Positions 1-50,470 of a stretch of DNA of 50,470 nt are shown here, in pieces; within the stretch, counting starts at the first letter, position 1, and every line of letters starts with the position of its first letter. The translations under genes and the position numbers were made by a program. The notes below the pieces were generated by a model. It worked only from the letters and a program-made list of their open reading frames with translations, searched no databases and was not told where the DNA came from. This DNA comes from Candidatus Adlerbacteria bacterium (GTDB lineage Bacteria > Patescibacteriota > Minisyncoccia > Phycocordibacterales > SBAW01), in the NCBI GenBank assembly GCA_903884345.1, contig CAISEE010000043.1, forward strand, positions 1 through 50,470. Reading direction: 5' to 3'.

Positions 1-131
1 AAAATTGCCATTCTTTTTGGTGCGCACAGACGCACACCTGGGACACTTTTTTTGTAGTCATACCTTGATTGTAGCTGTTGCGTTGTGGTTGGGCCATGGT
101 GTGGCAAAACAGCCTCACATTTTCCCATTAA

Positions 132-446
132 GCCGATTTTTACTTCGAGTATTGGAGTCCAGAGCAAAAGCGAGTCGGACGGTACTTCCCAGACTTCCTT
201 GTTGAGACCTCAAAAGGGCGTTTCATCGTCGTGGAGGCGAAAGGAGGGAATGAGCAAGCCGACTACGAGGCAAACAAGAAATCCTACAAAGGCAAGCTCG
301 AAAATGTCACAAACGAGATTTTGGCAAAGGAAATTGGTTTTAACGATTTCCAGAGCATCAACAAGAACTTCGAGTACCGCCTTATTTTCAACGCCTCACT
401 CCAGCGCGAGCAGGTGCGGCTCTTTGAGGAACTAAAAAAGCGCTAA
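132..446 (+). pseudogene. C-terminal fragment of a PD-(D/E)XK nuclease-type protein
   Basis: The frame is open from a stop at 129-131 to the stop at 444-446. It reads YFEYWSPEQK, then a YFPDFLVET stretch and GRFIVVEAKGG. The spaced D and E-A-K form a PD-(D/E)XK signature, as at the C-terminus of helicase/restriction subunits. No ATG precedes the motif. A GTG at 231 starts only after the catalytic Asp, so translation from it would give a broken domain. In-frame stops upstream (66-68, 129-131) show that the rest of a larger gene is missing or frameshifted. It could also be a 5'-truncated copy from a recombination event. Seen: the motif and the stops. Inferred: decay of a defence or restriction gene. 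The nuclease-like ORF 3 nt downstream fits a decayed island. Confidence 0.5.
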
Positions 447-448
447 CT

Positions 449-964
449 ATGGCGAAAGAGCGGAAAATAATCACAGAGGATTTTGTACAAAGCTCTGTCA
501 TACGACATCTTAAGGTGAACGGGTGGAGCACATCGCTACAAAGTGCCGAACTGTGGGAGCAAGGCGTTGATATTAGGGTCCGTAACGACCGTTTTTCTCG
601 GTATTGGCTTATCGAAGCGAAAGGCGACCCGTCGGCAACGGTAAAAAGTCCATCAGGGAGTCAAAGCAGCAGTTTCAACTCCGCCGTGGGGCAAATTCTT
701 ACAAGAATGCACAGCAAAGGTGCTCGCGGATATAAGTACCGATATAAATACGGTATAGCTTTTCCCGTCTCGTTCAGAAAGATGGTCATGAGAAAAATGC
801 CTTTTGACGTGATGGACAAGCTTAACCTCTACCTCTTTTTTGTGGACGGTATAGGCAATGTTGAAGAAATTAAGTGGAACCAATTAAAAAAGGAGGGGCA
901 ATTGCAAAATAACCATGGTCCACATCACACCCGAATCCGTCGAACAGTGGCGCAAGACATTTAA
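449..964 (+). CDS. putative PD-(D/E)XK endonuclease-like protein
   Basis: A 171-residue protein with the order E (ELWEQ), GVDIRV, YWLIEAKGD at roughly residues 35-60, which is the E...(G)xD...ExK core of PD-(D/E)XK nucleases. A following helix has Q-I-L-T-R-M, like the conserved Q/R helix of this fold. The substrate is unknown; restriction, repair or Holliday-type roles are all possible. It starts 2 nt after the nuclease fragment stop, suggesting cotranscription. Its last 50 nt overlap the next small gene in another frame, and its C-terminal residues (about 155-171) look non-conserved, so the original end may have been earlier and been extended by a frameshift. Family assignment rests on motif reading only. 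Confidence 0.55.
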   Translation: MAKERKIITEDFVQSSVIRHLKVNGWSTSLQSAELWEQGVDIRVRNDRFSRYWLIEAKGDPSATVKSPSGSQSSSFNSAVGQILTRMHSKGARGYKYRYKYGIAFPVSFRKMVMRKMPFDVMDKLNLYLFFVDGIGNVEEIKWNQLKKEGQLQNNHGPHHTRIRRTVAQDI

Positions 965-1121
965 GGAGCAGTACGGGGTAGACTACTCTGACCAAGAGGC
1001 GCGGGAGGCGGCGAGTAATCTTGTCGGGCTTTTTGACCTGCTTTTAAAGATGGACCGAAAGCAGCATCCAGAGAATTACGAACAGAAACAAAACAGTGAC
1101 ACGCAGAGTGGGGTAAAATAG
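915..1121 (+). CDS. small conserved CPR-type protein
   Basis: A 68-residue soluble protein beginning MVHITPESVEQW, then a central segment with DYSDQEAREAASNLVGLFDLLLK and a hydrophilic tail. The pattern ITPES...GxxxSxxEAxExAxxLxxLxxLL is familiar to me from small uncharacterised proteins common in Parcubacteria. Function unknown. It overlaps the end of the nuclease-like ORF and is followed 4 nt later by a 53-residue acidic protein, so the two are probably one transcription unit. A GGAGGGG run at about 892-899 is too far from the ATG to be a convincing ribosome site. Confidence 0.6.
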   Translation: MVHITPESVEQWRKTFKEQYGVDYSDQEAREAASNLVGLFDLLLKMDRKQHPENYEQKQNSDTQSGVK

Positions 1122-1125
1122 TAAA

Positions 1126-1287
1126 ATGGACGAGGAGATGGAAATTGATGAGGCTCCCGAGGACGACGAAATACGGCGTCTGATGCAGGAGCACGATATT
1201 GACGCGGACACGGCACAAAAAGCCCAAGAGCTTATTGATGACGGTCTGGACGAGGACGAGGCTATCGAACTAGCTGACGAGATATAG
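1126..1287 (+). CDS. very acidic 53-residue small protein
   Basis: An ATG at 1126 opens a 53-codon frame to the TAG at 1285-1287. The product is mostly Asp and Glu with a repeated helical pattern: EIRRLMQEHDIDADTAQKAQ, then ELIDDGLDEDEAIELADEI. Two similar short amphipathic helices of about 18 residues resemble a UBA-like or helix-pair arrangement, but I cannot assign a family. It begins 4 nt after the previous small gene. The strong charge bias and codon structure make chance unlikely, yet there is no function I recognise. Confidence 0.55.
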   Translation: MDEEMEIDEAPEDDEIRRLMQEHDIDADTAQKAQELIDDGLDEDEAIELADEI

Positions 1288-1543
1288 TGAAATCAAAGGT
1301 GGGTATGTAGATTGTTGCATCATCCAACCGCTCAAAAACAGTTCGAACGTCCTCTACGACGGCACCCAAAATAGGAATTGAACTGATACGGTGTTGTGGT
1401 GACGGCGATTTTTAGTTCGAGTGTATCCGATATGAAAAAGAGAAGCGACCTTTGCTCTCGCATTGGTCGCTAGTACTTAGCTAAGCGTGTGCCGCACCTA
1501 CAAAGCAACACTCAAGGCGTTAATGTAGTGCTATACTTGCTGC
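1288..1543. other. intergenic region with one hairpin and a promoter
   Basis: 256 bases without a gene. An inverted repeat AGCGACC (1444-1450) / GGTCGCT (1465-1471) gives a 7-bp stem with a 14-nt loop and no T-run, so it is at best a weak terminator. The right end holds an extended -10 box TGCTATACT with TATACT at 1532-1537, 7 nt before the next start codon. Nothing else was recognised. Confidence 0.5.
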
Positions 1544-2062
1544 ATGATTGAATGGTATAGAGTTACGTGGTATTCGCGTATCGGGGCGCTCTTTCTATTT
1601 TTAGTAGTTGTACCGGCATTGTGTTTGTATCTCGGTGAGCAGTATGGAGCGCTCGAAATGGAGCGTGCACCAATTGTGGCGGGAATGATTGAAAAAAACA
1701 TCGGCGCGAAGCTCAGTCCCGGTTTCGTGGAACTGCATTTCGGCACATTGGATAGTATGTCTACACAAAATAAAACCAGTGTCGTTGCGACGGTTACTGG
1801 TCCAAGCACTAAAGAAATTACAATATACACATCAGATGACCCTGGTGACGCACGAATACGAATACATGACGTGGTGACGGGCAAACAATGTGACACTGCC
1901 TACTATTTAGTCACGCGCGTTCTCCTTTTTGAACCTACTGAAACTATTGCGATTGTGTACCATTACAATGGGTCTAATAATTATGTGACCACAGTGGATA
2001 CTGCCACTTGTAAGCCAATAGGCTCGATTGGAACCTCGGTAGATCCATCTATAGAACGCTAA
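1544..2062 (+). CDS. single-pass membrane protein, hypothetical
   Basis: 172 residues: a short cytoplasmic start (MIEWYRVTWYSR), one hydrophobic segment at about 13-32 (IGALFLFLVVVPALCLYLG), then an extracytoplasmic domain with two cysteines (CDTAYY, ATCKPIG) that could form a disulfide. The TWYSRI...LFLxVxPxLxxYLGxQY beginning is a recurring N-terminus among Parcubacteria membrane proteins. The start is well set: TATACT at 1532-1537 puts the predicted transcription start on the ATG, so the mRNA is likely leaderless. The outer domain has no family I recognise. Confidence 0.7.
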   Translation: MIEWYRVTWYSRIGALFLFLVVVPALCLYLGEQYGALEMERAPIVAGMIEKNIGAKLSPGFVELHFGTLDSMSTQNKTSVVATVTGPSTKEITIYTSDDPGDARIRIHDVVTGKQCDTAYYLVTRVLLFEPTETIAIVYHYNGSNNYVTTVDTATCKPIGSIGTSVDPSIER

Positions 2063-2096
2063 ATATATTTGCCAAAAAAATACAATCATAAATACT

Positions 2097-2315
2097 ATGG
2101 ATACCAATGCAGGCCAAAATGTCACCGTGTCGCCTCGCGCGACGAAGAGCATTATTGTAATCGGGTTTATCATCGTTATACTCGCAATCCTCCTTCAAAG
2201 CTACATATTTTTGTGTGGCCGCCCGAATCGCCCCGGAATCCTAAACGGCGTTCTCGGTGCTTCGATTCAACGAACACCAAACCAATTTTGCGACGGCGCA
2301 TCTCGACTGTTTTGA
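2097..2315 (+). CDS. small one-helix membrane protein
   Basis: 72 residues with one strong hydrophobic segment at about 19-40 (SIIVIGFIIVILAILLQSYI), a polar N-terminus and a short outer tail with two cysteines. TACAAT at 2081-2086 and an AT-rich stretch precede the ATG at 2097, the same close promoter arrangement as its neighbours. No family is recognised and the tail is not distinctive, so the real end could be affected by sequence decay between here and the next gene. Confidence 0.45.
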   Translation: MDTNAGQNVTVSPRATKSIIVIGFIIVILAILLQSYIFLCGRPNRPGILNGVLGASIQRTPNQFCDGASRLF

Positions 2316-2403
2316 CCTATGCTCCACTAGCTTTCGAGATAGTTGCCATTGTTTGCAGTTGTTGACCGCAGCGTTGAAAGGGCGTATATACTGCATGCAT
2401 CAG

Positions 2404-2985
2404 ATGCTCGGCAGACATGCGCTACAGCTGAATATGTGGATTGTTCTCGTGGCGCTGGGTTGCTACCAGCTCTATTTGCAGTGGCACCTGCGGGGCGGGG
2501 AGGGATTCAAAGAGGGGTTTATCAAAAACCTGCAGGTGTTAACCGGCATCCCGGCACTCGTATTCCTCGGTGTGTACCTTATCGACCCCACCGAGATTGG
2601 CTACGTCTTCGTGCACATTCCACACCTTCTTCGACTTGTGGGGCTTGTGCTGTTTAATGGCGCGGGGCTCCTTATCGTGTGGTCACATGTGACGCTCGGC
2701 CGGTTTTGGTCGGGCGATCTTGAGACACGCGCGGATCATCGGGTGATAGATACCGGTCCGTACCATTATGTGCGCCATCCACTCTACGCCAGCTACCTCT
2801 ACATGACGCTCGGGCTCTTTTTGATGACCGGCAACTGGCTGGTCGGCGGCTCGATGCTGCTCTACTTCACAGCGGTCGCCGCACGCTGTGGCAAAGAAGA
2901 AGAGATGCTCCTGTCGCGCCTCGGTGCTCCGTACGCGCACTACATGCGCCGCACGAATCGTTTTATTTTTGGGAAGGTTCGGTAG
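2404..2985 (+). CDS. isoprenylcysteine carboxyl methyltransferase-like membrane protein
   Basis: About 193 residues with four to five membrane segments. The last third has the ICMT/PEMT signature: RVIDTGPYHYVRHPLYASYL, then a GNW helix and a C-terminal EEEMLLSRLGAPYAHYMRRT. In this family these residues bind S-adenosylmethionine and methylate a lipid or protein carboxyl or amine; here the substrate is unknown. A longer frame begins at 2257, but a promoter-like TTGACC (2362-2367) with TATATA/TATACT (2385-2392) lies inside it, so the start is probably ATG 2404 (or 2395). The preceding residues are not membrane-like, which supports the shorter form. Confidence 0.75.
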   Translation: MLGRHALQLNMWIVLVALGCYQLYLQWHLRGGEGFKEGFIKNLQVLTGIPALVFLGVYLIDPTEIGYVFVHIPHLLRLVGLVLFNGAGLLIVWSHVTLGRFWSGDLETRADHRVIDTGPYHYVRHPLYASYLYMTLGLFLMTGNWLVGGSMLLYFTAVAARCGKEEEMLLSRLGAPYAHYMRRTNRFIFGKVR

Positions 2986-3024
2986 GTCTTTTTTTTGCTA
3001 CTCGTCCTCCCTGAACCACATCTC

Positions 3025-4128
3025 TTAGTGCGCAAACCGCAATAGCAGGTATGGCTTCTCGCGAGGGCATGCTGCGTTGCCAAAGATGGAGAACAGACGA
3101 CGTTTCCATTTTGGCTGATCTTGGATTGGGTATGTAATCTCTATGTCTGGATGTGCCGCAAGGAGCGCTGCTTTGGTAGGGAAGTGCTCGACGGATGCGA
3201 CAATGCGCTCGAATGCGGGGATGGGCACCTGTTTGAATGAGACGCCGCTTCGCTTGCAGACCACCGTGTGTCCGGGCAGTATCTCCTCCTCGTCTACATC
3301 GTCGCTCATGCGGGCATCGTAGTTGCGTTCGTGGCTGGCGAGCTGCGCATATTCTTTCATGTGGATCGCGTGGTAGCGCAGGGTGTGGCAGGTACCATCC
3401 CAGACAGGGTGATTCTTTTTCATGAGCCTGGTGTAGTCGTTGAGCGGGTAGGTCAGGGTCTTCGTGTATTCGGGGTGCAGGTCAAGCCAGCTCGAAATAT
3501 CGGTGTAGGTGATGCCGTGAAAGCCGAATTCGCCGTTCCAACTGACGCAGCGATGGTCGCCTTCTTTGCTGAAGCACGCGGCGACCGTTTCGGGTGCGAA
3601 TCGCATCCCAACGGCTTCGAGTGTTGGTCGTGCTGTTTTGCAGATCCAGACATCCTCCGGGTGCACTGTGCCACCAATTGTTTTGTAGTGGCCAGCCATG
3701 GAATCGAGCAGTCGTTTGCTGCGAAGGCTAAACCCGCCGTTTCCGACGCGCAACCCGCGCAGGTGATACCACGGTGCACCGATGTAATCGTACTCAAGAA
3801 ACTCGTCGCTCCACGCATTAGGATTGAGGACGAATCCATCGTACTGAAAAATGAGCGCGAACTCAGTATCGACATATGCGGCCATCGAGGTGATGCAAAA
3901 CTCCGAGTACTCCTTGACCGACCGTATGGCAGGGATAGAAAAGACTCGCGGGTCACTGCTCGGGATCGACGAGAGCAACTTCACCGCCTCAAACGACAAG
4001 CCGAGTTCACAGATGTCGGCGGCCTGGATGAGGCGGTCGATGTCGACGCAATCGACCCCAATAAGCGTGACATTTGCTAAGTGTTTCTTCACTCTCACAT
4101 AGTACCCCTTATACTCGCGTATGAACAT
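3025..4128 (-). CDS. DUF5672 glycosyltransferase-like protein
   Basis: About 367 residues from ATG 4128; the open frame reaches 4293, but residues before MFIREYKGYY look unrelated and cross a terminator hairpin. The core matches DUF5672: LIFQYDGFVLNPNAWSDEF, EYDYIGAPWYH and VGNGGFSLRSKRLLD, followed by HPEDVWIC. DUF5672 is found in cell-surface polysaccharide loci and resembles glycosyltransferases, with the DGF and GNGGFSLR motifs taken as nucleotide-sugar site elements. No signal peptide. It is on the opposite strand to its neighbours. Likely role: decorating a surface glycan or glycoprotein. The C-terminal 100 residues (after MSDDVDEEE) are not recognised. Confidence 0.75.
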   Translation of the reverse strand: MFIREYKGYYVRVKKHLANVTLIGVDCVDIDRLIQAADICELGLSFEAVKLLSSIPSSDPRVFSIPAIRSVKEYSEFCITSMAAYVDTEFALIFQYDGFVLNPNAWSDEFLEYDYIGAPWYHLRGLRVGNGGFSLRSKRLLDSMAGHYKTIGGTVHPEDVWICKTARPTLEAVGMRFAPETVAACFSKEGDHRCVSWNGEFGFHGITYTDISSWLDLHPEYTKTLTYPLNDYTRLMKKNHPVWDGTCHTLRYHAIHMKEYAQLASHERNYDARMSDDVDEEEILPGHTVVCKRSGVSFKQVPIPAFERIVASVEHFPTKAALLAAHPDIEITYPIQDQPKWKRRLFSIFGNAACPREKPYLLLRFAH

Positions 4129-4160
4129 GACTGGAAACGCTTGCACTACACTTTCGGCAT

Positions 4161-4190
4161 AAAATAACCCGCCCCTGGTGAGGGGGGCGG
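4161..4190 (-). terminator. terminator for the small minus-strand gene upstream
   Basis: On the minus strand CCGCCCC (4184-4190) pairs with GGGGCGG (4169-4175), followed by TTATTTTA. It separates the 86-residue gene at 4235-4495 from the DUF5672 gene, supporting a DUF5672 start below 4160. Confidence 0.55.
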
Positions 4191-4234
4191 AGTTTCGCGA
4201 GCGTTTGTCTGATACGGTGCCGCACAGGGTGCCG

Positions 4235-4495
4235 TTAGAGCGAGGATGGTCCCAACCACTCCTGCAACTCAAGAAAGAGCGGGTTTGAATCATCGCCCAG
4301 CGGCGTGGTAATCGGCAGTTTCGCTGCCACTCGTGCCGGGACGTTTTGTTCCTCGCAAATCGCTCTTCGCAGAGCCTTGGTGCGCCGTTTGAGCGTCACC
4401 GAGAAGCCGTTGTTGGCACCTGCAAGAATCGCCCGCGCGTGTGCGCCGGCCAGCGTATCGAGCAAGTCTTTGATGGTGGCGCGTTGATGTTCCAT
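4235..4495 (-). CDS. small hypothetical protein
   Basis: 86 residues from ATG 4495 (an alternative ATG at 4507 adds four). The N-terminal half is basic and helical (TIKDLLDTLAGAHARAILAG, then KRRTKALRRAICEEQN). The C-terminal half is shorter and acidic with ELQEWLGPSSL. GGGAG lies 12 nt before ATG 4495. It has its own terminator downstream. No family recognised; moderate chance that it is a real gene, because it has promoter-like TACACT upstream and coding-like composition. Confidence 0.4.
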   Translation of the reverse strand: MEHQRATIKDLLDTLAGAHARAILAGANNGFSVTLKRRTKALRRAICEEQNVPARVAAKLPITTPLGDDSNPLFLELQEWLGPSSL

Positions 4496-4643
4496 TGCTA
4501 CGTACATCTCCCAGAAGTTGTGCAGCTAGTGTAGAAGGGTAGCAGGGTGTTCGTGGGTGGACGATTAAAAAACCTGCGTCTTCATGAAGTGTGCCTGGCA
4601 GGTGTGCATAGAGTGTGCGCGACCGTGCGGTATAGTTACGAGT

Positions 4644-5708
4644 ATGCGTACCATACCCACTCTACTCATTGGCCTCGCCATAACCGCCTCGGTGTTTCTT
4701 GCCGTGCCCAGCGCCGCGCGTGCGTCGTCGCTCACGGCGGCACAGACGGAGGCGATCGTCTCGCTCCTGCAATCCTTCGATGTCAGTGCCGACACGGTGG
4801 CCCAGGTGCGGGCGATTCTTGCCGGGACCACTGTGGCGACGACGGGGAGCGCCGTGCAACGCAGCTGCCCGGCGCTTTCCAACCGCCTTGCCACGGGCTC
4901 GACCGACCAGGGGAGCAATGGCGAGGTCTCACAACTGCAACAGTTTCTTGGTGGGACCGTGTCGGGCTACTTTGGCCCTGCAACCAAGGCGCTGGTAGGT
5001 GCCTGGCAGGCGTCAAATGGAGTCGTGTCGGCAGGGGATCCCAACTACGGCGTCGTGGGGCCGCTCACGCGCGCCACCATCGCCAATGCCTGCGCGACCT
5101 CATCGACCGCAATCGTACCGCGGCCCAGTGTCGCCGCGACCGAGCCGCAGGCCCAGACGCCGGCGGAGATTCTTGCGGCCGCGCGTGCAACGCAGACAGC
5201 CACGACGCTCACGTCGCCGTTTACGATTTCGACCACCACCAAAACCATCGTGCTCCCGCGCTCGGGCGCGATCGCCACATCGACCATGGTAGAGCTTCGC
5301 GCGATGGCGCGGGCAAACCTTGCGGCGCTCGGATCAATCACCGTCGCCCCCAGCACCTTGGCGGGTATCAAGGCAGCGATCATCGCCGCAGTGACCGCGC
5401 ACAAAGCGACCATGCTCTCGGGGGATATCGCCGCAATCACCGCCGTGCAATCACAGTGGTTGCCACGTAGCGCGAGTGCGGCGGTCGTCGCAAAAGGGCC
5501 GACCGACGCGATGCGGTTAGCGGCCGCGGCGGCCGCGGCAAAGGACGACGACTTCATGCTCACGTCGGTGCTCGCGTCGAGCACGACCGCCTGGACGGTG
5601 GTCAACGATAAGATGGTGACCATTCAGTACCAAAGCGGTGGAGACGTCGCGCAGCGCTTTTTCATCAACATGAATGGTTTGTGGACGTTTATTAATGCGA
5701 GCATGTAA
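4644..5708 (+). CDS. secreted peptidoglycan-binding protein
   Basis: 354 residues. A signal peptide (MRTIPTLLIGLAITASVFLA, cut near PSAARA-S) is followed by a helical module SSLTAAQTEAIVSLLQSF...DTVAQVRAIL at about 27-60, then a PG_binding_1-like domain at about 90-145 (GEVSQLQQFLGG, SGYFGPATKALVGAWQAS, VGPLTRATI). The rest is Ala/Thr-rich and ends in a folded-looking segment (VNDKMVTIQYQSGG). The frame opens at 4584, but TATAGT at 4631-4636 and the signal peptide fix the start at 4644. The same module and domain order occurs in the giant protein at 38461. Likely anchored to the cell wall; the rest has no recognised activity. Confidence 0.8.
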   Translation: MRTIPTLLIGLAITASVFLAVPSAARASSLTAAQTEAIVSLLQSFDVSADTVAQVRAILAGTTVATTGSAVQRSCPALSNRLATGSTDQGSNGEVSQLQQFLGGTVSGYFGPATKALVGAWQASNGVVSAGDPNYGVVGPLTRATIANACATSSTAIVPRPSVAATEPQAQTPAEILAAARATQTATTLTSPFTISTTTKTIVLPRSGAIATSTMVELRAMARANLAALGSITVAPSTLAGIKAAIIAAVTAHKATMLSGDIAAITAVQSQWLPRSASAAVVAKGPTDAMRLAAAAAAAKDDDFMLTSVLASSTTAWTVVNDKMVTIQYQSGGDVAQRFFINMNGLWTFINASM

Positions 5709-5736
5709 CTCGTCGTTCGCGTTATACTAACCTTTT

Positions 5737-6225
5737 ATGACCAAACAACCGAAATTAAAATTGCGGGAGACCGCGCTCTCGATCACCCGATGGGTTGGGT
5801 CGCTCCAGTCGATCGTGGTGCATACGTTTTTGTTTTTAGCGTGCTTCGGCGCGGTGGTGACGGGTGTGCTGCAGTTTGATCGGATGCTTTTGGTGCTCAC
5901 GACGGTGGTTTCGCTCGAAGCGATCTACCTCTCGATTTTCATTCAGATGACGATCAACTACACGACGGCGCACCTCGAAGAAGTGGGGCAGGACATTGAT
6001 GAGATTCAAGAGGACATCGGCGAAATCCAAGAGGACGTCGACGAGATTCAAGAAGACGTGGATGAAATCCAAGAAGACGTCGACGAGCTTCAAGAGGATA
6101 TCGAGGAGATCGCCGAGGACGATAAAGAGGGGGATGCCCTGGCAGCGGCACACGAGAAGCGACTCCAAGACATCCACGCCGTGCTCCAGCGGCTCACCAG
6201 CGAGATTGAAAGGATGCAGAAGTAG
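5737..6225 (+). CDS. two-helix membrane protein with heptad coiled coil (DUF1003-like)
   Basis: 162 residues: two membrane segments at about 25-45 and 50-72, then a perfect run of seven-residue units (DIDEIQED, IGEIQED, VDEIQED repeated) at about 85-130 forming an acidic coiled coil, and a mixed-charge helical tail. The membrane part (LLVLTTVVSLEAIYLSIFI) resembles DUF1003 proteins and, less closely, the low-affinity iron permease fold; I favour DUF1003-like without certainty. TATACT at 5723-5728 is 9 nt before the ATG. The repeats differ in codons, so they are kept as protein, not as recent DNA copies. Confidence 0.65.
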   Translation: MTKQPKLKLRETALSITRWVGSLQSIVVHTFLFLACFGAVVTGVLQFDRMLLVLTTVVSLEAIYLSIFIQMTINYTTAHLEEVGQDIDEIQEDIGEIQEDVDEIQEDVDEIQEDVDELQEDIEEIAEDDKEGDALAAAHEKRLQDIHAVLQRLTSEIERMQK

Positions 6226-6268
6226 CAGGGTTCACCACAAGTGCACCGATTATTCGTAGGGTTAAGCA

Positions 6269-6745
6269 ATGCGTATGACGGACACCGCAAAGACTAAGAT
6301 CACCGAAGCGACGCGCGGGTTCTTCTCGGAATTTAAGACGTTCGCGATCAAGGGCAATGCCATGGATTTGGCGATTGCGGTCGTCGTGGGCAACGCGTTC
6401 ACGGCGGTCATTAACTCACTGGTCTCCGACATCATCACGCCCGCGCTCGGGCTCGTGACGGGCAACGGCATGACCGATGTCAAAACACTCTCGGTCACGC
6501 TGCGCGAGGCGCACGCGGGGATGGGTACGTCGACGCCGCCGCTCCTCTTGCACTACGGGTCGTTCATTCAGACCTCGATCAATTTCCTCATCATCTCGCT
6601 CTCGATCTTCGTCGTGTTCAAGGGGATCTCGAGCGCACGTCAAAAGCTCTTTCGCCAGGGTGAGGAGGCGGTCCCGGCGCACGAAAAACCAGCACAGGAG
6701 CGCCTTTTGGAGGAGATTCGTGATTTGCTGAAGGAGGGGAAGTAA
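6269..6745 (+). CDS. mscL: large-conductance mechanosensitive channel
   Basis: 158 residues with the MscL hallmark FAIKGNAMDLAIAVVVGNAF in TM1, continuing TAVINSLVSDIITPALGL. A periplasmic loop precedes TM2 (FIQTSINFLIISLSIFVVF), and a C-terminal cytoplasmic helix (RLLEEIRDLLKEGK) is as expected for the pentamer bundle. The channel opens under membrane tension and releases solutes during osmotic downshock. The loop (about 75-95) is slightly longer than in E. coli. An in-frame ATG at 6275 is an alternative start. It lies between envelope genes transcribed in the same direction. Confidence 0.93.
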   Translation: MRMTDTAKTKITEATRGFFSEFKTFAIKGNAMDLAIAVVVGNAFTAVINSLVSDIITPALGLVTGNGMTDVKTLSVTLREAHAGMGTSTPPLLLHYGSFIQTSINFLIISLSIFVVFKGISSARQKLFRQGEEAVPAHEKPAQERLLEEIRDLLKEGK

Positions 6746-6761
6746 GTTACCATTTTACTAT

Positions 6762-7457
6762 ATGCAATTGAAAAAATGTAAGGTCTCGACATCGACCGCG
6801 ATCATGATTGCGGGCCTGCTCGTTGCCGGTGCGATTATCTTCGTCAATGTCCGTGAGCAAAAAGCGGGTGCCCTCGGTGGCGGGGAAAACGTGCCGGCCG
6901 CTGCCGCCGATCTCTCGAAGGCGCGCCCGCCGTCCGCGACCGACCACGTGTCGGGCACCGTCGGCGCGCCCATCGTCATGATCGAGTACTCTGACTTCGA
7001 GTGCCCGTACTGCTCGATGGTCTACCCGACGCTCAAGCGCATCGTCGCAGAATCAAATGGCCAGATTGCCTGGATCTACCGCAACATGCCGCTCACAACA
7101 ATCCACGCGGATGCTGAGCCTGCGGCCGAGGCCGCCGAGTGCATCGCCGACGAGGCGGGGAACGCGGGCTTCTGGAAGTTCGCCGACGACATCTTCGGCA
7201 ATCAAAGCGCACTCTCGAGCACACGCTACGCGGCACTCGCCAAAGCGGCCGGCGCTGACCCTGCGAAGTTTGCCGCCTGCACCGCCTCGCATCAATTCAA
7301 GGACAAGATCGCGACCGATTCGGCCGAGGCACAAAGCTTGGGTGCCCAAGGGACGCCGTACATCCTCATCATCAACACCAAGACCAAGAAGTCGGCCATC
7401 GCGCCGGGTGCACTCAAGTACGACGATCTTCTCCAGTTGGTGAAGTCGGTGCAATAA
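6762..7457 (+). CDS. DsbA-like membrane-anchored thiol oxidoreductase
   Basis: 231 residues: an N-terminal membrane anchor at about 12-30, an Ala-rich linker, then a thioredoxin-fold DsbA domain. The active site is CPYC at 81-84 (YSDFECPYCSMVYP), and the cis-proline loop is GTPY at 197-200. This is the BdbD/DsbA type that makes disulfides in exported proteins, matching the cysteine pairs in several secreted proteins in this window. One further Cys pair (C127, C173) lies in the helical insert. TACCAT at 6748-6753 is 9 nt before the ATG. No DsbB/VKOR partner is in the window. Confidence 0.88.
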   Translation: MQLKKCKVSTSTAIMIAGLLVAGAIIFVNVREQKAGALGGGENVPAAAADLSKARPPSATDHVSGTVGAPIVMIEYSDFECPYCSMVYPTLKRIVAESNGQIAWIYRNMPLTTIHADAEPAAEAAECIADEAGNAGFWKFADDIFGNQSALSSTRYAALAKAAGADPAKFAACTASHQFKDKIATDSAEAQSLGAQGTPYILIINTKTKKSAIAPGALKYDDLLQLVKSVQ

Positions 7458-7475
7458 TCATAATTTTTCGAGCCT

Positions 7476-8270
7476 ATGAACACGTTTTTCGAAGGCAAGC
7501 TCGGTGACTACACGCGCAAAGGTTTGTTGGCGGCGGTCGTGATGATTGCGCTCTCCTACGGCGTCTCGTCGGTTGAAAGCATCGTGAATCTCTCGCACGC
7601 AGACTATACGCACGGTTCGATCACCATTACGGGTCACGGTGAAGTGCTCTCGGTCCCCGATATCGCGACGTTCACGTACTCGGTCGTGGCCGACAAACCG
7701 ACCGTTGCCGACGCGCAAGCAGAGGCGTCGCAGACCGCAAACACAATCGCCAGCTACCTCAAAGCTGCCGCCGTGGCTGATGCGGATGTGCAGACCACCG
7801 ACTACTCGGTCAGTCCGCAGTATGACTACGTGCAACCCCCTTGCACCACGGGTACCTACTGCCAGGGTAAGCAGGTGCTCAAGGGCTACGAGGTGCGCCA
7901 GTCGACCAAGGTCAAGGTTCGTGACACCGCCAAGGCGGGTGAGCTTTTGGCCGGTGTGGGCACTAAGGGTGCGACCGAAGTCAGCGGTCTCTCATTTACC
8001 TTCGACGACCCGTCCATCGCACAGGGGCAGGCCCGCGAGAAGGCGGTCACGGATGCCAAAGTGAAGGCCGAGAAGCTCGCCCAGTCGCTGGGTGCGCACC
8101 TGGGCAGCGTCACCTCGTTTGACGAGAACCTCGCCGGTTCGAACACCAACCCCGTCCCGATGTACGCCAAGGCGGTGGGTGCCGGCATGAGTGATGCGGT
8201 CGCGCCCCAAATTGCGGCCGGCCAAAACACGGTGGACGACGACGTTACCATTACCTACGAAATTCGCTAA
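7476..8270 (+). CDS. SIMPL domain (DUF541) protein
   Basis: 264 residues: an N-terminal membrane anchor or uncleaved signal (about 17-35), then the SIMPL domain with the typical start SITITGHGEVLSVPDIATFT, the DVQTTDYSVSPQYDY segment and the REKAVTDAKVKAEKLAQSLG helix, ending in VTITYEIR. SIMPL proteins are outer-surface or periplasmic, of poorly known function (named from a signalling partner in animals; in bacteria linked to stress resistance). An extra Cys pair (PPCTTGTYCQG) fits disulfide formation by the upstream DsbA-like protein. Confidence 0.85.
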   Translation: MNTFFEGKLGDYTRKGLLAAVVMIALSYGVSSVESIVNLSHADYTHGSITITGHGEVLSVPDIATFTYSVVADKPTVADAQAEASQTANTIASYLKAAAVADADVQTTDYSVSPQYDYVQPPCTTGTYCQGKQVLKGYEVRQSTKVKVRDTAKAGELLAGVGTKGATEVSGLSFTFDDPSIAQGQAREKAVTDAKVKAEKLAQSLGAHLGSVTSFDENLAGSNTNPVPMYAKAVGAGMSDAVAPQIAAGQNTVDDDVTITYEIR

Positions 8271-8287
8271 CATGGAGCCCCGTGTCG

Positions 8288-8321
8288 CCACCACCTCCCG
8301 CACTCGATGGGGAGGTGGTGG
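8288..8321. other. perfect 12-bp inverted repeat
   Basis: CCACCACCTCCC (8288-8299) pairs with GGGAGGTGGTGG (8310-8321) around a 10-nt loop. No T-run follows on the plus strand, so it may end transcription weakly or protect the 3' end of the SIMPL mRNA. It lies 14 nt before the -35 box of the secE promoter. Confidence 0.5.
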
Positions 8322-8335
8322 GTCGACCGGGCGTG

Positions 8336-8364
8336 TTGACAAGGGCTTTCTTGGGGAGTATGAT
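8336..8364 (+). promoter_or_regulatory. sigma-70 promoter of secE-nusG
   Basis: TTGACA (8336-8341), a 17-nt spacer, and TATGAT (8359-8364). This is the closest to consensus in the window and predicts a start near 8371, giving a leader of about 41 nt before secE, unlike the leaderless promoters of most neighbours. Confidence 0.8.
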
Positions 8365-8374
8365 ATATGTCATT

Positions 8375-8394
8375 AAGGGCCCGCGAGGGCTTTT
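8375..8394 (+). promoter_or_regulatory. GNRA-capped hairpin in the secE leader
   Basis: AAGGGCCC then loop GCGA then GGGCTTTT: an 8-bp stem (four G-C, two G-U, two A-U) capped by a GNRA tetraloop and flanked by AAAAA. It starts at the predicted 5' end of the transcript. It could be an mRNA 5' stabiliser, a weak attenuator, or a protein-binding site; only the pairing is seen. Confidence 0.5.
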
Positions 8395-8412
8395 AAAAAT
8401 GCCTAAAAATTT

Positions 8413-8583
8413 ATGCCCAACTATTTTAAAGAAGTGAAAGGTGAGATGAAGCACGTGTCGTGGCCGACCCGAAGCCAGGCCTTGGTCTACACCGGTGTCG
8501 TTATCGGGGTGTCGCTCGCGACCGCCGCATACCTGGGCGGCTGGGATTACCTTTTTTCGGCGCTCATCCAGAAAATAATCTAA
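8413..8583 (+). CDS. secE: preprotein translocase subunit SecE
   Basis: 56 residues, too short for most automated cut-offs. MPNYFKEVKGEMKHVSWPTR is the conserved amphipathic SecE start (E..KVxWPTR), followed by one membrane helix ALVYTGVVIGVSLATAAYLG and a short tail. SecE clamps the two halves of SecY in the plasma-membrane translocon. It lies 18 nt before nusG, the standard bacterial order. ATG 8413 was chosen because the conserved motif begins there; an out-of-frame ATG at 8399 is ignored. Confidence 0.93.
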   Translation: MPNYFKEVKGEMKHVSWPTRSQALVYTGVVIGVSLATAAYLGGWDYLFSALIQKII

Positions 8584-8601
8584 CCATTAGCTACAAGTAC
8601 T

Positions 8602-9153
8602 ATGGGAAAACAAGACACCAGTGTCGGCCGCGCGTGGTATGCCATCCACACCTACGCGGGCTACGAGAACGCCGTCGCGCGTAACCTCAAGCAGCGCATC
8701 GAATCGCTCGGCCTCTCGGACAAGATCTTTAACGTCATTGTGCCGACCGAGCGCACCATCAAAATCAAGGGTGGTCGCCGCGTCGAGGAAGAAGAGAAGG
8801 TCTACCCGGGCTACGTCCTGGTCGAGATGACCGTCGACGACCAGTCGTGGTTTGTGGTGCGCAACACGCCGCGCGTGACCGGCTTCGTGGGTTCGGGCGT
8901 TAACCCCGTCCCGCTCCAGAAGCACGAAATGGACGAGCTCTTGGGCCGCATGCACGAGAAGGAGGGCTCGGTCAAACACGCGATCGACCTTGGTGTCGGT
9001 GACGCGGTGGTCATCGTCGACGGCCCCTTCAAGGAGCTCGACGGCAAGGTGGGCGAGGTCGACGAGGCGCGCGGCAAGGTCAAGGTCTTGGTCTCGATGT
9101 TCGGTCGCGAGACCCCGGTCGAGCTCGACTTCCTCCAGGTCAAACGCATCTGA
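8602..9153 (+). CDS. nusG: transcription termination/antitermination factor NusG
   Basis: 183 residues. The NGN domain starts RAWYAIHTYAGYENAVARNL and includes VYPGYVLVEM and the W/F-rich VRNTPRVTGFVG. A linker leads to the KOW domain (DAVVIVDGPFKELDGKVGEV) near 133-165. NusG binds the RNA polymerase clamp, and its KOW domain contacts Rho or ribosomal protein S10. It sits in the canonical secE-nusG-rplK order. No insertion or loss is seen. Confidence 0.96.
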   Translation: MGKQDTSVGRAWYAIHTYAGYENAVARNLKQRIESLGLSDKIFNVIVPTERTIKIKGGRRVEEEEKVYPGYVLVEMTVDDQSWFVVRNTPRVTGFVGSGVNPVPLQKHEMDELLGRMHEKEGSVKHAIDLGVGDAVVIVDGPFKELDGKVGEVDEARGKVKVLVSMFGRETPVELDFLQVKRI

Positions 9154-9200
9154 TTCCCGGCCACTTGCAAACTATCACTTTTTAGGTACTATACCCTCAC

Positions 9201-9626
9201 ATGGCAAAGAAAATCACTAAGAAACTCAAGATCATCGCTCCGGCAGGCAAGGCAACCCCTGCGCCTCCACTCGGTACCACGCTGGGCCCGGCCGGCATCA
9301 ACATCGGCGAATTCGTCAAGAAATTCAACGATGCGACCCAGTCGATGATCGGTAACCTCATCCCGTGTGAGATTACGATCTACGAGGACCGCTCGTACGA
9401 TTTCATCCTCAAGACCCCGCCGGCATCCGGCCTCATCATGAAGGCGATCAACAAAGAGAAGGGTTCGGGCAAGCCCAACACCCAGAAGGTCGGCACCCTC
9501 ACCAAGGCACAGCTGCGCGAGATCGCCGAGCGCAAGATCGTCGACATGAACGCCAACGACGTCGAGGCCGCAATGAACATCATCGCCGGCACCGCACGCT
9601 CGATGGGTGTGGACATCGTCAAATAA
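9201..9626 (+). CDS. rplK: 50S ribosomal protein L11
   Basis: 141 residues, the usual length. [20 protein letters not shown] is the conserved N-terminal loop with its proline-rich switch, and the C-terminal RNA-binding domain ends [14 protein letters not shown]11 binds the GTPase centre of 23S rRNA near L10-L12. A TACTAT box at 9187-9192 suggests a separate promoter besides read-through from nusG. In most bacteria rplA (L1) follows; here a terminator follows instead. Confidence 0.96.
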
Positions 9627-9644
9627 GATTTTTAAACCGGTTCA

Positions 9645-9676
9645 CACAAAGCGCCCTTCGGGGCGTTTGTGTTTTT
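9645..9676 (+). terminator. rho-independent terminator after rplK
   Basis: CACAAAGCGCCC, loop TTCG, GGGCGTTTGTG, then TTTTT. A strong stem with a UUCG tetraloop that ends the secE-nusG-rplK unit where rplA would normally begin. Confidence 0.85.
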
Positions 9677-9706
9677 CAGGTACTAGCAAACAGCAAAAGC
9701 CGCGTG

Positions 9707-9746
9707 ACGATTTCCCCGCTGAGGCTCCGGCCAAGGCGGGGATCGT
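9707..9746. other. interrupted hairpin between convergent genes
   Basis: ACGAT and CCCCGC (from 9707) pair with GCGGGG and ATCGT (ending 9746), with a bulge and a GC-rich apical part. There is no T-run. It lies between the rplK and thyX terminators, and nothing else is seen in 9677-9760. Confidence 0.35.
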
Positions 9747-9760
9747 TGTATCTATTTGGT

Positions 9761-9795
9761 AAAAGAATCGCCCACCCCGATAGTCTGGGGCGGGC
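9761..9795 (-). terminator. terminator after thyX
   Basis: On the minus strand GCCCGCCCC (9795-9787) pairs with GGGGTGGGC (9778-9770), followed by GATTCTTTT. It lies just after the thyX stop and faces the rplK terminator. Confidence 0.65.
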
Positions 9796-9800
9796 GTCTG

Positions 9801-10727
9801 TTAGGCGAGGTCGAACTGTGCGGCAAACTCTGACCAATCTCGCTTGGAGAGGCCGCTGGTCTCTTGCGTGACCACTTCGCCCGCGAGCTGGCGCTTCACT
9901 ACCGCGACCATCTGCGCCGAGAGGGTCACAGCACCCAGGCGGTAGTCGCGAAATGCCGCGGTTGCAATCGGTACCCACGCTTCGGTCATTTGCAGCATAG
10001 CCTCGGCGTACACCCGGATCTCGTACTGTGCGTGCGAGTCGGCACGAAGTCCCAGGAAGTGGAAGAGGTTGTGCAGGTTTACCTTCCAATACCACTGGGT
10101 GTAGGTGTTCACGGTCAGGTTCATGCGAGCTAGTTCGCGTGCGAGGCCTAGCCGGTTTGGGTCTGCTCGCTCGCCCTCGTTAAGCATATGGGCGTAGTGC
10201 GCGTAGCATTGGTCGGCGTCTGAGCGGAGCAAATGCAAGACCTCGGCCGCTTCCTCGCCACTGAGCACCTGGCCGCGACCTTGGCGATTAATGGTCGCTT
10301 GAGCCGCGAGATTCTCGGGCGAGGGGATGTAGAACTCCTTGTCCAAGATGGAGTAGCGCGCCGAGTATTCATTGACGCTGGCGGTGCGATGTCTAATCCA
10401 CTGTCTGGCGACGAAGATCGGCAGTTTGACGTGGAATTTGATTTCGCACATTTCAAACGGCGTCGTGTGGCGGTGCCGCATCAGATATCTGATGAGCGCC
10501 GCATCCTCCTGTGCCCGTTTGGTGCCGCGCCCGTAGGATACGCGGGCGGCCTGCACAATCGCCGCGTCGTCGCCCATGTAATCGATCACACGCACGAACC
10601 CGTGGTCGAGAACAGAGAAGTGTGTATGCATCATCGTTTCAAGATCGGGGACGGTGGGCCGGATGGTCTCCGACCGACTGGCGCGCGCGTCCATGATCTC
10701 AGCGGTTTGCTCTGGGGAGAGAGTCAA
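9801..10727 (-). CDS. thyX: flavin-dependent thymidylate synthase
   Basis: 308 residues from TTG 10727. The ThyX motif is present as [15 protein letters not shown] (RHRxxSxNxxSxR), with the [20 protein letters not shown] block before it. The enzyme makes dTMP from dUMP with methylene-folate, FAD and NADPH. The sequence, including the start LSPEQTAEI and the [20 protein letters not shown] block, resembles alphaproteobacterial ThyX. The frame extends to a TTG at 10757, but that codon touches the -10 box. TTG 10727 has AGGAGG at 10733-10738 with a 5-nt gap and gives the family N-terminus, so I prefer it. It is divergent from the dcd gene. Confidence 0.95.
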
Positions 10728-10757
10728 AGGTGCCTCCTGGGTTACAAGTCCGCTCAA

Positions 10758-10817
10758 ACAGTACCACAGCGAGCAATCTTCACAATCCTTTCAATTTTGC
10801 CGCTTTTGTGGCACTGT
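10758..10817. promoter_or_regulatory. divergent promoter region with inverted repeat, thyX/dcd
   Basis: ACAGTACCACA (10758-10768) and TGTGGCACTGT (10807-10817) are inverted copies with one mismatch. Each holds an extended -10-like box: TGGTACTGT facing thyX and TGGCACTGT facing dcd. The symmetry could mean coordinated control of the two dTMP-supply genes, or simply two similar promoters. Confidence 0.45.
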
Positions 10818-10858
10818 AGCTGGCAGAAGGTTCAACGAATTAGCGAAAGGAAGTAGCT

Positions 10859-11968
10859 ATGGCTGACCGTGCACAAGGTGTGCTACCGCGACAAACCTTT
10901 GCGTCGCTCATTTCTGCCGGATTCATCCAGGGTATTGATGTAAATTGTGCGTCCGCTGCATCGCTCGACTTGCCGCTCAGTAACGAGGCGTATCGCATCA
11001 GTTACGCTTTTTTGCCGGGGCAGGGGCGCACGGTGCGATCCTACCTCGCCGCCGTCGGCGCCGAACTGTTCGATCTCTCAAATCGTCTCGAGGTTGGTGC
11101 AACGTATCTGGTGCGTATCGCGGGGCAAATCGAACTTCCTCGCGAGGTGTACGGGTATAGCAATCCAAAGTCGTCCGCAGGCCGGCTCAACCTGCTCGTT
11201 CGCATCGTCGCAGATAATGTAGCGATGTACGATGCGCTGACGCCGGCGAGGTGGCAGGGGGAGTGCTGGGTACTGCTCCAAGCGAACAGTTTTCCGGTAC
11301 GACTGAGCCCGGGGCTGTCCGTTTCGCAGTTGCGGTTATTCACCGGCCCGACGTTTCTTAGTCCACTCGAAGTCGAGTGCGCCGCGCGTACGCCGGGTCT
11401 GTTCTTCCACGCGGACGGCACGCCGTATCGCAGTGAAGAATATGTGCGGCACGCCGATTCGCTGCTTATCCCGCTTGCGATTCCCAACGAAATTGGGGCG
11501 CAAATCGGATGGGAGTGCCGCGGCTCCAGCCACACGCTCGATTTCTCGAAACGGCACGAATACGAACCGGAAGACTTCTTCTCGCCAGTCTTCGTTCAGC
11601 GCGACGGGTCTGTGTTGCTGCGCAAAGGCTGCTTCTACATCCTCTCGACCGAACCGCGCATCTGTGTCCCACCGTGGATTGCGGCCGAGTTGCGTGCGAT
11701 CGACCCTCGGTTTGGGGAATATCGGACGCACACGGCGGGGTACATCGACCCTGGTTGGGGTTATGGCGTCGAGGGCGAAGGGAGGGGGTCCGTCATTACA
11801 CTCGAGTTTGTGATGTACGAAGACACCCGCTTCTTCTTGGGTGACCTGCGGTATGTCGCAAGGATTCGCTACGAGCGTATGTGCGAAACTCCCGACCGAC
11901 CGTACGGCTCCAACAACCCAAGCTATCCCAAGCAAGGGTTGGGGCAGCTGTCCCGACACTTCAAATAA
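10859..11968 (+). CDS. dcd: dCTP deaminase, long alphaproteobacterial-type (DCD family)
   Basis: 369 residues, about twice normal Dcd (about 190). It starts GVLPRQTFASLISAGFI, has ASLDLPLSNEAYRISYAFLP and SNPKSSAGRLNLLVRIVADN in the first half, and a second dUTPase-like half with LTFxxxYEPEDFF-like and FILSTEPRICVPP segments. This tandem-fold layout is the DCD family (PF06559) of alphaproteobacteria. It converts dCTP to dUTP, the precursor for dUTPase and ThyX. AAGGAAG lies 5 nt before the ATG. The family type and Shine-Dalgarno start differ from surrounding genes and suggest transfer. Confidence 0.87.
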   Translation: MADRAQGVLPRQTFASLISAGFIQGIDVNCASAASLDLPLSNEAYRISYAFLPGQGRTVRSYLAAVGAELFDLSNRLEVGATYLVRIAGQIELPREVYGYSNPKSSAGRLNLLVRIVADNVAMYDALTPARWQGECWVLLQANSFPVRLSPGLSVSQLRLFTGPTFLSPLEVECAARTPGLFFHADGTPYRSEEYVRHADSLLIPLAIPNEIGAQIGWECRGSSHTLDFSKRHEYEPEDFFSPVFVQRDGSVLLRKGCFYILSTEPRICVPPWIAAELRAIDPRFGEYRTHTAGYIDPGWGYGVEGEGRGSVITLEFVMYEDTRFFLGDLRYVARIRYERMCETPDRPYGSNNPSYPKQGLGQLSRHFK

Positions 11969-11986
11969 ACGGTCTACAGTAACTCG

Positions 11987-12030
11987 CGGCTCGCGATCTC
12001 TCCCCAGAGATTGCGGGCCGTTTCTTTATT
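11987..12030 (+). terminator. terminator after dcd
   Basis: CGGCTCGCGATCTCT (11987-12001) pairs with AGAGATTGCGGGCCG (12006-12020) with two mismatches, loop CCCC, followed by TTTCTTTATTT. Confidence 0.8.
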
Positions 12031-12080
12031 TCACTTTGCGTGGTACGGTGTGGGCAGTTTTGTTCTGAAAGGGAAAAACG

Positions 12081-12722
12081 ATGCGACGTTTAATCGTTCT
12101 CGAAGGCGGCGAAGGGGCGGGAAAGTCTACCGTCCTGAAGCTCGTGAGGCAAAAGTTGGACGAGCAGGACATTCCGTATCTGCTAACGCGGGAGCCCGGG
12201 GGGTCGCTATGTGCGGAGTTGATTCGCGATTTGATATTCTCCGATGAGGGAAAGGCTGCAGACGCGCTCACACAGTTCTGCTTGTTCTGGGCGGCGCGCG
12301 CGAGCCATCTGCAATGGCAAATACGGCCAGCGCTACGGTCTGATTGCGTGGTCCTGAGCGATCGCTATGATGCGTCGACGTTTGCCTACCAAATTGCTGC
12401 AAAAAATGGGCAAGACTTGGCGTCCTTGTTCTGGACAACACGCGAGATGTTTCAGCGGGGAATGTTGGAACCTCTCTACATTTACCTCGATGTACCGCCT
12501 GAGATTGGACTCGCGCGGGTCCAGAGTCGGGGCGGCAAAACCACCCACTTCGACGATGAAAAAATCGACTTCCATCGGCGGGTGGCGGAAGGATTCAGTC
12601 AGTTCTTCCAAACGATTGAAGCGCGCGGCGGGCGGGTTGCAGTCGTGAATGCCCAGCTGCCGCTCGAGGCCGTTGTGCAGCGAGTGGTCACAGAAATTCT
12701 AATCGAGCTGCGCCAACCGTAA
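12081..12722 (+). CDS. tmk: thymidylate kinase
   Basis: 213 residues. P-loop GGEGAGKST at about 9-17, the REPGGS segment, DRY-type SDRYDASTFAYQ near 94-105 and a LID region RVQSRGGKTTHFDD. It phosphorylates dTMP to dTDP. AAAGGG lies about 8 nt before the ATG, a leadered gene like dcd. A TGGTACGGT box at about 12040 is a possible -10. It is followed by its own terminator, then dut. Confidence 0.95.
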   Translation: MRRLIVLEGGEGAGKSTVLKLVRQKLDEQDIPYLLTREPGGSLCAELIRDLIFSDEGKAADALTQFCLFWAARASHLQWQIRPALRSDCVVLSDRYDASTFAYQIAAKNGQDLASLFWTTREMFQRGMLEPLYIYLDVPPEIGLARVQSRGGKTTHFDDEKIDFHRRVAEGFSQFFQTIEARGGRVAVVNAQLPLEAVVQRVVTEILIELRQP

Positions 12723-12730
12723 GCAGAAAC

Positions 12731-12763
12731 CGGCCCCGCCTTTTGGTGGGGTCGTTCTTTTTA
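12731..12763 (+). terminator. terminator after tmk
   Basis: CGGCCCCGCC (12731-12740), loop TTTT, GGTGGGGTCG (12745-12754), then TTCTTTTT. The stem contains two G-U pairs. Confidence 0.8.
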
Positions 12764-12795
12764 TGCAAACAGGGCGAAAGTGGTACAATCGGCGC

Positions 12796-13221
12796 ATGAC
12801 GTTGCCGATTAAGATGCTTCGCCTGGGCGACGCCAAACTGCCGGATGTGCACTATGCACACGATGCGGGGCTCGATTTGTACTCGCTCGAGGAAGTGACG
12901 ATCGCGCCCAGCGAGCGGGTATTGGTGGGGACGGGGATTGCGATGGCGATACCCCAGGGCTACGCGGGGCTCGTGTGGGACAAAAGCGGGCACGCCAACA
13001 AGCGAGGGCTCAAGACCTTGGGCGGGGTGGTGGATGCGGGCTATCGGGGCGAGATTAAAGTGGGGCTCATCAATCTTTCGCAGGAGTCGGTTATACTCCC
13101 CAAACACGAGCCGGTGGCGCAGATGCTCATTCAGAAAGTCGAGCAGGTGTCGGTCGTCGAGGTTGACTCGCTCGACGATACCGAGCGGGGGAGTCGCGGG
13201 TTTGATAGTCGCGCTAACTAA
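12796..13221 (+). CDS. dut: dUTP diphosphatase
   Basis: 141 residues, normal for the trimeric enzyme. Motif 1 is DAGLDLYS (about 23-30), motif 2 DKSGHANKRGL, motif 3 GGVVDAGYRGEI with the uracil-site Tyr, motif 4 EPVAQMLI, and motif 5 ERGSRGFDSR at the C-terminus. It hydrolyses dUTP to dUMP and keeps uracil out of DNA. The frame opens at 12763, but TACAAT at 12784-12789 puts transcription start on ATG 12796. It leads directly into glyA, 10 nt downstream. Confidence 0.96.
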   Translation: MTLPIKMLRLGDAKLPDVHYAHDAGLDLYSLEEVTIAPSERVLVGTGIAMAIPQGYAGLVWDKSGHANKRGLKTLGGVVDAGYRGEIKVGLINLSQESVILPKHEPVAQMLIQKVEQVSVVEVDSLDDTERGSRGFDSRAN

Positions 13222-13230
13222 TACATTTTT

Positions 13231-14499
13231 ATGAACCAGTACGACGCAATTAAAAAGCAAGACGAGGAAGTATTTTCGGCGATCGCGGGCGAGGAGGAGC
13301 GCGAAGCCCAGGGGCTCGAGCTTATTCCCTCTGAAAACTACGTCTCGCGCGCGGTGCGCGAGGCACAGGCATCCATTTTGACCAACAAGTACGCCGAAGG
13401 CTACCCGGGCAAGCGCTACTATGGCGGGCAGGAGTTTACCGATGCGGTCGAAGTCTTGGCGATTGAACGTGCCAAGAAACTCTTTAATGCAAAATACGCC
13501 AACGTGCAGGCGCACTCGGGGGCTAATGCCAACATCGCGATGTACTTCGCGCTTTTGCAACCTGGCGACACGGTCCTTGGTATGGATCTTTCGCACGGTG
13601 GGCACTTGACCCACGGCCACCCAGTGACCTACATCACCAAGTTCTTCAACTTCGTGCGCTATAAAATGAAGGACGCCGACACGGGCGAGATTGACTATGA
13701 CGACATGCTGCGCGTGGCAAAAGAGGCGAAGCCGAAAATTGTCTTGGCGGGCTTCTCGGCCTACTCGCGCGAACTCGACTACGCAAAGTTCGTGGCCATC
13801 GCCCGCGAGGTGGGGGCCTATGCCGTGATTGATATCGCACACATCGCCGGGCTCATCGCCGGTGGTGCCGCCAAGAATCCGTTTGACTATGGCTTCGCTG
13901 TCATGACCTCGACCACGCACAAAACATTGCGCGGCCCGCGTGGAGGGCTCATCTTGGTGCGCGATAGCGAGGAGATTGCGAAGAAAATCGACAAGGCCAT
14001 CTTCCCGGGGCTCCAGGGAGGCCCGCTCATGCACATCATTGCCGCCAAGGCCGTGGCATTCGGCGAGGCGCTCGACCCGTCATTCAAAACCTACGCAGAG
14101 CAGATTCTTCTCAACGCCAAAGCCATGGAGGCAGTGTTTCGCGCCCACAACATCCGCATGCTCGGCGGTGGCACCAGCAACCACCTTATTTTGGCCGACG
14201 TCTTTGGCTCGCTCGGGATCCCGGGCAAAGAGGCCGAGGGGGTCCTCGATTCGGTGGGCATCACGCTCAATAAAAATGTTATTGCCGATGATACGCGCGG
14301 GGCGCTCGACCCGTCAGGCATTCGCTTCGGCACGCCAGCCATCACCACGCGCGGCTTCAAAGAAGGGGAGTGTGCACAGGTGGCCGAGTACATGGTTGAT
14401 GCACTGCTCCACAAAGATGACGCGGCGCACCTCTCTGGCATCCGCGCAACCATCACCGAGCTGTGCACACGATTCCCGATTCCGGAGACATTCGTGTAA
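13231..14499 (+). CDS. glyA: serine hydroxymethyltransferase
   Basis: 422 residues, full length. LIPSENYVSRAVREAQASIL and NKYAEGYPGKRYYGG at the N-terminus, PLP lysine K231 in TSTTHKTLRGPRGG, and FPGLQGGP after it. It turns serine and tetrahydrofolate into glycine and methylene-tetrahydrofolate, the one-carbon donor for ThyX next door. It is likely cotranscribed with dut. The stop codon TAA is part of a TAAAGT -10 box for the next gene. Confidence 0.97.
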   Translation: MNQYDAIKKQDEEVFSAIAGEEEREAQGLELIPSENYVSRAVREAQASILTNKYAEGYPGKRYYGGQEFTDAVEVLAIERAKKLFNAKYANVQAHSGANANIAMYFALLQPGDTVLGMDLSHGGHLTHGHPVTYITKFFNFVRYKMKDADTGEIDYDDMLRVAKEAKPKIVLAGFSAYSRELDYAKFVAIAREVGAYAVIDIAHIAGLIAGGAAKNPFDYGFAVMTSTTHKTLRGPRGGLILVRDSEEIAKKIDKAIFPGLQGGPLMHIIAAKAVAFGEALDPSFKTYAEQILLNAKAMEAVFRAHNIRMLGGGTSNHLILADVFGSLGIPGKEAEGVLDSVGITLNKNVIADDTRGALDPSGIRFGTPAITTRGFKEGECAQVAEYMVDALLHKDDAAHLSGIRATITELCTRFPIPETFV

Positions 14500-14508
14500 A
14501 GTAGAGGG

Positions 14509-15609
14509 ATGGTAGCGTTTCGTCTCCCTCCCGTAGTCATTTCGTTTTGGCGCCGCTATGAGCGGCTCATGAGCATGGGTGCGCTGGCGCTTGGCTTCCT
14601 CTTCGATATCTACCTGGCCAAAAGCCCCGCGAGCGTCGCCGACAATATACTGCTCGTCTTCTATTTGCTCCTCACGGGTGCCATCATTATCGTCTTCAAT
14701 GCGCGCTCCAAGACCTTTGCGGTGGGCGAGCAAAACCCGACCGAGCGGCTGCTGCTCATTTTGGCGCTCCAATTTTGCTTCGGTGGCCTGGCGAGCAACC
14801 TCCTCATTTTGTACGGCAAGAGCGGGACCCTCGGCGGTAGCGGGTTCTTTGTCATGCTCTTGGCGGCATTTGCGCTGGGGAACGAATTTTTGAAAACCAA
14901 GTACGCGCAGCTTCAGTTCAATATCGCGATCTACTACGTCCTACTGCTCACGTACTGCACCATCGCCATCCCGACCTTTTTTCTGCATGCAATCGGGCTG
15001 CAAGAGTTCTTCATCTGCGGCGCGGTGAGTTTGGTCTACACGGCGCTCTACCTGTGGCTCCTCTTTTTTGCGGCGTACCGGTTGCGCAGTCGCCGGCAGA
15101 TGGTCGAGGTTTCGGCAATCGTCGTGATAGTCTTTGGTCTTTTCTCGGGGCTCTATTTGCTGAACTTCATCCCGCCGGTGCCGCTCTCGGTCAAGGCAAT
15201 CGGCATCTATCACCAAATTACACCCGACGACGGTAACTACACGGCGATCTACGAGGCGCCCGAGTGGTGGGCGTTTTGGCGCGACACGAGTGCAACCTAC
15301 AACTACACCGCGGGTGAGAGCGCCTTCTGTTTTAGTGCCGTCTACGCGCCGGGCAAACTCTCGACGCCAATCACGCATCGCTGGGAGAAGTATGACGAGG
15401 ACACCGGGGCGTGGGATACCATCAGTGATGTGACCTTCCCGATTAACGGCGGCCGCGCCGACGGGTACCGTGGCTACAGCGAAAAAGTAGCCATCACCCC
15501 GGGTCGCTGGCGTTGCGATGTCGAAACCGCGCGCGGGCAACTCGTCGGCCGCATCTCGTTTACCACGGTCGCGACCTCGACCCCGACCCTTTCCTTAACG
15601 CACCTCTAG
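14509..15609 (+). CDS. DUF2914 polytopic membrane protein
   Basis: 366 residues: about seven membrane helices in the first 230, then an outer DUF2914 domain (ITHRWEKYDEDTGAWDTISD, FPINGGRADGYRGYSEKV, PGRWRCDVETARGQLVGRIS). DUF2914 is a carbohydrate-binding-like beta domain of unknown role found at the ends of membrane proteins. TAAAGT at 14497-14502 overlaps the glyA stop and is 7 nt from the ATG. The membrane-plus-DUF2914 layout is common in CPR genomes. Confidence 0.8.
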   Translation: MVAFRLPPVVISFWRRYERLMSMGALALGFLFDIYLAKSPASVADNILLVFYLLLTGAIIIVFNARSKTFAVGEQNPTERLLLILALQFCFGGLASNLLILYGKSGTLGGSGFFVMLLAAFALGNEFLKTKYAQLQFNIAIYYVLLLTYCTIAIPTFFLHAIGLQEFFICGAVSLVYTALYLWLLFFAAYRLRSRRQMVEVSAIVVIVFGLFSGLYLLNFIPPVPLSVKAIGIYHQITPDDGNYTAIYEAPEWWAFWRDTSATYNYTAGESAFCFSAVYAPGKLSTPITHRWEKYDEDTGAWDTISDVTFPINGGRADGYRGYSEKVAITPGRWRCDVETARGQLVGRISFTTVATSTPTLSLTHL

Positions 15610-15624
15610 CTGTAGTGTAGGCAT

Positions 15625-17451
15625 ATGATTCGCGAGACCATCGAACAAGCCATTCGTGCAGCCCTTGAGGAGCTCGGCGCCCCCGAGGTGTCGTTTGCGG
15701 TGGAGCGTCCGGGCGATATGGCGCATGGTGACTATGCGACCAACGTGGCGCTTGTCGCGGCCAAGAAACTCGGCAAGAATCCGCGAGAGGTAGCAGAGGC
15801 GATTCGTGAAAAACTCTCGCGCGCCGCGAACCATTCTTCCGAAAAGTCCTCGGATCTCCTTCCTGCGGAAGGCCAGACTTTTCTTCAGAATGGTTCGCTT
15901 CGCTTTGTCGATAAGGTAGAGATTGCTGGCCCGGGGTTCATCAACTTTTACCTAACCGACAAGGCGGTCAACGCGGCCATAGAAGAATCGATTACTGCGG
16001 GTCTCGCGTGGGGGAGTGCAGCGCGTCTCAAAGAGCGCTGGCTCATCGAGCACACGTCGCCTAACCCCAACAAGGCGATGCATATTGGGCACTTGCGCAA
16101 CAACATCACCGGCATGGCGATTGCGAACATTGCTGCTGTCTCGGGTGTTGAGGTGATTCGCGACTGCATCGACAATAATCGCGGCATTGCGATTGCCAAG
16201 CTCATGTGGGGCTATCTCAAATTTGCCCGACGCGACGGCGCAACAGACAAAGATGTCGCGTACTGGTTTGCGCATCAAGACGAGTGGAACAATCCGCAGA
16301 CGCTCGGCATGCGACCCGACCGCTTCGTCGACCAACTCTACGTACAAGGGTCCGAAGACTACGAGCATCACACCGAGTCGGCCTCGACAGTGCGCGCGAT
16401 GGTCGTCGCTTGGGAGACTGGCGACTCGGTCGTGCGTGCCCTTTGGCAGACAGTGCTCGACTACTCCTACGCGGGTCAAGCGATGACACTCGAGCGATTG
16501 GGTAACCGATGGGACCATGTATGGCACGAGCACGAGCACTACCAAGACGGGAAGGACCTCGTCGAAGCTGGTCTACAAAAAGGTATTTTCAAAAAGGCCG
16601 ACAACGGTGTTGCGGTCACTGACCTGGCCGCGTTTAATTTGCCCGACACGGTGCTCATGAAGTCAGACGGCACATCGCTCTACATTACTCAGGACTTGGC
16701 GCTCACACGATTGAAGCGGGAAAAGTTTCATCCCGACCGACTCTTTTGGGTGATTGGTCCCGAGCAGTCATTGGCCCTGAAGCAACTCTTCGCCTGCTGC
16801 GAGCAGTTGGGTATCGGCCACTTTGACGATTACACGCACATCTCGTACGGGTACATGAGCCTCAAGGGCGAGGGCAAGATGAGCTCGCGCAAGGGTACGG
16901 TAATCTACATCGACGACGTGCTCGACGCGGTCAAAGATGAAGTGCGCACGATTCTTTCCGCGCGCGAGGTTTCCCTTCGCGACCCAGAGCAGGTGGCCGA
17001 GCAGGTCGCGATCGGTGCGGTTAAATTTGGCATCCTCAAAGCGGGCCGCACGACCGACATCGCATTCGACGCTGCCGCAGCGGTGGATTTGCGCGGCGAC
17101 ACGGGGCCGTACCTGCAGTACACCTGTGTTCGTGCGCGCTCGGTGTTGGCTCGCGCGCATACAGAGGGGATAGACCCATCGCTTGATACATCGGCCGTAG
17201 CCGTCCCGTTGGGGCATGTGCTGCGCCAGTACCCCGAGGTGGTCTCGCTCGCGTTCGTCGAACTCGAACCCAGCCGCATCGCATCATATTTGCTCGAGCT
17301 TGCTGCGGCCTTCAATAGTTGGTACGCACAGGTCCATATTATGGATGGTACGAGCGCCGCTGCGCACAAACTTGCCCTGACCCAGGCAACCGCACAAACG
17401 ATTGAAAATGGCCTGGCACTGCTCGGCATCCCAGTCCCCGAGGAGATGTAA
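15625..17451 (+). CDS. argS: arginyl-tRNA synthetase
   Basis: 608 residues. N-terminal Add-1 domain (about 1-110), HTSPNPNKAMHIGHLRNN with HIGH at 153-156, KMSS at 418-421 (GKMSSRKGTVIYIDD), and a C-terminal helical anticodon domain ending ALLGIPVPEEM. It charges tRNA-Arg. The Add-1 domain holds an extra segment of about 24 residues (NHSSEKSS...LLPAEGQTFL) that is encoded by a nested palindrome (15826-15898), apparently inserted in frame where homologues go straight from the IREKL helix to the VDKVEIAGPGFIN strand. TGTAGT lies 9 nt before the ATG. Confidence 0.96.
   Translation: MIRETIEQAIRAALEELGAPEVSFAVERPGDMAHGDYATNVALVAAKKLGKNPREVAEAIREKLSRAANHSSEKSSDLLPAEGQTFLQNGSLRFVDKVEIAGPGFINFYLTDKAVNAAIEESITAGLAWGSAARLKERWLIEHTSPNPNKAMHIGHLRNNITGMAIANIAAVSGVEVIRDCIDNNRGIAIAKLMWGYLKFARRDGATDKDVAYWFAHQDEWNNPQTLGMRPDRFVDQLYVQGSEDYEHHTESASTVRAMVVAWETGDSVVRALWQTVLDYSYAGQAMTLERLGNRWDHVWHEHEHYQDGKDLVEAGLQKGIFKKADNGVAVTDLAAFNLPDTVLMKSDGTSLYITQDLALTRLKREKFHPDRLFWVIGPEQSLALKQLFACCEQLGIGHFDDYTHISYGYMSLKGEGKMSSRKGTVIYIDDVLDAVKDEVRTILSAREVSLRDPEQVAEQVAIGAVKFGILKAGRTTDIAFDAAAAVDLRGDTGPYLQYTCVRARSVLARAHTEGIDPSLDTSAVAVPLGHVLRQYPEVVSLAFVELEPSRIASYLLELAAAFNSWYAQVHIMDGTSAAAHKLALTQATAQTIENGLALLGIPVPEEM
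15826..15898. repeat. palindromic element inside argS coding sequence
   Basis: 23-nt arms (15826-15848 and 15876-15898) match at 20 of 23 positions as an inverted repeat, beginning GCGAACCATTCTTCC and ending GAATGGTTCGC. The centre holds a second hairpin CCTTCC TGC GGAAGG. The reading frame is kept through all 73 nt. This resembles the in-frame palindromic elements described in Rickettsia, by form only. Confidence 0.7.
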
Positions 17452-17483
17452 AGCGTGGCGCAAACATCAGGTATACTGACTTC

Positions 17484-18071
17484 ATGAAGTCAGTCCGCAT
17501 TATTTTGCTCACGCTCATAATCCTCGGTCTCGGCGCAATCGCGACCGAGCGCTTGTGGGTGCCGGGGTTGGTGGCGCAGAAAGTAAAAAAGGAGCAAACT
17601 CCACAGGAGTCTGACGTCGTTCGGAAAGAAAACCAAAAAAGCGGCAATAGAAACGTGGTGTTCGACACGGACTCGTTGTCGCATACCTGCGCCTCGAGTG
17701 CGGGTGATGCGAACATTGGTCTGTATCAATTTGAGGAGTCACCTCTTACGTCCGGCAGCGACGAGACGTTAACCTATGTACTGTGCATCGAAGGGTCTGG
17801 GCCAAACTACACGGGTCGCTTGGCGATTGATGGATTTCAGACGCTTACCAGGATGTACGTGACGGCTTCGTTGATTGGTAACGGGTTACGCGTGAATTTT
17901 GACCATTACGCTGCAAACGACGTTCATTACGAGGTTATTCCAATAGCAGGCACTGAGCTTTTCTCCATCGACACAGTGCATCAAAACAAGATTATCTGGG
18001 GTTGGTTCTCGCCGATGGTTACTTCATCAGCAAGCGCCACAACTGCGTTCATGCGACACATTAGAAAGTAA
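17484..18071 (+). CDS. membrane-anchored hypothetical protein (DUF5991-like)
   Basis: 195 residues: an N-terminal membrane segment (VRIILLTLIILGLGAIATE), a charged linker, then an outer domain with GLYQFEESPLT, LTYVLCIEGSG, IDGFQTLTRMYVTA and NGLRVNFDHYA. The spacing YxFEES...YxLxI...GFQTxxR...LxVxFxxY resembles DUF5991-type lipocalin-like domains, a tentative match. TATACT at 17472-17477 is 7 nt before the ATG. Two cysteines (C69, C92 approx.) may pair. Confidence 0.6.
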   Translation: MKSVRIILLTLIILGLGAIATERLWVPGLVAQKVKKEQTPQESDVVRKENQKSGNRNVVFDTDSLSHTCASSAGDANIGLYQFEESPLTSGSDETLTYVLCIEGSGPNYTGRLAIDGFQTLTRMYVTASLIGNGLRVNFDHYAANDVHYEVIPIAGTELFSIDTVHQNKIIWGWFSPMVTSSASATTAFMRHIRK

Positions 18072-18115
18072 CGTACTATCCACCTCAGCCACCACCTGGA
18101 ACTAAAGTAACTGCC

Positions 18116-18385
18116 ATGATATTAAAACTGCTATGTGTCGTGTTCGGAATACTGCTGGGATTTGCTGCGCTGTACCTCACGGGCTGGGTTATGTTTATAA
18201 ATGGATTTTCGGGTGGGGGAGTATCCGATTATGCACTATTTGTCCCGCTGCTTATTCCTGTCTTTGCGTTTGTTGGGTTTACGATTTTTGCGCGGTACAT
18301 GCAGGTCCCGTTGTTGCACTTTAGTTTCATTCTTTTTCCGTATGCACTTTCGCTTTGTGGGTTGTGGTACCCCTTCACGCACTAG
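18116..18385 (+). CDS. small three-helix membrane protein
   Basis: 89 residues, almost wholly hydrophobic, with membrane segments at about 3-30, 40-60 and 64-85, joined by short Gly-rich loops (NGFSGGGVSDY). TAAAGT at 18103-18108 is 8 nt from the ATG. No family is recognised. The compact architecture and promoter spacing support a real gene. Confidence 0.5.
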   Translation: MILKLLCVVFGILLGFAALYLTGWVMFINGFSGGGVSDYALFVPLLIPVFAFVGFTIFARYMQVPLLHFSFILFPYALSLCGLWYPFTH

Positions 18386-18473
18386 AGTGACCGGAGTTAG
18401 CATAAAAATTGCACGAGTCGGTTGAAGCTACCTTTCTACCCCAAAAAGGGTGGTGGTGGTATAGTCTTTTTAT

Positions 18474-21400
18474 ATGTTGGACACCAAGGATCAGGGTGGG
18501 GAGGAGAAGCCGGGGGTCGAACTCAAAGCGAAGGGGCCGCTGGCGGCGCGCGAGGAGGTCGTGCTCGATTTTTGGAACAAGGAGCGCATCTTTGAGAAGT
18601 CGCTCGAGCGACCGGCACCCAAGGGTGAGTACGTCTTTTACGACGGGCCACCATTTGCGACCGGGCTCCCGCACTACGGGCACCTGTTGCAGAGCACCAT
18701 CAAAGACGCCATCCCGCGCTACCGCACCATGCGGGGCTTTCGCGTGTCGCGCCGCTGGGGTTGGGACTGCCACGGGTTGCCGCTCGAGAATCAAATCGAG
18801 AAGGAGTTGGGTTTCAAGACCAAGCGCGACATCGAGGAGTACGGCATCGAGAAGTTCAACCTCGCGGCCAAGAGCACGGTCTTGCGCTACGCCGACGAGT
18901 GGAAGCGCATCGTCCCACGCATCGGCCGTTGGGTCGACATGGAGGACGATTACAAGACCATGGACTCGACCTACACCGAGTCGGTCTGGTGGGCCTTCAA
19001 GTCGCTGTTTGATAAGGGGCTCATCTATGAGGGCTTCAAGGCGATGCATTTTTGCCCGCGCTGCGGCACCACACTTTCCAACAACGAGGTGGCGCTGGGC
19101 TACCAGGACATTCCCGACCTTTCGGTCACGGTGAAGCTGCCTTTGGTCGACGAACCCGAGACCTCGCTCTTGGCCTGGACCACGACGCCGTGGACGCTTC
19201 CCGGCAATGCCGCAGCCGCGGTTAATCCCGAGGCGACCTACGTCAAAGCACGCACCGAGGCGGGCTTCGTCATCGTGGCAAAAGAACTCGCCGAGAAAGT
19301 CTTGGGCGAGAATCCGCGCATCCACGAAGAGATGCTGGGCAAGGCGCTGGTGGGCCGCCGCTACGAGCCGCCATTTGCGTACTTCAAAGACATGCTCCAC
19401 AAGCACAAGACCCACGCGTGGAAGGTCTACGCGGGGGACTTTGTGACGCTCTCGGATGGTACCGGCATCGTCCACATCGCACCCGCCTTCGGTGAGGACG
19501 ACCTTAAGTTGGCCGAGGCCGAGAAGATTCCGCTCATCCACCACGTGAATGACGAGGGCAAATTCGTCGCGGCCGTGACCGATTTGGTGGGGCTCCCCGT
19601 CAAACCGAAAGGGCGCCACATGGAGACAGATGCCAAAGTTATCGAGCTCCTGAAGGAGAATGGTCGCCTGTTTGCCAGCGAGAAAATCACGCACTCCTAC
19701 CCGCACTGCTGGCGCTGCGACACGCCGCTGCTTAACTGGGCGTCCAACTCATGGTTCGTGAAAGTCTCGGCGCTGAAATCCAAACTCCTGGCCGAAAATA
19801 AAAAAGTGTCGTGGGTGCCCTCGCACGTGGGGCAGGGGCGGTTCAATAACCTCATCGAGTCGGCACCCGATTGGGCGATCTCACGCAGCCGCTACTGGGG
19901 CGCGCCGATTCCGGTGTGGCGCCATAGTCAGACCAAAGAACTCAAAGTCATCGGCTCGGTCGAGGAGCTCTTGGCGCTCGCGCGTCGCTCGGGTAACCAC
20001 TACGTCGTGATGCGCCATGGGCAGGCGCGCAGCAACGTCGAAGGCTTCGTCAACTCGACCAACGAAATCGAGAACCACCTCACCGCAGCAGGGAAGGAAG
20101 AGGTGCTAAAGAGCGCCGCCGAGATGCGGGGGCTCGGGATCGACCTCATCGTTGCCTCGCCGATAACGCGCACGCAAGAAACCGCGCGCCTCGTGGCAGA
20201 AGAACTGGGCGTCCCCGCGTCGGCCATCATGACCGATGTGCGCCTCTCGGAGATTCACTTCGGCGAGAAGGATGGTGCGCCGATCGAGGAGTGGGAAGGG
20301 CTCTTTGCGACACTTTCGGACCGATTCAACAAAACCTTCGTGGGCGGCGAGACGTACGCCCAGGTGCGCGCTCGCGTGGCCGACTTCCTCTCCGACATCG
20401 AGCGCCGCTACAGCGGCAAGCGCATCTTGATCGTGACCCATGCGGCACCCGCGTGGCTCCTGTCGGAGTTCGCACAACGATCGACCCATGCCGACATGCA
20501 TGCCCGCGCGCATCGCGGCACCTTGCACCAGACGGCACAGTGGTCGGAAATTGATTTTACGCCGTACCCGCACAACAAAGAGGGCGACCTCGATTTGCAC
20601 CGCCCCTACATCGACCAGCTTGCGCTCGGCGACTCGCTTTCGGGGCAGTGGGAGCGCGTCTCGGACGTCTTTGACTGCTGGTTTGAGTCGGGCTCGATGC
20701 CCTTCGCCTCGGCGCACTACCCGTTTAAGAAGGAGACCTTCGATCCCAAACATCTGCTTGGTTTCAAACCCAAAGGATTTCCGGCAAGCTTCATCGCCGA
20801 GGGTATCGACCAGACGCGTGGGTGGTTCTACTCGATGATCGTCTTGGGTGTGGGGCTTTTTGGCAAGGCGTCGTATGAGGCGGTGGTGACCAACGGTATG
20901 GTCTTAGCCGAGGACGGGCGCAAGATGAGCAAGAAGCTCAAGAACTATCCCGATCCGATGGAATTGGTCGAGAAGTATGGCGCGGATTCGCTACGCTACT
21001 ACATCCTCTCGTCCACCGTCATTCGTGGTGAAGACCTGCGCTTCTCGGCCCGCGGGGTCGAGGAAGTATCAAAGAAGCTCCTTATGCGCCTGGACAACGT
21101 GCGCTCGTTCTACGACCTCTACGCCAATGGGACGCCGCGCGCCAACACCAGCACGCATGTGCTCGACCGCTGGATTCTCTCGCGCCTCAGCGAGCTTGTG
21201 CGCGACACGACCGCCGGCTTCGAGCGCTACGAGCTTGATGTCGCGACGCGCCCTTTGGCCGCGTTCATCGACGACCTCTCGACCTGGTACCTGCGCCGCT
21301 CGCGCGATCGCTTTAAGCAAGACGGCGAGGACCCCTCGACTACGCTCGGGGCAGGTAAAACGGCTGCGTTGGCCACCCTGCGCTACGTGCTCTTTACGGC

Positions 21401-22007
21401 CTCTCAGGTCATGGCGCCGGTCCTGCCGTTCTTTGCCGATGACCTCTACCTGCGCGTCAAAGAAGTGGGGGACAAGGAAAGCGTGCACCTGTGCGACTGG
21501 CCCGAGGCGCTCTTTATCGACGAGGATTTGCACACACAAATGGCAACAACCCGCTCGATCGTCTCTCTGGCGCTTGAGGCGCGCGAAGCGTCGGGCATTA
21601 AAATCCGCCAGCCGCTGGGGCTTCTTGAACTCAAAGCCGCGCCCACCAACGTCGAATTCTTCCCGCTCATCGCCGACGAGGTCAACGTGCGTGAGGTGCG
21701 CGAAAATGCCGAACTGTCTGACGCAATCAAACTTGATGTGACGCTCACGCCCGAGTTGCGCGAGGCGGGCACCTTGCGCGAGGTGGTGCGTGCCGTGCAG
21801 GAGTTTCGCAAGCAAGAGAAGCTCTCGATCGGCGATCGACCGAAGCTGCATGTGGTGACCTCTCCCACGGGACAGGATTTCCTGCACAAGCACACCGACG
21901 TCGTGTGTCGCGAGACCAACCTTGCCTCGCTCACCGTTTCACTCGCGCAAGATGAGGTCGCCTCGAGCGAGTCGCTCTTCCCGATGCGGTTTCACCTCGA
22001 GCGCTGA
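18474..22007 (+). CDS. ileS: isoleucyl-tRNA synthetase with an inserted histidine-phosphatase domain
   Basis: 1177 residues, about 200 more than the usual form. Catalytic HYGH at 67-70, editing domain after it, SRSRYWGAPIPVW at about 470-480, DCWFESGSMPF at 734, GIDQTRGWFYSM, KMSKK at 817-821 and a C-terminal anticodon domain. Between 480 and 734 a complete histidine-phosphatase domain is inserted: YVVMRHGQARSN (R514, H515), SPITRTQETA (R566), LSEIHFGEKDG (E593) and ILIVTHAAP (H656). The cysteine pairs that normally flank this point (PVWKCxxCG and the pair after DLHRPYID) are missing (PVWRHSQTKE, LALGDSLSGQ). A short repeat lies at 21332-21351. TATAGT is 9 nt upstream; the stop overlaps recO. 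Confidence 0.95.
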   Translation: MLDTKDQGGEEKPGVELKAKGPLAAREEVVLDFWNKERIFEKSLERPAPKGEYVFYDGPPFATGLPHYGHLLQSTIKDAIPRYRTMRGFRVSRRWGWDCHGLPLENQIEKELGFKTKRDIEEYGIEKFNLAAKSTVLRYADEWKRIVPRIGRWVDMEDDYKTMDSTYTESVWWAFKSLFDKGLIYEGFKAMHFCPRCGTTLSNNEVALGYQDIPDLSVTVKLPLVDEPETSLLAWTTTPWTLPGNAAAAVNPEATYVKARTEAGFVIVAKELAEKVLGENPRIHEEMLGKALVGRRYEPPFAYFKDMLHKHKTHAWKVYAGDFVTLSDGTGIVHIAPAFGEDDLKLAEAEKIPLIHHVNDEGKFVAAVTDLVGLPVKPKGRHMETDAKVIELLKENGRLFASEKITHSYPHCWRCDTPLLNWASNSWFVKVSALKSKLLAENKKVSWVPSHVGQGRFNNLIESAPDWAISRSRYWGAPIPVWRHSQTKELKVIGSVEELLALARRSGNHYVVMRHGQARSNVEGFVNSTNEIENHLTAAGKEEVLKSAAEMRGLGIDLIVASPITRTQETARLVAEELGVPASAIMTDVRLSEIHFGEKDGAPIEEWEGLFATLSDRFNKTFVGGETYAQVRARVADFLSDIERRYSGKRILIVTHAAPAWLLSEFAQRSTHADMHARAHRGTLHQTAQWSEIDFTPYPHNKEGDLDLHRPYIDQLALGDSLSGQWERVSDVFDCWFESGSMPFASAHYPFKKETFDPKHLLGFKPKGFPASFIAEGIDQTRGWFYSMIVLGVGLFGKASYEAVVTNGMVLAEDGRKMSKKLKNYPDPMELVEKYGADSLRYYILSSTVIRGEDLRFSARGVEEVSKKLLMRLDNVRSFYDLYANGTPRANTSTHVLDRWILSRLSELVRDTTAGFERYELDVATRPLAAFIDDLSTWYLRRSRDRFKQDGEDPSTTLGAGKTAALATLRYVLFTASQVMAPVLPFFADDLYLRVKEVGDKESVHLCDWPEALFIDEDLHTQMATTRSIVSLALEAREASGIKIRQPLGLLELKAAPTNVEFFPLIADEVNVREVRENAELSDAIKLDVTLTPELREAGTLREVVRAVQEFRKQEKLSIGDRPKLHVVTSPTGQDFLHKHTDVVCRETNLASLTVSLAQDEVASSESLFPMRFHLER
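21332..21351. repeat. short dispersed-type repeat inside ileS
   Basis: CCCCTCGACTACGCTCGGGG has CCCC/GGGG ends. Its reverse strand reads as CPERSRG in translation, a peptide I recall from many genomes as the trace of a common dispersed repeat. Here it encodes DPSTTLGAG between RFKQDGE and KTAALATLRYVL, where homologues have a shorter loop. Family membership is from memory. Confidence 0.5.
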
Positions 22008-22588
22008 TGCACCGGATCGTCGCAACCGAAGGGGTGGTCTTGCGCAAGCGAGGGGTCGGCGAGGCCAACACCCTGGTCGCCATCCTCTCGCTGGAGCTGG
22101 GGCTCGTGCGTGCCTCGGCCCGCTCGGCGCGCCTGGCCAAATCGAAGCTTCGCTACGGGCTCGAGACCATGACCGAGGGTCGCTTTTCGTTGGTCAAAGG
22201 TCGCTATGAGTGGAAGGTCGTCGGCGTCGAGCGTCTCTCGCGCGAGGGGCTCGCGCAATCGGCCGCATCGCGGCGTGCCTTCGGTCGCGTCGCGCGACTC
22301 CTCCTGCGTCTCATCCATGGCGAGGAACCCGTGCCTGCCCTCTACCACTGCGTGCGTGCGGGCTTTGCGGCGCTGGCCGAGGCATCGAGCGAGTCGCTGG
22401 TTGAGCACATCGAGTGCGTGCTCGTGCTGCGCATCCTCGCGCACTTGGGTTACGTGCCGCACCATGCGGCGCTTCAGCCGTTTGTCGACGATGACCAGTA
22501 CGGGCCCGAGCTTGTGGCTGCTGCCGCAGCCACGCGAGCGCTCCTCATTCGGACCATCAACGAGTCTTTGGGTGCCACAGGCCTCTAA
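22007..22588 (+). CDS. recO: DNA repair protein RecO, reduced form
   Basis: 193 residues, shorter than the usual 240. The N-terminal OB fold is clear: TEGVVLRKRGVGEANTLVAI, LGLVRASARSARLAKSKLRY, then a helical domain (ASSESLVEHIECVLVLRILA). The zinc-finger cysteines of classic RecO are absent. RecO helps load RecA on SSB-coated DNA; recA and ssb are also in this window. ATGA overlap with ileS indicates translational coupling. Confidence 0.82.
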   Translation: MHRIVATEGVVLRKRGVGEANTLVAILSLELGLVRASARSARLAKSKLRYGLETMTEGRFSLVKGRYEWKVVGVERLSREGLAQSAASRRAFGRVARLLLRLIHGEEPVPALYHCVRAGFAALAEASSESLVEHIECVLVLRILAHLGYVPHHAALQPFVDDDQYGPELVAAAAATRALLIRTINESLGATGL

Positions 22589-22612
22589 GGGGAGTGGTAT
22601 ACTTTCGATATT

Positions 22613-24574
22613 ATGATCCCGCGCAAACCCAAGGACGCCGTCGACGACATGAAGGATCGCCTCTACTCGCGGGTCGACGCGCCTGTGGTGGATGCCGAGG
22701 AGCGCACGCCGCTCTCGCCCTCGGACGATACGCCGCCCAAGACCTGGACCGACATCAAAGAAAAAGAGACTCAGCACAAGAAGCCCGCACCCGATTTGTC
22801 GTACTATAATCTCGAGGCAGAGACACAACGCATGCGACTTTCGACGAAATTCTTTTTGGGCTCGGTCGTCTTTTTCGTCGGCGCCATCGCCGTGGCGGGG
22901 TACATGTTCTTCTTCGCGGGGGGCAGCATCTCGCAAAACAACATCGACATCCAGGTCGTCTCGCCGTCGTTGATCGACAGCGGCAAGACCACCTCGTTTG
23001 ACGTGCTCGTCACCAACCGCAACGTGACGCCGCTCCAGTTGGTCGACCTCATCATCGACTACCCCCAAGGCACGCGTGACGCGCAAGACCAGACCAAGGC
23101 GCTGCCGCAAGCGCGCCAGTCGATCGGCACCATCGCCGCGGGGCAGCAGGTCAAGCGCGTCGCCGACGCCGTCTTCTATGGCCAGGAGGGAGTGCAGCAG
23201 AAGCTCGCCGTCACGCTCGAGTACACAGAGCCGGGCAGCAACGCCATCTACCAGAAGGAAGTCGACACCAACTTTGTCGTCGGCTCCTCGCCGGTCACCG
23301 TCACGGTCGCGTCACCCACCGAGGCGATTGCCGGGCAGCCCTTTGGCATGGATGTCACCGTCGCAAGTAACTCGGCGACACCGATCGACAACCTCGTGCT
23401 GCAGAGTATCTACCCGTTCGGCTTCTCGGTCAGTGCGGCGACGCCCAAGGCCAGCGTCGGCGACAATATCTGGCACTTGGGGACGCTCAAACCGGGCGCC
23501 CAGCAGACTATCCACATCGACGGGACGGTCGACGGGCAGGACGGCGACGAGCGCGTCTTCCGCTTCCTCACGGGTGTCAACGACAACCAGACCGACACGA
23601 CCATCAAAGTGCCATTCCTCACGATGCCGCAGACGGTCACCGTGCGCCGACCCTTCGTCAGTGCCTCGCTTGCCATCAACGGGCAGACGGGCAAGAGCAT
23701 CTCGGTCCCGGGCAGCAAGGTCCTCAACGGCACGATCACGTGGCAAAACAACCTCAAAGACGCCGTGGCGGATGCCGAGCTCGTCCTCACACTCGACGGG
23801 CCGATGCTCGACAAGGCCTCGGTCATGGCGCCGTCGGGCTTCTACCAGTCGGCCAATTCAACCATCACGTGGACCAAAGATGACGCTCCCGAACTGACTA
23901 ACATCGCCCCGGGTGCCTCGGGCACGCTCAACTTCAGCTTCTCGACTCTGGCACCGGGCGCAAGCGGTGCGATCTACTCCAACCCCGTCATCAACCTCGA
24001 CCTCTCGGTGGCCGGCGTGCGTCAAGGGCAGGGCAACGTGCCGCAGCAGGTCTCGTCGGCCGCCACGACGCAGGTGTTGCTCTCGTCGGCCGTCGCGCTC
24101 ACCGAAGGCGCGCTCCACTTCTCGGGACCGTTTAACAACCCGGGGCCCATGCCGCCGGTCGTCGAGTCATCGACCGCCTACACCATCGTCTGGACGGTTA
24201 CCAACTCTTCGAATAGTATTGCCAACGGTACGGTGAGCGCCACGCTGCCGTCGTACATGACCTTCATCGCCGCAGCACCGGGCTCGGGCATTACCTACAG
24301 CGCCTCAAACCGCACCGTTACGTGGGCCCTGGGCGACGTCAAAGCGGGCGCCGGATTCAGCCAAGCTGCGCGCAGCGCGGCCTTCCAAGTCCAGATGCTC
24401 CCCAGTGTCTCGCAGGTCGGGAGCGCGCCGCGGCTCACCGGCGACGCCTCGTTTACCGGCATCGACCGCTTCGCGCAGGTGAGCGTGAGCGCCACGGCGC
24501 AGGCGCCCACGACCGACCTCACCAATGACGCGGGCTTCCAAAACGGCATGGGCTTGGTCGCTCCTAAAAAATAA
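22613..24574 (+). CDS. large membrane-anchored surface protein with DUF11-like repeats
   Basis: 653 residues: a charged cytoplasmic N-terminus (about 1-75), one membrane helix (about 78-102, FFLGSVVFFVGAIAVAGYMF), then an outer region of four or five beta-sandwich repeats with conserved turns such as VASNSATPIDNLVLQSIYP, LGTLKPGAQQTIHIDG and IAPGASGTLNFSFST. The motif xxNxxxxxxxNxxLxxxxPxGF...WxLGxLxPG is typical of DUF11/CARDB-like domains. Probably a structural or adhesive surface protein. TATACT at 22598-22603 is 10 nt upstream. Conserved size class in Parcubacteria, function unknown. Confidence 0.72.
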   Translation: MIPRKPKDAVDDMKDRLYSRVDAPVVDAEERTPLSPSDDTPPKTWTDIKEKETQHKKPAPDLSYYNLEAETQRMRLSTKFFLGSVVFFVGAIAVAGYMFFFAGGSISQNNIDIQVVSPSLIDSGKTTSFDVLVTNRNVTPLQLVDLIIDYPQGTRDAQDQTKALPQARQSIGTIAAGQQVKRVADAVFYGQEGVQQKLAVTLEYTEPGSNAIYQKEVDTNFVVGSSPVTVTVASPTEAIAGQPFGMDVTVASNSATPIDNLVLQSIYPFGFSVSAATPKASVGDNIWHLGTLKPGAQQTIHIDGTVDGQDGDERVFRFLTGVNDNQTDTTIKVPFLTMPQTVTVRRPFVSASLAINGQTGKSISVPGSKVLNGTITWQNNLKDAVADAELVLTLDGPMLDKASVMAPSGFYQSANSTITWTKDDAPELTNIAPGASGTLNFSFSTLAPGASGAIYSNPVINLDLSVAGVRQGQGNVPQQVSSAATTQVLLSSAVALTEGALHFSGPFNNPGPMPPVVESSTAYTIVWTVTNSSNSIANGTVSATLPSYMTFIAAAPGSGITYSASNRTVTWALGDVKAGAGFSQAARSAAFQVQMLPSVSQVGSAPRLTGDASFTGIDRFAQVSVSATAQAPTTDLTNDAGFQNGMGLVAPKK

Positions 24575-24585
24575 TCGACACACGT

Positions 24586-25995
24586 ATGGCCGAATCAGAC
24601 AACACATTGATGGAAAAAATCGTCTCGCTGTGCAAGCGCCGCGGTTTCGTGTACCCGGGCTCCGAGATCTACGGGGGGCTGGCGGGCATTTACGACTTCG
24701 GGCCGCGCGGTGTTGAACTGCTCAACAATCTCAAAGCCGCATGGTGGCGCGCCAACGTGTACGACAAAGAGAATCACTTCGGCCTGGACTCCGGCATGTT
24801 CAAAAATCCGCGCGTCTGGGAGGCGAGCGGGCACACGAGCGGCTTCTCTGACCCCCTTGCGGAGTGTCGCAAGTGCAACGCGCGCATCCGCGTCGACAAA
24901 GAACTGGGCAAAATCGGTGTGACCGCCGACGAGAAGATGTCCGAGCAGGCACTGAATGAGCTTTTCGACGCACATCGCGCGAAGATCGCATGCCCTAACT
25001 GTGGCAAAAAAGATTTCACCCCCGTGCGCGCCTTCAACCTGCTTGTTAAGACAAACCTCGGCGACTTCACCTCCGAGGGGAGTGAGCCGGTCTACCTGCC
25101 GGGCGAGGCGTGCCAGGGCATCTATCTGGATTACAAAAATATCGTCGACTCGATGCAGCCGAAGATTCCGTTCGGCATCGTGCAAATCGGCAAGGCGTTT
25201 CGCAATGAGATTTCCCCGCGCAACTTCCTCTTCCGTCTGCGCGAGCTCGAACAGGCCGACACGCAGTTTTTCATCAAACCACACCAGAACAAAGAGGCGT
25301 ACGAGAAGATCAAGCAAGATCGGTGGAATTGGTATCTCTCGATTGGTATCCGCGAGGAGAACCTGCGCTGGAAGCAGCACGAGAACCTCGTTTTTTACGC
25401 CAAGGATGCGTGGGACATCGAATACAACTTCCCGTCGCTCGGCTTCGACGAGCTCGAAGGCATTCACGATCGCACCGACTACGACCTCTCGCAGCACATG
25501 AAATTCTCGGGTGTCGACCTGCAGTATGTGGACCAAGAGAGCGGCGAGAAGTTTATCCCGTGGATTCTCGAGACGTCCGTGGGCCTCAGTCGCATGTTCT
25601 TGGCGGTCATCTCAGACGCCTACTACGAGGACGAGTTGGGTGGCGGTACGCGCGTCGTACTGCGCTTCCACCCGCGTCTTGCCCCCGTCAAAGCCGCCGT
25701 CTTTCCGTTGCTGAAGAACAAACCCGAACTCGTGGCCAAGGCACGCGAAGTGTACCTGGCACTCAAAAAAGACATCCCGCAGATTATGTGGGACGACAAC
25801 GGCAACGTGGGCAAGCGCTACCGCCGCCAGGACGAGATCGGCACGCCGTGGTGCATCACTATCGACTTCGACACGCTCGGCGAGACGCCCGACCTCAAAG
25901 ACACGGTGACCTTGCGCGACCGCGACACGGGGCAGCAGGAGCGTGTTGCAATCAGTGACCTCAAGGCACGAATCCAAGACTCACTCGCGCAGTAG
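24586..25995 (+). CDS. glyS: glycyl-tRNA synthetase, single-chain dimeric type
   Basis: 469 residues. Class II motifs: CKRRGFVYPGSEIYGGLAGI, YDFGPRGVELLNNLKAAWW, FRNEISPRNFLFRLRELEQ (motif 2), and ETSVGLSRMFLAVI with HPRLAPVKAAVFPLLKN at the anticodon domain. Zinc-like CRKCNAR and CPNCGKK are present. This is the alpha2 form shared with archaea and eukaryotes and some bacteria, not the alpha2beta2 form. It starts 11 nt after the surface protein. Confidence 0.95.
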   Translation: MAESDNTLMEKIVSLCKRRGFVYPGSEIYGGLAGIYDFGPRGVELLNNLKAAWWRANVYDKENHFGLDSGMFKNPRVWEASGHTSGFSDPLAECRKCNARIRVDKELGKIGVTADEKMSEQALNELFDAHRAKIACPNCGKKDFTPVRAFNLLVKTNLGDFTSEGSEPVYLPGEACQGIYLDYKNIVDSMQPKIPFGIVQIGKAFRNEISPRNFLFRLRELEQADTQFFIKPHQNKEAYEKIKQDRWNWYLSIGIREENLRWKQHENLVFYAKDAWDIEYNFPSLGFDELEGIHDRTDYDLSQHMKFSGVDLQYVDQESGEKFIPWILETSVGLSRMFLAVISDAYYEDELGGGTRVVLRFHPRLAPVKAAVFPLLKNKPELVAKAREVYLALKKDIPQIMWDDNGNVGKRYRRQDEIGTPWCITIDFDTLGETPDLKDTVTLRDRDTGQQERVAISDLKARIQDSLAQ

Positions 25996-26016
25996 CTCTG
26001 TGCTACAATCGGGGTA

Positions 26017-27093
26017 ATGAAGGATCGCGAAATCCATATTTCAATCACGGCGGGGAGTGTCGCCAAGACGCTGCTCCTCATCGGTATGTTCGCCCTGCTG
26101 TGGTACTTGCGCGACATCGCACTCATCGTGCTGACCGCGGTCGTCATCGCCTCGGCCATCGAGCCGGGGGTCTTGGCGCTCATGCGGCGGGGGTTCGCGC
26201 GCATTTGGGCGGTCATCTCGGTCTACATCGCGATTCTCGCGGTGTTTTTGGGCGTCATCTTCTTCTTCATCCCGCCCATCCTCAACGACGCGGCGACCTT
26301 CCTCCAGCAGCTGCCTGTGGCCATCTCGTCGATCAACATCTCCGACGTGACGCACGGGCTCTTTCCCTTCGGCAACGCCTCGTCGATGCTCTCGTCCTCT
26401 GACCTTCTGCACAGTATTTCGACCACCATTGCCGACTCAACGGGCGGCGTCTTTACGACACTCTCGGCCTTCTTCGGCGGCCTCACCTCGTTCATCCTCA
26501 TCGTCGTTTTCTCGATTTACTTCGCGGTGCAAGAGACGGGCGTCGATGACTTTCTGCGTATCATCACCCCGACCGAGAGCCAGGCCTACGTGCTCAACCT
26601 CTGGAAGCGCTCCCAAGAGAAGATCGGCAAGTGGATGCAGGGGCAACTCATCTTGGCCTGCATCGTCGGCATCTTCCTCTACCTGGGGCTCCTTATCCTC
26701 GGCATCAAGTACGCGCTCCTCTTGGCGATTTTGGCCGCGGTCTTCGAACTGATTCCGGTTTTCGGGCAATTCTTGGCGGCGATTCCGGCAGTCGCGGTAG
26801 CCTTCATCGACGGCGGCGTCACGGCGGCGCTCCTCACCGGCGGTCTCTACATCATCGTCCAGCAATTTGAGGCGCACCTGATTTACCCGGTGGTAGTGAA
26901 GAAGGTGGTGGGCGTCCCGCCGCTTCTCGTTATTCTCGCGCTCCTCATCGGATTCAAGTTGGTTGGCTTTCTTGGCGTCCTGTTGTCGGTCCCGATCGCG
27001 GGCGCCGTGCAGGAGTTCGTCTCCGACATCGATCGCGCCAAGACCCGCGCCCTGGCCCGCCAAGGCTTGACGCCCGAGGGCGATGCGCAGTAG
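26017..27093 (+). CDS. AI-2E family transporter (DUF20)
   Basis: 358 residues with about eight membrane helices in the family pattern: helices near 12-55, a long loop, then GVDDFLRIITP, the WMQGQLILACIVGIFLYLGL helix, FELIPVFGQFLAAIPAVAVAF and the final LLVILALLIGFKLVGFLGVLLSVPIA. Members export various substrates (AI-2 in E. coli TqsA, Na+ in others), so the substrate is open. TACAAT at 26004-26009 is 8 nt before the ATG. Confidence 0.9.
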   Translation: MKDREIHISITAGSVAKTLLLIGMFALLWYLRDIALIVLTAVVIASAIEPGVLALMRRGFARIWAVISVYIAILAVFLGVIFFFIPPILNDAATFLQQLPVAISSINISDVTHGLFPFGNASSMLSSSDLLHSISTTIADSTGGVFTTLSAFFGGLTSFILIVVFSIYFAVQETGVDDFLRIITPTESQAYVLNLWKRSQEKIGKWMQGQLILACIVGIFLYLGLLILGIKYALLLAILAAVFELIPVFGQFLAAIPAVAVAFIDGGVTAALLTGGLYIIVQQFEAHLIYPVVVKKVVGVPPLLVILALLIGFKLVGFLGVLLSVPIAGAVQEFVSDIDRAKTRALARQGLTPEGDAQ

Positions 27094-27102
27094 GGTGAAC
27101 CC

Positions 27103-28584
27103 ATGAACACCAAGCCCCTCTATTTGACGACGACCCTGCCGTACGTAAACGCCGACCCGCACGTGGGGTTTGCGCTCGAGATTGTGCAGGCCGACATCAT
27201 TGCGCGCTACTGGCGGGGCAGGGGCCGCGAGGTCTTTTTCAATACCGGCACCGACGAGCACGGGCAGAAGATTTTCCAGAAGGCTAAGGAAGTGGGGCAG
27301 GACGTCCAGGCCTACGTCGACCACTACGCGGCGCAATTTCGTAAATTGAAGGACGGGCTCAATCTCTCCAACGACGTCTTCATTCGCACCACCGACCCCG
27401 GCCACATCGAGGCGGCGCAAGAACTCTGGGCGCACTGTGCGGCGAACATCGGCCCCCAAGGCCCCGACATCTACAAGAAAAAGTACAAAGGGCTCTACTG
27501 TGTGGGCGACGAGATGTTCGTCAAAGAGGCCGACCTCGTCAATGGTCGCTGCCCCAACCACCCCAACATGGATCCGGTCGAGATTGAGGAAGAGAACTAC
27601 TTCTTTCGCCTCAGCCGCTACCAAAAAGAACTGGAAGCGTATCTCTCGAACCCGTCGGTCATCTTGCCCGATTGGCGTCGCGAGGAGGCGTTGAAGTTCG
27701 TGCAAGGCGGCCTCGAGGACTTCAGCATCTCGCGTGAGACCGCGCGTATGAGCTGGGGCATCCCGGTCCCGGGTGACGAGGCACAGGTCATGTACGTGTG
27801 GTTTGATGCGCTCACCAACTACATCTCGACTCTGGGGTGGCCCCACTCCGCCGAGGCTACGCGGGGCACGCCCGGTCACTTCACAAAGTTTTGGGACGAG
27901 GGCGAGGTGGTACAGCTGGCGGGCAAGGACCAGGTGCGCTTTCAATCCATCATGTGGCAGGCGATGCTCATTTCGGGCAAGGTCAAACACACCGACCGCG
28001 TCGTCTATCACGGCTTCATCACAAGCGGCGGCCAGAAGATGTCGAAGTCTTTGGGCAATGTCATCGAGCCGCTCTCGATTGCCAAGGAGTACGGCATCGA
28101 CGCGCTGCGCTACTTCCTCGCGCGCCACATCCACCCCTTCGACGACTCCGACTTCACGATGGATCGCTTCAAGGAGTTATACAATGCCAACCTTGCCAAC
28201 GGTTTAGGCAACCTCGCCTCGCGCATCATGACCATGGCCGCCGCTAACCTTGCCGCACCGGTGGAGATAGCTGCCGAAACGAAATCAGATACGATGGTCG
28301 CAGAATACGTCGCGAGCTACGAGCTCAACCGCGCGATGGACGCCATTTGGGAGCGCATCGGGCACTGCGATGCATTAATCGCACTCGAAAAGCCGTTCTC
28401 GGGTGTGAAGTCTTCAGATGAACAAGAAAAGGCGAAGGCGTTGGCGTTGATAGAAAAACTCGTGCGGGAATTGCACGCAATCGCATCTGACCTCGCACCC
28501 TTCCTACCAGAAACCTCGGCCGCGATTCTTGCCGCCATCGCCGAACATAAAAAGCCAGCCAACCTCTTCCCGCGCAAAGAATAA
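27103..28584 (+). CDS. metG: methionyl-tRNA synthetase
   Basis: 493 residues. HIGH region PYVNADPHVGFALEIVQADI, TGTDEHGQKI, the knuckle region YCVGDEMFVKEADLVNGRCP (partly degenerate cysteines: one Cys before, CPNH after), EENYFFRLSRYQ, and KMSKS at 312-316. The C-terminal helical anticodon domain ends without a tRNA-binding EMAP extension. It charges initiator and elongator tRNA-Met. It is tightly spaced with the transporter upstream and tatD downstream (3 nt). Confidence 0.96.
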   Translation: MNTKPLYLTTTLPYVNADPHVGFALEIVQADIIARYWRGRGREVFFNTGTDEHGQKIFQKAKEVGQDVQAYVDHYAAQFRKLKDGLNLSNDVFIRTTDPGHIEAAQELWAHCAANIGPQGPDIYKKKYKGLYCVGDEMFVKEADLVNGRCPNHPNMDPVEIEEENYFFRLSRYQKELEAYLSNPSVILPDWRREEALKFVQGGLEDFSISRETARMSWGIPVPGDEAQVMYVWFDALTNYISTLGWPHSAEATRGTPGHFTKFWDEGEVVQLAGKDQVRFQSIMWQAMLISGKVKHTDRVVYHGFITSGGQKMSKSLGNVIEPLSIAKEYGIDALRYFLARHIHPFDDSDFTMDRFKELYNANLANGLGNLASRIMTMAAANLAAPVEIAAETKSDTMVAEYVASYELNRAMDAIWERIGHCDALIALEKPFSGVKSSDEQEKAKALALIEKLVRELHAIASDLAPFLPETSAAILAAIAEHKKPANLFPRKE

Positions 28585-28587
28585 CTA

Positions 28588-29376
28588 ATGCATCTGTTCG
28601 ACTCACATTGCCACGTGCAGCTGCCGCAATTCGACCTCGATCGTGATGCGGTCATTGCGCGTATGCAGGAGCGGGGGATGGGTGCGGTCGTCGTGGGGAC
28701 CGATCTTGAAACCAGTCGCGCTGCAATCGCCCTGGCCGAGCAGCACGACTTTTTGTGGGCCTCCGTTGGGCTCCACCCCAACGACAATCCCGCCGAAGCA
28801 TTCGATGTCGACACATTCGCGGCGCTCGCCACGCACCCGAAGGTCGTCGCAATCGGGGAGTGTGGCTTCGATTTCTATCGCCAGGCACCCACGCCCGAGG
28901 TGTTGGCCGAGCAGCGGGTGCGCTTCGAGCATCACGTGGCGCTGGCGCAAGCCGCCGGCAAACCCCTCATTATCCACTGCCGCTCGACCAAAGACACCGA
29001 GAACGCCCACGAGGCACTTTTGGCCGTCCTGGAGCCACTCCAGGCCAAAGGTCAGCTCCCCATGGGCGTCATGCATTTCTTTACCAACACCGCCGACATG
29101 GCAAAACGTTGCCTTACGCTCGGCTGGTACATCTCCTTCCCAGGTCCCGTCACCTTTACGAACATGTACGACGAATCGATCAAAGCCGTACCGCTCGATC
29201 GTCTCCTAATCGAGACCGACGCCCCCTTCGCCGCCCCAACCCCGCACCGCGGCCAGCGCAACGAGCCAGCCTACGTTGAGGAGGTTACAAAGAAGGTGGC
29301 AGCCATCCGAAACGAGCCCCTCGAGACCATTTTGGCTCAGACTGTCAAGAACAGTCGCACCTTTTTCTCACTGTAG
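28588..29376 (+). CDS. tatD: TatD family metal-dependent DNase
   Basis: 262 residues. LFDSHCHVQL gives the HxH metal pair, GECGFDFYR the Glu, IIHCRS the middle His, and LIETDAPFAAP the final Asp. TatD is a 3'-5' exonuclease with a TIM-barrel fold, linked to DNA repair. It starts 3 nt after metG. Bacteria often keep tatD beside metG, which supports both calls. Confidence 0.93.
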   Translation: MHLFDSHCHVQLPQFDLDRDAVIARMQERGMGAVVVGTDLETSRAAIALAEQHDFLWASVGLHPNDNPAEAFDVDTFAALATHPKVVAIGECGFDFYRQAPTPEVLAEQRVRFEHHVALAQAAGKPLIIHCRSTKDTENAHEALLAVLEPLQAKGQLPMGVMHFFTNTADMAKRCLTLGWYISFPGPVTFTNMYDESIKAVPLDRLLIETDAPFAAPTPHRGQRNEPAYVEEVTKKVAAIRNEPLETILAQTVKNSRTFFSL

Positions 29377-29417
29377 CCGTTGGTTGCTTTTACCCCCGAC
29401 TATGGTACAGTGCCTGC

Positions 29418-29915
29418 ATGGTTGAAAAATCGCAGGTCAATGAGACCTTAACCCAAGCGATTGATGGACAGGCCGTCTATGAAGTCGGCTTTCACGTCGT
29501 ACCTAACCTCTCCGATGAGGCAGTGGTAGCGGTCGTGGAGAAAATCCGTCAGGCGCTCGGGGATGCAGAAATTATAAGTGAGCAGGTCCCGCAGAGAATG
29601 ACGCTCGCATACACCATCGAGCGCGCAGACTCTGGAAAGCGTGAGAAGTTTACCGAAAGCTATTTCGGCGTTATCAAGTTCGCGACGTCGCCTGACGCGA
29701 CTCCGGCCCTGTCGGAGAAGCTCCGCGGTATGCAGGACGTCCTTCGCTACCTCCTCATCGAGACGGTACGCGAGGAGGTCGGCACCCCGCGCCGCGCGGT
29801 CTTTAGCTCCAATCGTTTGGAGGGCGAGACCATCAAGAAGCCGGTCGTCGAAGAGAAGTCCAAGCCGGTCTCCGAGGAGGATCTCGATAAGACCATCGAA
29901 GCTATCGTCGCCTAA
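29418..29915 (+). CDS. rpsF: 30S ribosomal protein S6
   Basis: 165 residues, longer than E. coli S6 (about 130) by a charged tail (KKPVVEEKSKPVSEEDLDKT). The alpha-beta core runs YEVGFHVVPNLSDEAVVAVV to VLRYLLIETVREE. S6 binds S18 on the 30S platform. Extended -10 TGGTACAGT ends at 29411, 7 nt before the ATG. First gene of rpsF-ssb-rpsR. Confidence 0.93.
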   Translation: MVEKSQVNETLTQAIDGQAVYEVGFHVVPNLSDEAVVAVVEKIRQALGDAEIISEQVPQRMTLAYTIERADSGKREKFTESYFGVIKFATSPDATPALSEKLRGMQDVLRYLLIETVREEVGTPRRAVFSSNRLEGETIKKPVVEEKSKPVSEEDLDKTIEAIVA

Positions 29916-29924
29916 CGAACACCT

Positions 29925-30383
29925 ATGTACATCAACAAAGTTATACTGTTCGGGAATTTGACCCGCGACCCTGAGTTAAAGGCGCTTCCCGGAGGGAGTC
30001 AGGTAACGTCGTTCAGTTTGGCCACCAACCGCGTCTTTAAAAAGCCGGATGGTACCAAGCAGGAGGTGACCGACTTTCACAACATCGTCGTGTTTGGCCG
30101 CCAGGCAGAAACCGCCGCACAGTATCTCAAGAAAGGTGGCTCGGTCTTCATCGAAGGTCGCATCCAAACCCGCAGCTGGGAGAGCGAGAAGGGCAAGCAG
30201 TACCGCACCGAGATCATCGCCGAGCAGGTCCAATTTGGGCCGCGCGCAGCAGGCACCGGTAGTGGCGCTTCGACCCCCACATCGTCCTCAAGCTACGGCG
30301 CCGCTCCGGCCGCAAAGGCCCCGAGCGAGGAGTCAATCGACTATCCGACCGAGGACATCAACCCTGATGACATTCCGTTCTAA
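29925..30383 (+). CDS. ssb: single-stranded DNA-binding protein
   Basis: 152 residues. The OB fold begins INKVILFGNLTRDPELK and includes VTDFHNIVVFGRQAETAAQY and GSVFIEGRIQTRSW. A Gly/Ser/Ala-rich linker leads to the acidic tip DINPDDIPF, the docking site for repair proteins such as RecO. The position between rpsF and rpsR is standard. Confidence 0.96.
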   Translation: MYINKVILFGNLTRDPELKALPGGSQVTSFSLATNRVFKKPDGTKQEVTDFHNIVVFGRQAETAAQYLKKGGSVFIEGRIQTRSWESEKGKQYRTEIIAEQVQFGPRAAGTGSGASTPTSSSSYGAAPAAKAPSEESIDYPTEDINPDDIPF

Positions 30384-30410
30384 ACTAATTCGAACTAATT
30401 AACCAACCGT

Positions 30411-30608
30411 ATGGCAACCGATTCATACATCCCGAAATTCCAGCGCATCGACTACAAAGACGTCGAGACGCTGCGCAAATTCCTCAACCCGCACGGCAAG
30501 ATCATGTCGCGTCGCCGCACCGGCCTCTCGGCAGCCAACCAGCGCGCCCTCGCCCAGGCGATCAAACGCGCTCGCTTCATGGCACTTTTGCCCTACATCG
30601 TCCGCTAA
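30411..30608 (+). CDS. rpsR: 30S ribosomal protein S18
   Basis: 65 residues. [20 protein letters not shown] and [20 protein letters not shown], then [12 protein letters not shown], are the conserved S18 core. The zinc-type cysteines of some S18 are absent. The usual next gene rplI (L9) is missing; a strong terminator follows 13 nt later. Confidence 0.95.
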
Positions 30609-30621
30609 TCACGGGCACACA

Positions 30622-30664
30622 GGCATCAAAAAATCCCGCTCCAGTGGCGGGATTTTTTGATGCC
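30622..30664. terminator. bidirectional terminator after rpsR
   Basis: A perfect 18-bp stem (30622-30639 with 30647-30664), loop TCCAGTG, with runs of A on the left and T on the right (CAAAAAATCCCGC / GCGGGATTTTTTG). It can end transcription from either side. Confidence 0.85.
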
Positions 30665-30690
30665 CAAGGGCAGGTGTATACTGGTGGCAT

Positions 30691-31050
30691 ATGGATATCG
30701 ATGCAAAGATCGAAGCTATTGTAACCGCGGTTGAAACGAATACCCGCAACATTGGGGAGCTAGGAAAGAACGTCAACGCTCTTGTTGGCAGCGTTTCTGA
30801 CCTGACTGAGATTGTCGTTGCTATGAAAGGATACATGGAGACGAATCTCGTTACAAAGCAGGAGTTAGACGAGAGATTGGGGGAGGAATTAGGCAGTCTC
30901 CGCGAAGAATTGGGCAGCAAAATCGAGGACGTACGTGAAGAATTAGTCGCCAAAATCGACGGCGTACAACGCTCGGTCGACGGTGCCTACGAGCGCCAAA
31001 GCACCCTCGAAACCCGCGTCACCAAACTCGAGACTGTGGTGGGGTTGTAG
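30691..31050 (+). CDS. coiled-coil protein, hypothetical
   Basis: 119 residues, nearly all helix with heptad hydrophobics: IDAKIEAIVTAVETNTRNIG, then LVTKQELDERLGEELGSLRE with repeats of REELxxKIxxV, and ETRVTKLETVVGL at the end. No membrane segment. It resembles small coiled-coil proteins common in CPR. TATACT at 30677-30682 is 9 nt upstream. Its stop lies 2 nt from the convergent efp stop. Confidence 0.6.
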   Translation: MDIDAKIEAIVTAVETNTRNIGELGKNVNALVGSVSDLTEIVVAMKGYMETNLVTKQELDERLGEELGSLREELGSKIEDVREELVAKIDGVQRSVDGAYERQSTLETRVTKLETVVGL

Positions 31051-31052
31051 TT

Positions 31053-31622
31053 TTATTTTTTGTCGACGCGCTCGACGTACTCGCCGAGTTCGGTGTTGAT
31101 GCGCACGACGTCGCCTTCGTTGACGAACAGGGGAGCGTTCACTGTGGCGCCGGTCTCGAGCGTGATTTGCTTCGAGCCGCCCTGCGAGGTGTTGCCGCGC
31201 ACCGCGGGCGGTGCGTCTTTGACGACGAGCTCGACTTTGATCGGCACTTTGATGGCGATGATCTCATCGTTAAAGAGGCGTGCCTCGACGACGGCGTTGG
31301 GCTTGAGGAAGCGGCCCGAAGGGCCCACGAGGTCGTCGCTCAACTCAAAGCGGTCGGCCGGGTTCTGGGGCGAGCAAAACCAGTACGCGCCCTTGTTCAT
31401 GTACAAATATTTGACCTCCTTAACCGAGAGGTCGGCTTCTTCGGCTTTCTCGGACTGATGGAAGGCCTGCTCGGTCACCTTGCCGGTGATGAGGTGGCGC
31501 AGCTTGGTCTGGTTGACCGGCTTGCGCATTTGTTTGCGAAAGACGTGCGCGTCCAAGACCTCGTACGGCTCGCCGTCGACTAAAATCACCTTCTTGGGAA
31601 GGATTTCGTTATATTCAAGCAT
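31053..31622 (-). CDS. efp: translation elongation factor P
   Basis: 189 residues from ATG 31622. KOW-like N-domain (LPKKVILVDGEPYEVLDAH), OB domains, and the C-terminal GATVNAPLFVNEGDVVRINT. EF-P relieves stalls at polyproline. The tip loop is FRKQMRKPVNQTKLR, with no PGKG: alignment puts Met32 at the place of the modified Lys34 of E. coli, so the usual modifications cannot occur there. A longer start at 31646 is rejected because TACAAT at 31629-31634 is 7 nt before ATG 31622. Confidence 0.95.
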   Translation of the reverse strand: MLEYNEILPKKVILVDGEPYEVLDAHVFRKQMRKPVNQTKLRHLITGKVTEQAFHQSEKAEEADLSVKEVKYLYMNKGAYWFCSPQNPADRFELSDDLVGPSGRFLKPNAVVEARLFNDEIIAIKVPIKVELVVKDAPPAVRGNTSQGGSKQITLETGATVNAPLFVNEGDVVRINTELGEYVERVDKK

Positions 31623-31722
31623 GGTCGCATTGTAGCCAAAAAACACATATTGTCCATGGCGAAACCTTTGGCAGCGAAGTGGGGTTCTAGATAACGACCC
31701 AGCTATGTTGTACAGTATTGCT

Positions 31723-32316
31723 ATGGCAGAGGACTACCGTTCGGTTGATGACATCGTCGAACATATGAGCGACGAGGAGATTTTGGCTGCCTCAATCGAG
31801 ACGCCGTCACTTTTTGCGGCCCTGGTACGCAAGTACGAGGCGCCCTTCTTGCGCAAGGCACTGGGCATCGTCAAGAGCCCCGAGGAGGCCGAAGACGTCG
31901 TCCAAGAGGCGTTCGTGAAGATTTATGTTAACGCGGGCAAGTTCAAAAAGCAGGATGGCGCGCAGTTCTCCTCGTGGGGCTATCGCATCCTCATTAACAC
32001 CGCGCTGACCCACTACGCTAAACGCCGCCGCGAGAGCGCCGTGCGCACCGAGATCGACCCCGAGATCTTCGAGCTCCTGCCCGACAAGAATCTGCGCCAG
32101 TTCGAGAAGGCCGAGTTCATGGATGAGGTGGCGTCCGTCCTCTCGCGCCTGCCGGCTCCTTTCGCGCGCGCACTCAATGCCTTCTTCATCGACGGCAAGA
32201 CGCAGGAGGAGATTGCCGAGGACGAAGGGGTGAGTGTGGGGGCAATCAAAACTCGGGTGCACCGCGCCAAGCGCGAATTTAAAAAGGTCTATGAAGCGAT
32301 AACCATTCGTATATGA
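31723..32316 (+). CDS. ECF-like RNA polymerase sigma factor
   Basis: 197 residues. Region 2 (ALVRKYEAPFLRKALGIVKS, then EEAEDVVQEAFVKIYVNAGKF) and region 4 (GKTQEEIAEDEGVSVGAIKT, RVHRAKREFKKVY) are clear; regions 1 and 3 are absent, as in group 4 sigma factors. An acidic N-terminal extension (about 1-25) is unusual. ATG 31723 is set by TACAGT at 31711-31716 (7 nt). It overlaps the next gene, a two-helix membrane protein, by ATGA, an arrangement typical of sigma/anti-sigma pairs. Confidence 0.88.
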   Translation: MAEDYRSVDDIVEHMSDEEILAASIETPSLFAALVRKYEAPFLRKALGIVKSPEEAEDVVQEAFVKIYVNAGKFKKQDGAQFSSWGYRILINTALTHYAKRRRESAVRTEIDPEIFELLPDKNLRQFEKAEFMDEVASVLSRLPAPFARALNAFFIDGKTQEEIAEDEGVSVGAIKTRVHRAKREFKKVYEAITIRI

Positions 32317-32669
32317 ACCAGCACAGCAAGATCGAGCAGCAGGTCATGGCCGGGGTGGGGGTGGTCTACACCGCGCGCCGCCTTTCGAGCCCGCTTGCCA
32401 TCAAACTCTACGCGCTCGCACTCTCGGTCGTGGGCCTCGTTGTCTTCGTATCGCTCCCGCACGTGGCCGCCAATTTTATGAACGTCGCCCGCGGTGGTGT
32501 TGGCAGCATCGAGGGTTTCGCACTTACCGCGGTGTTACGCACCACCATCGTCGTCCAACTAGCGCTCGGCATCGGCATCTTCGCAATTGTTTCACTTCTG
32601 TCCGACGTCGTGCGTTCGGTTTCTCATCCGCGCGGTCCGCGTGGGCATGCTCAGAGCGTGGCGGCGTAA
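32313..32669 (+). CDS. two-helix membrane protein coupled to the sigma factor
   Basis: 118 residues: a cytoplasmic N-terminus of about 28 residues (MNQHSKIEQQVMAGVGVVYT), two membrane segments (about 29-52 and 78-100) and a basic C-terminus. It overlaps the sigma gene stop by ATGA. No known anti-sigma domain (ASD or zinc) is visible; a role in sequestering the sigma factor is inferred from the coupling only. Confidence 0.6.
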   Translation: MNQHSKIEQQVMAGVGVVYTARRLSSPLAIKLYALALSVVGLVVFVSLPHVAANFMNVARGGVGSIEGFALTAVLRTTIVVQLALGIGIFAIVSLLSDVVRSVSHPRGPRGHAQSVAA

Positions 32670-32692
32670 TAGGTCCTGCTGGTGCAGTGAGG

Positions 32693-32721
32693 TTGACAGA
32701 GGTCTCGTAATATGATATGAT
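32693..32721 (+). promoter_or_regulatory. sigma-70 promoter of the 159-residue gene
   Basis: TTGACA (32693-32698), 17-nt spacer, TATGAT (32716-32721), predicted start near 32728 and a 24-nt leader with GGAGG at 32742-32746. As strong as the secE promoter. Confidence 0.8.
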
Positions 32722-32751
32722 AGAGTTCAGTTCATTTTCGCGGAGGTTTCC

Positions 32752-33231
32752 ATGTACACGGAGTTATCGTTCGAGCAGATGGTCAGGCTTCTGCAGATAG
32801 CGGCGCGCCTGAAGCAGATCAGGGTCAATGAGGACTACACAGTAGTCAACCGGATTTTTGCCTGGTTTCTCCAGGCGGCAGACTTCCAAAAGACTCAGGA
32901 CGGCGAGATGGAAGAAGGGGAGATTATGCTCCTCTGGGAGACCCAGGACGAACACGGCGCGTTGGGGGCCGACCAGGCCTACTTCGATCTGTTCAGCATC
33001 ACGCTGAATACGCCAAACGAGGTGCCGATGCTGCGGATACCGGCGCCGATTCTCGACCCTTTGACGATACTGTGGGTGGCGAAGATTGCCCACCTCGTCG
33101 AGGCGGGCAATGGGTTTTACGAAGAACCTAAGCCTACTAAGCCAGGTGAACTCGAGTACTTGCTCGGCGAGCTTTACTCGCTCGTACCGGACGAGGAGTT
33201 GAAAGCGGCCGCCAAACGATATCTGGCATAG
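32752..33231 (+). CDS. hypothetical soluble protein
   Basis: 159 residues, acidic, with no membrane segment: MYTELSFEQMVRLLQIAARL, a helix-rich N-terminus, IMLLWETQDEHGALGADQAY, a proline-rich middle (PMLRIPAPILDPLTILWVAK) and a C-terminal helix pair ending AAKRYLA. No family recognised. It is a self-contained cassette with a near-consensus promoter, a GGAGG site 5 nt before the ATG and its own terminator, unlike the leaderless neighbours; it may have been acquired or be strongly expressed. Confidence 0.65.
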   Translation: MYTELSFEQMVRLLQIAARLKQIRVNEDYTVVNRIFAWFLQAADFQKTQDGEMEEGEIMLLWETQDEHGALGADQAYFDLFSITLNTPNEVPMLRIPAPILDPLTILWVAKIAHLVEAGNGFYEEPKPTKPGELEYLLGELYSLVPDEELKAAAKRYLA

Positions 33232-33290
33232 CCGCCCAACCCAAAAAGGAACCAAACGGCTCCTTGTGGGTCGGGCGGTTTCTTTTTTTT
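33232..33290 (+). terminator. terminator after the 159-residue gene
   Basis: CCGCCCAACCCA (33232-33243) pairs with TGGGTCGGGCGG (33267-33278, one mismatch); an inner AAGGA/TCCTT extends it. A long T-run (TTTCTTTTTTTT) follows and reaches the end of recA, which faces it. Confidence 0.8.
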
Positions 33291-33298
33291 ATGAGTTA

Positions 33299-34384
33299 CT
33301 ACTCCTCCGGTTCCTCGCCCTCATCTTGGCTGGGGGCCACGCGCTCGCCGGTTGCGACGGTCGCGAGTTTGCCCTGGATGTCGTTGAGAAGTTTGGTGGC
33401 GACTTCGGCATTCTCGCGCAAGAACGTGCGCGAGGCGTCGTAGCCGCGGCCCAATTTCTCGTTGCCGTAGGCGTACGAGCTCCCCGACTTCTTCACGAAG
33501 CCCAGGCTCTCGCCGAGCGCCAAGAGCTCGCCCTCTCGGCTAATGCCCTCGTTGTAGAGGAGGTCAAACTCGGTCTTGCGAAACGGCGCCGCGACTTTGT
33601 TTTTGACGACTTTGACGCGATGGCGGCCGCCGACGACCTCTTCGCCCTTTTTAATCTGCGCGATGCGGCGAATGTCGAGGCGAATCGAGGTGTAGAACTT
33701 CAGCGCCTTGCCGCCCGGCGTGGTCTCGGGGTTGCCGAACATCATGCCGATCTGCATGCGGATTTGGTTGATGAAGATGACGATGGTTTTGGACTTCGCG
33801 GTGATGGCGGTCAATTTGCGCAGGGCCTGGCTCATCAATCGTGCCTGCTTGCCGACGTGGACGGCACCCATATCGCCCTCAATCTCGTCTTTAGGCGTCA
33901 GCGCTGCGACCGAGTCGATGACGATAATGTCAATCTTGCCCGAGCGCACCAAGCTCTCGACGATCTCGAGTGCCTGCTCGCCGGTGTCGGGTTGCGAGAT
34001 GAGGAGTTCATCGAGGCGCACCCCAATCTTGCGGGCGTACTCGGGGTCGAGCGCGTGCTCGGCGTCGATAAAGGCGCAGACGCCGCCCTTCTTTTGTGCC
34101 TCGGCAATCGCGTGGAGCGACAGGGTGGTTTTACCCGAGGACTCAGGCCCATAGACCTCCAAAATGCGCCCGCGCGGGTAGCCGCCAATGCCCAGCGCCC
34201 AGTCGAGCCCGATCGATCCCGAGGGGATGGCGTCGATGTCGACTTTTGGTTGCTCGCCCAGCTTCATAATCGCTTCGTCACCGAACTTCGACTTAATTTC
34301 GCGGATGGCCGCGTCAATGGCGCTGGTGTCGCGCGTCGGCTCTTTGGCAGCTCCCGGGATCTTCTTCACTTTTTCCTTTGCCAT
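33299..34384 (-). CDS. recA: recombinase RecA
   Basis: 361 residues. P-loop [16 protein letters not shown], Walker B-like [20 protein letters not shown], loop L2 around [38 protein letters not shown], and an acidic tail (DEGEEPEE). RecA drives homologous recombination and SOS. Extra basic residues in [20 protein letters not shown] are normal. It ends against the terminator of the converging gene and is followed upstream by ftsK-linked genes on the same strand. Confidence 0.98.
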
Positions 34385-34407
34385 AAAATTTTTGTTATTG
34401 ATAACGA

Positions 34408-34784
34408 TTACGCGTGTTTTGGGGCGGGGCAGTAGTTGAGGACGGTCAGTGCGACGCTCTTTCTGGTGCTGCGGCCGAAGCGGTCGGTGGCAGCCACGGT
34501 AAATACAGTATATCCCGCAGGTGGCGAGAGTGTGACGCTAAAGTGGCCGGCGGCATCGGTGTAGGCCGGCTTGTCGTTGATGGTAAGGAAGGAGATGTTC
34601 TCGGCGGTCCCGGTCACGAGCACGGCACTGGTCGAGGTGGCACTCCCGTCCTGTGGTGTCTCAATCGAGACCTGCGGGCCGCTCAGCAATTTGCGCGCCT
34701 CAAAGAGCCCGTAGCAGAGGACCGACACGAAGATAAGGCAGAGGAGGAAGAATCCAAACAGCTTCGGTGCGGGTCGTGCGGGGC

Positions 34785-34788
<4 letters not shown>
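34408..34788 (-). CDS. membrane-anchored Ig-like protein
   Basis: 126 residues: one N-terminal membrane segment ([20 protein letters not shown]), then one beta-sandwich ([60 protein letters not shown]) as in the glucodextranase domain B / Big-like family. It overlaps the ftsK stop, so it is cotranscribed after ftsK. An outer role near the division site is possible but only inferred. Confidence 0.7.
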
Positions 34789-37067
<2,279 letters not shown>

Positions 37068-37120
37068 ACACGTACCATGATACCACGCATAGGTATTTTT
37101 GCTTTCTGGCGAAGGTCCAG

Positions 37121-37175
37121 TATACTCAAGGACACCTACACGGATGTCGGTTGTCCGAGATAATCTCTAGGACAA
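37121..37175 (+). promoter_or_regulatory. promoter and GGACA palindrome upstream of the winged-helix gene
   Basis: TATACT at 37121-37126 is followed by CAAGGACA (37127-37134) at the predicted start. Further down, TTGTCC (37151-37156) and GGACAA (37170-37175) form an inverted repeat around GAGATAATCTCTA. The same GGACA core recurs through the gene. It looks like an operator for the encoded DNA-binding protein, an inference. Confidence 0.5.
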
Positions 37176-37203
37176 CTCAGAGACAAAATAAGCGACACAC
37201 ACC

Positions 37204-37941
37204 ATGTCCGATACACCGCACAACTTTCACAACTTCGCCTTGAAATCATCCCTTTTTAAAGGACAGCATGATTGGTATTTCTGCTTTCTGAAGTCCGAGC
37301 GCATCGCGCACGTCCTGGCCGTCCTCGCCGAGAGTATCCCCTCTTTCGGTCAGGCCGAATTTGCACAGCTGTATGTGGATGCCGCGTCGCTCCCCAAGAC
37401 GATCTGCCGGTTTGCCGCTGGCGAGGCCGAGGCCGAGGCGGTGTTGGCGACCCTCTTCTCGCTTCTCTCGGGCGTGCGACTCGCGGCGACGCGCGGGCTC
37501 ATCAGTAAAGAGAATACGCAGATTCTCCTCCAGGAGTACCAAGCGCTCGTCGAGCGTTTCGCGGCCAGCACGCACCCGTCTCCCTTCATGCACACGGCCG
37601 ACTTCTCGGTCCCCGAGGTGCGCGAGGAGCGCGCGCCCTCACTCATCGCCACGCGCCTCGCCGACCTTAACCAACCGCTCAAGGACACTGCTTCTAAAGG
37701 ACACTCAGTGCCGCCAAAAGGACAGACCGCGGCTGCCGAGGCCCCCAACGAGCGCGCGTCCCAGATCCTCAAATTCGTGCAGGAGAAGCGCAGCGTTTCC
37801 ATCAAGGACATTTCCTCTACCGTGCGCGGCTGCAGCGAAAAGACCATCCAGCGCGAGCTGGCATTTCTTATACGACAGGGTCTTGTCCGCAAGACGGGCG
37901 AGCGTCGCTGGAGCCAGTACCTGCCCGTCGCCCGGGGCTAG
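37204..37941 (+). CDS. winged-helix DNA-binding protein with AAGGACA repeats
   Basis: 245 residues. The N-terminal 120 are helical (DWYFCFLKSERIAHVLAVLA), a low-complexity linker holds KDTASKGHSVPPKGQ, and the C-terminus (about 178-240) is a winged helix: RASQILKFVQEKRSVSIKDI, STVRGCSEKTIQRELAFLI, LVRKTGERRWSQY. The N-terminal half may be a helical bundle; its ligand is unknown. AAGGACA occurs five times in the coding DNA (37259, 37681, 37697, 37718, 37804), read as KGQ, KDT, KGH, KGQ and KDI. It is divergent from ftsK, so it could control it. Confidence 0.72.
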   Translation: MSDTPHNFHNFALKSSLFKGQHDWYFCFLKSERIAHVLAVLAESIPSFGQAEFAQLYVDAASLPKTICRFAAGEAEAEAVLATLFSLLSGVRLAATRGLISKENTQILLQEYQALVERFAASTHPSPFMHTADFSVPEVREERAPSLIATRLADLNQPLKDTASKGHSVPPKGQTAAAEAPNERASQILKFVQEKRSVSIKDISSTVRGCSEKTIQRELAFLIRQGLVRKTGERRWSQYLPVARG

Positions 37942-38460
37942 ATCGTGAGCCCCGAGTGAACCTTTTGTACGTCCCAAACGTATAGTCTTTTCAGAGTCCA
38001 TGTATATATAGAGTGTCGTTGACCGCACCCCCGGTTTGGTGTAGATTACGGGGTATGTGGCAACACAAAGGCAAGCTCGATTTTGGGGCTTGTTTTGCGA
38101 TGTTGTCCACAGTATTTCGTTGCGGTTCATGGTCCTGACACTCTATACTTGGTAGAGCGACGCATTGTCGGCATTTCAGGCTACATAACCGCACGGCTGA
38201 TACATCCCGTTCATTGACAATTGAATACTCAAAATTGGTTTCAACTTCGTTGTACCGACATTCCTTCTCCCTTCACGGTTGCTACTGTCTGCGTGTCCCA
38301 CTTCCTTCCTGCTACCAACGCTCTCTACGTACGTCGAGGAGCGGCCGCCTCTTTAATAGATGTCAGCCGCCCGGACGATTCGTGGAGCGGGTAGAAAATA
38401 GTTTGGTTCTACTTTATTGGGATTATCAGTAATTATTAATAGTTCCACTTAGCAAATATC
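37942..38460. other. 519-base intergenic region before the S-layer-like gene
   Basis: No gene was recognised. Two inverted copies of an 11-mer, TATAGAGTGTC (38007-38017) and GACACTCTATA (38137-38147), lie 119 nt apart. A promoter-like TTGACC (38019-38024) with 17-nt spacer and TAGATT (38042-38047) faces the S-layer-like gene and would give a leader of about 400 nt. A TTGACA at 38214-38219 lacks a clear -10. Short frames here have no coding signs. Confidence 0.5.
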
Positions 38461-41400
38461 ATGAGTATCACTCAGAGTTCAACACGGCTTGCAGCCGTCG
38501 CGGCTGGTAGCTTGCTTGCACTCGGACTCGTCTTCGGTGCATACAACGTTCCGGCACAGGCTGCTGGTTTGAGCGCGTCTCAAATCCAGTCGATCCTTTC
38601 GCTCCTCTCGTCATTTGGCGCAGATCAGACGACTATCAACAATGTTCAGGCGTCGCTCAATGGTCTCCCGACCACTGGCAACACCACCACGACCACTACT
38701 ACCACTTCGACCGGCTACAACTGGACGAAGAACCTTCAGCTCGGTTCGACCGGTGCTGATGTGAAGGCTCTCCAGCAGTTCCTCAACACCGACGCAGCAA
38801 CCCAGGTTGCGGCAACCGGCGCAGGTTCAGCTGGCATGGAGACCTCGACCTTTGGTCCTGGTACCAAGGCAGCGGTTATGAAGTTCCAGAAGAAGTACGG
38901 CATCAGCCAGACTGGTACCGTCGGTCCGCTCACCCGCGCACAGCTCAATATGCTTGCAGCAGGTACGACCACTACTGGCACCGGAACCACCACGACTGTC
39001 GGCACCTCGACCGCTTCGAGCCTCACGGTCTCGGCAGCAGTTCAGCCTGCTAACCAGATCGTTCCGGCAGGCGTCGCACGCGCACCGTTCACCAAGTTCA
39101 CCGTCACCGCTCCGGCTACCGGCGCAGTTACGATCAACAGCGTGACCGTCCAGCGCCAAGGTATCGCAGTCGACACTGACCTCGCTGGCGTCGAGCTCCT
39201 CGACCAGAACGGCAATCAGGTCGGCATCAGCCGTACTCTCGACAGCACCCACCAGGCCGTCATCGGCGCTGCGGTTGTTGTCCCGGCAGGCACCTCGCAG
39301 ACCTTCACGGTCGCGGGTGACACCGCCGCAGTTGGTATACTTGGTTCGGGTGATGTCGCGTCTCTCGCCGTTGTTGCAGTCAACTCGTCGGCAACCATTA
39401 ATGGTTCGCTCCCGATTGTCGGCGCTTCGAACACCTTCAACAGCACTGTACAGATTGGTTCGATTACAGCACAGCGCGGCTCGAACGACCCGGGTTCTTC
39501 AAACAACGAGAACGTCGGTCAGACTTCGTACATCTTCTCGTCGGTCCGCCTTACAGCGGGTTCAGCTGAGGATACGTACCTCAAGTCAATTCGCTGGCAC
39601 CAAGTTGGTTCTGCTTCGCAGAGCTACCTCCAGAATGTCGTAGTACTTGCGAACGGTACGTCATACCCGACGACCGTCTCGTCAGATAACTACTACACTG
39701 CAACCTTCCCGGGTCAGGGAGTCCTGGTTCAGAAGGGTAACAGTGTCGATGTGGCTATCCAGGGCGACCTTCTCAACGGTTCAAACACGAACGTTGAGTT
39801 CGACATCCAGAAGCGCAATGACATCAATGTTGTCGGCGCACTCTATGGTTACGGCATCCTCCCGGCATACACTTCGTCTAACACCTGCAATTGGCAGTCT
39901 GACATCACGAACCGTGGTAAAGTGTGTGCATCTGACGATCCTTACTACGAGGGCTTCTCAGCTACGATCAACTCGGGTACTGTAACTGTTTCGACCTCGA
40001 ACAGCGTCTCGGCTTCGAACATCGCAGTCAATACGCAGAACCAGGTTCTCGGCGGCTTCCAGCTTCTCACGCAGGGTGAGCAGGTCTCGGTTGGTAAGAT
40101 GGTGTTCGAGGTCAGCAAGACCAACAACGGTACTGCAGACGCAACCCTCTACAACAGTGGTACGCCGCTCATAACGAGCGTCTCTTTGGTTGACCAGAAC
40201 GGCAACGTTCTGGGCGGCCCGGTTGATCTCAACTCACTCGGTCAGTTGGTCTTCAGTGGTACTGTCACCTTCCCGGTCGGCACGACCCAGCTTTACCTCA
40301 AAGGTAAGATTGGAACAAGCTTCCCGTCGAATGGTTCCGTGTACATCTCGACCAACCCGGGTTCGGACTGGTCTACCATCACTGGTATGACCACTGGTCG
40401 CAACCTCTCGCTTTCGAGCGGCATGCTGATCAGCGCAGGTCAAACTGTTAAAACCCAGGCTCTTACTCTCTCGGTATCGGCAACGCCGATTTCGCAGAAT
40501 GTCATCTCGGGAATCAATCAGTTTGCGTTTGCTAACTTCGTGGTTGACGCAACAGCGTCTGGCGAAGATGTGCGCGTAACAACGCTCCCGACGACGCTTA
40601 CCTTTGGTGGCCTCTCGGCTGCGAATAGTCTCGTCAACTGCCAGGTCTACAACGGCGCAACCTCAATCTCGAGCACGCACGTCTACAACCCGAACGGTGC
40701 GACGACTTCGGCACAATCAATCAACTTCACGCTCGACAACGGTGGTATCGTCGTTCCGAAGGGAACATCGGTAACTCTTGGCGTCGCTTGTGACCTCCGC
40801 AGTGGCTCGGCTGGTACCTACGCATTCGGTCTCCCGTCTTCGCTCAGCGCATGGACAGGAGCAACTGGTGTGACTAGTGGTAACACTGTTGTTGCAACCC
40901 TCGGTACCTATGTTGGTCCGACCATGGCGGCTTCAGCTAACGGCGGTGGTGTCACCGTCGCAGTCGATCCAAGCAGCCCTTCGTACTCGGTCGCATCGGC
41001 AGGTGCAACTGGTGTTGACCTCGGTCACATCAAGTTCAGCGCTTCGAACGAAGCAGTTGACCTTCGTCAAGTCGCACTTGTTCTCGCTTCTGGTAACAAC
41101 TACAATCTCGTAAACAACTCGGTTGCGCTCTACGACGCGACGACCAATACGCAGGTTGGTACCGCAGTGTTCTCGTCTGGTCGCTTCGCAACCTCGTCTG
41201 CTATCGCATCGGGAGCATTCCGCATCCCGTCAAACGGCAGCCGCACCCTCGTTCTTAAGGGTGACATCGCAGGCGTCAGCGTCAGCGGTCCGGCAACTAT
41301 GTCGGGTGCTCTTATCCAGGTTGCATACGATGGCAACAATGTTGGCATCAATGGTAACTATGGTGTTGGCGTAAGCTCGGGTCAGACTATCACTCTTGGT

Positions 41401-41997
41401 ACGACTGGTTTGGTTACTCCGGCCGGAGTCCAGATGTACAAGTCGTTCCCAACATTCACGTACAGCACTGCGGGCGCTACGGCAACCGCAGGCTCGAACA
41501 CCCTTCTCTCGCTCACGGTAGCGGCAGACTCCAAGGGTGACGTGACCCTCAACAAGCTCACCTTCCTCACCGCAACCTCATCGGCAACTCTTACCGGCGT
41601 GACCTTCACTGGTCCGAACGGTAACGTCGGCACGGTTACTGGTCCGGATGCGAACAACTTCGTGACAGTGCTCTTCAACGGCTCGAACACTGCGGATGCA
41701 GTTATTGGTGCTGGTACCTCGAAGGTCTACACCCTCCGCGGTAACGTTGTTCTCGGAAATGGTGGCTTGAGCGGCTCGGTCGCAACATCCCTCAAGGGTG
41801 ACACTGTATCTGTGAACGGAACAAAGACGCAGGCAGCACTTAGCACTTCGTACATCATTTGGTCTCCTGAATCGACCACTACTTCGGTAGTCGGATCGAC
41901 AGGTATGAATGACTGGACGAACGGCTATGGTCTCGGTGGCATCTTCCAGAGCGCAGGCCTCGGACAGGATGGTTTGGCAAACGTCATCGCGAAGTAA
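38461..41997 (+). CDS. giant S-layer-like secreted protein with peptidoglycan-binding domain
   Basis: 1178 residues. Signal peptide (about 1-34, cut near AQA-AG), helical module GLSASQIQSILSLLSSFGAD at 35-68, a Thr-rich linker, a PG_binding_1 domain at about 88-160 (GADVKALQQFLNTD, FGPGTKAAVMKFQKKYG, VGPLTRAQLNML), then about 1000 residues of beta-rich repeats with TVSxxxNQIVPAG and SGDVASLAVVAV patterns and Thr/Ser/Gly/Asn bias. Only two Cys pairs, near 490-510 and 740-780. Codons strongly favour GCA, GGT, AAC and CTC, unlike most neighbours, which suggests very high expression. Likely the main surface protein. The order matches the protein at 4644. Confidence 0.82.
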   Translation: MSITQSSTRLAAVAAGSLLALGLVFGAYNVPAQAAGLSASQIQSILSLLSSFGADQTTINNVQASLNGLPTTGNTTTTTTTTSTGYNWTKNLQLGSTGADVKALQQFLNTDAATQVAATGAGSAGMETSTFGPGTKAAVMKFQKKYGISQTGTVGPLTRAQLNMLAAGTTTTGTGTTTTVGTSTASSLTVSAAVQPANQIVPAGVARAPFTKFTVTAPATGAVTINSVTVQRQGIAVDTDLAGVELLDQNGNQVGISRTLDSTHQAVIGAAVVVPAGTSQTFTVAGDTAAVGILGSGDVASLAVVAVNSSATINGSLPIVGASNTFNSTVQIGSITAQRGSNDPGSSNNENVGQTSYIFSSVRLTAGSAEDTYLKSIRWHQVGSASQSYLQNVVVLANGTSYPTTVSSDNYYTATFPGQGVLVQKGNSVDVAIQGDLLNGSNTNVEFDIQKRNDINVVGALYGYGILPAYTSSNTCNWQSDITNRGKVCASDDPYYEGFSATINSGTVTVSTSNSVSASNIAVNTQNQVLGGFQLLTQGEQVSVGKMVFEVSKTNNGTADATLYNSGTPLITSVSLVDQNGNVLGGPVDLNSLGQLVFSGTVTFPVGTTQLYLKGKIGTSFPSNGSVYISTNPGSDWSTITGMTTGRNLSLSSGMLISAGQTVKTQALTLSVSATPISQNVISGINQFAFANFVVDATASGEDVRVTTLPTTLTFGGLSAANSLVNCQVYNGATSISSTHVYNPNGATTSAQSINFTLDNGGIVVPKGTSVTLGVACDLRSGSAGTYAFGLPSSLSAWTGATGVTSGNTVVATLGTYVGPTMAASANGGGVTVAVDPSSPSYSVASAGATGVDLGHIKFSASNEAVDLRQVALVLASGNNYNLVNNSVALYDATTNTQVGTAVFSSGRFATSSAIASGAFRIPSNGSRTLVLKGDIAGVSVSGPATMSGALIQVAYDGNNVGINGNYGVGVSSGQTITLGTTGLVTPAGVQMYKSFPTFTYSTAGATATAGSNTLLSLTVAADSKGDVTLNKLTFLTATSSATLTGVTFTGPNGNVGTVTGPDANNFVTVLFNGSNTADAVIGAGTSKVYTLRGNVVLGNGGLSGSVATSLKGDTVSVNGTKTQAALSTSYIIWSPESTTTSVVGSTGMNDWTNGYGLGGIFQSAGLGQDGLANVIAK

Positions 41998-42033
41998 TAT
42001 TCGCCTAGCGTTAGCCTGACATTCACGTCACGC

Positions 42034-42067
42034 AAACAGCCCCTCCCCACAAAGGAGGGGCTTTTGC
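42034..42067 (+). terminator. terminator after the S-layer-like gene
   Basis: GCCCCTCC (42039-42046), loop CCACAAA, GGAGGGGC (42054-42061), TTTTGC; the flanking GCAAA and TTTTGC can extend the stem. Confidence 0.8.
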
Positions 42068-42094
42068 GTACCCAATCCCGTCCCGAAACTCGTA

Positions 42095-42111
42095 CGGAGG
42101 ACCGACCTCCG
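42095..42111 (+). repeat. REP palindrome copy 1
   Basis: CGGAGGACCGACCTCCG, arms CGGAGG/CCTCCG, loop ACCGA. Flanked by TA before and CAA after. Confidence 0.8.
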
Positions 42112-42141
42112 CAACCCCACAACCCCTTCGCGCCCACCTTA

Positions 42142-42158
42142 CGGAGGTCGGTCCTCCG
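42142..42158 (+). repeat. REP palindrome copy 2
   Basis: CGGAGGTCGGTCCTCCG: loop TCGGT, the reverse complement of copy 1, yet the flanks (TTA, CAA) keep the same direction. Confidence 0.8.
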
Positions 42159-42199
42159 CAACCCCCCCATAGCGCCATCATCCTGCCTCTTACGTCTTA

Positions 42200-42216
42200 C
42201 GGAGGACAGTCCTCCG
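42200..42216 (+). repeat. REP palindrome copy 3, fully symmetric
   Basis: CGGAGGACAGTCCTCCG: the loop changed so the whole unit is an 8-bp perfect palindrome around one A. Confidence 0.75.
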
Positions 42217-42232
42217 CGCGACTGTGCATAAA

Positions 42233-42249
42233 CGGAGGACCGACCTCCG
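42233..42249 (+). repeat. REP palindrome copy 4
   Basis: CGGAGGACCGACCTCCG, 16 nt after copy 3 and just before the transposase promoter (-10 TACGAT at 42258-42263). Confidence 0.8.
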
Positions 42250-42269
42250 CAACCTGGTACGATAGCGGT

Positions 42270-42968
42270 ATGCAGCGAATGGTACCGCTTGCAATAGGTG
42301 AGACGTATCACATCTATAATCGCGGTGCACACAAGCGCGACGTCTTTACGTCCGAGCGAGACTATCAACGCTTCCAGCTCTTACTTCACCTTATGAACGG
42401 CACGTCGCCGATCGAGATGCGCAACGTTTTCCGAAAATACGGAGGTCGGTCCTCCGCAGCTATCTTCGAAGAAGAGGTTCCCGAACAGCCACTGGTAGAT
42501 GTGCTTGCATACTGCCTCATGCCGAACCATTTCCACCTCGTGTTGCGGCAAAAGGTTGAAAATGGGATTTCTGTATATCTAAAGAAGGTATTTACGGCGT
42601 ACTCGATGTACTTCAATACGAAATACGAGCACAGTGGCGTGCTGTTTCAAGGGCGTTTCAAAAGCAGACATATCGATAACGAGGCGTATTTTAGATACAT
42701 TTTTGCGTATGTGCATCTCAATCCGCTTTCTATCTTGCAGCCAGATTGGGAAACGAAAGGGTTTGCCGACAGCGGTGCGGCACGGCTTTTCCTTGGCGAG
42801 TATTCGTACTCCAGCTACGTCGACTACTCTGTGGGTAACCGAGCAGAGCGGGCGCTACTTGCTCACGACGATATCCCCGAATTCCTCATGACACAAAACG
42901 ATTTCGAGCAGCTCTTTCACTGTGTCTCGCAAGACATTACGGAGGACCGACCTCCGCAAACCAGATAG
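42270..42968 (+). CDS. REP-associated tyrosine transposase (RAYT, Y1 type)
   Basis: 232 residues. Y1_Tnp core: YHIYNRGAHKRDVFTSERDY, the HUH motif MPNHFHLVLRQ with H87 and H89, then FTAYSMYFNTKYEHSGVLFQ with candidate catalytic tyrosines Y111 and Y114, GRFKSRHIDNE and YVHLNPLS. These enzymes nick single-stranded palindromes and are thought to spread REP elements. Two copies of the palindrome lie inside the gene: residues 57-63 (YGGRSSA) and the last ten (EDRPPQTR). TACGAT is 7 nt before the ATG. Both insertions keep the frame; the enzyme may be active. Confidence 0.9.
   Translation: MQRMVPLAIGETYHIYNRGAHKRDVFTSERDYQRFQLLLHLMNGTSPIEMRNVFRKYGGRSSAAIFEEEVPEQPLVDVLAYCLMPNHFHLVLRQKVENGISVYLKKVFTAYSMYFNTKYEHSGVLFQGRFKSRHIDNEAYFRYIFAYVHLNPLSILQPDWETKGFADSGAARLFLGEYSYSSYVDYSVGNRAERALLAHDDIPEFLMTQNDFEQLFHCVSQDITEDRPPQTR
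42440..42456 (+). repeat. REP palindrome copy 5, inside the transposase gene
   Basis: CGGAGGTCGGTCCTCCG, encoding GGRSS between FRKY and AAIFEEE, a stretch normally short or variable in RAYTs. Confidence 0.8.
42940..42956 (+). repeat. REP palindrome copy 6, end of the transposase gene
   Basis: CGGAGGACCGACCTCCG encodes EDRPP just before the stop, so the C-terminal tail comes from the repeat. Confidence 0.8.
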
Positions 42969-42978
42969 AGTGAGTTGA

Positions 42979-42995
42979 CGGAGGTCGGTCCTCCG
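42979..42995 (+). repeat. REP palindrome copy 7
   Basis: CGGAGGTCGGTCCTCCG, 22 nt after copy 6 with the opposite loop. Copies 6 and 7 could fold as a REP doublet. Confidence 0.8.
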
Positions 42996-43056
42996 CGAGA
43001 TTGGCGAACTGTGGATAGTGTACAAAATGGGGGAATCGTGGGTTTATACTGACTTC

Positions 43057-43656
43057 ATGAAGATTTTTATGCATCGGGTGTGGCGCGTTATTCGCTGGCC
43101 GCTCCTCGGCCTTTTTGTGTTGTACATGGGGCTCGTGGCGTATCGCATCCCGGCGGTGCGCGAGAAGGATAGGAGCGACAAGGCGGTTGCGGCGATTCAT
43201 GCGCAAAAGATCACTGTGGCCGACGTGACGGGCGACCATTTGCCGCCCCCGCCAAACCAGGCCGACAACGACTCGACCTTGGCCGGCATCGACTCAAACA
43301 ACAACGGCATCCGCGACGACGTCGAGCTCGCAATTTTCAAACTCCACCCCGACTCCGCCCGCATCCGCGCCGCCGAGTTGCAGTACGCAATGGCGCTGCA
43401 GAATGAGTTGACGAATGTGTTCGATAGTCAGACGCTAGTTGCTGCGATTCAAGAAGAAAACAGAGCCTATTTTTGCGTCGGGGATATGTACAAAATAGGT
43501 CAAGATAAACTTCTGGATGCTGAAATAAAAAATGTTGAGGCCTTAGTTTTAAATACAGACACCCGCAAAAAGAAGTATCAGGAGATATATCAGAAGTACA
43601 TGACATCGTTTGCAGATTTGAAAAATGTTTCTAACTGCGACATTAAAACGCAATAA
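43057..43656 (+). CDS. membrane-anchored protein with calcium-type loop
   Basis: 199 residues from ATG 43057 (a longer frame from 43018 is rejected because TATACT at 43045-43050 is 7 nt before this ATG). One N-terminal membrane helix (WPLLGLFVLYMGLVAY), a linker with HLPPPPNQADNDSTLAG, then GIDSNNNGIRDDVELAIFKL, which looks like an EF-hand or dockerin calcium loop, and a helical tail with two Cys pairs (YFCVGD, VSNCDI). A CPR-typical family, function unknown. The last third is richer in A and T than neighbours. It precedes the large secreted hydrolase. Confidence 0.65.
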   Translation: MKIFMHRVWRVIRWPLLGLFVLYMGLVAYRIPAVREKDRSDKAVAAIHAQKITVADVTGDHLPPPPNQADNDSTLAGIDSNNNGIRDDVELAIFKLHPDSARIRAAELQYAMALQNELTNVFDSQTLVAAIQEENRAYFCVGDMYKIGQDKLLDAEIKNVEALVLNTDTRKKKYQEIYQKYMTSFADLKNVSNCDIKTQ

Positions 43657-43667
43657 ATTATTAATGT

Positions 43668-46277
43668 ATGAAGCATGTAATTCTTGCTATAAGCGGAATA
43701 TTGTTGCTCGCACCAATCAATGTTTTTGCAGCGTGCAGCGCAAAAGGGGAGACTGTTGCATATATAAATGGCATCTTAACTAGCGAAATCGACGCAAAGA
43801 ATCAGAGACGCGCTTTAGAAAAAGACTACAACGACCAGTATCCTTCAAACGACGTCACTTTCATCAACGCTTACAACCCGTCGCATCTTGATGGGCTTGG
43901 GGACTTGATTGAGGCGACCTCGCAATTTATGGGAAAGCCGGTCAGTGCGTTTGACTTCAAGACGATGCTCATGCAGATCTACCCCGAGGTGACGACGCGG
44001 CGACTCCTACTTGTGGGGTACTCGCAGGGTGCGTTTTACGCAAACGCGATGTATGACTATTTGCTTTCGCATGGCGAGCCACGGCAGGCGGTCGGGGTGT
44101 ATGAGGTCGGTGCGCCCACGCACTACGTCGCAGGAGGCGGTGCATACCTCAACTCCTCGGGTGATATGCTGCTCAACGACCTAACAGGGAACGTCCCGGC
44201 CGACGAGGCGCCGCTCCCTGCGAACACACGTCTCATAAGTTCTCCCGATGATGCTCAGGCGCAATTTCCTGGGCATTCTTTTATAGCATCCTACTTGGCG
44301 GGTGGGGCAGGGCGCATCGTCGCGGACATTTCGAGCGGGCTTGCTAAACTCACTCCCGACCTTGCCTCCGACAAGGGCGAATGCTTTACCGAGCCCGACC
44401 CCGATGCGAACTACATTGCCGAGGGAGTTGGTTTTGCGGTCGCTGACCCCACGGCGCATGTGATTGGTGTGACGGCTGGTGCGACATACGCGGCGGCATC
44501 GTTCGCAATCGGCGGAGCTATCTCGTTTTTGACGCACACGTACGCCGCGGCGACGTCGGGTCTTTCTAGTGCTGCTCATACCGTTGCCAACTCGCCCGAT
44601 AATCCGGCGGCGCCACAAAATCAAGTAAAAAATCTCGCAGTCATTAAGAAACTGTATGGCTCGAGTTTGGACGAGGAGACGTATGAAGAATTAAACGGGA
44701 CCGTACATCAGGGTGCTGCGGTGGCGGCTGCTGTGCTGCCGACGCCAACTCCGGCGCCGGTGCCGGCACCTACCTCGACCGTCGCTACGACCAGCGTGCG
44801 TGTTGCGCCGCCGCCAACGATACCACGCACCGGACCGCTGCCCTTGGGTGAGGGGAGTGGGTCTGCGATCGCTTCGCCCGCCGGGGCAAGTTCGACGTCG
44901 CCGCCTGACTCAGGTTCATTACCGTCGCAGGGTGCCGACTCGACGCCCGCGCCAGCCGCGCCGTTTGATGCGAGTTCGACCGCGCCCGTGCTTTCGATCG
45001 CGGCATGTGCGCAATCGCTCAGCCCCGACTTTTGCTTCGCTCCGAGAACCACAATCGCGCTGTCATGGTCGGGGAGTGCGGGTGCGGTCAGCTACAACAT
45101 CTTCGTCAATGGCGTCCTTGCGCAGACAGTGGCCGGCACCTCGAGCAGTGTCACCCTTGCCGACCAGGCGTCGAGCTCGATCGCGGTTGCTGCAGTGGAT
45201 GTGGCCGGCACGTCGCTTGCGAGTGCGCCGCAGACGGTGTACGTGTTTGCGCACCCGGTCGTCATCAATGAAATCGCGTGGGCGGGAACCGAAAACTATC
45301 CCGATGATCAGTGGCTCGAATTGAAGAATCGCACGCCATACGCGATAGACCTCTCACACATGGCGGTGGTCGCGACCGAAGGCGGCTCGCAGTACATCCC
45401 GCTCTCGGGTGTCATTTGGCCCTTGCCTGACAATGGATTTTACGTCATCGAGCGCGCCCAGAAGGTGATTACCGACCTGTATGAGCACGGGCACATCATC
45501 TACTTCGAGCCGCTCTCGACCACTGGCGAGCAGTTGTCCCTTCAGTATTTTGACGGCGCTGCCACGACGACGCTCGACCAAACGCCACCCATCGCGACGT
45601 GCGGGAAGTGGTGCGCAGGGTCGCAGTCGACGCCGATCGGTTTTGCGACAACGGGGCGCGTTGAGTTGAACACCATCTCGATGTCGCGCATCGACGCAGT
45701 CGCCTCGGGGACGCTCGCCAGCAATTGGGTAAACGACGGCGCATATCCAACTGTCACTCCATTCACCGACCGCGACAATCGGTATCGCATCATCGGCACG
45801 CCGAACGCCGAGAACGACACGATCGCGGCTGACGCGGGATTCTATTGCTACCCAGACACGGCACCTATCGTTCCCGGGAGTGCCTATCATCCGCAATCGT
45901 CTATGTGCACGTACCTCTCGCGATTCGTCATGCAAGACGAACGGCGCATGGGCGCGCTGTATGAAGGGGTGGTGGGCAGCTCGACGCTTATTAATATGGC
46001 GTTCGATTATTCGCAGCTGCGCGGCCCGGTGCACATTGCCCAAAACCAAACTATCCCCGCCGACACTCCCGCGGGAACGCCATTTTTCGTGGCCATTTGG
46101 GAGGTGCAGGTGGAGCCGTACTACAACCCGCCACGAAGTATCGAAAACTTTAACTCCTACTGGCAAACGGGATCGCAGCAAACGTGCCACGATAATGGGG
46201 TATGCACCGACGGCGGGGGAGCCGCGTCGCCGCCGCACGACAATTATCGGGTGATTCCCTTCACGTACGTCCCATAG
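43668..46277 (+). CDS. secreted alpha/beta-hydrolase-like protein with lamin-tail domain
   Basis: 869 residues. Signal peptide (MKHVILAISGILLLAPINVF, cut near AAC). An alpha/beta-hydrolase-like part (about 25-260) has GYSQG at 117-121 with nucleophile S119 (LLLVGYSQGAFYANAMYDYL); candidate Asp/His partners are near LISSPDDAQA and FPGHSFIAS. Next a Pro/Ala/Ser-rich linker (about 348-450), an FN3-like domain, then a lamin-tail domain from about 529 (VVINEIAWAGTENYPDDQWL, ELKNRTPYAIDLS) and a Cys-rich end. Substrate unknown; a secreted lipase or peptidase-like enzyme is possible. The triad beyond the Ser is not certain. Confidence 0.7.
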   Translation: MKHVILAISGILLLAPINVFAACSAKGETVAYINGILTSEIDAKNQRRALEKDYNDQYPSNDVTFINAYNPSHLDGLGDLIEATSQFMGKPVSAFDFKTMLMQIYPEVTTRRLLLVGYSQGAFYANAMYDYLLSHGEPRQAVGVYEVGAPTHYVAGGGAYLNSSGDMLLNDLTGNVPADEAPLPANTRLISSPDDAQAQFPGHSFIASYLAGGAGRIVADISSGLAKLTPDLASDKGECFTEPDPDANYIAEGVGFAVADPTAHVIGVTAGATYAAASFAIGGAISFLTHTYAAATSGLSSAAHTVANSPDNPAAPQNQVKNLAVIKKLYGSSLDEETYEELNGTVHQGAAVAAAVLPTPTPAPVPAPTSTVATTSVRVAPPPTIPRTGPLPLGEGSGSAIASPAGASSTSPPDSGSLPSQGADSTPAPAAPFDASSTAPVLSIAACAQSLSPDFCFAPRTTIALSWSGSAGAVSYNIFVNGVLAQTVAGTSSSVTLADQASSSIAVAAVDVAGTSLASAPQTVYVFAHPVVINEIAWAGTENYPDDQWLELKNRTPYAIDLSHMAVVATEGGSQYIPLSGVIWPLPDNGFYVIERAQKVITDLYEHGHIIYFEPLSTTGEQLSLQYFDGAATTTLDQTPPIATCGKWCAGSQSTPIGFATTGRVELNTISMSRIDAVASGTLASNWVNDGAYPTVTPFTDRDNRYRIIGTPNAENDTIAADAGFYCYPDTAPIVPGSAYHPQSSMCTYLSRFVMQDERRMGALYEGVVGSSTLINMAFDYSQLRGPVHIAQNQTIPADTPAGTPFFVAIWEVQVEPYYNPPRSIENFNSYWQTGSQQTCHDNGVCTDGGGAASPPHDNYRVIPFTYVP

Positions 46278-46291
46278 TAGAATGGCTGGGT

Positions 46292-46987
46292 ATGACTACC
46301 ACCACCCAGACGCGCTACGCACTCGGCATGGGGCTTATCCTTCTTGTCGTTATCGTCGCAATCATCTTTATCACCAAACGGGGCACCACCGATCAGAGCG
46401 ACACGAGCGCTTCAGGTTCGACGAATCAGACATCGCTCACCGATGCCGGGGACGCACAAAAGCCGGTCGCGGTCGTCTCGAACGTCGCCAGCTCGTCGGA
46501 TGCCGGCATTACGATGACCGTGCCGATGCCCAGCCTCACGCGCACGTACGTGCCGCTCTCGACCTTGCCGCAGTCGGTCAAGGATGCCGACACCAAAGCG
46601 GTCGCCGACGCGATCGCGCAGCTGAAACTCGACCCCAACCACCTGGCCTACTGGATGCAGTTGGCGGTCTACCGCAAAGGTGCGGGCGACTACGCGGGTG
46701 CCGAGTCGATCTGGCTCTACGCCATCGAGCGCTGGCCGAAGGATCCGACCGCCTACAATGACCTCGCCGACCTGTACGAAAACTTCCTCCACGACAACGC
46801 GAAGGCCGTCGTGTACTGGAACAAACTCATCGCCGTGGAGCCGACCAACATCATGGCCTACGTTAATCTCTCGACGCTCTACAGCATCACCATGCACGAC
46901 GCCGCCGCCGCCAAGGCGACGATCGAGAAGGGGCTCAAGGCTAATCCGCAAAACTCCGACCTTCTGAACGCACAGAAGGCGCTCTAA
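46292..46987 (+). CDS. membrane-anchored TPR protein
   Basis: 231 residues from ATG 46292 (set by TAGAAT at 46278-46283, 9 nt). One membrane helix (MGLILLVVIVAIIFITK), a Ser/Thr-rich linker, then about three TPR-like helix pairs (AYWMQLAVYRKGAGDYAGAE, SIWLYAIERWPKDPTAYNDL, AVVYWNKLIAVEPTNIMAYV). Likely a protein-protein scaffold on the outer side of the membrane. The small gene after it starts 2 nt later. Confidence 0.8.
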   Translation: MTTTTQTRYALGMGLILLVVIVAIIFITKRGTTDQSDTSASGSTNQTSLTDAGDAQKPVAVVSNVASSSDAGITMTVPMPSLTRTYVPLSTLPQSVKDADTKAVADAIAQLKLDPNHLAYWMQLAVYRKGAGDYAGAESIWLYAIERWPKDPTAYNDLADLYENFLHDNAKAVVYWNKLIAVEPTNIMAYVNLSTLYSITMHDAAAAKATIEKGLKANPQNSDLLNAQKAL

Positions 46988-46988
46988 C

Positions 46989-47129
46989 ATGAACCGCTAC
47001 TTCACCAAAACCTTTCAGCGATTCCTGTTTGCCTTCATGATCATCATCGCGATCGCCTTCGGCCTTCTGGTCGCGGGCAGTTTCGCGCTCGAGGCACGGT
47101 CGGTTGACAATACGGCCACCGCACGCTAA
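46989..47129 (+). CDS. small membrane protein overlapping the rplJ promoter
   Basis: 46 residues: MNRYFTKTFQRFLFAFMIII, continuing AIAFGLLVAGSFALEARSVD. One membrane helix with a basic inner end. It begins 2 nt after the TPR gene, so it is likely cotranslated. Its last codons contain the -35 of the rplJ promoter, and the stop TAA is part of the -10. Function unknown. Confidence 0.6.
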   Translation: MNRYFTKTFQRFLFAFMIIIAIAFGLLVAGSFALEARSVDNTATAR

Positions 47130-47132
47130 TCT
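47104..47132 (+). promoter_or_regulatory. sigma-70 promoter of rplJ-rplL
   Basis: TTGACA (47104-47109), 17-nt spacer, TAATCT (47127-47132). Predicted start near 47139, exactly at the beginning of the L10 leader. Confidence 0.75.
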
Positions 47133-47138
47133 GTGGGT

Positions 47139-47235
47139 CTAGGCCATAGACAGCGGGTCTCCTCGTAGGGGGAGGTAATGTTCCGAAAGGGGCGCCTGCC
47201 GAGGTCGAAACTCCCAGTTTTGCGATTCGTCGCAG
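47139..47235 (+). ncRNA. L10 leader RNA (ribosomal protein autoregulation)
   Basis: The segment has the conserved L10-leader parts: GACAGCGGGTCTCC near 47149 and CGCCTGCCGAGGTCG near 47193, which pair GCGGG with CCTGC around a variable stem (GGGGGAGG / TTCC). A UUCG hairpin GCGA-TTCG-TCGC follows at 47222-47233. In other bacteria the L10-L12 complex binds this RNA and represses its own mRNA. It lies between the promoter and rplJ. Identified from memory of the motif; a covariance search would confirm. Confidence 0.8.
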
Positions 47236-47285
47236 GGCAGAGTGTCGATGGCCTTCATACTAGAGGGTTATTTTTTTGCCCAAAC

Positions 47286-47774
47286 ATGGCCATTACAAAA
47301 CAGAAGAAGGAAGAGATCGTCAGCAAGGTGGGCGGCATCGTCGGGGATTCCTCGACCATCGTCTTCGCGAAGTTCAAAGGCCTCACGGTCGCCGAACAAA
47401 GCGAGATGCGCCGCGCACTGCGCGCACAGGACGTCGGCTACTCGGTCGCCAAGAAGACGCTCGTTCGCCGAGCGCTCGACGCAGCCAAGGTCGGCGGCAC
47501 CGCTCCCGAGCTTGAAGGCGAGATTGCACTTGCGTACAGCAAGGACGAGTTGGCACCGGCTCGCGAGATCGCGATCTTCGTCAAGAAGTTCCCCGAGCAC
47601 CTCGTCTTCGCAGGCGGTGTCTTCGGCGGCAAGTATGTGAACGCGACCGAGATCAAGGCAATCGCCGCGATCCCTGGTATGCAGGCACTCCGTGCGCAGT
47701 TCGTTCAACTCATTAACAGCCCACGCCAGCGCTTTGCGGTTGTACTCAACGCGAAAGCTGAGAAGGGAGAATAA
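47286..47774 (+). CDS. rplJ: 50S ribosomal protein L10
   Basis: 162 residues from ATG 47286; the longer frame from 47178 crosses the leader [43 protein letters not shown] and [14 protein letters not shown] are the RNA-binding domain; the C-terminal helix ([20 protein letters not shown]) carries L7/L12 dimers. It forms the stalk base with L11. Confidence 0.95.
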
Positions 47775-47785
47775 ATCAACACTAT

Positions 47786-48199
47786 ATGGCAGACGAAACA
47801 GTAGTTGCGGCTCCTACAGCAGACGTTGTAGAGATTCCGGCAAAGTTTAAGGACATCGTTGCAGCAGTCGAGAAGATGTCGGTCCTCGAGCTCCACGAGC
47901 TCGTCAAGACCCTCGAGTCGCACTGGGGCGTGTCGGCAGCCGCAGTCGCGGTAGCTGGCCCGGCAGCAGCAGAGGCAGCAGAGGAGAAGACCTCGTTTAA
48001 CGTTCACCTTACTGACGCAGGCGCCCAGAAGGTGCAGGTCATCAAGGCGATCAAAGAGGCGCTTGGTCTTGGTCTCAAGGAGGCAAAGGACCTCGTCGAT
48101 GCAGCTCCGTCAGTCCTCAAGGAGGGGATGAAGAAGGAGGATGCAGACAAGCTCAAGGCAGCCGTCGAGGCAGCCGGCGGCAAGGTCGAGTTGAAATAA
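47786..48199 (+). CDS. rplL: 50S ribosomal protein L7/L12
   Basis: 137 residues. An N-terminal dimer domain ([20 protein letters not shown]), an Ala-rich hinge ([20 protein letters not shown]) and the C-terminal factor-binding domain ([34 protein letters not shown]). Slightly longer than E. coli by its N-terminus and hinge. Multiple copies recruit elongation factors. It follows rplJ by 11 nt. Confidence 0.97.
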
Positions 48200-48223
48200 T
48201 CTCAACCCCGTCTCGCTCATCAC

Positions 48224-48258
48224 AAAACCCCGGCATCTTGCCGGGGTTTTGTTTTTTT
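48224..48258 (+). terminator. terminator after rplL
   Basis: AAAACCCCGGC, loop ATCTT, GCCGGGGTTTT, GTTTTTTT: a perfect 11-bp stem and T-run. Confidence 0.9.
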
Positions 48259-48531
48259 GCTGAAACCTTTCTTCAAATCGTTGGTTGCAATACGTGGAAG
48301 ATCGGACAGCGGAGACTAGTAGGTGTAGCTGGTGCGGGCTGACGTTTAATCGTTTTGCCCTCCCTCGCTCCCACTCACTCCACATTCCTCGGCCGCTGAC
48401 TTTTTGTCTGCGGCCTTGTTTTTTGTCCGCCGCTCGGCCACGGTTTAGGGGTTTGCTAATCGGCCATTGTGTGGCTTTGCACAGCGGCGCGCCATTGCGT
48501 AGAATGGCCTTGTATTTCTATATTTGTTGCT
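48259..48531 (+). other. intergenic region ending in a second terminator
   Basis: 273 bases without a recognised gene. GGCCGCTGAC (48391-48400), loop TTTTT, GTCTGCGGCC (48406-48415; one mismatch) and TTGTTTTTTG make a clear second terminator. About 130 nt separate the two terminators and no ORF is seen in them, so a small RNA or a read-through trap is possible. TAGAAT (48500-48505) and TATATT (48519-48524) are candidate -10 boxes of the next gene. Confidence 0.6.
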
Positions 48532-49113
48532 ATGACGGATGATCTCCAGAAACTCTTCGGGTCGGTGGCACGGGTCAAGCTCATGCGTCTCTTTTTGTTC
48601 AATCCGAAGCTCTCGTTTAGTGCTGATGACGTCGTCAGTCGCGCGCGCATTACGCACGACGAGGCCAAGCACGAGTTGGGGCTCTTGCTGCGCGCCAAGC
48701 TCATCAGCGAGAAAAATCTCAAAGGCAAGGGCGTTCGCTTTGCGCTCAACCTTAAGTTCGAGTACGTGCGTGCGCTCCAAAATCTGCTGCTGAATGCGCC
48801 CGCGCGCGGCGACGATATCCTCGAGCGGCTGCGCGGGGTCGGGCCGCTGAAGCTCATCATCCTCTCGGGCATCTTCATGGGCGAGTGGGAAGGGCACCTC
48901 GACCTTTTGATCGTGGGCGACAAGGTGAAAGAGAAATTGGTGCGCGACCGCATCCGTCAGCTCGAGGCCGAGATAGGCAAGGAGATGCGCTACTCGCTGC
49001 TCTCGACCGAGAACCTCTACTACCGCCTCAACATGAGCGACAAGCTCATCCGCGACGTGCTCGACTACCCGCACCGCGTCGTGCTCGATCGCCTCAACAT
49101 CGGCATCAAATAG
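48532..49113 (+). CDS. winged-helix regulator with nucleotidyltransferase-like domain
   Basis: 193 residues from ATG 48532 (the frame opens at 48469). Residues 1-85 form an ArsR-type winged helix (LFGSVARVKLMRLFLFNPKL, SFSADDVVSRARITHDEAKH, LLLRAKLISEKN). Residues about 95-193 resemble a minimal nucleotidyltransferase-like domain (GHLDLLIVGDKVKEKLVRDR, IRQLEAEIGKEMRYSLLSTE) with a DLLIVGD strand but no clear catalytic GS pair. A common CPR regulator type, target unknown. Confidence 0.72.
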   Translation: MTDDLQKLFGSVARVKLMRLFLFNPKLSFSADDVVSRARITHDEAKHELGLLLRAKLISEKNLKGKGVRFALNLKFEYVRALQNLLLNAPARGDDILERLRGVGPLKLIILSGIFMGEWEGHLDLLIVGDKVKEKLVRDRIRQLEAEIGKEMRYSLLSTENLYYRLNMSDKLIRDVLDYPHRVVLDRLNIGIK

Positions 49114-49180
49114 TATTCACGCTATCCACACGCACCCGGCCCGGCCCCAAACGCCGGGCCTCTTGCTTGGTACAATAAAC

Positions 49181-49903
49181 GTGTCTCTATTATTTAGTTA
49201 TCTATTAATTGTCATGATTCTTCAGATGTGGATGAGTGTGCTCGAGCAGTCGTTCTACAACATGTTGCTGGGCACGGTGAGCTTTTTGCCGAACCTCCTG
49301 TTCGCGGTCATTATCTGTGTCTTGGGGTGGATCGCCGGCGTGTGGCTGGGTTGGGTCGTCGCCGAGATCGCACGCGTCATCCAGGTTGACCGCGCACTGC
49401 GCGCGGCGGGCTTCGGCGAGGTCGTCTCGCGCGCGGGATTTAACCTCAACGCGGGCGTCTTCGTCGGCGCCTTGGTCAAATGGTTCGTCATCCTCGTCTT
49501 CCTCCTCACGTCGCTGCAGGTCATGGGGCTCGGCCAGGTGACGTTCTTCCTCCAGCAGGTCATCGTGGGCTTCCTGCCGCAGGTCATCGTCGCGGTCTTC
49601 ATCATCCTCGTCGCCGCGGTCGTGGCGCAGGTTGCGGGTGGCGTCGTGACGGGTTCGGCACGCGCCGCGGGCATCGCGGGCGCGGGTGTCGCCGGCACCA
49701 TCGCGCGCTGGGCGATTTGGATCTTTGCGATCCTCGCCGCACTCGAGCAGCTCAATATCGCGCAGACCATTTTGCAGACCCTCTTCACCGGCTTCGTCGT
49801 GGCGATCTCGATCGCCTTCGGTTTGGCCTTCGGTCTGGGCGGCCAAGACGAGGCGAAGCGCTTTCTCGAGCACACGCGCGAGGAAATGAAGAATCACCAC
49901 TAA
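49181..49903 (+). CDS. TM-helix repeat protein (MscS-related)
   Basis: About 240 residues with five or more membrane helices. The conserved TM-helix repeats are LPNLLFAVIICVLGWIAGVW and FLPQVIVAVFIILVAAVVAQ, each followed by a Gly/Ala-rich segment; ISIAFGLAFGLGGQDEAKRF is the MscS-like end without the beta domain. It may form a small mechanosensitive or osmotic channel. TACAAT at 49171-49176 suggests GTG 49181; ATG 49214 is an alternative start. Confidence 0.8.
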   Translation: MSLLFSYLLIVMILQMWMSVLEQSFYNMLLGTVSFLPNLLFAVIICVLGWIAGVWLGWVVAEIARVIQVDRALRAAGFGEVVSRAGFNLNAGVFVGALVKWFVILVFLLTSLQVMGLGQVTFFLQQVIVGFLPQVIVAVFIILVAAVVAQVAGGVVTGSARAAGIAGAGVAGTIARWAIWIFAILAALEQLNIAQTILQTLFTGFVVAISIAFGLAFGLGGQDEAKRFLEHTREEMKNHH

Positions 49904-49905
49904 TT

Positions 49906-49935
49906 AAAAAAAGAAACCTCCCGAGTGAGGGGAGG
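49906..49935 (-). terminator. terminator of the two tiny minus-strand genes
   Basis: On the minus strand CCTCCCC (49935-49929) pairs with GGGAGG (49922-49917), then TTTCTTTTTTT. A second perfect hairpin, CGGCGCGGGG/CCCCGCGCCG at 49946-49955 and 49963-49972, lies just before it. Confidence 0.75.
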
Positions 49936-50007
49936 AGTGAGCGCTCGGCGCGGGGAGGGATCCCCCGCGCCGATTCGCGTTCGGGGATTCGTTAGGTTGC
50001 CGCCGTG

Positions 50008-50142
50008 TTACCGACCGGACTTTTCCTTTCGCTCCAACCGGTCGTAATAGATATTTCCGAGTTTAGCGAGTCCCAGAATGACGCCGCCGATGATAATGAA
50101 GAGGAACATGATTCCTCCAGCGGCATGCCCGATTTCGTCCAT
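50008..50142 (-). CDS. 44-residue membrane protein
   Basis: MDEIGHAAGGIMFLFIIIGG continues VILGLAKLGNIYYDRLERKE and KSGR: one membrane helix and a basic tail. AGGAGA lies 7 nt before the ATG, a clear ribosome site unlike most genes here. It is the second gene of a pair, 16 nt after the 45-residue one, with a terminator beyond it. No family recognised. Confidence 0.6.
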   Translation of the reverse strand: MDEIGHAAGGIMFLFIIIGGVILGLAKLGNIYYDRLERKEKSGR

Positions 50143-50158
50143 GACGTTTCTCCTGTGG

Positions 50159-50296
50159 TTAGGCGCGCCACTGCCGGATGTACTGGCAAAGCAGTACCCC
50201 GCCGTCATAGAGATTGTCGAATGTTTGGGCGACAAGGCACGAGACAAGCATCGCGATAACGCTGAAGTTCGCCGGGTCGTAGTCGATGAAATCCAT
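50159..50296 (-). CDS. 45-residue protein with weak hydrophobic helix
   Basis: MDFIDYDPANFSVIAMLVSC, LVAQTFDNLYDGGVLLCQYI and RQWRA. AAGGAGGT sits 4 nt before ATG 50296. One moderately hydrophobic segment (FSVIAMLVSCLVAQTF) and two Cys. The pair of tiny genes with strong ribosome sites beside a transposase could be phage or mobile-element cargo; function unknown. Confidence 0.55.
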   Translation of the reverse strand: MDFIDYDPANFSVIAMLVSCLVAQTFDNLYDGGVLLCQYIRQWRA

Positions 50297-50389
50297 AAAG
50301 ACCTCCTTGTGGCCGGGCGGGTGCCCGGCGGCCCCCGGATACCTTTGAAGTAGGACAGAATGGATGCATTAGCGGCAAAACCATTTTGT
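50297..50389. other. region between the tiny genes and the transposase start
   Basis: GC-rich at the left (GCCGGGCACCCGCCC hairpin-like on the minus strand) and AT-rich at the right. It should hold the minus-strand promoter and the left end of the mobile element, but no inverted repeat can be defined from one end. Confidence 0.3.
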
Positions 50390-50470
50390 ATGAAAACGTA
50401 CACACAGTTACAAACGCAGGAACGGTTCACAATCGAAAAGTTACTGGCGGTAGGCATGCATATTCGGGCG
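50390..50470 (+). CDS. IS30-like transposase, 5' end only
   Basis: The first 27 codons before the window ends: MKTYTQLQTQERFTIEKLLA then VGMHIRA. The YTQL..QERxxIxxLLxxGxxxRx pattern is the first helix of the IS30-family HTH (HTH_38). The rest is outside the window, so completeness and family cannot be checked. Confidence 0.6.
   Translation, partial: MKTYTQLQTQERFTIEKLLAVGMHIRA

Follow-up and report, generated by a model that had tools for sequence, protein, structure and literature searches.

The window (the whole stretch analysed, 50,470 nucleotides of contig CAISEE010000043.1 from Candidatus Adlerbacteria) carries, in this order, argS, two small ORFs, ileS, and a recO-like gene, and the ileS reading frame encodes an isoleucyl-tRNA synthetase that is interrupted by a histidine-phosphatase domain. 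One of the two small ORFs between argS and ileS (17484-18071) matches DUF5991 (2e-8) and is hydrophobic near its N terminus. The features of the locus are listed below in window coordinates, with the basis of each in parentheses; site 1 is the insertion site found in the window.

15625..17451, + strand: argS, upstream in the conserved argS-ileS order (Pfam)
18474..22007, + strand: ileS, isoleucyl-tRNA synthetase (type 2) with inserted phosphatase, 1177 aa
18672..18683, + strand: HYGH, the class I HIGH motif, residues 67-70 (translation)
19053..19064, + strand: first zinc site, first Cys pair (C194-x2-C197), intact (translation; nearly invariant across 28 fusions)
19707..19718, + strand: first zinc site, second Cys pair (C412-x2-C415), intact (translation; invariant across 28 fusions)
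19881..19919, + strand: SRSRYWGAPIPVW block, the final conserved synthetase block ahead of the insert (alignment of 88 IleS)
19992..20573, + strand: inserted histidine-phosphatase domain, residues ~507-700 (PF00300; AlphaFold segment model)
20013..20021, + strand: RHG, residues 514-516, with the putative nucleophile H515 (R and H in 75/75 site-1 domains)
20169..20171, + strand: R566, second phosphate-binding arginine (75/75 site-1 domains)
20250..20252, + strand: E593, putative general acid (73/75 site-1 domains)
20439..20441, + strand: H656, second catalytic histidine (75/75 site-1 domains)
20592..20685, + strand: DLHRPYID to DVFDCWF, where the synthetase resumes; second Cys pair missing (alignment of 88 IleS)
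20922..20936, + strand: KMSKK, the class I KMSKS motif, residues 817-821 (translation)
22007..22588, + strand: recO-like gene directly 3' of ileS (PF11967, 2.6e-11)

The synthetase parts of the protein are those of a complete enzyme. The NCBIfam ileS model TIGR00392 scores 864.8 bits against a cut-off of 621.4, with a match in two pieces that flank the insert, and the Pfam tRNA-synt_1 match is broken in two by His_Phos_1. A CP1 editing domain (residues 208-411, matching 1wk8) and an anticodon domain (PF08264, residues 898-1048) are both present. When the whole-protein model was compared with known structures (Foldseek), it was assigned to the type 2 IleRS, with 8c8v as the best match (E 4.7e-72). 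Like the type 2 (eukaryote-like) enzymes Priestia megaterium IleRS2 (8c8v) and Thermus thermophilus IleRS (1ile), to which it is ~30-34% identical over the alignment, the window protein has all the catalytic and editing parts and the first zinc site. Unlike both, it has a domain of ~195 residues in place of about six (between 1ile 481 and 488) and lacks the four cysteines of the second zinc knuckle. A previous reading made from the sequence alone had described a phosphatase inside an otherwise intact IleS, with HYGH and KMSKK in place, and this was borne out, the first zinc site being intact as well. The window ORF is the sole ileS of its genome (the remaining matches are ValS, LeuS, and smaller genes), and because the gene is single copy, we infer that the fused enzyme must charge tRNA(Ile).

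The insert is in frame, with SRSRYWG on one side and DLHRPYID on the other, and in 1ile numbering it falls between residues 481 and 488, that is, between both cysteine pairs of the second zinc knuckle. Pfam places PF00300 (His_Phos_1) at residues 511-696 (E 8.4e-30, 104.3 bits against a gathering cut-off of 21.7), and the foreign-looking segment extends to about residue 706 (window 20591). The residue numbers given by the sequence-only reading for a full phosphatase (RHG 514-516, R566, E593, H656) proved exact, and the structure prediction that it called for returned a phosphatase fold. Modeled by itself with AlphaFold, the segment from residue 470 to 740 reached a pLDDT of 89.8 and a pTM of 0.87, while 28 full-length fusions gave a mean pLDDT of 78.8 and a pTM of 0.63, with ~90 averaged across residues 511-700. 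The segment model matched the phosphoserine phosphatase PspA (4ij6; Z 23.2, rmsd 2.5 over 183 residues), Rv2419c (4qih; Z 22.4), PhoE (1h2e; Z 22.0), and CobC (6e4b; Z 20.4). These are phosphatase-type members of the superfamily, although a fold in common does not by itself indicate the substrate. The domain is thus like histidine phosphatase branch 1 in its fold (Z 20-23) and catalytic residues, but unlike PspA, Rv2419c, PhoE, and CobC, it is built into a synthetase, is only 22-24% identical to them over the aligned parts, and falls under every NCBIfam equivalog cut-off. The search with the NCBIfam phosphatase and mutase equivalogs (CobC, PspA, dPGM, SixA, and others) gave 18 matches, all of them below cut-off (the best, 80 bits against 326).

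Conservation of the active site was examined in 128 domains, 75 of them at site 1. R514, H515, R566, E593, and H656 are all intact in 73 of the 75, and seven columns are 100% invariant at site 1, while in the average column the commonest residue is found in just 45% of the sequences; the domains were collected by profile, which favors intact copies, and the invariance is perhaps somewhat overstated. This pattern in the alignment argues for selection on catalysis over a scaffold role. In an Adlerbacteria relative (RYN_384, L010:4008-7451), the phosphatase is ~30 residues shorter between E593 and E626 (window numbering) and the catalytic residues remain.

The sequence-only reading had allowed that the same fusion might be annotated in related genomes of the CPR, and it is indeed widespread there. 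We scanned GTDB species genomes and obtained 80 IleS loci, more than 30 of them with the same insert and nearly all of these from Patescibacteria (CPR), occurrence outside the CPR being judged solely on the non-CPR loci among those 80. One such locus, on a contig labeled Spirochaetia (L024), holds a CPR-type fusion that groups with CPR sequences (Wolfebacteria) and is probably misbinned. Within the order to which the window belongs, we surveyed 60 genomes and recovered ileS in 58, and the domain lies inside IleS in 54 of them (53 plus G395, whose ileS leaves its contig within the domain); the four IleS without it are those of G400, G406, G428, and G429. The fusion is the sole PF00300 protein in 20 of the 60 genomes. 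Among 145 genomes drawn evenly from the CPR, ileS was matched in 132 and interrupted at the same site in 20, including all nine genomes of the class of the window. None of seven IleS-like loci on viral contigs has the phosphatase, and a viral origin was rejected for that reason. The misassembly that would have undone the sequence-only reading is excluded, since the same in-frame layout occurs in dozens of independent assemblies, single-contig genomes among them; we found no point in favor of an assembly or binning artifact and give this explanation practically no weight.

The insert bears on the second zinc knuckle, formed by two cysteine pairs around the DLHRP block, which is a common but not strictly defining feature of IleS. 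In the alignment of 88 IleS, the first pair, expected directly after the SRSRYWGAPIPVW block, is missing from the window protein, which is without all four cysteines. The sequence-only reading was right that both pairs are gone, and it proposed from this that the new domain replaces the zinc ribbon as a structural substitute. There is something to be said for the proposal: besides the window, 39 other fusions are without both pairs, and the loss of both is commoner with the domain than without it (40/69 against 12/40, Fisher p 0.006, relatedness ignored). Nevertheless, both pairs are retained in 29 of the 79 IleS with the domain (both are lost in 40, window included), and among 50 IleS without the domain, 28 keep both pairs and 12 have lost both. 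The IleS of G400 (which is of the general type of the window) and of G406 have neither phosphatase nor cysteines. Because 29 fusions keep the knuckle and these two IleS lack both domain and cysteines, the loss of the cysteines is neither needed for the insertion nor confined to insertion-bearing IleS. An invariant catalytic site would, moreover, be superfluous for a scaffold. Replacement of the ribbon is thus already contradicted as a general rule, and we regard it as a very improbable reason for the presence of the domain. Since the insert sits between both pairs, it breaks into the knuckle and is not a stand-in for it.

The phosphatase and the synthetase around it have separate histories. 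We compared a tree of the 128 phosphatase domains with a tree of 120 IleS bodies from which the insert had been removed. The window phosphatase falls within a class-wide clade of 58 domains (support 94/82), while on well-supported branches of the body tree the inserted state must have changed ten times or more. The phosphatases of L100, L107, L101, and L111 group together (100/96), yet the IleS bodies that house them are of three well-separated kinds, and constraining these bodies together was rejected (AU p 1.2e-77). Likewise, the cassette, with a PHNxxYELDLHRPYID-like tail, is found in L099 and L104, even though their bodies belong to a Kaiserbacteria-type IleS that is otherwise free of the domain (the two halves of L104 share 76% and 69% identity with those of L046). 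The same conflict is found in the genus of the window, where the phosphatase of G431 is 50% identical to that of the window and joins it together with L009 (99/90), but the bodies of G431 and the window share only 49% identity in the N-terminal part and 45% in the C-terminal part. The G431 body is instead sister (support 99) to the body of G223, from another family, with 67% (N-terminal) and 53% (C-terminal) identity, while the G223 and G431 phosphatases are just 38% identical. Grouping the bodies of the window, L009, L010, and G431 in one clade was rejected (AU p 6e-63), and joining the G431 and G223 phosphatases was rejected more weakly (p 0.022); the groups had been picked after the phosphatase tree was seen, although the tests were run on body data and their margins are large. 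A single insertion followed by simple descent is rejected by this conflict. Because the two trees disagree, the phosphatase has stayed with the organism while the surrounding synthetase was replaced, either because the cassette moved into the new ileS or because recombination took place on both sides of it.

When the domain is missing from IleS, a free-standing homolog is usually found just upstream of ileS. In L062 and L068 (Staskawiczbacteria), G349, and G274, a gene of ~200 aa belonging to this phosphatase subfamily adjoins an uninterrupted ileS, with argS immediately upstream of it where the contig covers that side (L068, G349, G274). One ORF separates the two genes in L063, and in G332 the phosphatase gene lies between argS and ileS with a gap of ~0.9 kb. 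Overall, six of the seven closest free-standing domains (those scoring at least 150 bits) are located at ileS, either in the argS-ileS interval or immediately ahead of ileS, and mostly adjoin it. The subfamily is not strictly exclusive to this neighborhood, given that the free-standing relative in G174 (160 bits) had no ileS near it in the 12 kb that were read; the lower-scoring free-standing phosphatases that we checked (G036, G054, G257, G374) are not at ileS.

Other enzymes are inserted in CPR synthetases as well. Peribacteria-type IleS often have two phosphatases, one on each side of the DLHK block, and ValS of several CPR families have one or two; further inserts in IleS and ValS are Nudix, HAD, GNAT, and RBBP9-like Ser_hydrolase (alpha/beta-hydrolase) domains. 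In 14 LeuS, picked for their length or split matches and hence not a random sample, we found NUDIX in eight, Ser_hydrolase in five, Ham1 in one, and HAD in one. Among individual cases, the IleS of G243 (L119:867-5582, 1572 aa) carries a histidine-phosphatase domain in each of three loops, including the anticodon-domain linker, and its middle phosphatase has D where the catalytic E is expected. In the IleS of G046 (L120:1338-5399), a GNAT acetyltransferase is inserted and a phosphatase occupies the anticodon-domain linker. The IleS of G281 (L135:3-4472) combines Ser_hydrolase, Nudix, and phosphatase, and the ValS of G229 (L121:27-3857) combines HAD, Ser_hydrolase, and phosphatase. In four CPR LeuS (L187, L189, L191, L192), a Nudix domain is inserted in or near the editing region, some of them with a second, RBBP9-like hydrolase and L192 with an additional Ham1/ITPase-like insert. 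The ValS L122 and L123 have the phosphatase at another loop, after DxLDTWFSSG...GWP, and since their domains pair with those of the IleS L027 and L114 in the domain tree (86/94), they hint at an exchange of phosphatase between ValS and IleS.

Extra enzyme domains on IleS are thus not without precedent. NCBIfam includes a model for an isoleucine--tRNA ligase with an N-acetyltransferase domain (NF040702, ileS_w_GNAT), and the general kind of arrangement is already known to curators in this form. Its added enzyme is, however, a GNAT and not a phosphatase: the window protein scores 318.8 bits against the cut-off of 1999 and has no Pfam GNAT match. A second parallel is the bifunctional RNase H / acid phosphatase (PRK07238 family, NF005567), in which a histidine phosphatase is fused to a nucleic-acid enzyme, and NF005567 is the best NCBIfam match of the window domain (1.8e-22, under cut-off). 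That fusion is end-to-end, without insertion, and does not involve a synthetase. The sequence-only reading knew of no description of an IleS-phosphatase fusion, and our full-text literature search (preprints and most subscription papers lay outside its scope) found none either, although the NCBIfam model above is a recognized precedent for an added enzyme. Synthetases are treated as hosts of editing domains in one survey of domain insertions (PMC13114784), which makes no mention of phosphatases. Given the scope of the literature search, we consider the novelty of the fusion provisional.

We propose that the protein is bifunctional, combining a working type 2 IleRS with a phosphatase of the CobC/PhoE/PspA type that is competent for catalysis and sits in the loop of the second zinc knuckle. 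Members of the histidine phosphatase superfamily act on phosphate monoesters by a phospho-histidine mechanism, and by analogy the inserted domain would hydrolyze its substrate through a phospho-H515 intermediate. The domain would be a working phosphatase selected in its own right and retained for an activity best carried out on or near IleRS, or in a fixed ratio to it, a proposal in which we have moderate confidence. The likeliest substrates would be small phosphorylated compounds that the synthetase encounters (a nucleotide or some other by-product of the activation of amino acids), and a phosphate on tRNA or on IleRS itself would be less likely. Incoming ileS genes would repeatedly have been given the cassette at the same loop, or would have recombined around it.

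The principal alternative is that the phosphatase performs an unrelated housekeeping task and IleRS is only its vehicle, the loop of an essential and always expressed gene guarding it against deletion and ensuring its expression in a shrinking genome. The many unrelated enzymes inserted in CPR LeuRS, IleRS, and ValRS, the presence of up to three phosphatases in one IleS, and the 20 genomes of the order in which the fusion is the sole histidine phosphatase make this a real though less probable possibility. It does not account easily for the non-random position of the nearest free-standing relatives, mostly beside ileS, or for the use of the same loop again after the body was swapped. Because free copies are placed at ileS and the domain returns repeatedly to the same loop, we favor a tethered activity, that is, house-cleaning or quality control on a small phosphorylated molecule (which we hold about evenly balanced), over a mere carrier role (which we hold only tentatively); the two are not firmly separated. 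Some observations count against a tethered phosphatase: the domain is dispensable, since the IleS of G400, G406, G428, and G429 do without it, and G174 keeps its free-standing relative away from ileS. The unrelated enzymes in other CPR synthetases also suggest permissive loops as much as specific coupling.

A further alternative is an insertion into a permissive loop, kept mainly through history and recombination, with tether and activity of little selective value. Several loops do accept inserts and four genomes of the order lack the domain, but an active site intact in 73 of 75 site-1 domains despite a mean column conservation of 45%, in a domain that survived replacement of the body, makes this rather improbable. 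We also considered that the domain could be the missing phosphoglycerate mutase of glycolysis, given that the NCBIfam dPGM_arch model is among its best sub-threshold matches and that a cofactor-independent mutase was found in only 13 of the 60 genomes. However, 15 of the 20 genomes in which the fusion is the sole PF00300 protein have no enolase match, and the genome of the window has a separate candidate mutase in one of its two free-standing PF00300 genes, near enolase on contig C26. After the surveys of iPGM and enolase, such a role was judged very unlikely.

Extra domains in synthetases are known, but the literature searched gave no description of an intact, unrelated enzyme that lies in the middle of an essential synthetase, persists through much of a large bacterial class, and is inherited apart from its host. 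The fusion occurs in many ultra-small uncultured bacteria, and retention of the phosphatase after a swap for a foreign synthetase suggests that it has a real job. The fusion points to an activity that removes phosphate and is linked to translation in bacteria whose genomes are very small, and it offers a direct route to that activity through a single gene with one predicted catalytic histidine, for which relatives with and without the domain serve as natural controls. The parallel Nudix, HAD, Ham1, GNAT, and hydrolase inserts in CPR LeuRS, IleRS, and ValRS suggest a general pattern. It is conceivable, though we put it forward as speculation, that the editing synthetases of the CPR (IleRS, ValRS, LeuRS) are carriers of detachable, transferable hydrolase cassettes, and that the IleRS phosphatase would perform a conserved reaction linked to isoleucylation, for instance removal of a phosphorylated by-product or repair of a tRNA or synthetase blocked by a phosphate, and would be re-installed whenever the synthetase is replaced by horizontal transfer. 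In other CPR genomes, histidine phosphatases were also seen at the ends of apparent DedA-type and MFS-type membrane proteins (L137:2273-3658 and L206:1685-3556).
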